DNA of 50,400 nt from Paludibacter sp. (GTDB lineage Bacteria > Bacteroidota > Bacteroidia > Bacteroidales > Paludibacteraceae), in NCBI GenBank assembly GCA_013426815.1, contig JACDZH010000003.1:1-50400 (forward strand), read 5' to 3'. Shown here piece by piece: positions 1 to 50,400 of this stretch. The notes under the pieces were generated by a model, which saw only the letters and a program-made list of their open reading frames with translations, did not search any database and was not told the DNA's origin. Each line of letters starts with the position of its first letter. The stretch's first letter is position 1. A program made the position numbers and the translations under genes.

Positions 1-164
1 CACGCTGAATAACAGCGATATATAATATTAATCGAAATAAAGTCTAATATATAAATAATATTCATAAACTTTATCATTTTTAATTTTGCACATTTACTGT
101 ATATTCATAATATCTTTCTGATAATCAAGCAAAAAAAAAATATATAAATTTCTTGTTTATTTAG

Positions 165-195
165 TTGATAATGAAGAAAAATTATACTAATTTTG
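165..195 (+). promoter_or_regulatory. Bacteroidota-type promoter of the mce-mmdA operon
   Basis: TTG at 165-167 and TAATTTTG at 188-195 are separated by 20 bases, matching the -33/-7 arrangement of Bacteroidota sigma factor promoters. Transcription would begin near 200 and leave a leader of about 120 nt that is very AT-rich. Nothing else is visible in 1-322. Pattern match only. Confidence 0.5.
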
Positions 196-322
196 TACGA
201 AATTTGAAAAATAAATAAAAATTTCTCTAATTATTTTTTTTTCAATTTGAACTTTTTTTGTTTACAAAATATATGATTGCATATCAGATATTTGAACTAA
301 TTTAAAAATTAAATTTTTTTTT

Positions 323-733
323 ATGAAACCAACTCATATTGAGCATTTGGGAATTGCAGTAAAAAGTCTCGAACTTGCTATTCCGTATTATGAAAACTTA
401 TTGGGATTAACTTGTTATGCTGTTGAAGAAGTTCCTGATCAAAAAGTTAAAACTGCTTTTTTTAAAGTGGGACAAACAAAAATTGAATTATTGGAATCGA
501 CTGATCCTGATGGTCCGGTTGGAAAATTTCTGGAAAAGAAAGGTGAAGGCGTACATCATATAGCATTTGCAGTAGAAAATTTACAGGCTAAATTGGATTT
601 GGCAGCCGAACGTGGTGTATTTTTAATCGACAAATTTCCTCGCAAGGGTGCCGAAGGGTTAAACATAGCTTTTTTACATCCAAAATCTACTTTTGGTGTG
701 CTTACAGAATTGTGCGAAGATCCTAACACATAA
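323..733 (+). CDS. mce: methylmalonyl-CoA epimerase
   Basis: Interconverts (R)- and (S)-methylmalonyl-CoA, linking B12-dependent methylmalonyl-CoA mutase to decarboxylation toward propionyl-CoA in the cytoplasm. The 136 residues are the normal length for this vicinal-oxygen-chelate (glyoxalase-like) fold: an N-terminal half starting HIEHLGIAV and a second half with GVHHIAFAVENL, giving the metal-binding His residues, and a C-terminal LTEL carrying the last acidic ligand. It is first in a four-gene cluster with the carboxyltransferase and biotin carrier, the usual Bacteroidota arrangement. The ATG at 323 is the only sensible start and follows a T-rich leader. Confidence 0.95.
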   Translation: MKPTHIEHLGIAVKSLELAIPYYENLLGLTCYAVEEVPDQKVKTAFFKVGQTKIELLESTDPDGPVGKFLEKKGEGVHHIAFAVENLQAKLDLAAERGVFLIDKFPRKGAEGLNIAFLHPKSTFGVLTELCEDPNT

Positions 734-780
734 GAAAACGAGTAGACTTAAATTGAAAATCGTAGACAAAGAATAAAATA

Positions 781-2340
781 ATGGAGAATCAACAAAAGGT
801 TAAAAACCTTATCGATTTACGCGTTCAAGCCAAATTAGGTGGTGGCGCAAAAAGAATTGCATCACAACATGCAAAAGGAAAATTTACTGCCCGCGAACGC
901 ATTGAAATGCTATTAGATGAAGGTAGTTTCGAAGAGTTGGACATGTTTGTAACACATCGATGTAATAATTTCGGATTGGAAAACGAAAAATATCTTGGTG
1001 ATGGCGTTATAACCGGACATGGTACCATCGATGGTCGTACAGTGTTTGTTTATGCACAAGACTTTACAGTTTTTGGTGGTTCTTTGTCGGAAACAATGGC
1101 ATTAAAAATATGCAAAGTAATGGATATGGCCATGAAAATGGGATGTCCAATAGTAGGAATTAACGATTCGGGTGGAGCTCGTATTCAGGAAGGTGTGACT
1201 TCTTTGGCTGGATATGCCGAAATTTTTGAACGTAATATTTTAGCTTCAGGTGTAATACCTCAAATATCAGCCATATATGGTCCATGTGCCGGTGGTGCTG
1301 TATATTCTCCTGCTCTCACCGACTTTGTGTTAATGACAAAAGAAAACAGCTATATGTTTGTTACAGGTCCTAAGGTTGTAAAATCAGTTACCGGTGAAGA
1401 TATTTCTACTGAAGATCTTGGTGGTGCTGATATGCATTCGCGCAAGTCGGGTGTTTCTCATTTCAAAGCTGAGAGTGAAGAGGAAGGACTTATGATCATT
1501 CGAAAATTGCTTTCTTATTTGCCACAAAATAATTTGGAAGAACCACCATTGTTTGAGAATACCGATCCAATTATACGATTGGACGATAAATTGAATGCAA
1601 TAATTCCAGATAATCCGAATCAACCTTACGATATGAAGGATGTGATACATGCCATAGTAGATAGTGATGAGTTTTTAGAAATTCATCGTCATTATGCACG
1701 AAATATCATTGTTGGTTTTGCGCGTTTCGATGGTGCTCCAACAGGTATAGTTGCCAATCAACCTAATTTTTTGGCTGGTGTTTTGGATTGTGATGCTTCA
1801 CGCAAAGCTGCACGATTTGTTCGCTTTTGTGATGCTTTTAACATACCAGTGTTAACTTTGGTGGACGTTCCAGGGTTCTTACCAGGTTCGGGTCAGGAAT
1901 ATGCAGGAATAATTTCGCATGGTGCCAAATTAATGTTTGCTTATGGTGAAGCCACAGTTCCAAAAGTAACAGTTACACTTCGAAAATCTTATGGTGGAGC
2001 ACACGATGTAATGAGTTGTAAACAGCTGCGCGGAGATTTTAATTACGCATGGCCAACTGCCGAAATTGCTGTAATGGGTGCCGCAGGAGCTATAGAAGTA
2101 TTGGAAGGACGTGCAATTGCTGTTATTTCGGATCACGAAGAAAAAGCAGCATTTATTAGTGAAAAAGTGAACGATTACAAGGAGAAATTTGCCAATCCGT
2201 ATCAAGCTGCCGCTTATGGTTATATTGATGACATTATTGAACCACGCAATACTCGTTTCAGGGTAATTCGTGCATTTCAGGCTTTGCAAACAAAAAAAGT
2301 TGTAAATCCTCCAAAGAAACATTGTAATATACCACTATAA
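781..2340 (+). CDS. mmdA: methylmalonyl-CoA decarboxylase / acyl-CoA carboxylase carboxyltransferase, alpha subunit
   Basis: Carboxyltransferase that moves CO2 between methylmalonyl-CoA (or propionyl-CoA) and biotin on the carrier protein encoded two genes downstream. The 519 residues have the full family length with two crotonase-like halves. The first contains [12 protein letters not shown] and [12 protein letters not shown] and the second [12 protein letters not shown] and [12 protein letters not shown]; these glycine-rich stretches form the two oxyanion holes that hold acyl-CoA and carboxybiotin. It lies 47 nt after mce. In relatives the complex works either as a Na+-pumping decarboxylase, with a membrane beta subunit, or as a carboxylase; the window contains neither a beta subunit nor a biotin carboxylase, so the direction of the reaction is not settled here. 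Confidence 0.93.
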
Positions 2341-2363
2341 TTATAAAAAAAAAACCTAGAACC

Positions 2364-2627
2364 ATGATAATTCAAAAGTTTTTAAAAAAAATAAATTTAT
2401 TTGTTTTAAAAAAAATAAGGGGCAAAAAATCTAAACCAGGTAAGATATTAGATATTGATAGTGGTGATATTTCAAATGCAGATATTGTGGCCATTTCTAT
2501 GGCTTTACATCTGTTTTATGATGAAGTTCACGATGATGAAAGTAATGTAATTACAATTAAACGTATAGAAAGGCGTTATTCGCCTTGGAGTTCCAAAATT
2601 TACGGTATTAATAATTATAGCAGATAA
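2364..2627 (+). CDS. OadG-family (gamma subunit-like) small protein lacking the membrane helix
   Basis: This 87-residue protein sits between the carboxyltransferase and the biotin carrier, the slot of the gamma subunit of sodium-pump decarboxylases. The C-terminal part (about 38-83: ADIVAISMALHLFYDEVHD, then RRYSPWSSKIYG) resembles the conserved tail of Bacteroidota OadG-like proteins. The gamma subunit normally begins with one transmembrane helix. Here the first 35 residues are short and strongly basic (KKINLFVLKKIRGKKSKPGK) with no hydrophobic span, and the reading frame cannot be extended upstream without running into mmdA. It may be a soluble linker or a protein that has lost its anchor. 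The family call rests on remembered resemblance and position. Confidence 0.6.
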   Translation: MIIQKFLKKINLFVLKKIRGKKSKPGKILDIDSGDISNADIVAISMALHLFYDEVHDDESNVITIKRIERRYSPWSSKIYGINNYSR

Positions 2628-2633
2628 AATACA

Positions 2634-3080
2634 ATGAAGAAATTTAAATTTTCGATTGAGGGAAATTCATATAGCGTGAATATCAAATCGGTAGATGGAA
2701 ATAAAGCCGAAATTGAAGTAAATGGTAAATCCTATAATGTAGGACTTGAGCAGGAAGTTAACACACTGAAAACACCAATTTTGGTTCGTAAGGAAGTTCA
2801 GACAAATCCGGTAGAAAATAAAATTACAGTAAAAGCGGCTCCTGTTTCAGCTTCTGCAAAACCAAGTGCCAATGCAATTAAATCACCACTACCAGGAAGT
2901 ATTATCCGTATTATTACAACTGTAGGAGCAACTGTAAAAGAAGGAGATGTTTTGTTAATTATGGAATCAATGAAGATGGAAAACAACATTTTAGCCGAAA
3001 AAAATGGTGTAATTAAAAGCATTGCAGTTACAGCAGGTCAGGCAGTTTTGCAAGATGATATTTTGATGGATATGGAATAG
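2634..3080 (+). CDS. mmdC: biotin carboxyl carrier protein of the acyl-CoA (de)carboxylase
   Basis: Carries the carboxyl group on biotin between active sites. The C-terminal biotinyl domain (about 82-148) includes ESMKMEN with the lysine to be biotinylated at residue 114, preceded by the usual PLPGSI turn. The N-terminal 40 residues form a small beta-rich region, joined by an Ala/Pro/Ser/Lys-rich linker (about 60-82) typical of swinging arms. The start lies 6 nt after the OadG-like gene, so the two are surely cotranscribed. A membrane beta subunit (oadB/mmdB) commonly follows in Bacteroidota, but here a terminator follows immediately. Confidence 0.93.
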   Translation: MKKFKFSIEGNSYSVNIKSVDGNKAEIEVNGKSYNVGLEQEVNTLKTPILVRKEVQTNPVENKITVKAAPVSASAKPSANAIKSPLPGSIIRIITTVGATVKEGDVLLIMESMKMENNILAEKNGVIKSIAVTAGQAVLQDDILMDME

Positions 3081-3121
3081 CAGATATTTAAAAAAAAAGA
3101 ATTATTAAATATTTTAAATTG

Positions 3122-3160
3122 CACCTCAAAAGTTGGGTTTACTTTTGAGGTGTTTTTTAT
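3122..3160 (+). terminator. intrinsic terminator of the mce-mmdA-mmdC operon
   Basis: A perfect 12-bp stem (CACCTCAAAAGT / ACTTTTGAGGTG, 3122-3133 and 3141-3152) with a 7-nt loop is followed by a T-run. It lies 40 nt after the biotin carrier stop and closes the operon. The rest of the gap to 3442 is AT-rich and holds only a possible promoter. Confidence 0.9.
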
Positions 3161-3245
3161 TAATTCGATAAATGTATTTATTTGATTTTATTTTCCAAAA
3201 TGATAATATATTTACAACTATCCATTAAACCTTCAAACTTAGTAT

Positions 3246-3274
3246 TTGTCTTAATAAATAAAATTATATATTTG
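3246..3274 (+). promoter_or_regulatory. possible promoter of the outer membrane protein gene
   Basis: TTG at 3246-3248 and TATATTTG at 3267-3274, spaced by 18 bases, fit the Bacteroidota -33/-7 pattern. The leader would be about 160 nt. In DNA this AT-rich a chance match is possible. Confidence 0.35.
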
Positions 3275-3442
3275 TGTATTTTTTGTAACAAAAGATTTTT
3301 AAACATACTTTTTTTTAACAAACACCATTGTTTTATTACTTGGTAAAAAAAGTTAAGATTGGTTTTTGTTTGCAATTTAATATATTGTATATCTGATATT
3401 TATCTGAAATAAGGTCATATATTTAATCATTTAATAATAAAT

Positions 3443-6271
3443 ATGAAACATCTATTTCTTTCTATTTTAATTTTTTTACTTTGTTTTTCAGCAATAGCTC
3501 AACGAAGCATACAATCAACTGTTATCGATTCGAAGAACGGACAACCAATTGAAATCGGAAATGTTCGTTTATTGTTAGCATCTGACTCTTCTTTTGTACA
3601 AGGTTGCCAAACTGATGTAAGAGGAGATTTTATGTTGACTAAGGTTAAACCAGGAAATTATACATTAATTATCAGTTTCCTGGGTTACATAGATTATCGC
3701 AAAAACATAAAAATGGAGAATAAAGATTTGATTTTGAAGAATATACAATTAATAGAAGATGTTCATTTATTAGGTGAAGTGGAAGTTAGAGGAACTGCAG
3801 CTCAAATGGTTGTAAAAGGTGATACAACAGAATTTAATGCTAATGCATTTAAAACTACTCAAAATGCAGTTGTAGAAGATTTACTGAAACGCCTTCCTGG
3901 GGTTGTTGTTAGTACTGAAGGGAAAATTACAGTAAATGGTGAAGATGTTAAAAAAATAAGGGTAAATGGCAAAAAGTTTTTTAATGATGATATTGAAATG
4001 GCAACTAAAAATATACCTGCCGAAATGATTGACAAAATACAGGTATTGGATCAAAAATCCGATATGGCAATACTTACAGGATTTGAAGACAATGATACAG
4101 AACGAATTATCAACTTGACTTTCAAACCAAACAGAAAAAAAGGTACATTCGGGAATGTTACTGGTGGTGGTGGTGTAGACACAAATAATGAATTTAGGTA
4201 TGATAGTAACTTGTTTCTGAATTTAATTGATGGTGAGGCGCAAACCACCGTTACAAGTGGTGCAAATAATACAAATACAAGTAGAAGTAGCAGGGGACGC
4301 GGAGGTTATAGTAATAATAGCGGTATTACAAGTATACAGAATTTAGGTATAAATAATAATACAATTGTAAATCAAAAGTTTACTATTGGAGGCGATGGGT
4401 CGTTTACACATGCTAATAATGAAACCAAAACCGAAAGCAATAGAGAAAGTTATTTAATTGGTTCAAAATATACTAGTATTTCATCAACAACTTCTAATAC
4501 TGAAAATTATTCTGCCAATATGCGTTTAGAAGCAGAATTAAAAATAGATAGTTTAAACACAATTGTTTTTCAACCAAACATTAATTATTCACGAAGTTTT
4601 TCAAACAGTTACAGAGATTATACTTATCTTACTGATTTAATGGAAACAAGTAATGGATTTACGAATAACGTTGGAAATGGAAATAGTATTGATGGTAGTT
4701 TGAATGTAATTTTCAGCCATAAATTTCTCTCTAAAAATGGTCGTACCTTAACTACAAGTCTTCAAACTGGAATAAGTCAAGGCAATAACGAAAGTTCAAA
4801 TTATTCATTCAAACATATCGAAATATTATCGAAAGACACCATAGTCGATCAATTTACCACCAATAAATCAAACAGATATAATGTAAGTATAAGAATGTCA
4901 TATGTTGAGCCACTTTGGAATTATAAGAATTTTCTTGAAACTTCTCTATCACTTAAAAACACAAAAAACGTGTCTGAAAAATCTCAATTCAATAATGACG
5001 GACTGGGAAATTACAACATGAAAGATAGCGTTTATAGCAATAATTTTGAAAATCTTTTTTACAGTGAGACTCTGGAATTTAATTATAGATACGTAAATAA
5101 AAGTTTGAATGTTATTATTGGATTAAAAGGAGAACCATCACAAACCTATAGCTATACTGAATATGGCAATGGAGCAATTCGTGATGTAAAAAATGAAGTA
5201 TTCAATTTTTCCCCTACCGGTAGATTTCAATATAATTTTGAAAGGAAAAAATTTGCCCGTATCGACTATCGAGGACAAACAGATCAACCAAGTGTAAACC
5301 AAATGCAACCTGTAAAAAATAATTCAAATTTAATGAATGAAACTATAGGTAATGCATCTCTTAATCCATCTTTTACACATTCTTTACGAATGATGTACAC
5401 CTCATTCAATGATAAAACTTTTTCATCTATTAATACAACATTCAGTGCAAGAGTTACTAAGGATGCACTTTTAACGAATAGTATATATGAAATAACAGGA
5501 AAACAATATAGTCAGACAGTAAATGCACGATTGGGTGAAACGCCTTTCAGTTTAAATGGAAATGTAATGTTTAATACTCCTATTATTCAAAAACGTTTAC
5601 ATTTTAACACAGGAACTTCAGGTGGTTTTGAAAAGCAATATGGTTATTCTTCAAAGGGTTTAACAAACTTAAATTCTGATAGTATAATGCCACTTGGAGA
5701 TTTAAGTAATACCAGTAGATGGAGTTTTGGTGAACAAATTTCGATAACATTTACACACGATTTAATTGAAATTGGTGCCCGTGGAGGAATCAGATATACC
5801 AATACATGGAATAATTTAAATCGCAGAACAGCTGAGACAAAAGACTGGACTGGCGGAGGTAATATTATTGTGCATTTACCTTATAATATTAACATGGGAA
5901 CTGATTTGAATTATACCACTCTGCAAGGATATTCTACAAGCGCACAGAATCAAATCATTTGGAATGCTACAATTGACAAAACAGTATTCAAGAGCAAAGG
6001 CGTTATTTCACTCAAAGTTTACGATTTACTTCGTCAGCAATTAAATATACGTCAATCAATAGGTGATAACTATATTCAGTATAATAGATACAATACGCTT
6101 ACTTCATACCTTTTAATAAGCTTTACTTATAAAATAAATAAATTCACAGGTTCAAAAAATCCTTCCGAAATGAATCTTAATCCCGAAAGGTTTGGCCCAC
6201 CAGGTAATCATCCACTTCGAGGTGGTGATAGAGGTGGTGATAGAGGTGGTGATAGAATTGGTAATTGGTAA
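3443..6271 (+). CDS. outer membrane beta-barrel protein, TonB-dependent receptor-like
   Basis: Large outer membrane protein of 942 residues. It opens with a signal peptide (about 1-19, ending in FSAIAQ). A carboxypeptidase-regulatory-like beta-sandwich follows (about 20-95, with DSKNGQPIEIGNVRLL and FLGYIDYRK), then a plug-like segment (about 115-210, with LLKRLPGVVVSTEGKITVNG), then a long barrel rich in Asn, Ser and aromatic residues. This matches the outer membrane beta-barrel family common in Bacteroidota, which resembles SusC/TonB receptors but lacks a partner SusD; none is encoded nearby. The substrate is unknown. The C-terminus ends in a GGDR repeat. The gene is monocistronic, with terminators on both sides. 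Confidence 0.82.
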   Translation: MKHLFLSILIFLLCFSAIAQRSIQSTVIDSKNGQPIEIGNVRLLLASDSSFVQGCQTDVRGDFMLTKVKPGNYTLIISFLGYIDYRKNIKMENKDLILKNIQLIEDVHLLGEVEVRGTAAQMVVKGDTTEFNANAFKTTQNAVVEDLLKRLPGVVVSTEGKITVNGEDVKKIRVNGKKFFNDDIEMATKNIPAEMIDKIQVLDQKSDMAILTGFEDNDTERIINLTFKPNRKKGTFGNVTGGGGVDTNNEFRYDSNLFLNLIDGEAQTTVTSGANNTNTSRSSRGRGGYSNNSGITSIQNLGINNNTIVNQKFTIGGDGSFTHANNETKTESNRESYLIGSKYTSISSTTSNTENYSANMRLEAELKIDSLNTIVFQPNINYSRSFSNSYRDYTYLTDLMETSNGFTNNVGNGNSIDGSLNVIFSHKFLSKNGRTLTTSLQTGISQGNNESSNYSFKHIEILSKDTIVDQFTTNKSNRYNVSIRMSYVEPLWNYKNFLETSLSLKNTKNVSEKSQFNNDGLGNYNMKDSVYSNNFENLFYSETLEFNYRYVNKSLNVIIGLKGEPSQTYSYTEYGNGAIRDVKNEVFNFSPTGRFQYNFERKKFARIDYRGQTDQPSVNQMQPVKNNSNLMNETIGNASLNPSFTHSLRMMYTSFNDKTFSSINTTFSARVTKDALLTNSIYEITGKQYSQTVNARLGETPFSLNGNVMFNTPIIQKRLHFNTGTSGGFEKQYGYSSKGLTNLNSDSIMPLGDLSNTSRWSFGEQISITFTHDLIEIGARGGIRYTNTWNNLNRRTAETKDWTGGGNIIVHLPYNINMGTDLNYTTLQGYSTSAQNQIIWNATIDKTVFKSKGVISLKVYDLLRQQLNIRQSIGDNYIQYNRYNTLTSYLLISFTYKINKFTGSKNPSEMNLNPERFGPPGNHPLRGGDRGGDRGGDRIGNW
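6221..6256 (+). repeat. three tandem copies of a 12-bp unit at the 3' end of the OMP gene
   Basis: GGTGGTGATAGA is repeated three times without error at 6221-6232, 6233-6244 and 6245-6256, encoding Gly-Gly-Asp-Arg repeats just before the C-terminus. In-frame 12-bp units can gain or lose copies by slippage without breaking the frame. Confidence 0.95.
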
Positions 6272-6283
6272 ATATTAATTTAG

Positions 6284-6330
6284 AAAAAAAAAGGAAGCTA
6301 ACTCAAGTGGAATCAACTTCCTTTTTTTTC
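6284..6330. terminator. bidirectional intrinsic terminator between convergent genes
   Basis: A 13-bp stem (A8GGAAG at 6285-6297 with CTTCCT8 at 6317-6329) lies between the stop codons of the outer membrane protein (plus) and the anchored protein (minus). It has A/T tracts on both sides and can serve both. Confidence 0.85.
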
Positions 6331-6339
6331 ATTCTATTG

Positions 6340-6885
6340 TTATTTTTTTAAATATTGTATGACTAATACTCCTAGTTTAGTATTTAATCCCATAACTGGT
6401 GTTATAACATGCAAAATTGAATCATTGTTAAAATGAATTGTATTATTTGTAAGCAAAGCAATCTTATCTTCGAACATTGATCCCTCATCTTTTTTATCGG
6501 TTGAAAGTAAAACCTTTGATGAGATGGCATCTACAAATTGTATTTTAATTACACCTGATTCTTTAATAAAACCGGCAAAAAATTGATTTACCTGTTCTTT
6601 ATTGTCGCGTGTTATTTCACTTCTGATAGCCCATGCAAAGGTTTTTGAAGTTAATTCCATTTGTTGGGCAGTAATACTATCAATTTTGTTTTCGCATTGT
6701 TTTTTTATTTCCAAAGTTTGCTTTTCAAATTTATTTTTCATAATTGTAGTTTTGATAAATGCCCAAAGAAATACAGCAATAAGTGCTAGAAGTAGGAAAA
6801 AAATCATCTTGTGATTCATGATGTATGTTCCAAATTTTCCTGATTTTACGGATTTTTCCGATTGAATTTCGTTTTTTGTTGCCAT
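6340..6885 (-). CDS. single-pass membrane-anchored protein of unknown function
   Basis: Not recognised. The 181 residues comprise a short basic N-terminus (1-27), one transmembrane helix (about 28-48, MIFFLLLALIAVFLWAFI), a charged helical stretch (about 50-80) and a globular C-terminal domain (about 80-181) that would face the periplasm. The domain layout (helix, then a mixed sheet with FVDAISSKVLLSTDKKDEG and LGVLVIQYLKK) recalls a small PAS/Cache-like sensor domain without any attached kinase, but this is inference. It stands alone between a terminator and the helicase gene, transcribed in the helicase direction with a gap of only 36 nt, so it may be read through from helicase transcripts. 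Confidence 0.6.
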   Translation of the reverse strand: MATKNEIQSEKSVKSGKFGTYIMNHKMIFFLLLALIAVFLWAFIKTTIMKNKFEKQTLEIKKQCENKIDSITAQQMELTSKTFAWAIRSEITRDNKEQVNQFFAGFIKESGVIKIQFVDAISSKVLLSTDKKDEGSMFEDKIALLTNNTIHFNNDSILHVITPVMGLNTKLGVLVIQYLKK

Positions 6886-6921
6886 AATATTTTTTTATTA
6901 AAAAAGTAATTAGTTAATTTT

Positions 6922-8256
6922 TTATTTCGTTTTCTTCTGACCTCTTGTCTTGGGTTTTTTATATTTTATTTTCATCGATTCTGCTCGTCTGACTTTCATG
7001 TTTACTTTTTTATTTTTATCTTGTTTCTCATGAAATGCAGCACCGCCTTCCTCCTTTTTTGGTATTGAAATAAGTGTGTTTTTCATTTTCACCTGAGGAA
7101 GTTCATCATCAATTAGTATTTTTGATATTTCAACTTCTTCAGGCATTTTTACAATCGGAATTTTTTTATTCATCAATGCTTCAATACTGGAACGATATTC
7201 TGTATCTGTTTTGGTAATAAAAGTAATTGATACTCCATTTTTATCGGCTCTACCGGTACGACCAATACGATGCATATAGTTTTCAGCTACTTCGGGAACA
7301 TCGAAATTTACAACATGCGATACATCCGATATATCCAAGCCACGTGCTACTATATCTGTGGCAATCAACATTCTATACACACCTTCTTTGAAATTTTTTA
7401 ATGCATCGAAACGGTTATTCTGAGATTTATTGGAGTGAATCAAGCCAATTTTATCAATAAATTTTGGTGCAACTTCGTCATACAAAGCATCGGCTAATTT
7501 TTTAGTAGAAGTAAAAACCAACACTTTTGAAAACTCGGGGTTGTTGTTCATCAAAAACTCCAGCAAATTCACTTTAGTGTAAAAATTTGGAACTTTAAAC
7601 CCAATTTGTTTTATTTTTTCGAGTGGTGTTCCGGTTGGAGCAGCTTCAATCTCAATTGGTTCTACAAAAAAGTCATGAACCAAATCTTTCAATTCTTCTG
7701 AAATTGTTGCCGAAAACATAAGATTCTGACGTTTAACCGGCAACAAATCGATCACACGTATCAATTGTGGACGGAATCCAAGGTTTAGCATTTCATCCAC
7801 TTCATCTATGACAAATCTTTTAATGGATTTCAATTTTAATGAACCATTGAGTGCAAAATCCAACATTCGCCCGGGTGTAGCCACTAAAACGTCAACACCT
7901 GCCATAATTAATGGCGTTTGTTGAATCATATTAACACCACCGTAAACACCTACCACACGAACATGCATGAATTTTGTCAATTTTTCGACTTGTTCAACTA
8001 CCTGAACCACAAGTTCGCGGGTTGGGACAACAACTAATATTTGCGGATGTTTTTCTTTGGTAAATTTCCATTGATGAAGACATGGAAGCAGGTAAGCTAT
8101 AGTTTTTCCGGTACCTGTTTGCGCAACACCTACCACATCTCTTCCGGACATGATTACCGGATAAGCTTTTTCTTGAATAGTAGTAGTTTGCGTTATATTT
8201 AGATCGGTTAACGCGTTTACTAATGGAGTGTTGAGGTTTAAATCCGTAAAATTCAT
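6922..8256 (-). CDS. DEAD-box ATP-dependent RNA helicase
   Basis: ATP-dependent RNA helicase for ribosome assembly or RNA turnover in the cytoplasm. All core motifs are present: the Q-motif region at the start, AQTGTGKT (motif I), PTREL (Ia), a DEVD in place of the canonical DEAD (motif II, in VIDEVDEMLN), SAT (III), ARGLD (V) and HRIGRTGR (VI). A lysine-rich tail of about 70 residues follows (ending KYKKPKTRGQKKTK), likely RNA binding. The reading frame extends upstream to a TTG at 8283, but that lies at the -7 element, so the ATG at 8256 (MNFTDLNLN) is the likely start, giving 444 residues. The exact paralogue cannot be named. Confidence 0.92.
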   Translation of the reverse strand: MNFTDLNLNTPLVNALTDLNITQTTTIQEKAYPVIMSGRDVVGVAQTGTGKTIAYLLPCLHQWKFTKEKHPQILVVVPTRELVVQVVEQVEKLTKFMHVRVVGVYGGVNMIQQTPLIMAGVDVLVATPGRMLDFALNGSLKLKSIKRFVIDEVDEMLNLGFRPQLIRVIDLLPVKRQNLMFSATISEELKDLVHDFFVEPIEIEAAPTGTPLEKIKQIGFKVPNFYTKVNLLEFLMNNNPEFSKVLVFTSTKKLADALYDEVAPKFIDKIGLIHSNKSQNNRFDALKNFKEGVYRMLIATDIVARGLDISDVSHVVNFDVPEVAENYMHRIGRTGRADKNGVSITFITKTDTEYRSSIEALMNKKIPIVKMPEEVEISKILIDDELPQVKMKNTLISIPKKEEGGAAFHEKQDKNKKVNMKVRRAESMKIKYKKPKTRGQKKTK

Positions 8257-8280
8257 TGCTGTTATGTTTGTTAAAAGATA

Positions 8281-8288
8281 CAAAGATA
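8281..8288 (-). promoter_or_regulatory. -7 element upstream of the DEAD-box helicase
   Basis: The minus strand reads TATCTTTG here, a good Bacteroidota -7 box; no correctly spaced TTG was found. It would start transcription near 8275, which supports translation from the ATG at 8256. Confidence 0.4.
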
Positions 8289-8353
8289 GTCATTAATCGT
8301 CAATAAATTTTCTGAACCAGAGATAATGAAAACAGATAAATTAAATACGATGG

Positions 8354-8390
8354 AAAAAAGTCACTTTGGAGTTTTCCAAAGTGACTTTTT
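8354..8390 (-). terminator. intrinsic terminator of fructose-bisphosphate aldolase
   Basis: A 16-bp perfect stem (8355-8370 with 8375-8390, core AAGTCACTTTGGA) and a 4-nt loop, with a T-run on the minus strand. It lies 31 nt past the aldolase stop codon. Confidence 0.9.
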
Positions 8391-8420
8391 AACGAAAAAT
8401 ATCCTATCAAATATTTTAGA

Positions 8421-9500
8421 TTACAGGCTATTAATGGCATTCAAATCTTCGAAAGCAACTTTCAAACGGGCAATAAGTGATTCCTCACCTTTACGTAACC
8501 ATACGCGTGGATCATAGAACTTTTTATTTGGTTTTTCAGCTCCTTCAGGGTTTCCTATCTGACCTTGTAAATATGCGCGATTAGCAGTTTCAAATCCACG
8601 AATTCCATCCCAGTAAGCCCACTGTGTATCTGTATCAATATTCATCTTAACTACACCATAGCTTATTGCTTCACGAATTTCGGCATGTGACGATCCCGAT
8701 CCTCCGTGGAATACAAAGTTTACGGGATGTGCAACAGACAATCCATCTTTTTCTTTGATATATTCCTGAGAATTTTTAAGAATAATTGGCATCAACTTTA
8801 CATTTCCTGGTTTGTAAACACCATGAACATTACCAAAAGAAGCAGCAATTGTAAAGTTTGGAGAAACTTTACTTAATTCAGTATATGCATAATGCACATC
8901 GGCAGGTTGAGTATACAAAAGACTGTTATCAATACCACTGTTGTCAACACCATCTTCTTCACCACCGGTAATTCCCAATTCAATTTCTAGGGTCATACCC
9001 ATTTTACTCATACGTTCCAGATAACGTTTGCTGATAGCAATATTCTCTTCGATTGGCTCTTCTGAGAGGTCAAGCATGTGAGAACTGAAAAGTGGTTTTC
9101 CGGTTTCAGCAAAATTCATTTCGCTTGCATCTAACAATCCATCAATCCAGGGAAGTAATTTTTTTGCAGCATGGTCGGTATGAAGTATCACACGTACACC
9201 ATAAGCTTCGGCCAAAGTATGAATGTGTTTAGCACCGGCAATTGCTCCAAGTACAGCTGCTTGTTGACCTTCCATTTTTAAACCTTTGCCGGCATTAAAT
9301 GCAGCTCCACCATTAGAGAATTGAATCATTACAGGTGAATTGGCATTTTTTGCTGCTTCCAAAACAGCATTTACGGTTGAAGAACCTACTACATTTACGG
9401 CAGGAATAGCAAATCCATTTTCTTTTGCAACTTGAAAGATAAACTGTAGGTCAGTTCCTGTAACAACACCCGGTTTAACTACATCTGAAATTTTACTCAT
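8421..9500 (-). CDS. fbaA: class II fructose-bisphosphate aldolase
   Basis: Cleaves fructose-1,6-bisphosphate to dihydroxyacetone phosphate and glyceraldehyde-3-phosphate (and the reverse) in glycolysis and gluconeogenesis. The 359 residues are the length of class IIA enzymes. The zinc and catalytic motif HTDHA is at 107-111, with the glycine-rich loop FHGGSGSSHAEIREA and the phosphate-binding NIDTDTQWAYWDG farther on. It is transcribed alone, with its own promoter near 9640 and a strong terminator just beyond the stop. Metal dependence on zinc is known for the family; residues are seen directly. Confidence 0.97.
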   Translation of the reverse strand: MSKISDVVKPGVVTGTDLQFIFQVAKENGFAIPAVNVVGSSTVNAVLEAAKNANSPVMIQFSNGGAAFNAGKGLKMEGQQAAVLGAIAGAKHIHTLAEAYGVRVILHTDHAAKKLLPWIDGLLDASEMNFAETGKPLFSSHMLDLSEEPIEENIAISKRYLERMSKMGMTLEIELGITGGEEDGVDNSGIDNSLLYTQPADVHYAYTELSKVSPNFTIAASFGNVHGVYKPGNVKLMPIILKNSQEYIKEKDGLSVAHPVNFVFHGGSGSSHAEIREAISYGVVKMNIDTDTQWAYWDGIRGFETANRAYLQGQIGNPEGAEKPNKKFYDPRVWLRKGEESLIARLKVAFEDLNAINSL

Positions 9501-9635
9501 AATTCAGTTATTAAATTGTTATAATTTTATATTATTTTACCTTGATATTTAAACAAATAAGTTGTAGAAAAGTTGGATTTTATCTGTTTTTTTACATTGT
9601 TTTTAGAACAATTTGATGCCCTTACTTTTCGAGCA

Positions 9636-9665
9636 CAAAAGTAGTCAATAAAAATGATTTATACA
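9636..9665 (-). promoter_or_regulatory. promoter of fbaA
   Basis: On the minus strand TTG (plus CAA 9663-9665) and TACTTTTG (plus 9636-9643) are 19 bases apart, a near-ideal Bacteroidota promoter. The leader would be about 130 nt. Confidence 0.65.
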
Positions 9666-9677
9666 ATTAGTTTTATT

Positions 9678-9716
9678 GAAAAATCCGGTGTTTGCATTTA
9701 CAAATACCGGATTTTT
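9678..9716 (-). terminator. intrinsic terminator of the membrane pyrophosphatase gene
   Basis: A hairpin of about 16 bp including AAAAATCCGGT (9678-9688) paired with ACCGGATTTTT (9705-9715), with one G-T pair in the upper stem, lies 36 nt beyond the stop codon of the pyrophosphatase gene. Confidence 0.88.
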
Positions 9717-9751
9717 TATATTCTAAAGTTTTCCATTTGGATTACAAAGTT

Positions 9752-11971
9752 TTAGAACATGCTCCATGCAACAGTCAATCCTGCCATTACAATTGAAACC
9801 ATGCTCATCAACTTGATAAGAATATTCAATGAAGGACCGGATGTATCTTTAAAAGGATCGCCAACTGTATCACCCACAACTGTTGCTTTATGGTTATCAG
9901 AGCCCTTTCCACCCAAATTTCCTTCTTCTATATATTTTTTTGCATTATCCCATGCACCACCTGCATTAGCCATAAATACAGCTAAAACAAAACCTGTACT
10001 TAACCCTCCAATAAGAAGTCCCAAAACACCACCAACACCTAAAAGAATACCAACAGCTACTGGAGTTACAATTGCAAGAATTGAAGGAAGCAACATTTCG
10101 CGTTGTGCACCTTTGGTTGATATTTCAACGCAACGTGCATAGTCAGGTTCGGCTTTTCCTTCCATAATTCCGACAATTTCGCGGAATTGACGACGAACCT
10201 CTTCCACCATGCTTTGTGCAGCACGTCCAACTGCATTCATGGTCAAACCACAAAAAACAAATGCCATCATAGAGCCAACAAAAACACCAACCAAAACAAT
10301 CGGATTCATCAAAGTTACATTATAGTACTGCATAAAATTTTCAAAAGTTGAAGCTTTGATTGTTTCAATTGATAACATTTCAGAACCGACTCTTGCTAAA
10401 CCGTCAACAGAAGTTGAAGCAATACGTTCCAAAGCAATTTTAATTTCTTCGATATACGATGCTAAAAGTGCCAATGCTGTCAATGCAGCAGAACCAATAG
10501 CAAATCCTTTACCCGTTGCGGCAGTTGTGTTACCAAGTGCATCTAAAGCATCGGTACGTTTACGAACTTCTGGATCTAATCCACTCATTTCGGCATTTCC
10601 GCCTGCATTGTCAGCAATTGGACCATAAGCATCAGTTGCCAAGGTAATACCAAGTGTAGAAAGCATACCAACAGCTGCAATACCTATGCCATATAAACCT
10701 AGTGTCAGGTTTGGAGTGTAAGTGAAGGTCATCAAATCATATTGTGAAGACATGAATGCCAAAATAATTGCAATAGAAATTGTTATTACAGGAATTGCAG
10801 TTGAAATCATTCCTAATCCAAGACCAGATATTATTACAGTTGCAGCTCCGGTTTTAGAACTTTCTGCAACTTTTTGAGTTGGACGGTAGCTTTGAGAAGT
10901 ATAGTATTCTGTTGCCTGACCAATAATAATACCAGCAATTAGACCAAAAATTACCGAGAATGATATTCCCATCCAGTTTTCAATACCTAATGTAAATAGA
11001 ATTCCAAAGGTAGAAACTGCTATTAAAGCAGAACTGATATTTACACCTAGACCCAAAGCACCTAGCAATTCTTTCATTTTAGCACCTTCTTTGGTTTTAA
11101 CCATGAAAATACCAATGATAGAAAGTATTACACCTACCGAAGCAATCATCATTGGAGCAAAAACAGCTTTTAACTGCATATCAGTATTTATAAGGAATGC
11201 TGAAGCACCTAATGCAGATGTTGCTAAAATTGAACCTGCATACGATTCGTAAAGGTCAGCACCCATTCCGGCAACATCACCTACATTATCACCTACATTA
11301 TCGGCAATGGTTGCAGGGTTACGGGGATCGTCTTCAGGAATTCCAGCTTCAACTTTGCCTACGAGGTCTGCACCAACATCAGCAGCTTTGGTAAAAATAC
11401 CACCACCAACACGAGCAAACAAAGCCTGAGTAGATGCACCCATTCCAAATGTTAGCATAGTAGTTGTAATGTAAATTAATTTGTTTGAATCACCAACAAT
11501 TGCAAAATTGTCAAGAATATAATACCAAGCTGAAATATCAAGCAAAGCAAGACCAACTACTGTTAATCCCATAACTGCACCCGAACGAAAAGCAACTTGC
11601 AATCCTTTGTTGAGTGAATGAGATGCAGCCTGAGCAGTCCGAGCAGAAGCATAGGTTGCTGTCTTCATTCCAAAAAAACCAGCTAACCCTGAGAAAAAAC
11701 CACCTGTCAAAAATGCAAAAGGCACCCATACATTTTGAAGATTGAAATAAGCCATAACTGAAAAAATTATAGCTAAAACTATGAATACAATACTAACAAC
11801 TTTGTATTGTTGTTTAAGATAAGCCATAGCACCTTTACGAACGTGAAGAGCAATTTTTTTCATAGTGTCGGTACCTTCGCTTTCCTTCATCATTTGTTTG
11901 AAGAAATAATAAGCAAAACCCAACGCGATGATAGCCGCTGCGGGCACTAAAAAGAAAATGTTGTTTTCCAT
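9752..11971 (-). CDS. hppA: membrane-bound ion-pumping pyrophosphatase
   Basis: Couples hydrolysis of pyrophosphate to pumping of Na+ and/or H+ across the inner membrane. The 739 residues include about 16 hydrophobic segments. Pyrophosphate and Mg-binding signatures are seen: DVGADLVGK (198-206), [16 protein letters not shown] (224-239) and a C-terminal motif reading [17 protein letters not shown]. The [10 protein letters not shown] stretch has alanine where K+-independent enzymes carry lysine, so I infer the K+-dependent subfamily, which contains the Na+ pumps and the dual Na+/H+ pumps described from Bacteroides. The gene lies 87 nt downstream of the nucleosidase gene, so it may be partly cotranscribed with it. 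Confidence 0.96.
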
Positions 11972-12058
11972 AAATGTAAATGATTGATTAGTATAACTTT
12001 GATTAATTGAAAATTTTAATAAGTTGATAATTACTACCCAAAAAAGTAAATTTAAATT

Positions 12059-12805
12059 TTATTTAATAAGTCCAATATATTCTTTTAAAATTGAAAGTGA
12101 ATAATCAGCTGCGTGCTGGTTTACAAAACCAATAGCCGAAATATGTGCTTCTTCATCGGCTGAATCGGAAATTATGCGTACTACAATTATTGGTACACCG
12201 TAATCATCGCACACCTGTGCAACTGCTCCACCTTCCATTTCGGCACAAACTACTGAGGGTAAATTCTTGATGAGTGCTTGCTTCATTACAGTACTCGATA
12301 TGAATAAATCCCCACTGGCAATGTCGCCAATCAACATTTTTGGGTTTGAAATTTGTTGTTCAGTTAGTATTTTTCGAAATTCTTTGTCGTTCTTCAAGAA
12401 ATTATGAACTGCTTGCGACATGGTTTCAATATTCTGTAAAGGTATTTCGTATGATGTTTTACCTGTGAGGGGAATTTCAAAACGACGCATTAGTGGACGT
12501 GCATCCATATCGTGCTGATATAAACGTTGTCCAATAACCACATCACCAACATTTAATTCGGGCGAAATAGCTCCTGCAACTCCGGTAAAAACAATTCTAT
12601 CTACATTAAATTCCAAAATTAAATTTGTAGCGGTTGTTGCAGCAGCTACTTTTCCCCAACGCGAAAAAACAGCCACAACTTCTTGTCCGAACAATTCACC
12701 TTGATAATAAATTCTACTACCACGTTCTACAATTTGTTTATTGATTATTTCTCGAATAATTTTGTCCATTTCTTCGGGCATGGCACCCATAATTCCTAAT
12801 AACAT
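12059..12805 (-). CDS. mtnN: 5'-methylthioadenosine/S-adenosylhomocysteine nucleosidase
   Basis: Hydrolyses S-adenosylhomocysteine and 5'-methylthioadenosine to adenine and the thio-ribose, recycling by-products of methylation and polyamine synthesis. The 248 residues match the family (about 230-250). Visible features are the start MLLGIMGAMPEEMD, the purine-phosphorylase-like core FTGVAGAISPELNVGDVVIG, VCAEMEGGAVAQVC with the ribose-binding Glu, and RIISDSADEEAH with the catalytic Asp. It begins 35 nt after the M48 protease gene and probably shares its transcript. Confidence 0.95.
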   Translation of the reverse strand: MLLGIMGAMPEEMDKIIREIINKQIVERGSRIYYQGELFGQEVVAVFSRWGKVAAATTATNLILEFNVDRIVFTGVAGAISPELNVGDVVIGQRLYQHDMDARPLMRRFEIPLTGKTSYEIPLQNIETMSQAVHNFLKNDKEFRKILTEQQISNPKMLIGDIASGDLFISSTVMKQALIKNLPSVVCAEMEGGAVAQVCDDYGVPIIVVRIISDSADEEAHISAIGFVNQHAADYSLSILKEYIGLIK

Positions 12806-12840
12806 ATATTTTTAGAATTTACTATTTTGTCATTTACAAT

Positions 12841-14076
12841 TTACAATTTCTGTGAGAGTTTTGTAATTCTTTGATATAGCGTTGGATGTGAATAATGAAA
12901 AAAGACGTATAAAGGATGTGGCATTAAATTACTAAGCGATGTTGCCGAAAGTTTTTTCAAACCCGATTGCAATTGTGGTGCAAATCCATATCCGGCAGCA
13001 AAAGCATCTGCTTGATATTCAAATTTTCGCGATAGTACATTGGTGGCAATATCCAATACCAAAGAAATAGGAGAATATAAAATACTAAATGCTAGTGCAT
13101 TGAGATGAAAAGAATGAACCTGACCTCCCATTGCTTGTGCCAATACATCACTTTTTAAAATAAGTCCAAAAACAAAGAAGAGCAATAATGTTGTTGGCAT
13201 CGAAATTAAGAAATTAATGAGTGTGTGTTTGTGTTTATAATGACCCACTTCATGTGCTAAAACAGCTACAATTTCATCTGTACTAAGCTTATCCATTAGG
13301 GTATCATAAAGCACAATACGTTTTTTACTGCCAAGTCCACTAAAATAAGCGTTGGCCTTTGTAGAACGTTTTGATCCATCAATTACAAAAATATTGGTAA
13401 GATTAAATCCTGATTTTATTGCAAAAGCTTCAATTTTACTACGTAATTCTCCATCTGCCAAAGGGGTTTGTTTATTGAAAAGTGGAACAATGATTTCGGA
13501 ATAAAACATTGTCATAAAAAGGCTAAAACCTGTAATAACTGCCCAAGCCAACAACCAGAAGTATTGAGGAGTAAGTGAATAAATCCAGATAATTACAAAT
13601 AAAATTCCACCACCAAGTAGTATTGTCATTCCATATCCCTTCAACTTATCTATGATAAAAAGTTTTGGAGTTACCTTATTAAAGCCAAATTTTTGTTCAA
13701 TTACAAAGGTATCATACCAGGCAAATGGAATAGTCAATATATCATTTGCAAAATAGAGTACTCCAAAAAAAGCAATCGGCGTCCAAATTTCACTTTTGAT
13801 ATAAACTTGTACCAATGAATCAATCCATGCAAAGCCACCCAAACTATATATCATAAGGGTAATCGCAAAACTAAACGAACTGGTGAGCATACCAAATCGT
13901 GTGTTTGTTCTAAAGTAATCTTGTTGTTTTGTGTATTTTTCGGAATCGTAAATGTCCTTTAAAATAGCTGGAAGTTCATTTTTTGCGTGCTTAATATTTA
14001 AAAATGCTAAAAAGCGCTCTAAACAAAAATCTACAATCAGAATAAAAATTATGGAAAAAAAGATGAATTGCACCAT
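12841..14076 (-). CDS. M48 family zinc metalloprotease, Ste24/CAAX-protease type
   Basis: Integral membrane zinc protease resembling Ste24. The 411 residues hold about seven hydrophobic segments, the usual Ste24 number. The zinc motif HEVGH is at 275-279 (VAVLAHEVGHYKHKH) and a later SRKFEYQADAFA supplies the glutamate ligand. Also typical are the preceding KANAYFSGLG and RIVLYDTL. Prenylated CAAX proteins are not known from bacteria, so the role is more likely membrane protein quality control; this is inference. It heads a minus-strand unit with mtnN and is divergent from the ABC importer. A TATATTTG box at 14115-14122 on the minus strand is a possible promoter. Confidence 0.92.
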   Translation of the reverse strand: MVQFIFFSIIFILIVDFCLERFLAFLNIKHAKNELPAILKDIYDSEKYTKQQDYFRTNTRFGMLTSSFSFAITLMIYSLGGFAWIDSLVQVYIKSEIWTPIAFFGVLYFANDILTIPFAWYDTFVIEQKFGFNKVTPKLFIIDKLKGYGMTILLGGGILFVIIWIYSLTPQYFWLLAWAVITGFSLFMTMFYSEIIVPLFNKQTPLADGELRSKIEAFAIKSGFNLTNIFVIDGSKRSTKANAYFSGLGSKKRIVLYDTLMDKLSTDEIVAVLAHEVGHYKHKHTLINFLISMPTTLLLFFVFGLILKSDVLAQAMGGQVHSFHLNALAFSILYSPISLVLDIATNVLSRKFEYQADAFAAGYGFAPQLQSGLKKLSATSLSNLMPHPLYVFFHYSHPTLYQRITKLSQKL

Positions 14077-14176
14077 GATAAAAAAAATATTCGGGGTAAA
14101 TTAGAATAAGGGTGCAAATATAGTTGTTTTGTTTATATTATTTTGCATTTTTGTGCAAAAAAATGCTCAACATTTG

Positions 14177-14184
14177 TATCTTTG
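14177..14184 (+). promoter_or_regulatory. -7 element for the ABC importer operon
   Basis: TATCTTTG on the plus strand, 57 nt before the lipoprotein start. The nearest upstream TTG (14151-14153) is 23 bases away, a little far, so this is only moderately supported. Confidence 0.35.
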
Positions 14185-14240
14185 TGCAAGCACAAATTGA
14201 TAAAAAAAATATCAAAATACTATCTCATTATCAAAAAGAT

Positions 14241-15212
14241 ATGAAAAAACCATCGTTCATAACTATTTTATTCATTTCTATTTTTGGTATTGTTAGTACA
14301 TTTCTCACCTCGTGTAGCAATAAATCATCAGATACCATTCGTATTGGCATATTAGATGGTCCATCGGCAGTGAGTTTTATACAATTGATAGATTATTCAC
14401 CAATAATTGGCGGTAAAAATGTAGAAATTATAATTAAAAGTGAACCTTTGCAAATTCAGGCTTTAATGATGCAGGGCGAATTGGATTTTGCCATTCTTCC
14501 CACCATTATGGCAGCCAATTTATATAACAAAGGATTGAAATATAGAATGGTAGCTTGTCCAATTTGGGGAACTCTGTATTTAATGACTAATCTTCCAATT
14601 CAACATATAGAAAATCTTAAAGGACAAACCATTGCAATTTTCGGGCAAGGGGCTACTTCCGATATTTTGCTTAGGCGGATGATTAAGGAAAAGGTTATTT
14701 TAAATACAAAAATTGATTATTCTTTCGCAAGTAATAATGAAATTGCACAAGCATTACTTTTTAAGAAAGTAAAATTGGCTGTGGTGTCGGAACCATTGGT
14801 AAGCAAATTATTAGCACAGGATTCGTCTATACATATTATTGAAAAACTCGACTGTAAAAAGTCAATTTATAATTCAGATAAGGATATCTTTGTGCAAACT
14901 GCTTTTTTAGTTAGTCAACGTTTTACTGAGGATTATCCCGAGTTAGTTCAGCAAGTTTGTCAATCATATTCAAATAGTTGCAATTTTATCTCCGAACAGC
15001 CCGAAAAAGCTGCAAAGTTAATGGTAAAACATAAATTAGCTACCAATATCGAATCTGCCAGACGCTCCATTCCTTTCTGTAATATTCGATATGTTGGTGC
15101 TTTTGCACTTGAAAACGAGGTCAATCGTTATCTGGATATTTTTTATGAGTATAATCCTAAAAGTATTGGTGGAAAAATCCCCAACAATGATTTTATTTTT
15201 CAAACCTATTAA
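14241..15212 (+). CDS. ABC transporter substrate-binding lipoprotein, SsuA/NMT1-like
   Basis: Binding protein of a small-molecule importer. The start is the ATG at 14241, which begins a lipoprotein signal (MKKPSFITILF... with lipobox LTSC, cysteine about residue 25); the frame is open from 14124 but that would bury the signal. The mature 300 residues show the SsuA/TauA/NMT1 pattern: a first strand IRIGILDGPSA, then GELDFAILPTIMAANLYNKG, then LKGQTIAIFGQGATSDILLRR. Known ligands of this family include alkanesulfonates, taurine, nitrate and thiamine precursors; nothing nearby tells which applies. The permease-ATPase gene follows 45 nt later. Confidence 0.85.
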   Translation: MKKPSFITILFISIFGIVSTFLTSCSNKSSDTIRIGILDGPSAVSFIQLIDYSPIIGGKNVEIIIKSEPLQIQALMMQGELDFAILPTIMAANLYNKGLKYRMVACPIWGTLYLMTNLPIQHIENLKGQTIAIFGQGATSDILLRRMIKEKVILNTKIDYSFASNNEIAQALLFKKVKLAVVSEPLVSKLLAQDSSIHIIEKLDCKKSIYNSDKDIFVQTAFLVSQRFTEDYPELVQQVCQSYSNSCNFISEQPEKAAKLMVKHKLATNIESARRSIPFCNIRYVGAFALENEVNRYLDIFYEYNPKSIGGKIPNNDFIFQTY

Positions 15213-15257
15213 CAAGTTTAAGTTAACAAAATTTATTTTAGTATCTGGTTGCAAATT

Positions 15258-16646
15258 ATGAAAAATAAACAGCTATATCCCACATTGTTAAGCATCTTAT
15301 TTATTGCCACCGTCTGGCAGTTGATTTCGATGCAGATAGGCTTTCCGGCAATTTTTCCTTCTGTTTTCAATCTAATCAAGCAAGTATTCAGTTTGTTTGG
15401 TAGTGAACATTTCCTGTTAATTGTATTTACTACTATTCTCAGGGGAATAATTGGATTTTTTCTGGCTTTTTCTTTAGCCATTACTTTTGCAACAATTGCT
15501 AAATTTTCAACTTTCTGGAAAGCATTTTTTTATCCTATCAACCTAATTACGCGTTCAATTCCGGTTATCTCATTTGTATTAATTGCTATTTTATGGTTTT
15601 CGCCTCCTTATTTACCTGTTTTCATTGCCATTATTACCATGTTCCCCATTTTGTATCAAAATATTCTGACAGGATTAGAACAGACCGATAATAAATTGTT
15701 GGAAATGGCGAGTGTATTTGGAAAAACACCTTACGAAAAGTTTGTAACTATTTATATTCCAGCCTCAAAATCATTTATATTTGATGGAATCAGTACTGCC
15801 ATGGGATTTGGATGGCGCGCCATAATTATTGGTGAAGTTTTAGCACAGCCCATACATGGTATCGGTACTGCCATGAAACAAACACAAGCATTTATTAATG
15901 TTTCAGAATTAATTGCATGGACGGTAATTGCTGTTGGAGTGAGTTATTTTTTTGATAGTATTATTAAATTAATTAAAGGAATTCATTTACAGAAAAGGTT
16001 TCAGGAGACCAACACTTTCGAAATTTTTTCTTTTAAGCAAACCATTGATAAAGTGGATATTAACGCACAAAATATATATAAAAAATTTAATGACAAATCT
16101 GTTTTAAATTCATATTCGGCTTTGTTTGATAATGAAACTGTAAGCTGTATAAAAGGACTATCTGGAATTGGAAAAACAACCTTACTCAAAATACTGGCTC
16201 AAGTTGAAACCGTCGATTCTGGTGAAATTACTTTTCAAAAAAACAATCATAAAGCATTTTCATTTCAGGATGTTCGCCTGCTTCCGTGGCTTACCGTTTC
16301 TGAAAATATTGCCTATTCCATTCGATCAAAGCATATTAGAAAGCAAGAAATTGGTAGTTTAGTGTCATTTTTATTAACAAAAATGGAACTGAATGGTCAT
16401 GGTCAAAAATATCCACACGAATTGAGTGGAGGACAACAACAACGTGTTGGTTTGGCAAGGGCTTTAGCTGCTCGTTCAGCTATTTTATTACTAGACGAAC
16501 CTTTAAACGGATTAGATAATGAATTGAAAATCAGAATTATTGATTTTCTTTCGGAGTGGATTACAACTTATCAACCTTTGGTGGTATGGGCTACACACGA
16601 GGATGTGAAGTTGAAAAATTTAAAAGTAAGAGAAGTCTATTTGTAA
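15258..16646 (+). CDS. ABC importer, permease and ATPase fused in one polypeptide
   Basis: Two normally separate subunits are fused. Residues 1-240 are a SsuC/TauC-type permease with about six helices and the EAA loop (EMASVFGKTPYEKF, about 149-162). Residues from about 265 to the end are an ABC ATPase with Walker A GLSGIGKTT (300-308), Q-loop region FSFQDVRLLPW, signature LSGGQQQR (389-396), Walker B ILLLDEP (409-415) and H-loop His447. All catalytic residues are present, though the nucleotide-binding domain is short (about 200 residues). A homodimer would give the full two-plus-two transporter with the lipoprotein upstream. The open frame starts at a TTG at 15249; the ATG at 15258 is preferred. 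Confidence 0.88.
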   Translation: MKNKQLYPTLLSILFIATVWQLISMQIGFPAIFPSVFNLIKQVFSLFGSEHFLLIVFTTILRGIIGFFLAFSLAITFATIAKFSTFWKAFFYPINLITRSIPVISFVLIAILWFSPPYLPVFIAIITMFPILYQNILTGLEQTDNKLLEMASVFGKTPYEKFVTIYIPASKSFIFDGISTAMGFGWRAIIIGEVLAQPIHGIGTAMKQTQAFINVSELIAWTVIAVGVSYFFDSIIKLIKGIHLQKRFQETNTFEIFSFKQTIDKVDINAQNIYKKFNDKSVLNSYSALFDNETVSCIKGLSGIGKTTLLKILAQVETVDSGEITFQKNNHKAFSFQDVRLLPWLTVSENIAYSIRSKHIRKQEIGSLVSFLLTKMELNGHGQKYPHELSGGQQQRVGLARALAARSAILLLDEPLNGLDNELKIRIIDFLSEWITTYQPLVVWATHEDVKLKNLKVREVYL

Positions 16647-16675
16647 CTTTTGTAATTATAAAGTTGTGTTTTAAA

Positions 16676-17347
16676 TCAGTTATAATTTCTACTTCCAAAG
16701 ATTGAACTTCCAACTCGAACCAACGTACTTCCCTCTTCTATTGCTATTTGGTAATCGTCGGACATGCCCATCGAAAGTTCAGAAAATAATTCATTATCTA
16801 CAAAATACATACTTTTTACTTTATCAAACAGCATTTTCAAAGACTTAAATTCAGAACGAATTTGAATTTTATTGCTTGTAAATGTTGCCATTCCCATCAA
16901 ACCGCATATTTGAATATTTTTTAGTAAAAACCACTTTTCATAGGTCAGGGTTTCTAATAATTCATCCGGAGAAAAACCAAATTTAGTTTCCTCTATGGCA
17001 ATATGAACCTGAAGCAGACATTTTACCCTTTTACCTGCCTTTTCAGCTTGTTTATTAATCTCTTCCAATAACTTATAGGAATCGACACCATGAATTAACG
17101 AAACAAAAGGAACAATAAACTTTATTTTATTACTTTGAAGATGACCAATATAGTGCCAAAATATATCTTTTGGGAGCGCTTCATATTTGCCGCATAATTC
17201 TTGTACTTTACTTTCGCCAAATATACGTTCACCGATTTTATAAGCTTCCAAAATTGAATCATTGGGATTAAATTTTGACACACAAACCAAACGCACATGT
17301 GAAGGAATGTGGCTACGAATAGATTGTATGTTGGTTATTATTGACAA
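16676..17347 (-). CDS. YggS-family pyridoxal phosphate homeostasis protein
   Basis: PLP-binding protein of the alanine-racemase-like fold (YggS/PLPBP/PROSC), which buffers PLP and affects amino-acid metabolism. The 223 residues match the family. VCVSKFNPNDSILEAY contains the PLP lysine, followed by FGESKVQEL, WHYIGHLQSNK and, near the end, LSMGMSDDYQIAIEEGSTLVRVGSSIFG, which binds the phosphate. The start appears to be a TTG at 17347, giving an N-terminus (MSIITNIQSIRSH) that fits the family; no ATG lies nearby in frame. It begins 6 nt after the DUF4494 stop, so the two genes form an operon. Confidence 0.93.
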   Translation of the reverse strand: MSIITNIQSIRSHIPSHVRLVCVSKFNPNDSILEAYKIGERIFGESKVQELCGKYEALPKDIFWHYIGHLQSNKIKFIVPFVSLIHGVDSYKLLEEINKQAEKAGKRVKCLLQVHIAIEETKFGFSPDELLETLTYEKWFLLKNIQICGLMGMATFTSNKIQIRSEFKSLKMLFDKVKSMYFVDNELFSELSMGMSDDYQIAIEEGSTLVRVGSSIFGSRNYN

Positions 17348-17353
17348 AATTAT

Positions 17354-17791
17354 TTATTTTTCAGGAGCAGCAAAAGGATAAACGTCCAAAATCAGAGTTT
17401 CAACGATAGATGCAACTTCATAATCGGCCATTGAACCTTTCATACCTTCTTGTAGTCCGTCCCAGGCTTCTTTTATATTATTTGCCTGAACCATCATCGT
17501 ACAGGCAGTGCGCTTTTCAATTCCTTTTTCTTCGTCAAAAGAAATAAAATAAACTTTCGTACGATACCATTTGTCACCATTTTCGTTGGTAAATAGTTCA
17601 TTAATGCGGGCTCTGCGAATATTTGATACGATAAACTCACCACTAATAAATGGTTTCATTTCTTCGTTAATGCGTGCTTCAGCTTCGGTAAAGGACAATG
17701 CATCCACTAAATAAGTTTCGTTTACTTTGACAATTTTACCTTCTTCGGGGGTTTTTTCGTATTTAATTTTACATTCAAACCAGTTCAACAT
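17354..17791 (-). CDS. DUF4494 domain protein
   Basis: Conserved Bacteroidota protein of unknown function, 145 residues with no signal peptide or membrane span. It starts MLNWFECKIKYEKTPEEG and contains VNETYLVDALSFTEAEARI and a late KAWDGLQEGMKGSMADYEV, which I recognise as the DUF4494 pattern. It is upstream of and nearly contiguous with the yggS-like gene, the arrangement I recall from other Bacteroidales. Two possible -7 boxes lie upstream on the minus strand (TATATTTG at 17822-17829, TATCTTTG at 17852-17859), neither with a well-spaced TTG. Confidence 0.85.
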   Translation of the reverse strand: MLNWFECKIKYEKTPEEGKIVKVNETYLVDALSFTEAEARINEEMKPFISGEFIVSNIRRARINELFTNENGDKWYRTKVYFISFDEEKGIEKRTACTMMVQANNIKEAWDGLQEGMKGSMADYEVASIVETLILDVYPFAAPEK

Positions 17792-17986
17792 AGGACTATT
17801 ATTTTAATTATGAGTTATTTACAAATATAATTCGTTTATTTTAAAAGTTTACAAAGATAATCAATTCTTCTCAACATCAGAAGTGGAAGATGATAAAATA
17901 AGTTAGAATTTTCATTTAAATTCATTAGATTTTTTTTATCAAATTTGCCGTTCAAAACCTGATTTTCTAAAACAAACTGATTTTCG

Positions 17987-17994
17987 TACCTTTG
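17987..17994 (+). promoter_or_regulatory. -7 element of the ruvX-def unit
   Basis: TACCTTTG lies 20 nt before the ruvX ATG, matching the Bacteroidota -7 consensus. No TTG at the expected distance was found. Confidence 0.45.
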
Positions 17995-18014
17995 CATTCG
18001 CAAACAGACAAATT

Positions 18015-18434
18015 ATGGGAAGAATCTTAGCCATCGATTACGGACAAAAACGTGTAGGACTTGCAGTTACTGATATTCTTCACATTTCGGCGAATGGTTT
18101 GGATACTGTACCAGTTCATGAAGTGTTAACTTATTTGGAAAAATACATTTCTAAAGAGCCGGTTGAAAAGTTTGTAATCGGTCTTCCAAAACAATTAAAT
18201 GGACAGGAATCTGATTCAATGCAATATATTCGACCATTTGCAGTGGGTTTACAACGAAAATTCCCCAATATTGAACTTGTTTATGTTGATGAGCGTTATA
18301 CTTCCGTTTTAGCTCACAAAGCCATGCTCGATGGTGGTTTGAAGAAAAAAGACAGACAAAATAAAGAATTGGTTGATAAAATTTCTGCAACGATTATTTT
18401 GCAAAGCTATCTGGAATCTATATATAATTCATAA
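18015..18434 (+). CDS. ruvX: Holliday junction resolvase-like / pre-16S rRNA nuclease YqgF
   Basis: Small RNase H-fold nuclease of the YqgF/RuvX family, implicated in 5' maturation of 16S rRNA. The 139 residues are the normal length. It opens with MGRILAIDYGQKRVGLAVTD, with the catalytic Asp in IDYG, followed by VIGLPKQLNG, VYVDERYTSVLA with the second acidic pair and a final DKISATIILQSYL with the third. It is followed 74 nt later by peptide deformylase, the usual Bacteroidota neighbour, and shares its transcript. Confidence 0.94.
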   Translation: MGRILAIDYGQKRVGLAVTDILHISANGLDTVPVHEVLTYLEKYISKEPVEKFVIGLPKQLNGQESDSMQYIRPFAVGLQRKFPNIELVYVDERYTSVLAHKAMLDGGLKKKDRQNKELVDKISATIILQSYLESIYNS

Positions 18435-18508
18435 CAAAAAAAGTCACTTGTTTAAGTAAAATACATTCAAATACTCGTAACATGTAACTTGTAACTTATT
18501 ATCTCATA

Positions 18509-19060
18509 ATGATTTTACCTATTTACACCTATGGTAATGCCGTTTTACGAAAACATGCAGAACCTATTGCTGCCAATTATCCGGCGTTAAATGACTTAAT
18601 TGCAAATATGTACGAAACAATGTACAAGGCAGAAGGAGTTGGTTTGGCAGCCCCACAAGTAGGTTTACCTATACGTTTACTGGTAATCGATTTGGCTGTT
18701 TTTAAAGAAGATAATCCTGAATTAGGAGCTTTTAAAGTGGTGATGATCAATCCAACCATTTTAGAACGGAGTGTTGAAGAAGTTTCGGGCGAAGAAGGAT
18801 GTTTGAGCATTCCGGGAATTCACGAAAACGTAATGCGAGCCGAGAAAATTAAAATTCAATATTTTGATGCTGATTTTATGGAACATATCGAGGAATTTGA
18901 AAGTTATAAAGCACGTGTAGTGCAGCATGAATACGACCATTTGGAAGGAAATCTGTTCACTGACAAGGTTACACCTATTCGTCGTCAACTTTTAAAATCG
19001 CGTTTGACCAATATAGTAAAAGGAAAAACGAGTTGTGATTATAAAGTAAAAAAAGCCTAA
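18509..19060 (+). CDS. def: peptide deformylase
   Basis: Removes the formyl group from the N-terminal methionine of new proteins. The 183 residues contain all three family motifs: GVGLAAPQVG (motif 1), EEGCLSIPG with the metal-binding Cys (motif 2) and QHEYDHLEG with the two metal-binding His and catalytic Glu (motif 3). It is the second gene of the ruvX-def unit. The stretch after the stop holds only a dispersed repeat and a hairpin terminator. Confidence 0.97.
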   Translation: MILPIYTYGNAVLRKHAEPIAANYPALNDLIANMYETMYKAEGVGLAAPQVGLPIRLLVIDLAVFKEDNPELGAFKVVMINPTILERSVEEVSGEEGCLSIPGIHENVMRAEKIKIQYFDADFMEHIEEFESYKARVVQHEYDHLEGNLFTDKVTPIRRQLLKSRLTNIVKGKTSCDYKVKKA

Positions 19061-19160
19061 AAAAATTTCTTTTTAATAAACAATGGATCGTTATAAAATA
19101 TGATAACTATCAAATAATCAAATATATGATTAAATTTAAAATATAATTACATATTATACT

Positions 19161-19292
19161 TAAGAAAAATTTAACGCAAAGCCGCCAAGACTTAAATGCC
19201 TGATAATCAAAAATAAAAGAAAGTACGCAAAGAGAAAAACTGAAAATTTTTCTTAGCGTCTTAGCATCTTTGTGCCTGTCTGCCGACAAAGG
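19161..19292. repeat. intergenic dispersed-type repeat with inverted ends
   Basis: TAAGAAAAATTT (19161-19172) and its exact reverse complement (19244-19255) enclose CGCAAAG/GCCAAGAC-type words, followed by CTTAGCGTCTTAGCATCTTTG and a small TCTGCCGACAAAGGCAG hairpin. I recognise this style (runs of CGCAAAG and CTTAGCG) as a frequent degenerate intergenic repeat of Bacteroidota. It fills most of the def-folC gap; the rest is AT-rich and featureless. Confidence 0.55.
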
Positions 19293-19337
19293 CAGGTTCA
19301 AAAAAATAAAATCTTATAACGAAGTATTGAATACACT

Positions 19338-19376
19338 AAAACGAGTTGCAATTTTTTTGTACTCGTTTTTTTATTT
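19338..19376. terminator. hairpin terminator between def and folC
   Basis: AAAACGAGT (19338-19346) pairs with ACTCGTTTT (19361-19369) around a 14-nt loop, followed on the plus strand by a T-rich run. It best fits termination of the plus-strand ruvX-def transcript; it overlaps the end of folC. Confidence 0.6.
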
Positions 19377-20717
19377 TTCGAAAAGTGGCAATGCCTCCCC
19401 TACAACAAAATTACTTCCTCCAATAAAAATAAAGTCATCCGATTTGGTTTCAGATAATACAGCATCAATAGCCTGTTTTACTGACAGATAAGCCAAGCCA
19501 ATTAAACCAGAACTCTTAGCTTTCTCCTTTAATTCATTTGCAGGAAGAGCCCTTGCAATATTAGCTTGTGCGAAATAATACCGTGCTTTGGTAGGTAATA
19601 AAGCCAGTACTGCCGAAATATCTTTATCATTCACCATACCAAAAACAATATGTAAAGTTTTGTATTGCTGAGTTTTAAGTTGTTCAACTATATATTCCAT
19701 GCCACCAACATTATGACCAGTATCGCAAACAACAGTTGGGTTATTGTTCAACTTCTGCCACCGACCTTGCAATCCGGTAATTGCAACTACATTTTCCAAA
19801 CCCTCCTGAATTGCCAGTTCCGGAATTTTAAAATTCAAAGAATTTAATTTTTCAATTGCAGCCAATACAGTAACAATATTTTTCAATTGATAAATACCAC
19901 ATAATCCGATATTTAACAACTTTTTATCAGAAGTTTCAACCTGCATCTTGCCATCGGAATAACCAATAAATGAAATCTTAAAATGCTCATCGGCAAAATA
20001 AATCGGAGCTAATAAATTTTTGGATATTTCCTCAAAAATCAAGCATGTTTCAGACTGTGTCTCCCCAATCACGACTGGTGTGTTTGCTTTTATAATTCCC
20101 GCTTTTTCAAAAGCAATTTTTTGAAGCGTATTTCCCAAAAATCCTACATGATCAAAGCTGATATTTGTAATTATTGATAATACAGGAATGATAATATTGG
20201 TGCTGTCGAGTCTTCCGCCCAAACCAACTTCAATTACAGCAACATCAACTTGACAATCGGCAAAAAAATTGAATGCCATAGCCATAGTAGCTTCGAAAAA
20301 TGAAGGTTCAATATTGGCAAATAGATTTTTGTGTCTTTCTACAAAATCTATAACATATTGTTGCTCAATCATTTTTCCATTTACCCTGATTCGTTCGCCA
20401 AAATCGTCCAAATGTGGTGAAGTGTATAGTCCGACCTTGTAACCGGCTTTTTGCAAAACAGCCGCCAACAAATGCGAAACAGAACCTTTCCCATTTGTTC
20501 CTGCTATATGAATTGTTGGGTATTTGTTTTGAGGATTGTATAATGAACTCATTAATCGAATTGAATTTTCTAATCCGGGTTTATAAGCTTCACCACCAAT
20601 ATGTTGAAATACAGGAAGTCGATCGTATAGATATTGTAATGTTTGCGTGTAAGAATCCCTAACTCCTGACGGAGAATTGAAGTTGCTTAATTTTTCAATA
20701 TTCTCATTATCTTTCAT
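19371..20717 (-). CDS. folC: bifunctional folylpolyglutamate synthase / dihydrofolate synthase
   Basis: Adds glutamate to dihydropteroate or to reduced folates in the cytoplasm. The 448 residues show the Mur-ligase-like fold: P-loop HIAGTNGKGSVSH, YTSPHLDDFGERIRVNG, VIEVGLGGRLDSTNI with Mg ligands, ISFDHVGFLGNT, and VVCDTGHNVGGM opening the C-terminal domain. The ATG at 20717 is preferred over the TTG two codons upstream. It lies 51 nt after the nitroreductase gene and may be cotranscribed with it. Confidence 0.95.
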   Translation of the reverse strand: MKDNENIEKLSNFNSPSGVRDSYTQTLQYLYDRLPVFQHIGGEAYKPGLENSIRLMSSLYNPQNKYPTIHIAGTNGKGSVSHLLAAVLQKAGYKVGLYTSPHLDDFGERIRVNGKMIEQQYVIDFVERHKNLFANIEPSFFEATMAMAFNFFADCQVDVAVIEVGLGGRLDSTNIIIPVLSIITNISFDHVGFLGNTLQKIAFEKAGIIKANTPVVIGETQSETCLIFEEISKNLLAPIYFADEHFKISFIGYSDGKMQVETSDKKLLNIGLCGIYQLKNIVTVLAAIEKLNSLNFKIPELAIQEGLENVVAITGLQGRWQKLNNNPTVVCDTGHNVGGMEYIVEQLKTQQYKTLHIVFGMVNDKDISAVLALLPTKARYYFAQANIARALPANELKEKAKSSGLIGLAYLSVKQAIDAVLSETKSDDFIFIGGSNFVVGEALPLFEK

Positions 20718-20774
20718 ATACAAAGTTTAAATAGAATGGGCTAATTTAGTTCCATTTGAGTAGTTGGTAGACCA

Positions 20775-21317
20775 TTAGTATTTTTCCCAGGTCACAATTT
20801 TATCCAACGATTTACGTTTTTTAATTCTTAGTGGCTGATTTGAATAACCTAATAATATAACTAACATAACTCTCTTATTTTTTGGAATATCGAGTGCGAT
20901 ACGTACTTTTTTCTCATCACACCAACCGGTTATGCACGAACCTAAACCTTCGTCGGCAGCAGCCAGACAAATATATGAAGCCACTATTCCAATATCTATA
21001 AGCGGATAATGTTTATTGGTTGCCCAACCCCCAACTGTTGAAGTGAAATTGGCATTTTCTTCTATTACAATTAATTGTACCTGTGCTTGTTTTGTAAAAT
21101 GATTCATTGACAATACTTTGTTGGCAGTAGCATCGGCAATTTGCATTCGTTTTTCATTGTCAGTTACCACAACAATTTTCCACGGTTGAGCGTTACAAGC
21201 CGATAGAGCTAAACGAGCAGCTTCAAGAATTCGGTCAATTTTATCTTGCTCAATGGGTTTCTCTGTAAATGCCCGATCGCTTTGTCGGGATTGAGCTAAT
21301 GATAAGAATGATTTCAT
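20775..21317 (-). CDS. nitroreductase family FMN-dependent oxidoreductase
   Basis: NAD(P)H-dependent flavin enzyme of the nitroreductase fold; the natural substrate is unknown. The 180 residues include the N-terminal SRQSDRAFTEKPIEQDKI with FMN-phosphate-binding arginines, then AARLALSACNAQPWKIVVV, and a C-terminal DEGLGSCITGW and VILLGYSNQPLRIKKRKSLD. This is the short single-domain type common in anaerobes. It is transcribed ahead of folC on the minus strand; the two reactions have no obvious link. Confidence 0.9.
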   Translation of the reverse strand: MKSFLSLAQSRQSDRAFTEKPIEQDKIDRILEAARLALSACNAQPWKIVVVTDNEKRMQIADATANKVLSMNHFTKQAQVQLIVIEENANFTSTVGGWATNKHYPLIDIGIVASYICLAAADEGLGSCITGWCDEKKVRIALDIPKNKRVMLVILLGYSNQPLRIKKRKSLDKIVTWEKY

Positions 21318-21483
21318 ACGATTATAATTGTTTTTTTAATGGTCGAATGGAACTCGCATGTCAGATTATCAATGCTTTTGGTGAATCTCTGTATTCATGC
21401 TCGTTTCATAATATTTCCTGCTAATTGGTTCGCTAACTTTTCCAAAGTTAAGAAAATGGGAAAAGTTATATCAAAAAATTAAA

Positions 21484-21491
21484 TACCTTTG
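21484..21491 (+). promoter_or_regulatory. -7 element of the tilS-ABC exporter operon
   Basis: TACCTTTG lies 41 nt before the tilS ATG and agrees with the Bacteroidota -7 box. A partner TTG is not evident. Confidence 0.4.
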
Positions 21492-21531
21492 CACTTTAAA
21501 ATTTAAGGTACAAAGATACGCCAAAATCAAC

Positions 21532-22863
21532 ATGGAAATGCAACAAAAAGTTCAGAATTACATTCAAAAGCACGAATTATTAAAACAATCCGGAAAGGTG
21601 ATTGTTGGTGTAAGTGGAGGTGCGGATTCTGTTGTATTATTGAATTTGTTAATATCGCTCGGATATGAATGTGTGATTGCACATTGTAATTTTCATTTGA
21701 GAATGGAAGAATCTGACCAAGATGAGATATTTGTTCGCGAAATGGCAGAACATCTGCATATCCCTTATTATCATATTGATTTTGAGACAAGTAATTACGC
21801 AATAACCCATCATATTTCAATAGAAATGGCTGCCCGCAATTTGCGTTATAACTGGTTTTACGAATTGCTCGAAAAACACAATGCTCAGGCAATTGCTGTG
21901 GCTCATCATGCCGACGATAGTATCGAAACTTTGCTAATGAATTTAGTTCGCGGAACCGGTTTACGTGGTTTAACCGGAATATCAGCAAGAAATGAAAAAG
22001 TAGTTCGCCCCCTACTCTGCTGCACCCGTAACGAGATTTTAAATTATGTTATTGAGAAAAATTTAGAGCATATTACTGACACCACAAACGCATCAATTGA
22101 TTACCAACGTAACAAATTTAGAAATGTAGTTTTACCTTTATTGGAAGAAATAAACCCTTCAGTCAGGAACACATTATACGAATCATTAGATCGTTTTGAA
22201 GGTAATTTTGCCATTTATCAACAAGCCATTGAAAATATCGAAAAGAAAATTGTTCATAACCAAGGTGATACAATAAAACTCGATATTGAAATATTAAAAC
22301 AACAGATTCATTTGCCAACTATAATGTACGAACTTCTTCATGGTTACGGTTTTGGAATTTCTACAATTCAGCAAATTACAGCACAACTGGATGGAGAGTC
22401 AGGGAAACAGTTTTATTCGGATACCTATCGCCTGCTTAAAGACAGAAGATACCTGATTATTACAAAAAATAAGCCTCAAGTGGTAAAAATATATAATATT
22501 TTGGAAATTGATAAAGAAATTACTGAACCTATCAAGTTGAAATTAAACAAGATTAGCATTAATTCAGATTTTCAAGTTTCAAAAGATACAAACTGTGTTC
22601 ATATTGATGCATCAAAATTAAGGTATCCATTACAATTGCGCCATTGGCATGAAGGTGACACTTTTTTCCCTTTTGGTATGAATAATCACAGAAAAATCAG
22701 TGACTTCTTTATCGACAACAAACTCACAATGATGGAAAAAGAAGAGAGTTGGTTACTTGTTTCTGGCGATGATATTGTTTGGATTGTTGGTCAACGATTG
22801 GACAATCGGTTTCGTGTGACTGATAAAACAAAGGGAGTAATACAATTGACGATAGTTAATTGA
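21532..22863 (+). CDS. tilS: tRNA(Ile)-lysidine synthetase
   Basis: Converts the wobble cytidine of the CAU-anticodon isoleucine tRNA to lysidine so that it reads AUA. The 443 residues include the PP-loop SGGADS at 28-33, AHHADDSIETLLMNLVRG in the N-terminal N-type ATP pyrophosphatase domain and, near the C-terminus, HWHEGDTFFPFGMNNHRKISDFFID, the TilS C-terminal tRNA-contact domain. It is the first gene of a three-gene run, 18 nt ahead of the ABC exporter; the pairing looks like operon convenience rather than shared function. Confidence 0.96.
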   Translation: MEMQQKVQNYIQKHELLKQSGKVIVGVSGGADSVVLLNLLISLGYECVIAHCNFHLRMEESDQDEIFVREMAEHLHIPYYHIDFETSNYAITHHISIEMAARNLRYNWFYELLEKHNAQAIAVAHHADDSIETLLMNLVRGTGLRGLTGISARNEKVVRPLLCCTRNEILNYVIEKNLEHITDTTNASIDYQRNKFRNVVLPLLEEINPSVRNTLYESLDRFEGNFAIYQQAIENIEKKIVHNQGDTIKLDIEILKQQIHLPTIMYELLHGYGFGISTIQQITAQLDGESGKQFYSDTYRLLKDRRYLIITKNKPQVVKIYNILEIDKEITEPIKLKLNKISINSDFQVSKDTNCVHIDASKLRYPLQLRHWHEGDTFFPFGMNNHRKISDFFIDNKLTMMEKEESWLLVSGDDIVWIVGQRLDNRFRVTDKTKGVIQLTIVN

Positions 22864-22881
22864 TAAATAAATTATGATAGA

Positions 22882-24633
22882 ATGACAAAACAAAAATCCA
22901 ACCAGAAACCAAACAATAAACCTCCAAAACCAAATATATTTGCAGCAGTAAAATCTTATAAGTTAATGATTTTCGCACTTATTGCATTCGGTTTATTAAG
23001 CAATGCTGTGAATCTGGTTATTCCGAAACTCATTTCTCGTGGTATTGATGATTTCTCGAAAGGTAGTTTTTCTTACCAACGTTTAATTATTGAATTTCTA
23101 ATCGCAGCTTTGATAATTTTCGTTTTTACTTTTTTTCAGGGAATATTACAAGTATATGCATCAGAGCGGGTTGCGCGCGATTTAAGGACGAAGCTTACCA
23201 ATAAAATTTCCCGACAGAGTTATGCATTTATACAGCAAGCCAACCCATCGAAATTACTTACCAACCTTACTTCCGATATTGATTCTGTAAAATTATTCGT
23301 TTCGATGGCAATAGTATCGTTGGCATCGTCAATTTTCATTATTATTGGTGCAAGTATATTGCTTATTTCAATCAATTGGGAATTGGCATTGTCAGTATTA
23401 ACTATTATCCCGATTATTATTGGTGCGTTTATGATTATTTTCAAAAAAGTAAGTGTACTTTTTAAGAAAAGTCGTGAAGTGATCGACTGGTTAAACAAGG
23501 TTATTAATGAAAGTGTAATGGGTGCTGCATTGGTTCGGGTACTGAACTCACAAACGCTTGAATACAATAAGTTTCTGGATGCCAATACCGAAGCTAGAAA
23601 CCTGGGAATGTCCATCCTACGGCTATTTGCCACATTGATACCAATTGTTGTGTTTGTAGGTAATATGGCGTCATTAAACATTCTGGCTTTGGGTGGACAT
23701 TATGTGATAACGGATGCAATGAGTTTAGGCGATTTTGCAGCTTTCAGTTCGTATTTGGTCATCCTTATCTTTCCAATTATGGTAATTGGATTTATTAGCA
23801 ATTTTGTGGCACAGGCTTCTGTTTCTTACACACGTATTTGTGCCGTGTTGGATGCTGAAGAAACCCAAGATACGGGGACAGTGCAAACACCATTATTGGG
23901 AAACATTGAAATGCAGAACATTACAGTTCAATATGGAGATAAACCAGCATTAAAAAAAGTTTCATTTACCATACAATCGGGAAGTAAAACAGCGGTAATT
24001 GGACCAACAGCTGCCGGAAAAACTCAATTGCTCTATTTACTTACCAGTTTGATTCAGCCTACTGAAGGTACTATTTTATTTGATGGTGTTAATATCGACA
24101 AATACAACAAAGAAAATTTTCAACATCAAATAGGATTTGTTTTTCAGGATAGCGTAATTTTCAATATGAGTCTTCGTGAAAACATTGCTTTTAATGAAAA
24201 AGTGACTGATGACCTGATGGTTAAAGCCATTGAAACTGCAGAATTGAATGATTTTGTACATTTATTGCCTCAGGGATTAGAAACTATAGTAAGTGAACGT
24301 GGTACAAGTCTTTCGGGCGGACAAAAACAACGAATTATGTTGGCTCGTGCATTGGCATTGAATCCTACAATTCTACTACTTGATGATTTTACAGCACGTG
24401 TTGATGGTCAAACAGAAGAAAAAATTTTAAAAAATGTAGCTAAAAATTATCCCGGAATCACGTTATTATCTGTTACTCAAAAAATTGAATCTGTACAAAA
24501 TTACGAACAGATTATTTTACTCGAAGAAGGTGAAATACTTGCCAGTGGAACGCATAAATTGCTGATGAAAACAAGTCCGGAGTACGTACAAATATTTAAT
24601 TCTCAACGTAGTACAAATCATTATGAGTTATAA
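22882..24633 (+). CDS. ABC exporter half-transporter, subunit with degenerate ATPase site
   Basis: Type I exporter half with six helices (about 28-310) followed by an ATPase domain. Walker A is GPTAAGKT (374-381) and the signature is a perfect LSGGQKQR (477-484). The Walker B ends DD, with Asp502 in place of the catalytic Glu, and the H-loop histidine is replaced by Gln533 (SVTQK). It thus lacks two catalytic residues while offering a good signature to its partner. The gene overlaps the next half-transporter by 11 nt, supporting translational coupling and a heterodimer. The substrate (drug, lipid or peptide) is unknown. Confidence 0.93.
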   Translation: MTKQKSNQKPNNKPPKPNIFAAVKSYKLMIFALIAFGLLSNAVNLVIPKLISRGIDDFSKGSFSYQRLIIEFLIAALIIFVFTFFQGILQVYASERVARDLRTKLTNKISRQSYAFIQQANPSKLLTNLTSDIDSVKLFVSMAIVSLASSIFIIIGASILLISINWELALSVLTIIPIIIGAFMIIFKKVSVLFKKSREVIDWLNKVINESVMGAALVRVLNSQTLEYNKFLDANTEARNLGMSILRLFATLIPIVVFVGNMASLNILALGGHYVITDAMSLGDFAAFSSYLVILIFPIMVIGFISNFVAQASVSYTRICAVLDAEETQDTGTVQTPLLGNIEMQNITVQYGDKPALKKVSFTIQSGSKTAVIGPTAAGKTQLLYLLTSLIQPTEGTILFDGVNIDKYNKENFQHQIGFVFQDSVIFNMSLRENIAFNEKVTDDLMVKAIETAELNDFVHLLPQGLETIVSERGTSLSGGQKQRIMLARALALNPTILLLDDFTARVDGQTEEKILKNVAKNYPGITLLSVTQKIESVQNYEQIILLEEGEILASGTHKLLMKTSPEYVQIFNSQRSTNHYEL

Positions 24634-26389
24634 TCTCAATATAAAAAAAGGATCACCATCCGACGAAAAAGTCAGTACTTCAACTACACTGAAACGGATG
24701 ATGACACTGATGGGCAACGAGCGTAAAAACCTCTATTTCGCCATGATTTTTATTTTCATCAACTCAGGTTTAAATCTTGTTGGACCTTATCTGATAGGAC
24801 ACGCAGTAGATACTTTTGTTCAAACAAAACAATATGATGGCGTTATAAAATACAGTATTATTTTGTTTGGTGTATTCTGTTTGGCTTTGGTGAGCGGTTA
24901 TACACAAACACAATTGATGGGGCGAGTTGGTCAGCGAATGTTGTTTAATCTTCGTAATACTGTCTTTAATAAATTGCAGGAATTACCTATCGACTTCTTC
25001 AATCAAAATAAAGCTGGTGATTTGATTTCACGTGTTAATAATGATACTGACAAAATCAATCAGTTTTTTTCGCAATCATTGGTACAGTTCATGAGCAGCA
25101 TTTTTACCATGACCGGCGCGGGCATTTTTCTTATTTCAATTAACATAAAACTTGGTTTTGCTGCACTTGTTCCTGCTTTACTTTTATTATTTTTTACACA
25201 AATGGTTTCGCCCTGGGTAAAAAACCGTAATGCAATCAATCTAAAAAGTACCGGAAGCATGAGTGCCGAAATTCAGGAAAGTTTGAATAATTTTAAGGTA
25301 ATTGTTGCATTTAACCGTCGCGATTATTTCCGAAAACGTTTCGAAGAGGTTAATACCGAAAATTATCAAAGTGCCGTTAATGCAGGAATAGCAAGCAACG
25401 TTTTCACTCCGGTATATGGATTACTGGCAAATATTGGGCAATTGGTCGTATTGGCATTTGGTATTTACCTCATTGCTGTTGGACAATTTTCGGTGGGATT
25501 ATTAATCAGCTTCTTGGCATATATTAATCAATTTTATAATCCACTCCGACAAATAGCTGCTTTGTGGGCTAATTTTCAAGTAGCTCTGGCAGGTTGGGAT
25601 CGTATTTCGCAGATTCTGGTGATGGAAAATAATTTGAAAATTATTGAAACAACTGAACCTGAAGATACAAGATGCATGTTGGAATTCCGCAATGTCTCTT
25701 TTTCTTATATTCCCGGAAGTTTAATTCTGAAAGATGTTAGTTTCAGTTTAGAACGTGATAAAACCTATGCATTTGTTGGTCCAACCGGTGGAGGAAAAAC
25801 CACTACTGCATCGCTTATGGCACGTTTATACGACCCAACACAAGGCAAAATATTTTTAAATGGTGTTGATATTCGGTCGTTAAGTGCCAGTAATCGAACC
25901 GCTAAAATTGGATTTATTTTACAAGAGCCATTTCTTTTTACAGGTACAATTCGCGATAATATTTTATATGGAAACGAATGCTTTAATCATTTAACTAACG
26001 ATGAATTAATAGCTGAACTTAAAGAAGTCGGACTTGACGGTTTAATCGAACGTTTCGATGGCGGACTTACGGCGGAAATCAAATTATCCGGTGATGGTAT
26101 TAGTCTTGGTCAAAAACAACTTATAGCATTTATGCGAGCTGTAATTCGTCGTCCCAATTTGCTTATCCTTGACGAAGCTTCGGCAAATATCGATACGGTT
26201 ACTGAACAATTGCTGGATGAGATTTTGAAAAAATTACCAAAAAGCACCATTCAAATCATCATTGCGCACCGCCTTAACACCATCGAAAATGCAGACGAAA
26301 TATACTTTGTGAATGCCGGATCCATAACAAAAGCCGGTTCGATACAAGATGCTGTGAATTTGTTGATGAAAGGGAAAAGAGAAAGTTGA
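24623..26389 (+). CDS. ABC exporter half-transporter, catalytic partner
   Basis: Second half of the heterodimer, 588 residues with six helices (about 37-315) and an ATPase domain. Walker A is GPTGGGKT (386-393), Walker B LLILDE (513-518) with the catalytic Glu, and the H-loop His549 is present (IIAHRLNTIE). Its signature is degenerate (ISLGQKQ at 493-499 instead of LSGGQ). Together with the partner, one composite site keeps all catalytic residues and the other does not, as in TM287/288 and LmrCD. The ATG at 24623 overlaps the partner stop codon region. Confidence 0.94.
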   Translation: MSYNLNIKKGSPSDEKVSTSTTLKRMMTLMGNERKNLYFAMIFIFINSGLNLVGPYLIGHAVDTFVQTKQYDGVIKYSIILFGVFCLALVSGYTQTQLMGRVGQRMLFNLRNTVFNKLQELPIDFFNQNKAGDLISRVNNDTDKINQFFSQSLVQFMSSIFTMTGAGIFLISINIKLGFAALVPALLLLFFTQMVSPWVKNRNAINLKSTGSMSAEIQESLNNFKVIVAFNRRDYFRKRFEEVNTENYQSAVNAGIASNVFTPVYGLLANIGQLVVLAFGIYLIAVGQFSVGLLISFLAYINQFYNPLRQIAALWANFQVALAGWDRISQILVMENNLKIIETTEPEDTRCMLEFRNVSFSYIPGSLILKDVSFSLERDKTYAFVGPTGGGKTTTASLMARLYDPTQGKIFLNGVDIRSLSASNRTAKIGFILQEPFLFTGTIRDNILYGNECFNHLTNDELIAELKEVGLDGLIERFDGGLTAEIKLSGDGISLGQKQLIAFMRAVIRRPNLLILDEASANIDTVTEQLLDEILKKLPKSTIQIIIAHRLNTIENADEIYFVNAGSITKAGSIQDAVNLLMKGKRES

Positions 26390-26415
26390 AATATATTCTT
26401 ATTCTGAAAATCCAT

Positions 26416-26872
26416 TGTCTGAATCAGAATTTACAGAATTTAAGAATTTACAGAATGTTCGTTGAATATCAGTTTATACTGCAAACTTCTACTTCCAAAG
26501 TTAATCAATAAACCTTTACTGAATTTGTATGCGACTAAATAATTTTTAGCTTGAGCCAAATGTACATCTTCTAAATTAATTAATGCTTTTAGTTCGACAA
26601 TTACTTTGTTCTCAACCACAAAGTCAGCTCTACGAGTCCCTACATGTATTCCATTATAATAAATGGGTTGTTCTATTTCTCGTACATAGCTAATTCCTGC
26701 TTGCTCTAACTCTATTGCCAAACACCGTTGATAAATTACTTCTTGAAAACCATTACCAAGAGTGTTATGCACTTTCATTGCACAGCCAATAATATCGTAA
26801 GTAAGTTTGTCCTTTTCCATTACGTTCTCTTATTCTGAAAATTCATAAATTATGTGAATTCTGATTCAGACA
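26416..26872. repeat. 41-bp terminal inverted repeats enclosing the GxxExxY gene
   Basis: Left arm 26416-26456 and right arm 26832-26872 are inverted copies identical at 37 of 41 positions; the outer end reads TGTCTGAATCAGAATT in both. They enclose exactly one gene; the left arm overlaps its last codons and the right arm lies 11 nt before its start. The whole unit is 457 bp. No transposase is encoded, so if it moves it must be mobilised in trans; mobility is an inference supported by the truncated second copy 354 bp away. Confidence 0.85.
26440..26820 (-). CDS. GxxExxY protein
   Basis: Member of the GxxExxY family found in Bacteroidota and many other bacteria, function not established. The 126 residues carry the naming motif in GNGFQEVIYQ and a core TRRADFVVENKVIVELKAL, an Asp then Glu-x-Lys pattern typical of the PD-(D/E)XK nuclease fold, so a nuclease-like role is plausible but inferred. 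It sits inside a pair of 41-bp inverted repeats, and the C-terminal codons are encoded by the left repeat (…SVNS). No partner gene is attached. Confidence 0.85.
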   Translation of the reverse strand: MEKDKLTYDIIGCAMKVHNTLGNGFQEVIYQRCLAIELEQAGISYVREIEQPIYYNGIHVGTRRADFVVENKVIVELKALINLEDVHLAQAKNYLVAYKFSKGLLINFGSRSLQYKLIFNEHSVNS

Positions 26873-27075
26873 TTTACCTGCAAATTTAGTAAATTATATC
26901 GAATTGTTACGATATCGCGGTTTAATAACGATTACTATCGGGATAAACATATTGCAATAGGCATCAGATTGATAGACAACAAAGACTCACCGAATTATGC
27001 CTTTGCTTGTAGTTTTTGTATTTAAAATCCATACTTTGTTAAACTTGCAACATAACAAACCACCTTTCAAGCGGA

Positions 27076-27185
27076 CCCCTGCTGGCGCGGATTTGTAATC
27101 CGTGCCTTGTTCAACATGCAATATCACAGACATTTATCATTGCTTTGTATTGGCACAGATTGCAAATCTGCGCCAGCTGGGGGAA
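27076..27185. repeat. REP-like imperfect inverted repeat
   Basis: Left arm 27076-27106 (core GCTGGCGCGGATTTGTAATC) and right arm 27152-27185 (core GATTGCAAATCTGCGCCAGC) are inverted and about 80 percent alike, with a 45-nt spacer. The arms are GC-rich against an AT-rich background. I know such GCGGATTT...AATCCG hairpins as recurring intergenic elements of Bacteroidota. Confidence 0.75.
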
Positions 27186-27201
27186 GATTCACGAATACAT
27201 T

Positions 27202-27300
27202 TTAAAAATAAACACTAATATGAGTAAAACCATTACCAAGAGTGTTATGCACTTTCATTGCACAGCCAATAATATCGTAAGTAAGTTTTTCCTTTTCCAT
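27202..27300 (-). pseudogene. truncated second copy of the GxxExxY gene
   Basis: From the ATG at 27298-27300 the minus strand encodes about 25 residues nearly identical to the start of the intact GxxExxY gene (KLTYDIIGCAMKVHNTLGNG), then runs into unrelated sequence and stops after 32 codons. The similarity at DNA level spans 27226-27367 against 26746-26887 and includes one intact right terminal repeat (27312-27352). The left part of the cassette is missing. Confidence 0.85.
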
Positions 27301-27449
27301 TACTTTTTCTTATTCTGAAAATTCATAAATTCAGTGAATTCTGATTCAGATATTTTCCGGCAAATTCACTTATTCCAACCTTAGTTTGCCCAATCTATTT
27401 GTTTTATGTCTGTTTCAGTGTAAAATATCCTAAAATTGCCATCTCTGCA

Positions 27450-27479
27450 TTGCAAAATGGAAATATTTAGGTAATTTTG
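27450..27479 (+). promoter_or_regulatory. promoter of the AAA ATPase gene
   Basis: TTG at 27450-27452 and TAATTTTG at 27472-27479 are 19 bases apart, a close match to the Bacteroidota promoter. The leader before the ATG at 27496 would be only about 10 nt. Confidence 0.6.
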
Positions 27480-27495
27480 CAGCAAAATAATTTGA

Positions 27496-28674
27496 ATGGA
27501 GGCGTTTTATAAAACTCATACCTATTTAGTCGAACATGTACAATCGCCGGTAAAGCGATTGTTGATGGACGAAATAGATTGGTCGCACCGCCTGATAGGG
27601 ATTAAAGGCAGTCGTGGTGTGGGGAAAACTACATTTTTGCTTCAATATGCCAAAGACCATTTTGGTTCTGACCGAAGATGTTTATATATCAATTTCAACT
27701 CATTTTATTTTACTAAACATACGCTTGTTGAATTTGCAGCAGAATTTTATGCTCAGGGTGGTAAAACTTTACTACTTGACCAAACATTCAAATATGAAAA
27801 CTGGTCGAAAGAATTGAGGGAGTGTTACGATCGTTTCCCTGAATTACATATTGTTTTCTCAGGATCTTCGGTAATGCGATTAATTGAAGATAATAATGAT
27901 ATTCAGGACATTGTAATCTCTTATAATTTACGGGGATTTTCTTTTCGGGAGTTTTTAAATTTACAAGCCGGAATAACTCTGCCATCATATAGTTTGGACG
28001 AAATTATTAAAAATCATGTTCAAATTGCTCAAAACATTTGTCAACAAGTTCATCCACTTGATTATTTTCAACCTTACTTACATCACGGATATTATCCATT
28101 CTTTTTAGAGGAACGTAATTTTTCTGAAAATTTGCTGAAAACCATGAATATGATGTTGGAAGTAGATATCTTATTGATTAAACAAATTGAGCTTAAATAT
28201 TTATCTAAAATACGAAAACTGCTTTATTTATTAATGTGTAGTAGTCCCGGTGCCCCAAATGTAAGCCAGTTAAGCAAAGAAATTGAAACATCGCGTGCAA
28301 CAATCATGAATTACATTAAATACCTGAAAGATGCCCGATTGCTGAATACATTATATACCGAAGGCGACGAATATCCCAAAAAACCAAATCAGGTTTATGT
28401 GCACAATACAAATTTGATGTATGCAGTGAATTTAGAAAATATCAATAAAGATGCTGAGCGTAAAACATTTTTTTACAATGCTTTACATGCATTACACAAA
28501 GTAAATATGTGTAAATATCAATTGGATTTTTGCATCGATCAACATTATCATTTCAGATGTGAAAATAAACCCGAAAATGGTAAACATTATTCAAAAGCAA
28601 TGTATGCTGTCGACGATATTGAAATTGGAAATAAAAATATTATACCTTTGTGGTTATTCGGGTTTTTATACTAA
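27496..28674 (+). CDS. AAA-family ATP-binding protein with DUF4143-like C-terminus
   Basis: Member of the large ATP-binding family (AAA_14 plus DUF4143) that occurs in many copies in Bacteroidota; cellular role unknown. Of 392 residues, 30-50 contain the P-loop GSRGVGKTTFLL, then ELHIVFSGSSVM (Walker B/sensor region), a winged-helix-like part around 250-300 (LSKEIETSRATIMNYIKYL), and a C-terminal domain ending IPLWLFGFLY. In relatives this last domain carries an EVGGK-type nuclease-like motif; here the aligned stretch reads FRCENK and so departs from it. The stop codon abuts an inverted-repeat element. It has its own promoter and no partner. Confidence 0.85.
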   Translation: MEAFYKTHTYLVEHVQSPVKRLLMDEIDWSHRLIGIKGSRGVGKTTFLLQYAKDHFGSDRRCLYINFNSFYFTKHTLVEFAAEFYAQGGKTLLLDQTFKYENWSKELRECYDRFPELHIVFSGSSVMRLIEDNNDIQDIVISYNLRGFSFREFLNLQAGITLPSYSLDEIIKNHVQIAQNICQQVHPLDYFQPYLHHGYYPFFLEERNFSENLLKTMNMMLEVDILLIKQIELKYLSKIRKLLYLLMCSSPGAPNVSQLSKEIETSRATIMNYIKYLKDARLLNTLYTEGDEYPKKPNQVYVHNTNLMYAVNLENINKDAERKTFFYNALHALHKVNMCKYQLDFCIDQHYHFRCENKPENGKHYSKAMYAVDDIEIGNKNIIPLWLFGFLY

Positions 28675-28826
28675 AGCCCCCTAAATTCCTTGAAAGGGGA
28701 CTTTGAAGAGGTATTTTTTATTTTAAAAAAAATGAAAAATTCCTTTGGGGAAAATAATGATTAAAATAAATATAAAAAATAAACAAAACTGGCTCTTAAA
28801 TCCCCTTTTGGGGGTTGGGGGGCTTA
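28672..28826. repeat. inverted-repeat element between the AAA ATPase gene and nifJ
   Basis: Left end 28672-28704 (TAAAGCCCCCTAAATTCC) and right end 28795-28826 (AAATCCCC then GGGGGTTGGGGGGCTTA) are imperfect inverted copies of about 30 nt bounding 155 bp of AT-rich DNA. The style (AAGCCCCCTAAATCCCC) is one I know as a widespread short Bacteroidota repeat. It fills the gap up to 13 nt before the nifJ ATG and starts within the ATPase stop codon. Confidence 0.75.
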
Positions 28827-28839
28827 AATTACTAACAAA

Positions 28840-31800
28840 ATGGCAAAATCTAAAAAATTTTTAACCTGTGATGGTAATCAGGCTGCAGCACATATTGCGT
28901 ATATGTTCAGCGAAGTAGCTGCGATTTATCCTATCACACCTTCGTCTACAATGGCAGAATATGTAGATGAATGGTCTGCCGCAGGTCGTAAAAACATTTT
29001 CGGCGAAAAAGTACAGGTGCAGGAAATGCAATCGGAAGCGGGTGCAGCTGCTGCTATGCATGGTTCACTTCAAGCCGGAGCATTGACTACTACTTTCACT
29101 GCTTCTCAGGGTTTGTTACTTATGGTACCAAATATGTATAAAGTAGCCGGCGAATTACTTCCCGGTGTTTATCATGTTTCGGCACGTGCTTTGGCTTCAC
29201 ACGCACTTTCTATATTCGGAGATCACCAGGATGTTATGGCAGTTCGACAAGTAGGTTGTGCAATGTTTGCAACAGGTTCAGTTCAGGAAGTTATGGACAT
29301 GGCTGCTATTGCTCACTTGGCATCAATAAAAACACGTGTTCCTTTTGTACACTTCTTTGATGGTTTCAGAACTTCACACGAAATTCAAAAAATTGAACAA
29401 CTCGATCAGGAAGATTTATTGCCATTACTTGACCAGGAAGCCCTGAAAGGTTTCCGTCAACGCGCATTGAGTCCTGAACATCCTGTAGCACGTGGTACTG
29501 CTCAAAACCCGGATATTTATTTTCAGGCTCGCGAAGCTTGCAATCCATTTTATGATGCAATTCCTGATGTGGTGGAAGATTATTTAGATAAACTGGCTGT
29601 TATTACCGGACGTAAATATGGTTTGTTCAATTATTACGGTGCACCTGATGCTGATCGTGTGGTAATTGCCATGGGTTCTTCTACCGAAGCAATCCGCGAA
29701 GGTATTGACCACTTAAATGCAAAAGGTGGAAAAGTTGGTTTGATATCTGTTCACTTATATCGTCCTTTCTCTGCAAAACATTTTTTATCTGTTCTTCCAA
29801 AATCGGCAAAACGTATTTGTGTGCTTGATCGTACAAAAGAACCGGGTGCCGGTGGTGAACCATTGTATTTGGATGTAAAAGATGTGCTTTATGGTACTCC
29901 AGAACAACCTATTGTTGTGGGTGGACGTTATGGTTTGTCATCGAAAGACTTTACTCCTGCTCAGGTTATCGCTGTTTACGAAAATCTAGCATTACCTGAA
30001 CCTCGCAATCACTTTACAGTAGGTATTGTTGATGATGTTACTTTCACATCACTTCCATTGAAACCTGAAATTTCGTTGGGTGGTGCCGGAACTATCGAAG
30101 CAAAATTCTATGGTTTAGGTGCCGATGGTACTGTAGGTGCTAATAAAAACTCTATTAAAATTATTGGCGATAACACAAATAAATATTGTCAGGCTTATTT
30201 TGCTTATGATTCAAAAAAATCGGGTGGTTTCACTTGCTCACATTTACGGTTTGGTGAAACTCCAATTCGTTCTACATATTTGGTAACAACTCCCGATTTT
30301 GTGGCTTGTCACGTTCAGGCTTACTTAAAATTGTACGATGTAACCAAAGGTTTGAAGAAAAATGGTACTTTTCTATTGAATACCATTTGGAACTCTGAAG
30401 AAGTGAAAAAGAATCTTCCTGTTAATGTAAAAAAATATTTAGCTGTTAATAATATTAATCTGTATATTATTGATGCTACGAATATTGCAGAGCAAATTGG
30501 ACTTGGAAATCGAACCAATACCATACTACAATCAGCATTCTTTAAAATAGCCAATGTAATTCCTTACGAATTGGCTGTTGAAAAAATGAAATATGCTATC
30601 AACAAATCCTATGGCAACAAAGGTGAAAGCATAGTTAATAAGAATTACGCTGCTGTCGATCGTGGTGGTGAATATACAAAAGTGGAAATTCCTGCCGAAT
30701 GGGCTTCTTTGGTTGATGGAACTGAAGTAAGTAATGAAATAATTCCTGCATTTATTAAAAATGTTGTGAATACAATCAACGCACAAGCCGGTGACGATCT
30801 TCCTGTTTCTGCTTTCAGCGGTCGTGAAGACGGAACCTGGGATCAGGGAACTTCAAAATTCGAAAAACGTGGCGTGGCTTCATCTGTACCGGTTTGGAAT
30901 TCTTCAAACTGTATTCAATGTAACCAATGTGCTTATGTTTGTCCTCACGCTGCTATTCGTCCATTCGTTTTAGATGAAAATGAACAAGCAAAAGCTCCAT
31001 TTACCGATATGCTTAAAGCCAACGGAAAATCATTTGCCGGTATGACTTTCCGTATTCAGGTGGATGTACTTGACTGTATGGGATGTAACAACTGCGTGGA
31101 TGTTTGTCCTGGTAATAAAGGTGAAAAAGCCTTGGAATTAGTTTATATCGAATCACAATATCCAAATCAAGTTAATTGGGATTATTGTATTGATAATGTT
31201 AAATCAAAACAACATTTGGTGGATGTGAAAGCTAACGTGAAAAATTCTCAATTGGCAACGCCATTATTTGAGTTCTCCGGTGCTTGTGCCGGTTGTGGCG
31301 AAACTCCTTATGTAAAACTGGTTACTCAACTTTTTGGAGATCGTCAAATGGTAGCAAATGCTACAGGTTGTAGTTCAATTTATTCTAACTCTGCTCCTTC
31401 AACTCCTTACACCACCAACGATGAAGGTCATGGACCGGCTTGGGCTAATTCATTATTCGAAGATAATGCTGAATTTGGTTTAGGAATGGTGTTTGCAAAC
31501 GACAATATGAAAGAACGTTTGGTTCGTATTATGACCGAAGCGCAAACCAGCGACTGTTGTTCGGACGAATTGAAAGCATTGTTTGTAGAATGGATTGAAA
31601 ATCGTGATGATGCAGCTAAAACAATAGAATTGGAAGCTAAAATTACTCCATTGGTAAAATCCTGCGATTGCAAATATTGTAACGAAATTGCTGAATTGAG
31701 TCAATATCTTATCAAAAAATCGCAATGGATTATTGGTGGTGATGGTTGGGCTTATGATATTGGCTTTGGTGGCTTGGATCACGTAATTGCCTCCGGAAAA

Positions 31801-32373
31801 GATGTAAATATACTTGTTTTGGATACCGAAATCTACTCTAACACAGGTGGTCAGGCTTCAAAATCAACTCCTGTTGGAGCTGTTGCAAAATTTGCAGCCT
31901 CAGGTAAACGCGTTCGCAAAAAAGATTTAGGTATGATTGCTGCTACGTATGGCTATGTTTACGTTGCTCAAATTGCAATGGGAGCTAATCAAGCACAAAC
32001 TCTCAAAGCTATTCGCGAAGCAGAAGCATTTAATGGTCCATCTGTAATAATAGCTTATTCGCCTTGTATTAGCCATGGTTTACTTGCCGGAATGGGAAAA
32101 GCCCAGGACGAACAAGCCCGTGCGGTAGAATGTGGATATTGGCAATTGTATCGTTTCAATCCCGACTTAGAAGCCGAAGGTAAGAATCCAATGATATTAG
32201 ATTCGAAAGAACCACAATGGGATAAATTCCAGGATTTCTTAAAAGGTGAAGTTCGCTATACATCTTTATTGAAACAATTCCCTGCAGAAGCAACTGAATT
32301 ATTCACTGCTGCTCAGGCAAATGCAAAATGGCGTTACGAAGGTTATAAACGTATGGCTGAAAGACAATTCTAA
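28840..32373 (+). CDS. nifJ: pyruvate:ferredoxin (flavodoxin) oxidoreductase, single-chain
   Basis: Oxidatively decarboxylates pyruvate to acetyl-CoA and CO2, reducing ferredoxin or flavodoxin; the central entry into anaerobic energy metabolism. The 1177 residues have the fused homodimeric architecture: N-terminal pyrimidine-binding domain (AYMFSEVAAIYPITPSSTMAE), transketolase-C-like and gamma domains, a two-cluster ferredoxin segment around 690-770 (CIQCNQCAYVCPHA and CMGCNNCVDVCPG), and a C-terminal TPP-binding domain with CAGCGETPY, GGDGWAYDIGFGGLDH and SNTGGQASKSTP. It is monocistronic with a terminator 33 nt past the stop. Confidence 0.98.
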   Translation: MAKSKKFLTCDGNQAAAHIAYMFSEVAAIYPITPSSTMAEYVDEWSAAGRKNIFGEKVQVQEMQSEAGAAAAMHGSLQAGALTTTFTASQGLLLMVPNMYKVAGELLPGVYHVSARALASHALSIFGDHQDVMAVRQVGCAMFATGSVQEVMDMAAIAHLASIKTRVPFVHFFDGFRTSHEIQKIEQLDQEDLLPLLDQEALKGFRQRALSPEHPVARGTAQNPDIYFQAREACNPFYDAIPDVVEDYLDKLAVITGRKYGLFNYYGAPDADRVVIAMGSSTEAIREGIDHLNAKGGKVGLISVHLYRPFSAKHFLSVLPKSAKRICVLDRTKEPGAGGEPLYLDVKDVLYGTPEQPIVVGGRYGLSSKDFTPAQVIAVYENLALPEPRNHFTVGIVDDVTFTSLPLKPEISLGGAGTIEAKFYGLGADGTVGANKNSIKIIGDNTNKYCQAYFAYDSKKSGGFTCSHLRFGETPIRSTYLVTTPDFVACHVQAYLKLYDVTKGLKKNGTFLLNTIWNSEEVKKNLPVNVKKYLAVNNINLYIIDATNIAEQIGLGNRTNTILQSAFFKIANVIPYELAVEKMKYAINKSYGNKGESIVNKNYAAVDRGGEYTKVEIPAEWASLVDGTEVSNEIIPAFIKNVVNTINAQAGDDLPVSAFSGREDGTWDQGTSKFEKRGVASSVPVWNSSNCIQCNQCAYVCPHAAIRPFVLDENEQAKAPFTDMLKANGKSFAGMTFRIQVDVLDCMGCNNCVDVCPGNKGEKALELVYIESQYPNQVNWDYCIDNVKSKQHLVDVKANVKNSQLATPLFEFSGACAGCGETPYVKLVTQLFGDRQMVANATGCSSIYSNSAPSTPYTTNDEGHGPAWANSLFEDNAEFGLGMVFANDNMKERLVRIMTEAQTSDCCSDELKALFVEWIENRDDAAKTIELEAKITPLVKSCDCKYCNEIAELSQYLIKKSQWIIGGDGWAYDIGFGGLDHVIASGKDVNILVLDTEIYSNTGGQASKSTPVGAVAKFAASGKRVRKKDLGMIAATYGYVYVAQIAMGANQAQTLKAIREAEAFNGPSVIIAYSPCISHGLLAGMGKAQDEQARAVECGYWQLYRFNPDLEAEGKNPMILDSKEPQWDKFQDFLKGEVRYTSLLKQFPAEATELFTAAQANAKWRYEGYKRMAERQF

Positions 32374-32403
32374 TTTTTATTGTCTGCTAATAAATAAAGA
32401 AAA

Positions 32404-32435
32404 TTGACCGTTCATTATTGGACGGTCTTTTTTTA
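32404..32435 (+). terminator. intrinsic terminator of nifJ
   Basis: GACCGT (32406-32411) pairs with ACGGTC (32422-32427) around a 10-nt loop, followed by eight Ts. Confidence 0.85.
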
Positions 32436-32449
32436 TAGTTATAAACCAA

Positions 32450-32483
32450 AAAAGCCGCTTCCAAATACTGGAAACGGCATTTC
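32450..32483 (-). terminator. intrinsic terminator of the SRP RNA/tRNA-Thr transcript
   Basis: GCCGCTTCC (32454-32462) pairs with GGAAACGGC (32470-32478) with one G-U pair; the minus strand then has a T-run. It lies just past the tRNA on the minus strand. Confidence 0.8.
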
Positions 32484-32488
32484 TTGTG

Positions 32489-32562
32489 AGCCTCTTGTCG
32501 GATTCGAACCAACGACCCCGAGATTACAAATCACGTGCTCTGGCCAACTGAGCTAAAGAGGC
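32489..32562 (-). tRNA. tRNA-Thr (anticodon UGU)
   Basis: The minus strand folds as a full cloverleaf: acceptor GCCTCTT/AAGAGGC, D stem GCTC/GAGC, anticodon loop TTTGTAA giving UGU (threonine, ACA codons), T arm GTTGG TTCGAAT CCGAC. The anticodon stem CGTGA/TCTCG has one central U-U mismatch, otherwise all stems pair. The discriminator is U and no CCA is encoded. Its 5' end lies 2-3 nt after the SRP RNA. Confidence 0.95.
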
Positions 32563-32564
32563 AA

Positions 32565-32665
32565 GTGGGTAAGCAACCTACATCGCACCGCTACAACCAT
32601 TTACCCTTGCTGCGATCAAGCCCTGGGGGAATTCAACGGGAGCTGGTCGTGTAGGACTTACCCGG
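32565..32665 (-). ncRNA. ffs: signal recognition particle RNA (4.5S, small bacterial type)
   Basis: About 100 nt on the minus strand form one long hairpin: GGGTAAGTCCTACA near the 5' end pairs with TGTAGGTTGCTTACCC near the 3' end. The apical part contains CCCAGGGCTTGATCGCAGCA AGGGTAA, which matches the SRP helix 8 (CAGG...AGCAGC) with the loop variant I recall from Bacteroidota. It would bind Ffh for cotranslational membrane targeting. A strong promoter precedes it and tRNA-Thr follows immediately. Confidence 0.88.
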
Positions 32666-32668
32666 CGA

Positions 32669-32698
32669 CAAAAGTAGTATTTTTTGGTCAACTGTCAA
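32669..32698 (-). promoter_or_regulatory. promoter of ffs-tRNA-Thr
   Basis: On the minus strand TTG (plus CAA 32696-32698) and TACTTTTG (plus 32669-32676) are 19 bases apart. The predicted start, about 32664, coincides with the 5' end of the SRP RNA hairpin. Confidence 0.75.
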
Positions 32699-32780
32699 AA
32701 CTTTTCAAAGATATATTTTTTTTAAACACCCTACAGCACTCATTTTCAGAAAACTATTCTTAAATAATATCTAATAATAA

Positions 32781-32811
32781 AAAAAAACCGAGTCAATATT
32801 GACTCGGTTTT
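32781..32811 (-). terminator. intrinsic terminator downstream of the DUF4465 gene
   Basis: A perfect 13-bp stem AAAACCGAGTCAA/TTGACTCGGTTTT (32784-32796 and 32799-32811) with a T-run on the minus strand. It lies about 130 nt past the stop codon; nothing coding is seen between. Confidence 0.85.
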
Positions 32812-32943
32812 AAGCATGAATTGCAAATATTATGGCAGATAAAAGCAATGATTCATACCGAATATTAACCCATAGCTCCTAAAGGGGAACCAAGTTAATT
32901 CTATCAATTTCTTTTCCACAGAAATAATCAGTGTTATTAATAT

Positions 32944-33909
32944 TTATTGAAAAAGTATTTTATGGAATGCCATCATGTTATTTGAACATACTTTAATTAT
33001 ATAAACTCCATATAATTTGTTTGGTAAATCCAATTTGACAATTTTTGTTTCATTTACAGATTCTGTATATACAACTCTACCTGATAAATCCAATATATCA
33101 ATTTTATTTATATTATTTTTACCTGAAATAGTCAAACCACCAAACGATGGATTTGGATACACATCAAATTCAATATTGGAATTTATACTGTTTATTTTAG
33201 GTGTCAAAATGTATGTAAAACCTTTAATTTTTACATTATCTAAACAAAAGTAGTCAGGTGTGTTCATTCCCCAAGCCCCATTATCACTAGATGCGCGTTC
33301 AAATGTAATATATGACACATTTATAAATGAACTCAAATCAACCCACTGCCAGTCTTTTAAAATATAATTTTTAGTTGGATCAGAGAATCTTAAATCTGCT
33401 AAAAAAAAATCGATTATACCAACTTGCGTGTGATTTTTGTTAAAGCCTTTAATAATCAATTTAAACCAATCATTTGAGCTAAATTTTTTAGAAAATCCAC
33501 TACCATTTAACATATCAAGATAAGAATAAGTCGAATTTGTTACATAAAGTCCATCCATATTTGCTGGATTATTTAGGAAAATTGTATCAGAACCATAACC
33601 AACAACATAATTTTTTGAATTCAACGCACCATTTCCAGTAATAGCACTATACTGATTAACATATCCTACTGTCTTATTATCTGTTATATTCGAATAACTG
33701 AACCCACTCCAGGATGCCCAACTAGCTGTATATTTGTTAATTAATTTTATTGGACCAGAAGTAAAGCTTCCACTTCCATTACTTCCATTCCAAAAACTTT
33801 CAGGACTTAAAGCTAAATCTTCAAAATCAGCAACTAATTGAGCTTTTGAAGGCTGAACAAATACAAAAACACAGACAATTAACGACGCAAATAAGTAATT
33901 TTTTTTCAT
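32944..33909 (-). CDS. DUF4465 domain protein with type IX secretion sorting domain, cobalamin-riboswitch controlled
   Basis: Secreted, probably cell-surface protein of 321 residues. A signal peptide (1-23, ending PSKA before Q) is followed by a DUF4465-like beta-sandwich domain (about 24-235, with ADFEDLALSPESFWNGS, WSGFSYSNITD and WGMNTPDYFCLDNVKI) and a type IX sorting domain (about 245-321, with FDVYPNPSFGGLTI and GVYIIKV). A cobalamin riboswitch lies in its leader. DUF4465 proteins recur in Bacteroidota B12-uptake loci, so a surface corrinoid-binding role is the best inference. No BtuB, BtuG or BtuFCD gene is near; it stands alone. Confidence 0.85.
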   Translation of the reverse strand: MKKNYLFASLIVCVFVFVQPSKAQLVADFEDLALSPESFWNGSNGSGSFTSGPIKLINKYTASWASWSGFSYSNITDNKTVGYVNQYSAITGNGALNSKNYVVGYGSDTIFLNNPANMDGLYVTNSTYSYLDMLNGSGFSKKFSSNDWFKLIIKGFNKNHTQVGIIDFFLADLRFSDPTKNYILKDWQWVDLSSFINVSYITFERASSDNGAWGMNTPDYFCLDNVKIKGFTYILTPKINSINSNIEFDVYPNPSFGGLTISGKNNINKIDILDLSGRVVYTESVNETKIVKLDLPNKLYGVYIIKVCSNNMMAFHKILFQ

Positions 33910-34098
33910 TTTTGTTTTTTTTATGTTATTGATAATTAATAATTTGACATTGAATTTTATTCAAAGGAATAGATGCAATGATGCTTTGGGAATAATCAAA
34001 TAACATTAATAAAAAATAACGAAGAATATGTACGCACGGATGTGTCCAAACCCTTTTTGCTATTATTCCCGAAAGCAAAAAATAAAAAATTTGAAAAT

Positions 34099-34345
34099 GG
34101 CAGGTCTTCTGACTTACTCCCGTAATTGAACGCCTTCCCGATTGGGTTGAATAGTTATTCGTTAATTAGTCATTAGTTTTTTCAAACTATCAACTATCAA
34201 CTGTCAACTGTCAACTGTTTTAACCAGTGGCAAAAGTGTTGTTCAATACGTTGAAATGGAGCTTACAGCAGCGGGTACTGTTCCGGAATTTGACCGGATT
34301 CCCTCTTATCAAAACCATAGAAAAAGGTTTCGATACCAAAATCGG
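34099..34345 (-). promoter_or_regulatory. cobalamin (adenosylcobalamin-class) riboswitch
   Basis: The minus strand shows conserved B12 aptamer segments in order: GAGGGAATCCGG, AATTCCGGAACAGTACCCGC, TGCTGTAAGCT, CCACTGGTT, GGGAAGGCG and the terminal B12 box GTCAGAAGACCTGCC (plus 34099-34113). A promoter lies immediately upstream and the DUF4465 gene follows after a 190-nt leader. A tandem heptamer array is inserted in the variable arm between CCACTGG and GGGAAGG. Binding of cobalamin would be expected to shut off the gene, as in the family. Confidence 0.93.
34185..34219. repeat. five tandem heptamers inside the riboswitch
   Basis: Five 7-mers in a row on the plus strand: AACTATC twice, AACTGTC twice and AACTGTT. 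They lie in the peripheral arm of the cobalamin aptamer, between its conserved blocks. Confidence 0.9.
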
Positions 34346-34348
34346 GTA

Positions 34349-34377
34349 CAAAGGTAAACAAAAAAATATATAATCAA
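34349..34377 (-). promoter_or_regulatory. promoter of the riboswitch-DUF4465 transcript
   Basis: On the minus strand TTG (plus CAA 34375-34377) and TACCTTTG (plus 34349-34356) are 18 bases apart. The start near 34342 places the aptamer right at the 5' end of the RNA. Confidence 0.65.
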
Positions 34378-34422
34378 AAATTTTACTGAACTATTTTTAT
34401 CAACAATATGGAGAATTAAGTG

Positions 34423-34430
34423 TAATTTTG
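34423..34430 (+). promoter_or_regulatory. -7 element of the THUMP-like methyltransferase gene
   Basis: TAATTTTG, 12 nt before the ATG at 34443, implying a leader of only a few nt. No spaced TTG was found. Confidence 0.4.
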
Positions 34431-34442
34431 CAGCACAAATTT

Positions 34443-35630
34443 ATGAATATGAATGTAGAAACGAAACAATTTATTTCCGAAAATATTGATAAAGATTTAC
34501 ATCAACTAACCCTTCAATCAAACCGTTTTACACTGGTTGATTTCCCTTTGGCTATACGTCAAATCAGTGGAAAACAAAAGATTCGCAACAAAATTCCAAG
34601 CTTCTATAACAACCAAAACATTCATTATCCAGCACAACTTTCACTCGAACAATCGTCATCAGAAACTACTGCAATTTATAAATCATCACGCTGCGAAGGT
34701 AATTCACTCGTAGACCTAACTGGCGGATTCGGTGTTGATTGTTATTTCTTATCATCTCATTTCAAGCATGTTATATATATCGAACAACAAGCTGAACTTT
34801 GTAAGTTAGCTGAGCTTAATTTTTTAGCTTTAGGAGCAAATCATATTCAAATTGTAAACTCCGAAACTGAAAAATTCCTTACCGAAATGCATGCTGTCGA
34901 CTGGATTTATATTGATCCTGCCAGACGAAATTTAGCAGGAAAAAAGTTAGTATTAATTTCTGATTGCGAGCCAAATGTAGTGGCTCTATTAGAACAAATA
35001 ATGAAAAAGGCGGATAATGTTATGATTAAACTTTCGCCTATGATGGATGTTTCGGCAGCTATTCACCAATTACATTCAATTTCCGAAATTCATATTTTGG
35101 CAATAGAAAATGAATGCAAAGAAATATTATTAATTTTGAATCATGATTTGACAAAAAATATACAAGTTCGTACTATAAACTTTGGAAAAAACAATCAAAA
35201 TCAATGCTTTGATTTTATAATGAATGATGAGACCGAATCAAATTCTACATTTACTTCAGAACCTGGAAAATATCTTTACGAACCAAATGCAGCGGTAATG
35301 AAAAGTGGAGCTTTTAAAATGGTTGGAAATTATTATAAACTACTTAAACTTCATATTAACACACATTTATATACTTCTAATGAATTAAAAACTGATTTTC
35401 CGGGAAGAATATTTGAAGTAAATAAAATATGGGGAAATTCAAAATACGAGTTAAAGGAATTGGTAAAACTTATACCAAAAGCTAATATCTCGACACGAAA
35501 CTATCCATTAACTGTTGATGAATTACGTAAAAAAGTAAAGATTAGGGATGGTGGAGATACATTTATTTTTGCTTGTACATTGTCAAATGAACAAAAAGTG
35601 TTGATTGAATGTAAAAAATTACAATTTTAG
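34443..35630 (+). CDS. THUMP-like domain class I SAM-dependent methyltransferase
   Basis: Putative RNA methyltransferase seen in Bacteroidota. The 395 residues have an N-terminal helical part (about 1-80), a Rossmann methyltransferase core with SAM motif SLVDLTGGFGVDCYFLS, DWIYIDPARRN as the catalytic DPAR-type motif, KLSPMMD, and a C-terminal THUMP-like part with PNAAVMKSGAFK and SKYELKELVKLIP. The target is unknown. The open frame begins at a TTG at 34428, but this lies inside the -7 box, so the ATG at 34443 (or 34449) is used. It is convergent with tex, with only 5 nt between the stops. Confidence 0.85.
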   Translation: MNMNVETKQFISENIDKDLHQLTLQSNRFTLVDFPLAIRQISGKQKIRNKIPSFYNNQNIHYPAQLSLEQSSSETTAIYKSSRCEGNSLVDLTGGFGVDCYFLSSHFKHVIYIEQQAELCKLAELNFLALGANHIQIVNSETEKFLTEMHAVDWIYIDPARRNLAGKKLVLISDCEPNVVALLEQIMKKADNVMIKLSPMMDVSAAIHQLHSISEIHILAIENECKEILLILNHDLTKNIQVRTINFGKNNQNQCFDFIMNDETESNSTFTSEPGKYLYEPNAAVMKSGAFKMVGNYYKLLKLHINTHLYTSNELKTDFPGRIFEVNKIWGNSKYELKELVKLIPKANISTRNYPLTVDELRKKVKIRDGGDTFIFACTLSNEQKVLIECKKLQF

Positions 35631-35635
35631 GTAGT

Positions 35636-37765
35636 CTACAACAATTTCAATTGTATCCGTTTCCGTACAGCATCTACCTCAATAACAAGTACTTTCACAT
35701 GTTGATGCACCGAAACTATTTCGGCTGGATTGCTTATGTAACGTTCAGCCATATTTGAAATATGTATCAACCCATTTTCTTTAATACCAACATCTACAAA
35801 TGCACCAAAATTAGTAATATTGGTTACAATGCCGGGTAATTCCATACCATTTCGTAAATCGGCAATGGTTTTTACAGTCGCATCAAACTCAAATATCTGA
35901 ATACCACTTCTGGGATCACGACCAGGTTTGTCTAATTCCTGCAATATATCATTCAAAGTTGGTAACCCAACCTTCGAAGTGATGTATTTTTGTAAATCAA
36001 TGCTTTTTTTAAGCTCTTTATTTTGAATCAATTCAGTGACATTGGTTTTTAAATCCTTTGCCATAACTTCCACAATACCATAACTTTCCGGGTGAACAGC
36101 TGAATTATCCAGGGGGTTTTCACTTTCGGGAATACGTAAAAAACCGGCACATTGTTCAAATGTTTTTGATCCCATTTTTGCGACTTTCATCAATTGCTTT
36201 CGATTCTTATAAGCTCCGTTTTCTGTACGGAAATCAACAATATTTTGTGCCAATTGCGGACCAAGTCCCGAAATATATGTTAATAAATGCTTACCGGCGG
36301 TATTTAGGTTCACTCCTACCCGATTTACAGCATTTTCAACCGTCTGATCCAATGCTTTTTTTAAAAGTACTTGATCTACATCGTGCTGATATTGACCAAC
36401 TCCTATTGATTTTGGGTCAATTTTCACCAATTCAGCCAATGGATCCATCAATCGACGACCAATAGAAACAGAACCTCGTACTGTAACATCGTAATCCGGA
36501 AATTCTTCACGTGCAATTTTCGATGCTGAATAGATAGAAGCACCATTTTCACTCACTACAAATACTTTTACTTCCCTGTCAAAACGGGTATTTTGAATAA
36601 ATTGCTCAGTTTCGCGACATGCAGTGCCATTTCCAATGGCAATAGCTTGAATATTATATGCTTCCACCATTTTCTGAACTTTACGCATTGCCTGTTGAGT
36701 TTCGTGTTGTGGAGCATGAGGATAAATAGTTTCGTTGTGAAGTAAGTTACCCTGAGAATCTAAACAAACGACTTTACAACCTGTGCGAAATCCCGGATCA
36801 ATCCCTAAGACCCTTTTTTGTCCCAATGGTGGTGCCAATAAAAGCTGTCGGAGATTCTCTGCAAACACTCGAATCGCCTCAATATCAGCTTTTTGTTTGC
36901 TTTCTGAAGCAAATTCAGTTTCAATACTTGGCTTTAGCAACCGTTTATATGCATCAACCAAAGCTTCCGTCACTTGTTCGGATGAGGATAATTTACCCTT
37001 TATAAAAATTCTTTCCAGTCTTTCCAAACAATTTTCATCATCAGGAGTTATAACGACTCTTAAAAAACCCTCATTTTCAGCTCTTCGCATAGCCAGCAAT
37101 CGATGTGACGTACAACGAACTAATTTTTCACTCATATCGAAATAATCACGGTATTTTTGTGCTTCTTCGTCTTTTCCTTTAATCAATTTTGAAAAAATAA
37201 CTGCTTCCCGTGAAAAAATACTACGAATAGCATTCCTAGCCGCTTCACTTTCGTTTATCCATTCGGCAATAATATCACGAGCTCCTTTCAAAGCATCTTC
37301 TACATCAATTACATCGCCTTTAATATATGGAAGTGCCAGTCGTTCAACATCATCCGATTGTTGTAACATCAATATTTTTGCCAATGGTTCTAAACCTTTT
37401 TCACGTGCAATTTCGGCTCTGTTGCGACGCTTTGGCTTGTAAGGTAGGTAAATATCTTCCAATTCGGTGATGTTCCAACAGTTGTCAATTCTTGATTTCA
37501 ATTCATCCGTTAATTCCTCTTGCTCTTCAATTGATTTTAGAACTGCTAATTTGCGTTTTGCTAATTCACTCAGTTTGTCGTACTGTTCTTTTGTATCACC
37601 AAGTTGAACTTCGTCCATACCATCTGTCATTTCCTTTCGGTAACGACTTACAAAAGGAATAGTTGCGCCTTCATTGAATAATTCAATGGCATTACGAACT
37701 TGTTTTTCAGTTAGTTGAAGTGTAGATGCTATTAATGATAGAAATTTGGGGGGAATTTGTGACAT
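35636..37765 (-). CDS. tex: Tex-family RNA-binding transcription accessory protein
   Basis: Tex/YhgF family protein, an RNA-binding factor implicated in transcription and RNA metabolism. The 709 residues follow the family order: helical Tex N-terminal domain (PFVSRYRKEMTDGMDEVQL), YqgF-like RNase H fold (VLGIDPGFRTGCKVVCLD), helix-hairpin-helix domains (VGVNLNTAGKHLLTYISGLG), and a C-terminal S1 domain (GIVTNITNFGAFVDVGIKEN). ATG at 37765; a TTG precedes it by one codon. It is the last gene of an amn-holA-tex minus-strand run, 86 nt after holA. Confidence 0.95.
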   Translation of the reverse strand: MSQIPPKFLSLIASTLQLTEKQVRNAIELFNEGATIPFVSRYRKEMTDGMDEVQLGDTKEQYDKLSELAKRKLAVLKSIEEQEELTDELKSRIDNCWNITELEDIYLPYKPKRRNRAEIAREKGLEPLAKILMLQQSDDVERLALPYIKGDVIDVEDALKGARDIIAEWINESEAARNAIRSIFSREAVIFSKLIKGKDEEAQKYRDYFDMSEKLVRCTSHRLLAMRRAENEGFLRVVITPDDENCLERLERIFIKGKLSSSEQVTEALVDAYKRLLKPSIETEFASESKQKADIEAIRVFAENLRQLLLAPPLGQKRVLGIDPGFRTGCKVVCLDSQGNLLHNETIYPHAPQHETQQAMRKVQKMVEAYNIQAIAIGNGTACRETEQFIQNTRFDREVKVFVVSENGASIYSASKIAREEFPDYDVTVRGSVSIGRRLMDPLAELVKIDPKSIGVGQYQHDVDQVLLKKALDQTVENAVNRVGVNLNTAGKHLLTYISGLGPQLAQNIVDFRTENGAYKNRKQLMKVAKMGSKTFEQCAGFLRIPESENPLDNSAVHPESYGIVEVMAKDLKTNVTELIQNKELKKSIDLQKYITSKVGLPTLNDILQELDKPGRDPRSGIQIFEFDATVKTIADLRNGMELPGIVTNITNFGAFVDVGIKENGLIHISNMAERYISNPAEIVSVHQHVKVLVIEVDAVRKRIQLKLL

Positions 37766-37854
37766 CAATATTGTATTATTTTTTGAAGTTATATTGTTAA
37801 TTTAAAACAGAGAGGCTAATAAAAGTGGTTAATCAAATTTATAAAATTGATTTA

Positions 37855-38874
37855 TTAATGCAAAATTTTATATATCAGCTCTTTCATCAATTCACCTTCA
37901 TCTGTACTTGGATTATCAATCCCTTTGTAACGAGCATCAGTTTCGCGAATAAAAGTAATGATATTCATGGTTTTTCTTGCTCCATAAACTTTGGAGGCTT
38001 TTTCATAATCTTTAATAAAATAGGGATTAACTTTTAATTCAGATGCAGCTACGCCCTGACTTTTATCGGGTAAGTAGTGAAAAATCATCAAATCACTAAA
38101 AAATTTGAAAAGCTGGGCTAGTACCAATACCATTGGGTTTGCTTTTTTATTTTCGGCAAAATAACGGATGATTCTATTTGCTTTCAGTGCATCGCGATTT
38201 ATTAAAGCACCTTGAAGTTCAAAAACATTGAAATCTTTACTTATTCCAATGTTTTTTTCAATCAGTTCAGGGGTTATTACAGTAACTTCAGCAGGTTTTG
38301 TAAGTATTAATTTTTCAAACTCATTTACTAATTTGCTCAAATCATTACCCAAAAACTCACATAGCATTTTTACAGATTTATCTCCAATAGTTAAATTTTT
38401 GGATTTGGCAAATTTTGTAATCCAGTTTTCTATTTCATAATCTCGCAATTTTATCGATTCGAAAATTGTTGCATTTTTTTCCAATTCAACAAACCATTTT
38501 TTTCGTTTATCGGGTGTGCCATATTTGTAGCAAAATACTAATATAGTGGATTTTAATGGATTTTTGAAGTAATAAAGTAAATCGTCCCAGTTTTTTATTA
38601 ATTGTGCCTCTTTTACAATTATTACTTGATTTGACCCCATCATTGGGTAACGTTTTGCAGCATTAATCACTGTGCTAATTTCAACATCTTTTCCATATAA
38701 TATTGTTTGGTCAAATTCCTTTTCGGCATCGCCCAACACATTATTCTGAATAAAATCTGAAATTTGATTAATGTAATAAGCCTCTTCCCCCATTAGGAAA
38801 TAGATAGGATAGTATGATTTCTTACGTAAATCAGACAAAAGTTGATCATAAGAAATTGAATCTTTTTTGGCCAT
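37855..38874 (-). CDS. holA: DNA polymerase III delta subunit
   Basis: Clamp-loader subunit that opens the sliding clamp in replication. The 339 residues (from ATG 38874, MAKKDSISYD; a longer open frame begins at a TTG at 38934) match HolA length. YPIYFLMGEEAYYINQISDF and TILVFCYKYGTPDKRKKW are typical of the N-terminal AAA-like domain; the middle has LCEFLGNDLSKLVNEFEKL and the collar domain includes NPMVLVLAQLFKFFSDLM. It lies between amn and tex; the gap to amn is 72 nt. Confidence 0.93.
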   Translation of the reverse strand: MAKKDSISYDQLLSDLRKKSYYPIYFLMGEEAYYINQISDFIQNNVLGDAEKEFDQTILYGKDVEISTVINAAKRYPMMGSNQVIIVKEAQLIKNWDDLLYYFKNPLKSTILVFCYKYGTPDKRKKWFVELEKNATIFESIKLRDYEIENWITKFAKSKNLTIGDKSVKMLCEFLGNDLSKLVNEFEKLILTKPAEVTVITPELIEKNIGISKDFNVFELQGALINRDALKANRIIRYFAENKKANPMVLVLAQLFKFFSDLMIFHYLPDKSQGVAASELKVNPYFIKDYEKASKVYGARKTMNIITFIRETDARYKGIDNPSTDEGELMKELIYKILH

Positions 38875-38946
38875 AATTTTGTTGAGAATAACAATTGATG
38901 TTTGAAAGTAATTCGTTTGGTAATTAACTTTCAAATAAAACCATTT

Positions 38947-39720
38947 CTATTCAAACCTTAAATGTTTGATAGTCTTGCTATTATTGATCAATGAAGATAA
39001 TGATTTTACTCCAATTTTAATATGCTCCTCCACATAACTGGCTGTTACTTTTTTATCACTTTCGGAAGTTTTAATTCCTTCATCGTGTAAAGGCATATCC
39101 GAAATCAGTAATAATGCACCTATGGGAATACTATTATAAAAACCTGCCGAAAATAACGTGGCAGTTTCCATATCAATAGCTAAAGCGCGAGTTGAACGTA
39201 AGTATTCTTTGAATTTCTCATCATGTTCCCATACACGTCTGTTTGTAGTATAAACTGTTCCAGTCCAGTAATCTTTACCAAAGTCACGAATGTTCGATGA
39301 TACGGCACGTTGCAAACTAAATGCAGGTAAAGCTGGAATTTCGGGTGGAAAATAATCGTTGGAAGTTCCTTCGCCACGAATAGCTGCACTTGGTAAAACA
39401 TAATCACCAATTTTATTTTTATCTTTCAATCCACCACATTTGCCTAAAAATAAAACTGCATGAGGTTGAATCGCTGATAAAATATCCATTATAATGGCAG
39501 CATTGGGACTACCCATACCAAAATTTATGATTGTAATTCCATTTGCTGAAGCATTGGGCATATTAGCATCACGTCCAACAACAGGCACGTTATACCATTC
39601 GGCAAAAAGTTCAACGTAATTATTAAAATTAGTGAGTAATACATAATCCGTAAAATCCTCTAAAGGTCTTTTTGTATATCGTGGAAGCCAATTCTCTACA
39701 ATTTCTTTTTTTGTTTTCAT
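38947..39720 (-). CDS. amn: AMP nucleosidase (short form)
   Basis: Cleaves AMP to adenine and ribose-5-phosphate. About 257 residues of the phosphorylase-like fold: GITIINFGMGSPNAAIIMD, LFLGKCGGLKDKNKIGDYV, AAIRGEGTSNDYFPPEIPA and DMETATLFSAGFYN, with LLISDMPLHDEGIKT. This is the short Bacteroidota form without the N-terminal regulatory domain of the E. coli enzyme. The start is taken at the ATG at 39720 (MKTKKEIVENW); another ATG is two codons upstream. It leads a run with holA and tex and is divergent from the HsdR-N protein gene, an arrangement I recall from other Bacteroidota. Confidence 0.9.
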   Translation of the reverse strand: MKTKKEIVENWLPRYTKRPLEDFTDYVLLTNFNNYVELFAEWYNVPVVGRDANMPNASANGITIINFGMGSPNAAIIMDILSAIQPHAVLFLGKCGGLKDKNKIGDYVLPSAAIRGEGTSNDYFPPEIPALPAFSLQRAVSSNIRDFGKDYWTGTVYTTNRRVWEHDEKFKEYLRSTRALAIDMETATLFSAGFYNSIPIGALLLISDMPLHDEGIKTSESDKKVTASYVEEHIKIGVKSLSSLINNSKTIKHLRFE

Positions 39721-39780
39721 TATCATCAATATTTAATAATCTTTTGTATCTTCGCCAAATCATTGCTTGAGTATTATAAA

Positions 39781-40257
39781 ATGTGGAAACAAAAATACAA
39801 AAAAATGTTGCAACTTAACCTTCCTGAATATTCTTTTCGAATAAAAAAACAAAATGAAAAGCTTTTAATTTTCGATTCACAACGAAAAAGATATGTTAAA
39901 CTCACTCCCGAAGAGTGGGTACGACAACGTTTCATACGTTTTTTGATTGAAGAAAAAAGCTACCCTGCAGCATATCTGGTAATTGAGAAACAACTTAACA
40001 TGAATGGAATGAAAAAACGTTGCGATGCCATTCTCTATAATGTAAATGTTGAGCCAATCCTAATTATCGAACTCAAAGCACCAAACGTGTTAATTTCACA
40101 GGCTACTTTCGATCAAGTTGCAGTGTATAATGCCAAATTAAAGGTCGATTTCTTTATGATTAGCAATGGAATTGAGCATTTTTGTTGCCGCGTTAACACA
40201 GAAAATGCCAGATATGAGTATTTTTCTGAAATTCCTGATTATTCTTTGCTAAAATAA
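39781..40257 (+). CDS. type I restriction enzyme HsdR N-terminal domain protein (stand-alone)
   Basis: A 158-residue protein consisting only of the nuclease-like HsdR N-terminal domain: TPEEWVRQRFIRFLIEEKSY, then KKRCDAILYNVNVEPILIIELKAP, an Asp followed by Glu-x-Lys as in PD-(D/E)XK nucleases, then QATFDQVAVYNAKLKVDFFMISNG. There is no helicase domain and no HsdM or HsdS gene, so it is not a restriction system by itself; such stand-alone proteins are conserved near holA in Bacteroidota and their function is not known to me. ATG at 39781 preferred over an upstream TTG. Confidence 0.85.
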   Translation: MWKQKYKKMLQLNLPEYSFRIKKQNEKLLIFDSQRKRYVKLTPEEWVRQRFIRFLIEEKSYPAAYLVIEKQLNMNGMKKRCDAILYNVNVEPILIIELKAPNVLISQATFDQVAVYNAKLKVDFFMISNGIEHFCCRVNTENARYEYFSEIPDYSLLK

Positions 40258-40314
40258 CAAATTTCTCAACATTCTTAACAAGCTTATAACAACAACATTA
40301 AACTTTTACAAATG

Positions 40315-40343
40315 TTGTTAAAAGTTAAATATCACTACTTTTG
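40315..40343 (+). promoter_or_regulatory. promoter upstream of the small secreted protein gene
   Basis: TTG at 40315-40317 and TACTTTTG at 40336-40343, 18 bases apart. A second -7-like box, TAATTTTG, lies at 40389-40396. Both precede the leader hairpin at 40440-40479. Confidence 0.5.
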
Positions 40344-40439
40344 ATAAGATTTAACACTAAAAGTGCCATTTATATGTTTTATAACATGTAATTTTGCATC
40401 GTCATTTAGAAATAATTTTTGAGTGACAAATCTAATACA

Positions 40440-40482
40440 AAGAATCCCCGTAAAAATCATATGGGAATTCTTTGTTTTTTAA
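40440..40482 (+). terminator. hairpin with T-run in the leader of the small secreted protein gene
   Basis: CAAAGAATCCC pairs with GGGAATTCTTTG (one bulged A) around a 14-nt loop and is followed by six Ts. It lies about 40 nt before the ATG of the downstream gene and after two promoter-like sites, so it looks like an attenuator or the end of a short separate RNA. Confidence 0.7.
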
Positions 40483-40520
40483 TAGGTAATAAGATTGTAA
40501 AAATTTAATTTTTAAAGATT

Positions 40521-40892
40521 ATGAAAAAGATTTTAGTTGTGTTGTTAGTTATGGCTGCCTCGGCAACCAGTGTATTTGCGGTTAATCATAGTGAATACGA
40601 TGTTTTTTACAGAATGAATAACAAATCAACATTTAAGGATTTGGTTCGCTATTTGGATGCTGACTATGTTCAAGCTGAACAATTAGAGTTAGTTTTTTTG
40701 ATGACAGAAGAGAAACTTAATTCTGCATTGAAAGTAGAAAACGAAATTGAAGTAGAAAAAGTACTACATTTTAATTTGGGTAATGTCAAATATATATTAT
40801 CCGAAGATCAATACAAAAAGTACTTGGTATTTGTAAATTTATCAATTTACAACAAGAAAGATACATTTATAGCAAGTATTTATGCATGCTGA
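40521..40892 (+). CDS. small secreted protein of unknown function
   Basis: Not recognised beyond its general type. The 123 residues begin with a signal peptide (1-20, MKKILVVLLVMAASATSVFA); the mature part is about 100 residues, acidic and helical, with KSTFKDLVRYLDADYVQAEQ and a central run EVENEIEVEKV-like (VENEIEVEKVLHFNLGNVKY). It has a single C-terminal cysteine. The shape resembles small periplasmic proteins of Bacteroidales whose role is unknown. It has a dedicated promoter, a leader hairpin with T-run and its own terminator, which suggests regulated expression. Confidence 0.75.
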   Translation: MKKILVVLLVMAASATSVFAVNHSEYDVFYRMNNKSTFKDLVRYLDADYVQAEQLELVFLMTEEKLNSALKVENEIEVEKVLHFNLGNVKYILSEDQYKKYLVFVNLSIYNKKDTFIASIYAC

Positions 40893-40913
40893 CAGAATTG
40901 TATTATTAAGAAT

Positions 40914-40949
40914 TGAGGGTGATCTATATACTGGACCACCCTTTTTTTT
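40914..40949 (+). terminator. intrinsic terminator of the small secreted protein gene
   Basis: AGGGTG (40916-40921) pairs with CACCCT (40937-40942), followed by eight Ts. The minus strand lacks a T-run, so it acts only on the plus strand. Confidence 0.75.
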
Positions 40950-40967
40950 CTTAATGCTTAAACAGTC

Positions 40968-41651
40968 TCACTTTCGAGATTTATTTACTCTAGCGATTAC
41001 TTTTACGTTATTCAGTTCTCTAATTGCATCATTTGCAATCCACCGAGCCGACTTTGTACCCTGATACAATATGTGTTCAGCAGTTTCAATCGCCTTTAAT
41101 CTCATTGTATTATTACGTTTACCGATTTGCCGCAATGCCCAATTCACTGCTTTTCTTACGAAATTTCGGTCATCCCAGGATTCCCTTTCAATTATTTCAA
41201 AAAAATGATCATAAAATTCATCCGTTGCATTTTTATCATAAAACGCTAATTCACAAATCAATGCAAACGCTGTTCGTTTAACAAATTCTTCATCACTGGT
41301 TGAATACTCTTCGATTTTTTTATATACAAAAGGAGTTTTTGCTAATAAATCACAACATACATCACAGATATCCCACGAATCAAAATCACACACCCAATCA
41401 TCTATTTGGCTTTCGGTCATTTCTTTGGGATTGGCAATCATGGAAGCCAATAAACGTGCTTCATGAACCTCTGATGACCAAAGTTCGAGTGCTAATTGAT
41501 GATTTACACCTATTGTTTTGGCTAATTTTCTCAAAGAAGGCACTTTAACTCCCAAAGCTTTGGAATTATTTATACCAAAGTGAGCCATTTTTGCAAAATG
41601 TTCGGGCGTAGACAAAAATTGTAGTTCTTCTATAATTTCCGAAACTTTCAT
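40968..41651 (-). CDS. DNA alkylation repair protein, AlkD-like
   Basis: HEAT-like-repeat protein related to AlkD DNA glycosylases. The 227 residues show the family pattern: FGINNSKALGVKVPSLRKLAK, VHEARLLASMIANPKEMT, VCDFDSWDICDVCCDLLAKT, EFVKRTAFALICELAFYDKN and RNFVRKAVNWALRQIGKRN, the last including the Trp-Ala-Leu-Arg segment seen in AlkD. Catalytic activity is not demonstrated for many homologues, so repair function is inferred. It lies 55 nt after pyrD without a visible terminator and may be part of the pyrK-pyrD transcript. Confidence 0.88.
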   Translation of the reverse strand: MKVSEIIEELQFLSTPEHFAKMAHFGINNSKALGVKVPSLRKLAKTIGVNHQLALELWSSEVHEARLLASMIANPKEMTESQIDDWVCDFDSWDICDVCCDLLAKTPFVYKKIEEYSTSDEEFVKRTAFALICELAFYDKNATDEFYDHFFEIIERESWDDRNFVRKAVNWALRQIGKRNNTMRLKAIETAEHILYQGTKSARWIANDAIRELNNVKVIARVNKSRK

Positions 41652-41706
41652 AATGAAATAAGTTCTTTGAAATATTTTGTGTTAAATATTTTATATGGAA
41701 CTAAAT

Positions 41707-42618
41707 TTATTTCTCCAAGGCACCAATAATCTCAGAAACAGACTTAAATCCATGACGATTTATGTATTCTTCAATGCCATCAATAATTTTAATTGTTACT
41801 GTTGGGTCAATAAAATTTGCTGTTCCAATTTGAATGGCCGAAGCACCTGCAAGCATAAATTCAATAGCATCAGCTGCATTCATGATTCCACCTAAACCAA
41901 TTACAGGTATATTGACTGACTGTGCAACTTGCCATACCATACGAAGTGCAATTGGTTTTATGGCCGGACCCGAAAGGCCACCGGTGATTGTGGATAATAT
42001 TGGTTTTCTTTTTTCAGCATTTATGGCCATGCCAAACAAAGTATTAATAAGTGATACAGAGTCGGCTCCTTCGGCTTCAACAGCCAATGCAATTTCCGAA
42101 ATATCGGTTACATTCGGCGAAAGCTTCACCATTAAATGGTTTTTGTATACCATTCGCACTTCCCTAACTATCTGAGCTGCTGACAAACAACTAGTTCCAA
42201 AAGCCATTCCACCTTCCTTTACATTTGGACAAGAAATGTTTAATTCAATTCCAGGAATTTTATCTAACTGATTTAACATTTCTGCAGCAATAACATACTC
42301 TTCAAGGGTCGAACCTGATAAATTCACAAGTATATTTGTATCGATGCTTTTTACAGTTGGATATATATGATTGATAAAGTATTCAATACCTTTATTTTGC
42401 AGTCCTACAGCATTTAACATCCCTGATGGTGTTTCCGCCATGCGTGGATAAGGGTTACCCTGACGTTCACGAAGAGTTGTCCCTTTCACAATTATACCGC
42501 CAATTCGTGATATATCAATGAAGTCGGAATACTCGGTTCCATAGCCAAAAGTACCAGATGCTGTCATCACTGGATTTTTCAATTGTAAATTACCTATATT
42601 TACCTTTAAATTTACCAT
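41707..42618 (-). CDS. pyrD: dihydroorotate dehydrogenase, type 1B catalytic subunit
   Basis: Oxidises dihydroorotate to orotate in pyrimidine synthesis. The 303 residues contain the FMN barrel signatures [43 protein letters not shown] with the catalytic cysteine of class 1 enzymes, [10 protein letters not shown], and [20 protein letters not shown]. It overlaps the end of pyrK by 7 nt; PyrD and PyrK assemble into the NAD-linked heterotetramer. Confidence 0.97.
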
Positions 42619-43382
42619 TTTAACTTTGTAATATTAAAAACAGGACCTTCGGTACATACACACAAATGTCCTTCGGTTGTTTCCGTTACACAACATAAAC
42701 AAGCACCAATTCCGCATGCCATTGTATTTTCCAATGAAACCTCACAATTAGTCTTTGTTATGGCAGCATACGAAGCCACAGCCTTCATCATGGGTGTTGG
42801 TCCACAAGTATAAATAAAATCAAAATTTGAGCCTTTTAATACAGAATGATCGGTTACATAACCAACTTCACCATAAGAACCATCTTCGGTTGTTGTAAAT
42901 ACATTTCCGAATCGTTCATATTCACAAAGTTGTAATAAATCTGTTTTTGATCGAGCTCCGAGTAAAAAATTGACTTCAAATCCTTTATTTTTAAGATACG
43001 AACCTAAATAAAGTAAAGGTGCCACACCACATCCACCACCAATTAGTAACAATTTTGCATTTTTTGATGACGGCAAACTATAACTATTTCCGAGTGGTAA
43101 TATTAGATTTAAGTTATCTCCTGACTTTAATTCAGCCAAACTTTTTGTTCCCTCGCCTACCACTTGAATTAATAAACACAATTCATTTATCTGATAATCA
43201 ACAAAATGAATAGATATTGCACGTCTTAAAAATACTGTAGAGGAACCATCAACACGCACCTCTGCAAATTGACCAGGTAACATTTCAGGGAGTTTATTGG
43301 GAGAAGATAGAATTATAAGTGCATATTGATTGCTCAAGCTAACGTTTTGCTTGACATTCAAATCGAGCATGAATTTCTTCAT
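42612..43382 (-). CDS. pyrK: dihydroorotate dehydrogenase electron transfer subunit
   Basis: Passes electrons from PyrD FMN through FAD and a [2Fe-2S] cluster to NAD+. The 256 residues have the FAD region [12 protein letters not shown], the NAD region [16 protein letters not shown] and [14 protein letters not shown], and the cluster motif [21 protein letters not shown] with its four cysteines. The open frame begins at a TTG at 43457, but the promoter lies there, so the ATG at 43382 (MKKFMLDLN) is chosen. Coupled to pyrD by a 7-nt overlap. Confidence 0.95.
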
Positions 43383-43454
43383 CGATAATATATTATTGTA
43401 TATCAATAATTTAAAAAACTGATATAAGTGTAAGAATCTTGTTGCTATTAATTG

Positions 43455-43484
43455 CAAAATTACACAATAATCCTGAAATTACAA
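43455..43484 (-). promoter_or_regulatory. promoter of pyrK-pyrD
   Basis: On the minus strand TTG (plus CAA 43482-43484) and TAATTTTG (plus 43455-43462) are 19 bases apart. The start near 43449 leaves a leader of about 65 nt. Confidence 0.6.
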
Positions 43485-43595
43485 GATAATTCTTCAATAA
43501 AGAATAAAGGATTGTAATTTTATAAAAATGTAATTTGATAGTGTTGTAAAGAATTGATTTTTTTGATGAAAAAAACTTGAATTATTTTTGACAAA

Positions 43596-44937
43596 TACTA
43601 CTGATGCACTAAATTTTTAAAATGATTAATATCATGTTGATATATAATAAGATATAAGCGTTCTTTGATTTTACGATTTGAATTTAAAAAAGGTAATTTT
43701 GTGGATTTTCAAAAATAACCACACAATTATCATGCATACAGGCAAATTTATTTTTTCTCAAGTACTGGATGTTGTTAGCCAGTAAGAGATCAACAAGTAT
43801 GTGAAGCATTATAAAGGTAATTATCACTTTCGAGAACTTGACTGTTGGAATCAATTTGTACAACTACTATTCGGTCAGTTGGCATCATTACCTTCATTGC
43901 ACTCTATAAGTACATGCATTCAAGCACACGAGCATCAACTTTATCATTTGGGTATCAAAAAACAGGTTGATTCTTAAGTGCTTTCTCGTGCAATGAACGT
44001 CGCAATTGGATGATTTATTCTGATTTCGGAAATTATCTGATACAGCTTGTCCGTCCTTTGTACGCTGATTGTCCAATTGCCAAACTTGATCTTGATAATC
44101 AGATATTCGCTTTGGATTCAACCACAGTATCTGTAAGTATCAATTTATTTACTTGGGCGGAAGGCAAATATTCGCGTGGAGCAGTAAAAATGCATAATCT
44201 CATTGATTTACGAGACAGCATACCTGAATTAATTTTCATTACCGATGGAAAATATCATGATAGTAATGCTCTTGACGTAATAAACTTTTATGCTGGGGTT
44301 ATTTATTCGATGGACAAGGCATACGTTGATCTCGAAGCCTAATTTCGCATCAATAACGCAGGTGCATTTTTGGTTACCAGAGCCAAAGAAAACATGCGCT
44401 ATCAAGTAATTGAGGAAAATTTCAACATTGACCAATCAGTAGGGTTAAGAAGTGACAAGATAATTGAACTTACACTTGTCAAATCGAAAAAACTTTATCC
44501 CCAGAAACTTCGTATCGTAGAATTTTACGATGAGAAGAATGATGAATTGCTCACATTTCTGACAAACAATTTAGATGTTTCAGCAATTGAAGTAGCTTAT
44601 CTTTATAAAAACAGATTGCAAATTGAAATTTTCTTCAAATGGATAAAGCAAAATCTTACTGTCAAAAAACTTTGGGGTCATTCCGAAAATGCAGTTAAGA
44701 TACATCTTTGGGTGGCAATTTGTTCTCATTTAATTGTGGCATACGTTAAACATTTAACCAAAGGTCCACTATCAATCTACGAAGTAATGCAAGTTTTGAG
44801 TACTTCTCTGTTCGACAAAACCCCATTGATACAGTTACTCAATGTAAATGAGAAAATTCAAATCGAGGAAAATCAAGAAGTCAAAGAACCTTTGTTGTTT
44901 TAGTTAAACCTATTAACAGTTTAGTGCATCAGCAGTA
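43596..44937 (+). mobile_element. IS4-family insertion sequence, decayed, 1342 bp
   Basis: Terminal inverted repeats TACTACTGATGCACTAAA (43596-43613) and its inverse (44920-44937) match at 17 of 18 positions. Direct copies of TTGACAAA flank them at 43588-43595 and 44938-44945, an 8-bp target duplication. The transposase inside is broken in four places, so the element is no longer autonomous. It landed 3 nt beyond the stop codon of the XRE-type regulator and leaves that gene intact. Confidence 0.92.
43732..44903 (+). pseudogene. IS4-family (DUF4372-type) transposase, broken
   Basis: Conceptual translation follows the Bacteroidota IS4-type transposase: the N-terminal DUF4372-like part (GKFIFSQVLDVVSQ, then NYHFRELDCWNQFVQLLFG), a catalytic core with FALDSTTVSVSINLF, GAVKMHNLIDLRDSIPELIFITDGKYHDS and a C-terminal YKNRLQIEIFFKWIKQNL with the catalytic Glu. 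In-frame TAA codons interrupt it at 43783, 43975 and 44340, and one base is missing near 43991, shifting the frame before NERRNWMIYSDFG. The start is the ATG at 43732. Confidence 0.9.
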
Positions 44938-44948
44938 TTGACAAATTA

Positions 44949-45434
44949 TCATTTCGTTTCAAATTCTTGAAACGTATTGTCTGTATAGTAAATAATTATT
45001 TTCTTAACTGATTTTATTGCAGAATCTACTTTGGGCAAGTAAGAACGATTTTCATCAGGAGCTGGAAGAATTGAATCGGTAGATGAACCTATACTTTTTG
45101 ACTGGAAGGTAGATAAAACTGAATCAGTTTTATGTTGTTTTTTTAAATCAGACATATCTGATTTATAGGTAGTTTCATTCATTTCATCAAACAATGTAGG
45201 CGTCTGAGATTGCTTTTCTGAGCGATACATTGATCCAACCCCTAAAATAAGCCAGTCTGAGTTAATAGTTCTGAAGCGATTTAGAATTTTAATAAGGACA
45301 TCAAGGCTAGGATTATTACGTCCATTGATAATGTGGGAGAGAGTGGAACCCTGTATACCTATTTCTGCAGCAAATTGAGCAGAATTAAGTCCTTCTAGCT
45401 TCATGATACTTTCAATTTTTTCTTTTACTTCCAT
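44949..45434 (-). CDS. XRE-type helix-turn-helix transcriptional regulator
   Basis: DNA-binding protein with an N-terminal helix-turn-helix (about 6-60: LNSAQFAAEIGIQGSTLSHIINGRNNPSLDVL) and an unordered Ser/Thr/Asp-rich middle (about 70-135), ending in a short conserved tail (KKIIIYYTDNTFQEF) that I recall from Bacteroidota relatives. 161 residues, apparently full length despite the insertion sequence 3 nt downstream. It faces a long AT-rich gap with ACATTTGT-like words overlapping its promoter, suggesting self-regulation. Target genes are unknown. Confidence 0.88.
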   Translation of the reverse strand: MEVKEKIESIMKLEGLNSAQFAAEIGIQGSTLSHIINGRNNPSLDVLIKILNRFRTINSDWLILGVGSMYRSEKQSQTPTLFDEMNETTYKSDMSDLKKQHKTDSVLSTFQSKSIGSSTDSILPAPDENRSYLPKVDSAIKSVKKIIIYYTDNTFQEFETK

Positions 45435-45477
45435 AATAGCCTGTATATTTGTAAAATATTGAATTGTATTTTCGATA

Positions 45478-45508
45478 CAAAGATATGTGAATATAATTAC
45501 ATTTACAA
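45478..45508 (-). promoter_or_regulatory. promoter of the XRE regulator with overlapping palindromic words
   Basis: On the minus strand TTG (plus CAA 45506-45508) and TATCTTTG (plus 45478-45485) are 20 bases apart. ATTACA ... TGTAAT words and ACATTT/AAATGT words overlap the -33 side (about 45496-45527), a plausible operator. Confidence 0.5.
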
Positions 45509-45889
45509 ATCATATACATTTGTAATATATAACAACGGTGAATTATTTATTGTGAATATATTTAATTAAACGATTATAAGCTATTTTAGTATTAACCTAT
45601 TTATTATTAGTTGATTATAATCAATTATAAATATTTAGTACAATTAGACTAAATTATTAGATATATACTATTAAGTATACTTGTAGTCAGCACTATAAAA
45701 TATAATTAATTACATAAAATAAGCGTTATAGAAGTTATTATCTTAAATACAGCTAATGAATTAAATTAAATCATTAAAAAATAATTATAACTAACTGACT
45801 ATTATTATATTAAATTGAATACTCTGTTGAAATATATTGATTTACATCTGTATATTCCCAAATGTGATATTTTTAAATCATATAAAATA

Positions 45890-45918
45890 TTTCAATAACA
45901 TATGTGATGTTATTGAAA
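45890..45918. repeat. perfect 11-bp inverted repeat in the AT-rich gap
   Basis: TTTCAATAACA at 45890-45900 and TGTTATTGAAA at 45908-45918, with TATGTGA between them. It has no T-run to make it a terminator; operator or hairpin are both possible. Confidence 0.7.
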
Positions 45919-46319
45919 ATTATTAACTATTACATTTGTGTATATTTACATTTCTATCTGTGAATATAAATTTAATTACAAATGTACTTTCATTTGTATG
46001 TTGAGAAATGTATGAGAATCTGAACACAAAAAATATCTTATATAAAAATTCAGTTGATTTCTTACTCTCCCCCTTGTCATAAATCGCTAAACCTGAAAAT
46101 ATTCATTTTGATATACTTTCTTCATGTTTTGGTAATTTTGTTGTAAATTATACCTTGAAATTTATTTAAATTTTCCTAAATTCTATTTTTCAGAAATTGC
46201 AAACCTAAAAAAGTGATGCTAAAATATAGAATAACAGTCGATTAAAGTAATTTTTAGCTCTTGAGAATAAGTTATTTCCTACTGACTTAACATTACTATT
46301 AAACTGAGATTCTAGAGCA

Positions 46320-46357
46320 CAAAAAAAAAAGAGTCCGAAAATTAATTCGAACTCTTT
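46320..46357 (-). terminator. intrinsic terminator of the nif3-zinc ribbon operon
   Basis: AAAGAGTCCGA (46328-46338) pairs with TCGAACTCTTT (46347-46357), one G-U pair, and the minus strand continues into a run of about ten Ts. It lies 29 nt past the stop codon of the zinc-ribbon gene. Confidence 0.85.
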
Positions 46358-46385
46358 AATAAAAAAAAAGTAACCTAAAGTTAGC

Positions 46386-47156
46386 TTAGTTTTCAACTAG
46401 AGCTACCCCTGCCAATTCCTGATCGACCAAAATTCGACCACAGTATTCACAAACAATAATTTTTTTACGTAACCGAATATCTAATTGTCGTTGAGCCGGA
46501 ATTTTGTTGAAACAACCACCGCAAGCATCACGTTGAACATATACAACTGCTAAGCCATTTCGCGCATTTTTACGAATTCTTTTAAATGCTGTCAACAATC
46601 TGGGTTCAATTAGTAATTCAATTTGTTTGGCATTTTCACGTAATTTTTCTTCTTCGTGTTTGGTTTCAGATACAATTTCGTTCAATTCACCTTTCTTCTG
46701 ATCCATGTCCAGTTTTCTTTCGGACAATTGTTCGGCAGCTATTTTTTGATCTGCTAATTTGCTCTCTTGAGATGCTGTATATTCACGAATTCGTTTCTCA
46801 CATAATTCAATTTCAAGTGTTTGAAATTCAATTTCTTTTGAAAGATTGTCGTATTCACGATTATTACGTACGTTATTTTGTTGCTCTTTGTATTTTGCAA
46901 TTTTTATTCGAGCTTCTTCAATCTCAATTTTTTTAATAGCAATAATAGCAATAATTTCTGTAATTTCAGTTTTAAAATTATCCATTCGTGTATTTAAGCC
47001 GATTATTTCGTCTTCTAAATCCTGAACTTCTAATGGAAGTTCACCACGTAAGATTTTGATTTCATCTATTTTTGAAACCGCTTTTTGAAGTTCGTAAAGT
47101 GCCTTCAGTTTTTCTTCTACGGTGATTTCTTTTTCTGCTTTTTGTTCGGTAGCCAT
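46386..47156 (-). CDS. coiled-coil protein with C-terminal C4 zinc ribbon
   Basis: Protein of 256 residues. A long coiled coil covers about 20-195 (heptad-like, Glu/Lys-rich), then a zinc ribbon (about 210-245) with Cys pairs CGGC and CEYC set in RDACGGCFNKIPAQ and KIIVCEYCGRILV. This is the C4-type zinc ribbon family found next to nif3-like genes in many bacteria; its job is not established, and nucleic-acid binding is suggested by the fold. It lies 5 nt after the Nif3-like gene and is certainly cotranscribed. Confidence 0.92.
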   Translation of the reverse strand: MATEQKAEKEITVEEKLKALYELQKAVSKIDEIKILRGELPLEVQDLEDEIIGLNTRMDNFKTEITEIIAIIAIKKIEIEEARIKIAKYKEQQNNVRNNREYDNLSKEIEFQTLEIELCEKRIREYTASQESKLADQKIAAEQLSERKLDMDQKKGELNEIVSETKHEEEKLRENAKQIELLIEPRLLTAFKRIRKNARNGLAVVYVQRDACGGCFNKIPAQRQLDIRLRKKIIVCEYCGRILVDQELAGVALVEN

Positions 47157-47161
47157 ATCGA

Positions 47162-48256
47162 TTATAAATAATTTATGGGATTGGTTTTAATTTCTGAAAT
47201 TTGGACTGCAAATGTAGGCATTTTTTTTGTAATAATCTCAAAAAAAATGTCTTTTGTGAACTGTTCACTTTCAAAATGACCAATATCTGCAATTAAAATC
47301 TGATTTTTGGCATCAAAAAACTGGTGATATTTAAAATCGCCTGATATATAAATATCTGCTTTTGCTAAAATTGCATCGGACACCAAAGAACTACCCGAAC
47401 CTCCACACAAAGCAACTCGTTTAATCTTTTTACCTGATAAATTTGTATATCGTAAACATGGTTGGTTGAAAATTATTTTTAGGCGATTCAAAAATTCAAG
47501 TTCAATTTCTTCCTCCTTCAATTCGCCTACAAGCCCTGCTCCTATTGTGTTCCACGTATTTTGGAGTGGTATAATATCATAAGCGGGTTCTTCATATGGA
47601 TGTGTTTTCAGTAATGCTTCGAGCACTTTTAACTTTAAGAATTCAGGAAAAATTACTTCAATCCTCAATTCTGGCTCAGTATGTAATTGATTAATATCAC
47701 CTACATAAGGTTTTGATTTATCGTTAGCCCGAAATGTTCCAAAACCCTCTAAATTAAAGCTACAAGTATCGTAGTTCCCAATCTGACCGGCTCCGGCAAT
47801 AAACAAAGCATCACGAACACTATAAGAATGAAGTATAGGTACGTAAGTTATTAATTTGAGTAAAAAATTTTGTTTCGGTTGTAGAATTCGGGGGTTTATA
47901 ATGCCAATTTTTTCTGCAATTTTTCCATTCACTCCTTGTAATACATTGTCTAAATTGGTATGAGCTACATAAATTGCAATATCATTTTTAATAGCGCAGG
48001 CAACACAGCGTTCAACTTCATTCTGACCAATTAGTTTTTTTAATCCACTGAAAATAAGTGGATGATGTGAAATAATCAGATTACATTTCTTTTTAATAGC
48101 TTCTTGTAATACATCCTCAGTAATATCAATACATATTAAAATACTTGTTACTTCCATAAGTGATTCACCTACAATAAGTCCGGCATTATCATAAGTTTCC
48201 TGTAATGATAAGGGAGCCACTTCTTCAATAAATTCACAAATAGTTTTTACATTCAT
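47162..48256 (-). CDS. Nif3-like dinuclear metal center hexameric protein
   Basis: NIF3/YbgI/YqfO family protein, forming hexameric rings with a two-metal site; reported GTP cyclohydrolase-like or hydrolase activity is debated. The 364 residues indicate the long form with a middle insert of PII-like type (about 125-235, with YVPILHSYSVRDALFIAGAG and KTHPYEEPAYDI). Metal ligands appear in ISHHPLIFSG, VAHTNLDNV and the late ADIGHFESEQF. It pairs with the C4 zinc-ribbon gene, a linkage conserved widely. Confidence 0.94.
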   Translation of the reverse strand: MNVKTICEFIEEVAPLSLQETYDNAGLIVGESLMEVTSILICIDITEDVLQEAIKKKCNLIISHHPLIFSGLKKLIGQNEVERCVACAIKNDIAIYVAHTNLDNVLQGVNGKIAEKIGIINPRILQPKQNFLLKLITYVPILHSYSVRDALFIAGAGQIGNYDTCSFNLEGFGTFRANDKSKPYVGDINQLHTEPELRIEVIFPEFLKLKVLEALLKTHPYEEPAYDIIPLQNTWNTIGAGLVGELKEEEIELEFLNRLKIIFNQPCLRYTNLSGKKIKRVALCGGSGSSLVSDAILAKADIYISGDFKYHQFFDAKNQILIADIGHFESEQFTKDIFFEIITKKMPTFAVQISEIKTNPINYL

Positions 48257-48337
48257 AATAAACTCGTGATTCTTAAATTGATACTAAGTAGTGAGAATAA
48301 TTAAAGTGGCATTTTAAGTCGCAAAAACAATTGACAC

Positions 48338-48620
48338 ATAGTGCCATATAGTTTACACATAGTGACACATAGCAATAATATTAATTTAATTTAGGTAGAA
48401 AATAAATACAGCAATATTTTTTTTAAGTGTCTACAAATCAGAATACATAGTAAAAATACCTATTGGCATTTTTGAAAAACTAGTCAACCTTTTATATGTA
48501 AACACCTTAGGTGTTTCTCCCGCAACTCGGGAAGTGCCATATGTAAACAAAAAAAAACTTTGTGGTACTATGTGTAAACTATATGAGCCTCCCGATGCTC
48601 GGGATGTACCATATGCTGTC
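48338..48620. repeat. cluster of short intergenic repeats
   Basis: The gap contains recurring words: GTGCCATAT (twice), ACACATAGTG, ACTATGTGTAAACTATATG and its inverse-like GCCATATAGTTTACACATAG, a perfect palindrome AAACACCTTAGGTGTTT (48500-48516), and two hairpins with the same arms TCCCG...CGGGA (48518-48532 and 48590-48604). No coding potential is seen. Confidence 0.65.
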
Positions 48621-48717
48621 TAAAATACGACATTATATTCAGACCATTACTTAAGTTAGTTTTTGATAATATATTTCCTGAAAAATATTTCAAACCAGAC
48701 TTAAAAGAAACTATGCT

Positions 48718-49149
48718 TTATTCCTCTTTTGATGCTTGGGGTTCCGCTTCTACTTCTACAAATTCAGTTATTTGACTCTTGATAAGGATATTATACCAGG
48801 ATATTAATTTACGAATATCACTCGGATAAACCCGATCGCGATCATATTCGGGTAAAACTTCCAACATGTATTTACGTAATTTATCGTTTTCGGCTTTGGT
48901 ATCGATTGTACAAGGTAAGCCATTTTCTTTTAATTTTACATTTTCAAATACCTGTCCTAATGGGATTTCAGTTTCTTCAGTAAAAATGGCAATGTCACCA
49001 AGGGATACAACTTTATCTTTTGTATACGCAGGAATCCGTTTTCCATCGACCAATGATTCTACAATCAACATGTTTTTACCTTGAGAGATTAGTTTAAAAA
49101 GTCCAGGTTTACCTGGAATGGATAAAATTTCTTTCAGCATAAATTTCAT
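48718..49149 (-). CDS. DUF5606 domain protein
   Basis: Conserved Bacteroidota protein of unknown function, 143 residues, soluble, no signal. It opens LKEILSIPGKPGLFKLISQG and then NMLIVESLVDGKRIPAYTKDKVVSLGDI, forming a small beta domain, followed by a helical part (NDKLRKYMLEVLPEYDRDRVYPSDIRKLISWYNIL) and an acidic tail. I recognise the pattern as DUF5606. A start three codons downstream (ATG 49140) is equally possible. It is single, separated from hisA by 139 nt and from the Nif3-like gene by the repeat cluster. Confidence 0.83.
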   Translation of the reverse strand: MKFMLKEILSIPGKPGLFKLISQGKNMLIVESLVDGKRIPAYTKDKVVSLGDIAIFTEETEIPLGQVFENVKLKENGLPCTIDTKAENDKLRKYMLEVLPEYDRDRVYPSDIRKLISWYNILIKSQITEFVEVEAEPQASKEE

Positions 49150-49288
49150 TATATTAATGGTTTACATTTTTCAATTTTACTTGAATCATTTCAACTTTTT
49201 TCAAAGTTCAAATGAAAAATTCTTTGAAATTTTTTCATTGAGTCGACAAATATAATACATTTTTTTCTGTCCACTTACTTTCAATCAA

Positions 49289-50017
49289 TTAATTGTTAAT
49301 AATAATTCGGGTCAATTCTTTCAAGGTAATTTTTCCTTCATAAATTGCTTTTCCGGTAATTACAGCAGGGATTGAAGCCTCATGCAATAATTCAATATCT
49401 CGAATTGAACTTACACCACCACTGGCAATCAGATAAATATCCGGTATTGCTATGAGCATTTTTTTGTATAGTTCAATGGCTGGTCCTTGTAACATACCAT
49501 CTTTGCTGATATCGGTACAAATCACTTTTCTGATTCCTTTTTCAGTATAACTTTTAATATAGGGAAGTAATTCTAAATCAGTTGTTTCCAACCATCCACC
49601 AATTGCAATTTTTTCATCTTTAACATCAGCTCCGAGTATGATTTTTTCGCCTCCAAATTTCGATATCCATGACGAAAATATTTTGGGATTTTTGACTGCT
49701 ATACTCCCACCTGTTACCATACTAGCACCACATTCAAAAGCAATTTGTAAGTCTTCATCTGTTTTCAAACCACCACCAAAATCTACTATCAGATTTGTTC
49801 CTAAAGTAATTTTTTCCAGCACTTTATGATTTACAATATGTTGTGCCTTAGCTCCATCTAAATCAACTAAATGTAAACGGCGAATACCTGCATCTGCAAA
49901 CATTTTTGCTACTTCGAGCGGATTTTCATTGTAAACTGTTTTTTGAGCGTAATCGCCCTGCGAAAGGCGAACACATTTTCCATCAATCAGGTCAATGGCT
50001 GGAATTATTTCTATCAC
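49289..50017 (-). CDS. hisA: ProFAR isomerase (HisA), histidine biosynthesis
   Basis: Isomerises the N'-formimino-AICAR ribonucleotide (ProFAR to PRFAR) in histidine synthesis. The (beta/alpha)8 barrel shows [23 protein letters not shown]-type start with the catalytic Asp in [43 protein letters not shown] with the second catalytic Asp and [15 protein letters not shown]. The frame is open to 50086, but the first codon there is TTG and the promoter -7 box lies at 50056-50063, so the GTG at 50017 is the start, giving 242 residues, the family length. No other his gene is in the window. Confidence 0.95.
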
Positions 50018-50055
50018 AGATTTTGTGGTTATATTTGACTTTATAAAAAGTAAAA

Positions 50056-50086
50056 CAAAAGTACTAAAAATAGAGTAATGAAGCAA
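50056..50086 (-). promoter_or_regulatory. promoter of hisA
   Basis: On the minus strand TTG (plus CAA 50084-50086) and TACTTTTG (plus 50056-50063) are 20 bases apart. The start near 50050 gives a leader of about 33 nt to the GTG codon. Confidence 0.65.
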
Positions 50087-50400
50087 ATCAGTTTTTCTAA
50101 ATTCATTTTTTATAGTTAATTATCTGATAATAAGCTAAATAAAATTTCTTAAATAAAACAATCTTTGTTTTTGATAACAATTTTAAAATTTAAGTGATTA
50201 ATTATTGATAGAACACAAAGAATTATATATATTTGTAAAAATTCAATTTAATCGCAATTATCTGATATTCATTTATATTGAAGCAGAAAAATTGCATCAA
50301 TAATGTATATTATATTTTTTTATGAAGCATTTTTGGAGTTTAATTTTTCGTAACTACTCAGCACCCCTAAGTTGATGATACAGAATATTTTATGAATTTG
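50087..50400. other. AT-rich end of the window, no gene seen
   Basis: Upstream of hisA and up to the window edge the sequence is AT-rich with no open frame, hairpin with T-run or recognisable RNA. A gene could begin beyond the edge. Confidence 0.6.

Follow-up and report, generated by a model that had tools for sequence, protein, structure and literature searches.

The interval 26416-26872 of the window (the whole 50,400-nt stretch of Paludibacter sp. contig JACDZH010000003.1, assembly GCA_013426815.1, that we analyzed) carries a gene of the GxxExxY family between long inverted arms, and, taking jointly the two readings in which this unit moves, we consider it quite probable that it is a mobile hairpin-ended cassette. 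In our reconstruction, the interval represents a complete copy of a small mobile element (about 450-830 bp) whose ends are long inverted arms (GTCTGAA-YNNG-RATT, then more RATT boxes every 8-9 nt), with the single GxxExxY gene as cargo and with arms-only copies of about 80-150 bp as MITE-like short forms. As to what moves it, our preferred reading is a tentative one, to which we give somewhat less than an even chance: that the GxxExxY protein, and not an outside factor, would be the engine of a nuclease-driven element.

The window locus

The 41-bp inverted arms with 37/41 matches claimed in a preliminary description of the window were borne out by repeat search. The left arm (26416-26456; it starts TGTCTGAATCAGAATTTACAGAATT) was also recognized from the same end sequence around homologous genes, and the right arm (26832-26872) from folding; each is 41 nt long, they are complementary at 37/41 positions (90%), and 375 nt separate them. 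The arms enclose a single gene, an intact GxxExxY gene of 126 residues on the minus strand (26440-26820; TIGR04256, Pfam and a structure model). Both the family of this gene and the reported extension of its coding region into the left arm held up: the protein matched TIGR04256 with 136.7 bits against a cut-off of 35 (E 4e-40) and Pfam PDDEXK_3 (PF13366) with 130.8 bits against a cut-off of 22 (E 4e-38), and the 3' end of the gene, with its last codons, reaches 17 nt into the left arm. Pairing of the arms by chance was excluded by a BLAST search of the arm against the 3.77-Mb genome, which recovered the partner arm at E 3.4e-9, together with folding of the minus strand of the element, which closes end to end via the arms (-110.5 kcal/mol, z -4.65) with a stability matched by 0/100 shuffles.

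The locus was more complex than first described. A remnant found by repeat search, 20 nt from the inner portion of a right arm (26396-26415), abuts the left arm directly, and a truncated second copy at 27226-27366, 94% identical to 26746-26886, retains the gene start (minus-strand sense) and the right arm without a left arm. The window copy sits between two protein ORFs and is antisense to both, a rare orientation among the cassettes. Another palindromic repeat (CTGGCGCGGATTTGTAATCCGTGCC... / ...GGCACAGATTGCAAATCTGCGCCAGC) lies at 27076-27184, between the cassette and its truncated copy, and parts of it were seen again in the window's genome and in G698, a relative from the same genus. We dismissed as chance an Rfam microRNA match at 27080-27178 (38 bits, gathering score 89), which is on another hairpin. 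No rRNA match was found in 26300-27500 at E-values up to 1.

The window's genome held six GxxExxY matches. Arms of the GTCTGAATC type were not found elsewhere in this genome, this locus alone carrying them. Loose matches to a 15-mer of the arm numbered 29 (three within this locus) versus 2 for the reversed control; by eye a full arm was present at none of the 14 match loci inspected, and the enrichment carries no weight. When four of the other five genes were checked for inverted repeats of any kind on their flanks, long arms quite different in sequence from the GTCTGAATC type were present at L001 (score 19) and L004 (score 25), and a perfect 12-bp inverted repeat at L002; at L005 none above background was found. 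The other GxxExxY genes of this genome give no support for GTCTGAATC arms, and two or three of them bear arms of their own. Copies of the arms do not always flank GxxExxY genes, as gene-less short pairs exist in other genomes, and in this genome GTCTGAATC arms flank just one of the six genes.

Within the window's family, G721 has a GxxExxY cassette of 466 bp with GTCTGAACCAT arms, and G719 has 5 clean short pairs in 8 stretches, its nearest GxxExxY gene being distant (42%, E 1.7e-22). G698 was the one relative searched in the window's genus; it has both genes that flank the window cassette, 54 kb apart, with the GTCTG arm absent at both and no GxxExxY gene at E 1e-20. In G698 the orthologous ABC gene is followed at its 3' end by a hairpin-like stretch of another family (L401), with ACATAG units, that resembles the arms of the GxxExxY gene L004 of the window's genome.

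The GxxExxY protein

The GxxExxY gene is under strong purifying selection: median dN/dS was 0.044 in the 12 pairs with dS <2 among 87 pairs of at least 86% identity, the other 75 having dS of 2 or more or undefined. Six residues (E27, D66, E76, K78, Q90, and Y94) were invariant in 30 sequences, the last five of which we take to be the D...E-x-K core and the QxxxY motif. Foldseek searches with an AlphaFold model (pLDDT 90.8, pTM 0.82) gave Cas4 SSO0001 as the best match (E 6e-5), followed by LHK-Exo, Cas4 Pcal_0546, and lambda exonuclease (E 1e-3 to 3e-3), all with loose superpositions (TM near 0.5, rmsd 4-15 A). PADLOC gave a weak Cas4b match (E 0.006), and no solved structure related by sequence was found. 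The modelled protein is likely, as to family though not in its details, a minimal PD-(D/E)XK nuclease of the Cas4/RecB/lambda-exonuclease type; the predicted fold agrees with the nuclease-like cargo first proposed.

In a tree of the protein (79 rows, 120 columns), in which many forks are open, phyla are intermingled, and the branches with good support require the Bacteroidota label to change at least 5 times. GxxExxY matches were also seen within open frames of 883-896 residues, possible fusions, at G519:C17:474845-475186, G423:C22:338277-338618, G435:C1:72354-72695, and G414:C9:91041-91382. We know of no role for the family. In the literature searched, whose scope left most subscription papers and preprints outside, GxxExxY was named only in passing, and titles and the openings of abstracts held no description of the element.

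Arms around related GxxExxY genes

Contig searches with four cassette proteins matched at least 589 stretches (at least 559 relatives), and the best 80 were retained; arms had led to three of these four queries, a possible bias toward armed relatives. With an arm scored as the core GTCTGAATCAGRATT at no more than 2 mismatches within 350 bp of the gene, these 80 loci had an upstream arm in 66, a downstream arm in 58, and both in 53, versus 6, 7, and 0, respectively, among 407 displaced windows of the same loci. Homologous genes elsewhere, which the preliminary description had allowed might be armless, do have the arms, and its proposal of a mobile cassette is supported by the 53/80 loci with both arms along with gene-less pairs and a junction found both empty and occupied. 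By the phylum labels of their records, the 53 cassettes span 8 phyla: Bacteroidota, Thermodesulfobacteriota (L101, L135), Ignavibacteriota (L125, L129), Cyanobacteriota (L124), Pseudomonadota (L140), Chloroflexota (L170), Candidatus Binatota (L145), and Bacillota (L107); many are metagenome bins, and single phylum cases may be mis-binned. A sample in which arms were not used (the 29 best gene matches in phylum genomes) had a flanking inverted repeat scoring at least 12 in 22/29 loci, versus 1/64 for its displaced-window control.

Arm sequence differs between subfamilies but follows a common theme (GTCTGAATCAG, GTCTGAACTCG, GTCTGAACCGG, GTCTGAACCGC, GTCTGAACTAT). Across 72 cassettes the first RATT box falls at nt 12-15 and three more at about nt 22-24, 30-31, and 39-40; these three lie outside the part used to find arms and are conserved, and conservation is symmetrical at both ends. 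Arm type correlated with protein distance (Mantel r 0.63, 0/5000 permutations, 73 cassettes); at one junction the same correlation was r 0.55 (16/5000), with clear separation for the TCAG type only. At L091, L142, and L159 we saw by eye short diverged duplications of a neighbor gene end flanking the cassette on both sides.

Arms without the gene

Among genomes of the class, a 24-mer of the arm was found at no more than 3 mismatches in 16/395 (the window's included) versus 2/395 for the reversed control. The concern that the arms might be confined to the window locus applies within its own genome but not beyond it: the exact 15-mer arm core occurred in 28/296 genomes of the phylum (the window's included) versus 0/296 for the reversed control. 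In a sample chosen by arms (L066-L095 and L176-L237, with five window loci omitted), 44 of the 87 loci examined were single arms, having no arm pair at the threshold used, and the others gave 43 distinct pairs. Of these, 31 were 81-149 bp and contained no gene, and six were 465-603 bp, each of which (6/6) enclosed a GxxExxY gene; the remainder were one of 244 bp, one of 397 bp, and four of 803-1080 bp. One arm matches poorly in the 397-bp pair and in all pairs of at least 803 bp, which look like chance, as do a few short pairs (L194 320-431, L223). A gene-bearing form and a short form both exist, alongside many single arms. One genome, G498, had 4 arm cores and no GxxExxY gene at E 1e-20.

The arm pattern was also seen in 21 stretches of predicted viral contigs (L403-L423), seven with pairs, some of 93-99 bp and some arrayed. 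The GxxExxY gene had no match in phages and no confirmed occurrence in viral contigs. Three plasmid records matched the gene, all under 60% identity, and the short element had one weak partial match in plasmids.

Sites and junctions

With a site cluster defined by a homologous neighbor on the same side, the 53 cassettes fell into 30 clusters, biosynthetic and topoisomerase genes among them. Of 61 protein pairs with at least 85% identity, 37 were at different sites and 24 at a shared site; L097/L099, scored as different, are possibly a local duplication. Taking as neighbor the longest open frame within 400 bp, some of which may be spurious, both neighbors ran in the direction of the gene in 40 of the 53 cassettes; the orientations (+,-), (-,-), and (-,+) accounted for 5, 3, and 1, and one neighbor was missing in 4. 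Two of the three reading frames run open through the arms. The upstream same-strand frame runs at least 20 nt into the element in 16/52 neighbors, giving tails such as RLNQDLQD and KLSESEF, and in 7/52 it ends at the third base of the element, TGA being the next codon. As raw counts, Methylase_S was found in 13/52 upstream neighbors, and HSDR_N, N6_Mtase, and Methylase_S in 5, 4, and 4 of 50 downstream neighbors. Ketol-acid reductoisomerase (Pfam) was found in 2/52 upstream ORFs, which fits L112 and L133.

Empty sites exist. At the L152 junction (putative leuC-leuD), 30 loci of one genus comprised 17 with a GxxExxY gene, 11 with other inserts, and 2 that were empty (L289, with a gap of 4 nt, and L285, with a gap of 14 nt); 13 of the 17 had paired GTCTGAA arms of at least 3 types, and L278 had a GTCTGAATCAG remnant followed by a GTCTGAACCGG element. 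Boundaries vary at this junction, and no insertion was caught in progress. At a putative acyltransferase-ABC junction of one genus (L238-L267; 30 loci inspected of 61 matching genomes), most loci carried, by eye, hairpin-like inserts; these belonged to several sequence families and included about six of the GTCTGAA kind. L258 had 30 nt only. Different insert families occupied this junction in different species, as if elements replace one another. No fixed-length target-site duplication (TSD) was found in 79 elements with k-mers of 2-9 nt; the largest excess was a 2-mer offset by 2 (24 versus 15 expected), and no longer k-mer was notable. Approximate 9-of-10 direct repeats were seen near the ends of 13/79 elements, versus 4.4% of shuffled pairs.

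Relation to known systems

Genes of the four-helix-bundle family (TIGR02436, the 23S-IVS protein family; L328-L357) also lie between inverted arms, in 27/30 loci against a null of 0/59; the 30 loci were drawn from 95 matches in 15 genomes, the majority of which had been picked as arm-rich, and the best inverted repeat alone was scored. By eye these arms consist of 7-8-nt tandem units, many of them different, and the loci are possibly a sister class of elements. The intervening sequence (IVS) of Coxiella 23S rRNA is about 430 nt with an S23/four-helix-bundle ORF, a 28-bp terminal stem, and heptamer repeats; it is patchy in distribution and thought to be horizontally acquired, its origin being left unexplained there (PMC4990558). 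Our element is like an IVS in its terminal inverted repeats, which form a long stem, in its one small ORF, in a mobility that for the IVS is left unexplained, and in short tandem units near the ORF (PMC4990558). It is unlike an IVS in that IVS reside within 23S rRNA, from which RNase III excises them (PMC4990558), while the element is mostly between protein genes, has dispersed arms-only copies, and has an ORF matching GxxExxY/PDDEXK_3 alone and not S23/four-helix-bundle.

The element resembles MITEs in being short and dispersed, with terminal inverted repeats and in-frame fusions with host ORFs (PMC10969869). The label MITE-like was apt for the inverted repeats and the multiple short copies in other genomes, but not for a TSD of fixed length; moreover, no parent transposase was found (Y1/RAYT searched), and there is a gene-bearing long form with a nuclease as its sole gene. 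REPs with RAYT and TIRtrons likewise have intergenic repeats that are palindromic, long TIRs on both sides of a gene, and dispersed TIR copies (PMC3733652), but the gene flanked here is GxxExxY and not a Y1 transposase. Of 72 matches to RAYT genes (PF01797), suggested at the outset as possible mobilizers with matching ends, in 15 genomes, 30 loci were examined, and none showed such arms within 900 bp of the gene, Y1/RAYT being the transposase type searched; two loci had arm-like sites farther off (L367, about 930 bp; L364, about 1.2 kb). Rickettsia palindromic elements (RPEs) are likewise palindromic inserts fused in frame with genes (PMC10969869), and CGTC repeats from Bacteroidetes, Chlorobi, and Spirochaetes apparently have no dedicated transposase (PMC3733652). 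Compared by description, RPEs and CGTC repeats are unlike the element in being about 150 bp with no such gene described in the excerpted sources (PMC10969869, PMC3733652).

Casposons and Cas4-carrying elements have a CRISPR-related nuclease within an inverted-repeat element; unlike casposons, the element has no Cas1 integrase or polymerase, the nuclease being alone. The element behaves as a MITE would if its master copy bore a gene, and its anatomy resembles that of an IVS, yet it is neither as these are defined, since it has no fixed target duplication (MITE), lies outside rRNA, and has another ORF (IVS).

What may move the element

The arms fold into one long stem and leave two frames open, so that in our reading the element is tolerated at gene ends inside operons, where it lengthens the upstream protein or gives it its final codon and stop (GTC-TGA). 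In the mechanism we tentatively prefer, the minimal Cas4/RecB/lambda-exonuclease-like nuclease would recognize and trim the hairpin or cruciform arms, host strand-annealing or repair would paste the element elsewhere without a target-site duplication, and the short forms would be mobilized in trans. We infer a mobility role for the GxxExxY protein from its gene being the sole one inside, strongly conserved, and from the tracking of protein type by arm type (Mantel), although arms and gene are linked, so that their co-divergence requires no recognition. Co-occurrence argues in the same direction: among 295 phylum genomes with the window's left out, those with at least 3 exact arm cores had GxxExxY in 7/8 at E 1e-20, 1e-30, and 1e-38, versus 90, 52, and 44 of 287 other genomes, and those with at least 1 core had it in 14/27 versus 37/268 at E 1e-38, by a statistic that ignores kinship; the effect depends on the cut-off and is lost at E 1e-45 (2/8 versus 25/287, p 0.16). 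Also against the protein as engine are G498 and G719, where several arms or short elements occur but a close GxxExxY gene is lacking, the 44/87 arm-found loci without a detected partner arm, the lack of dispersed arms in the window's genome, the antisense placement of the window copy (unlike 40/53), the varying boundaries at the L152 junction, and the fact that no insertion was caught in progress. We know of no nuclease of such a fold that moves DNA alone.

A serious alternative, which we rate as only slightly less likely, is that an unlinked host or phage factor moves any such long hairpin, with the GxxExxY or four-helix-bundle (23S-IVS/S23) gene as cargo kept for a benefit such as defense or RNA/DNA processing. 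The most telling point in favor of such a shared factor from outside is the placing of four-helix-bundle genes, which lack the nuclease, between similar unit-repeat arms, the architecture being common to two unrelated small genes (27/30 against a null of 0/59, and 22/29 against 1/64 for GxxExxY). It would also fit hairpins of different sequence at the same gene junction in different species, the G719 short elements and G498 arm cores without a close GxxExxY gene, and the arm pattern in the 21 stretches of predicted viral contigs. A passenger role for GxxExxY fits less well with the arms-first sample, where no other gene was recognized between GTCTGAATC arms (all 6 mid-size pairs held GxxExxY), with the gene's presence in 7/8 arm-rich genomes at E 1e-38, with the very strong purifying selection on it, and with the lack of such ends at the 30 loci of RAYT, the obvious candidate. 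We think it improbable that the element does not move itself, being a host-useful nuclease gene with a hairpin that rides in horizontally moving operons, chiefly restriction-modification, with ordinary recombination added. Restriction-modification genes are frequent among the neighbors (as raw counts) and 24/61 close pairs share a site, but the other 37 do not; the 30 site clusters include biosynthetic and topoisomerase genes, arms-only copies are dispersed in other genomes, and gain of a cassette at a new site with unchanged flanks was partly seen at the L152 junction. A role for the arms in plain transcription termination, or as a hairpin that regulates the gene, with no mobility, would account for their strong hairpin and for the many that are intergenic, but is very improbable given that both ends are symmetrically conserved, that the end sequence is conserved across phyla where synonymous sites are saturated in most close pairs, and that gene-less pairs of 81-149 bp with the same arms are dispersed.

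Beyond the nuclease-driven reading we prefer, a bolder form of it, which we think unlikely, is that a 120-residue Cas4/RecB-like nuclease, the arms, and host repair would suffice for an autonomous hairpin element, copied into operon junctions across phyla and one of a wider class of unit-repeat hairpins. If true, this would be a new category of mobile element, in a class that would also take in the four-helix-bundle elements, with the 23S rRNA IVS as its known tip.

A unit with defined ends makes the spread of GxxExxY genes a testable question. The results suggest that intercistronic hairpin elements which lengthen host proteins by C-terminal tails form a widespread class. They also offer possible relatives outside rRNA for the question of how 23S rRNA intervening sequences move.
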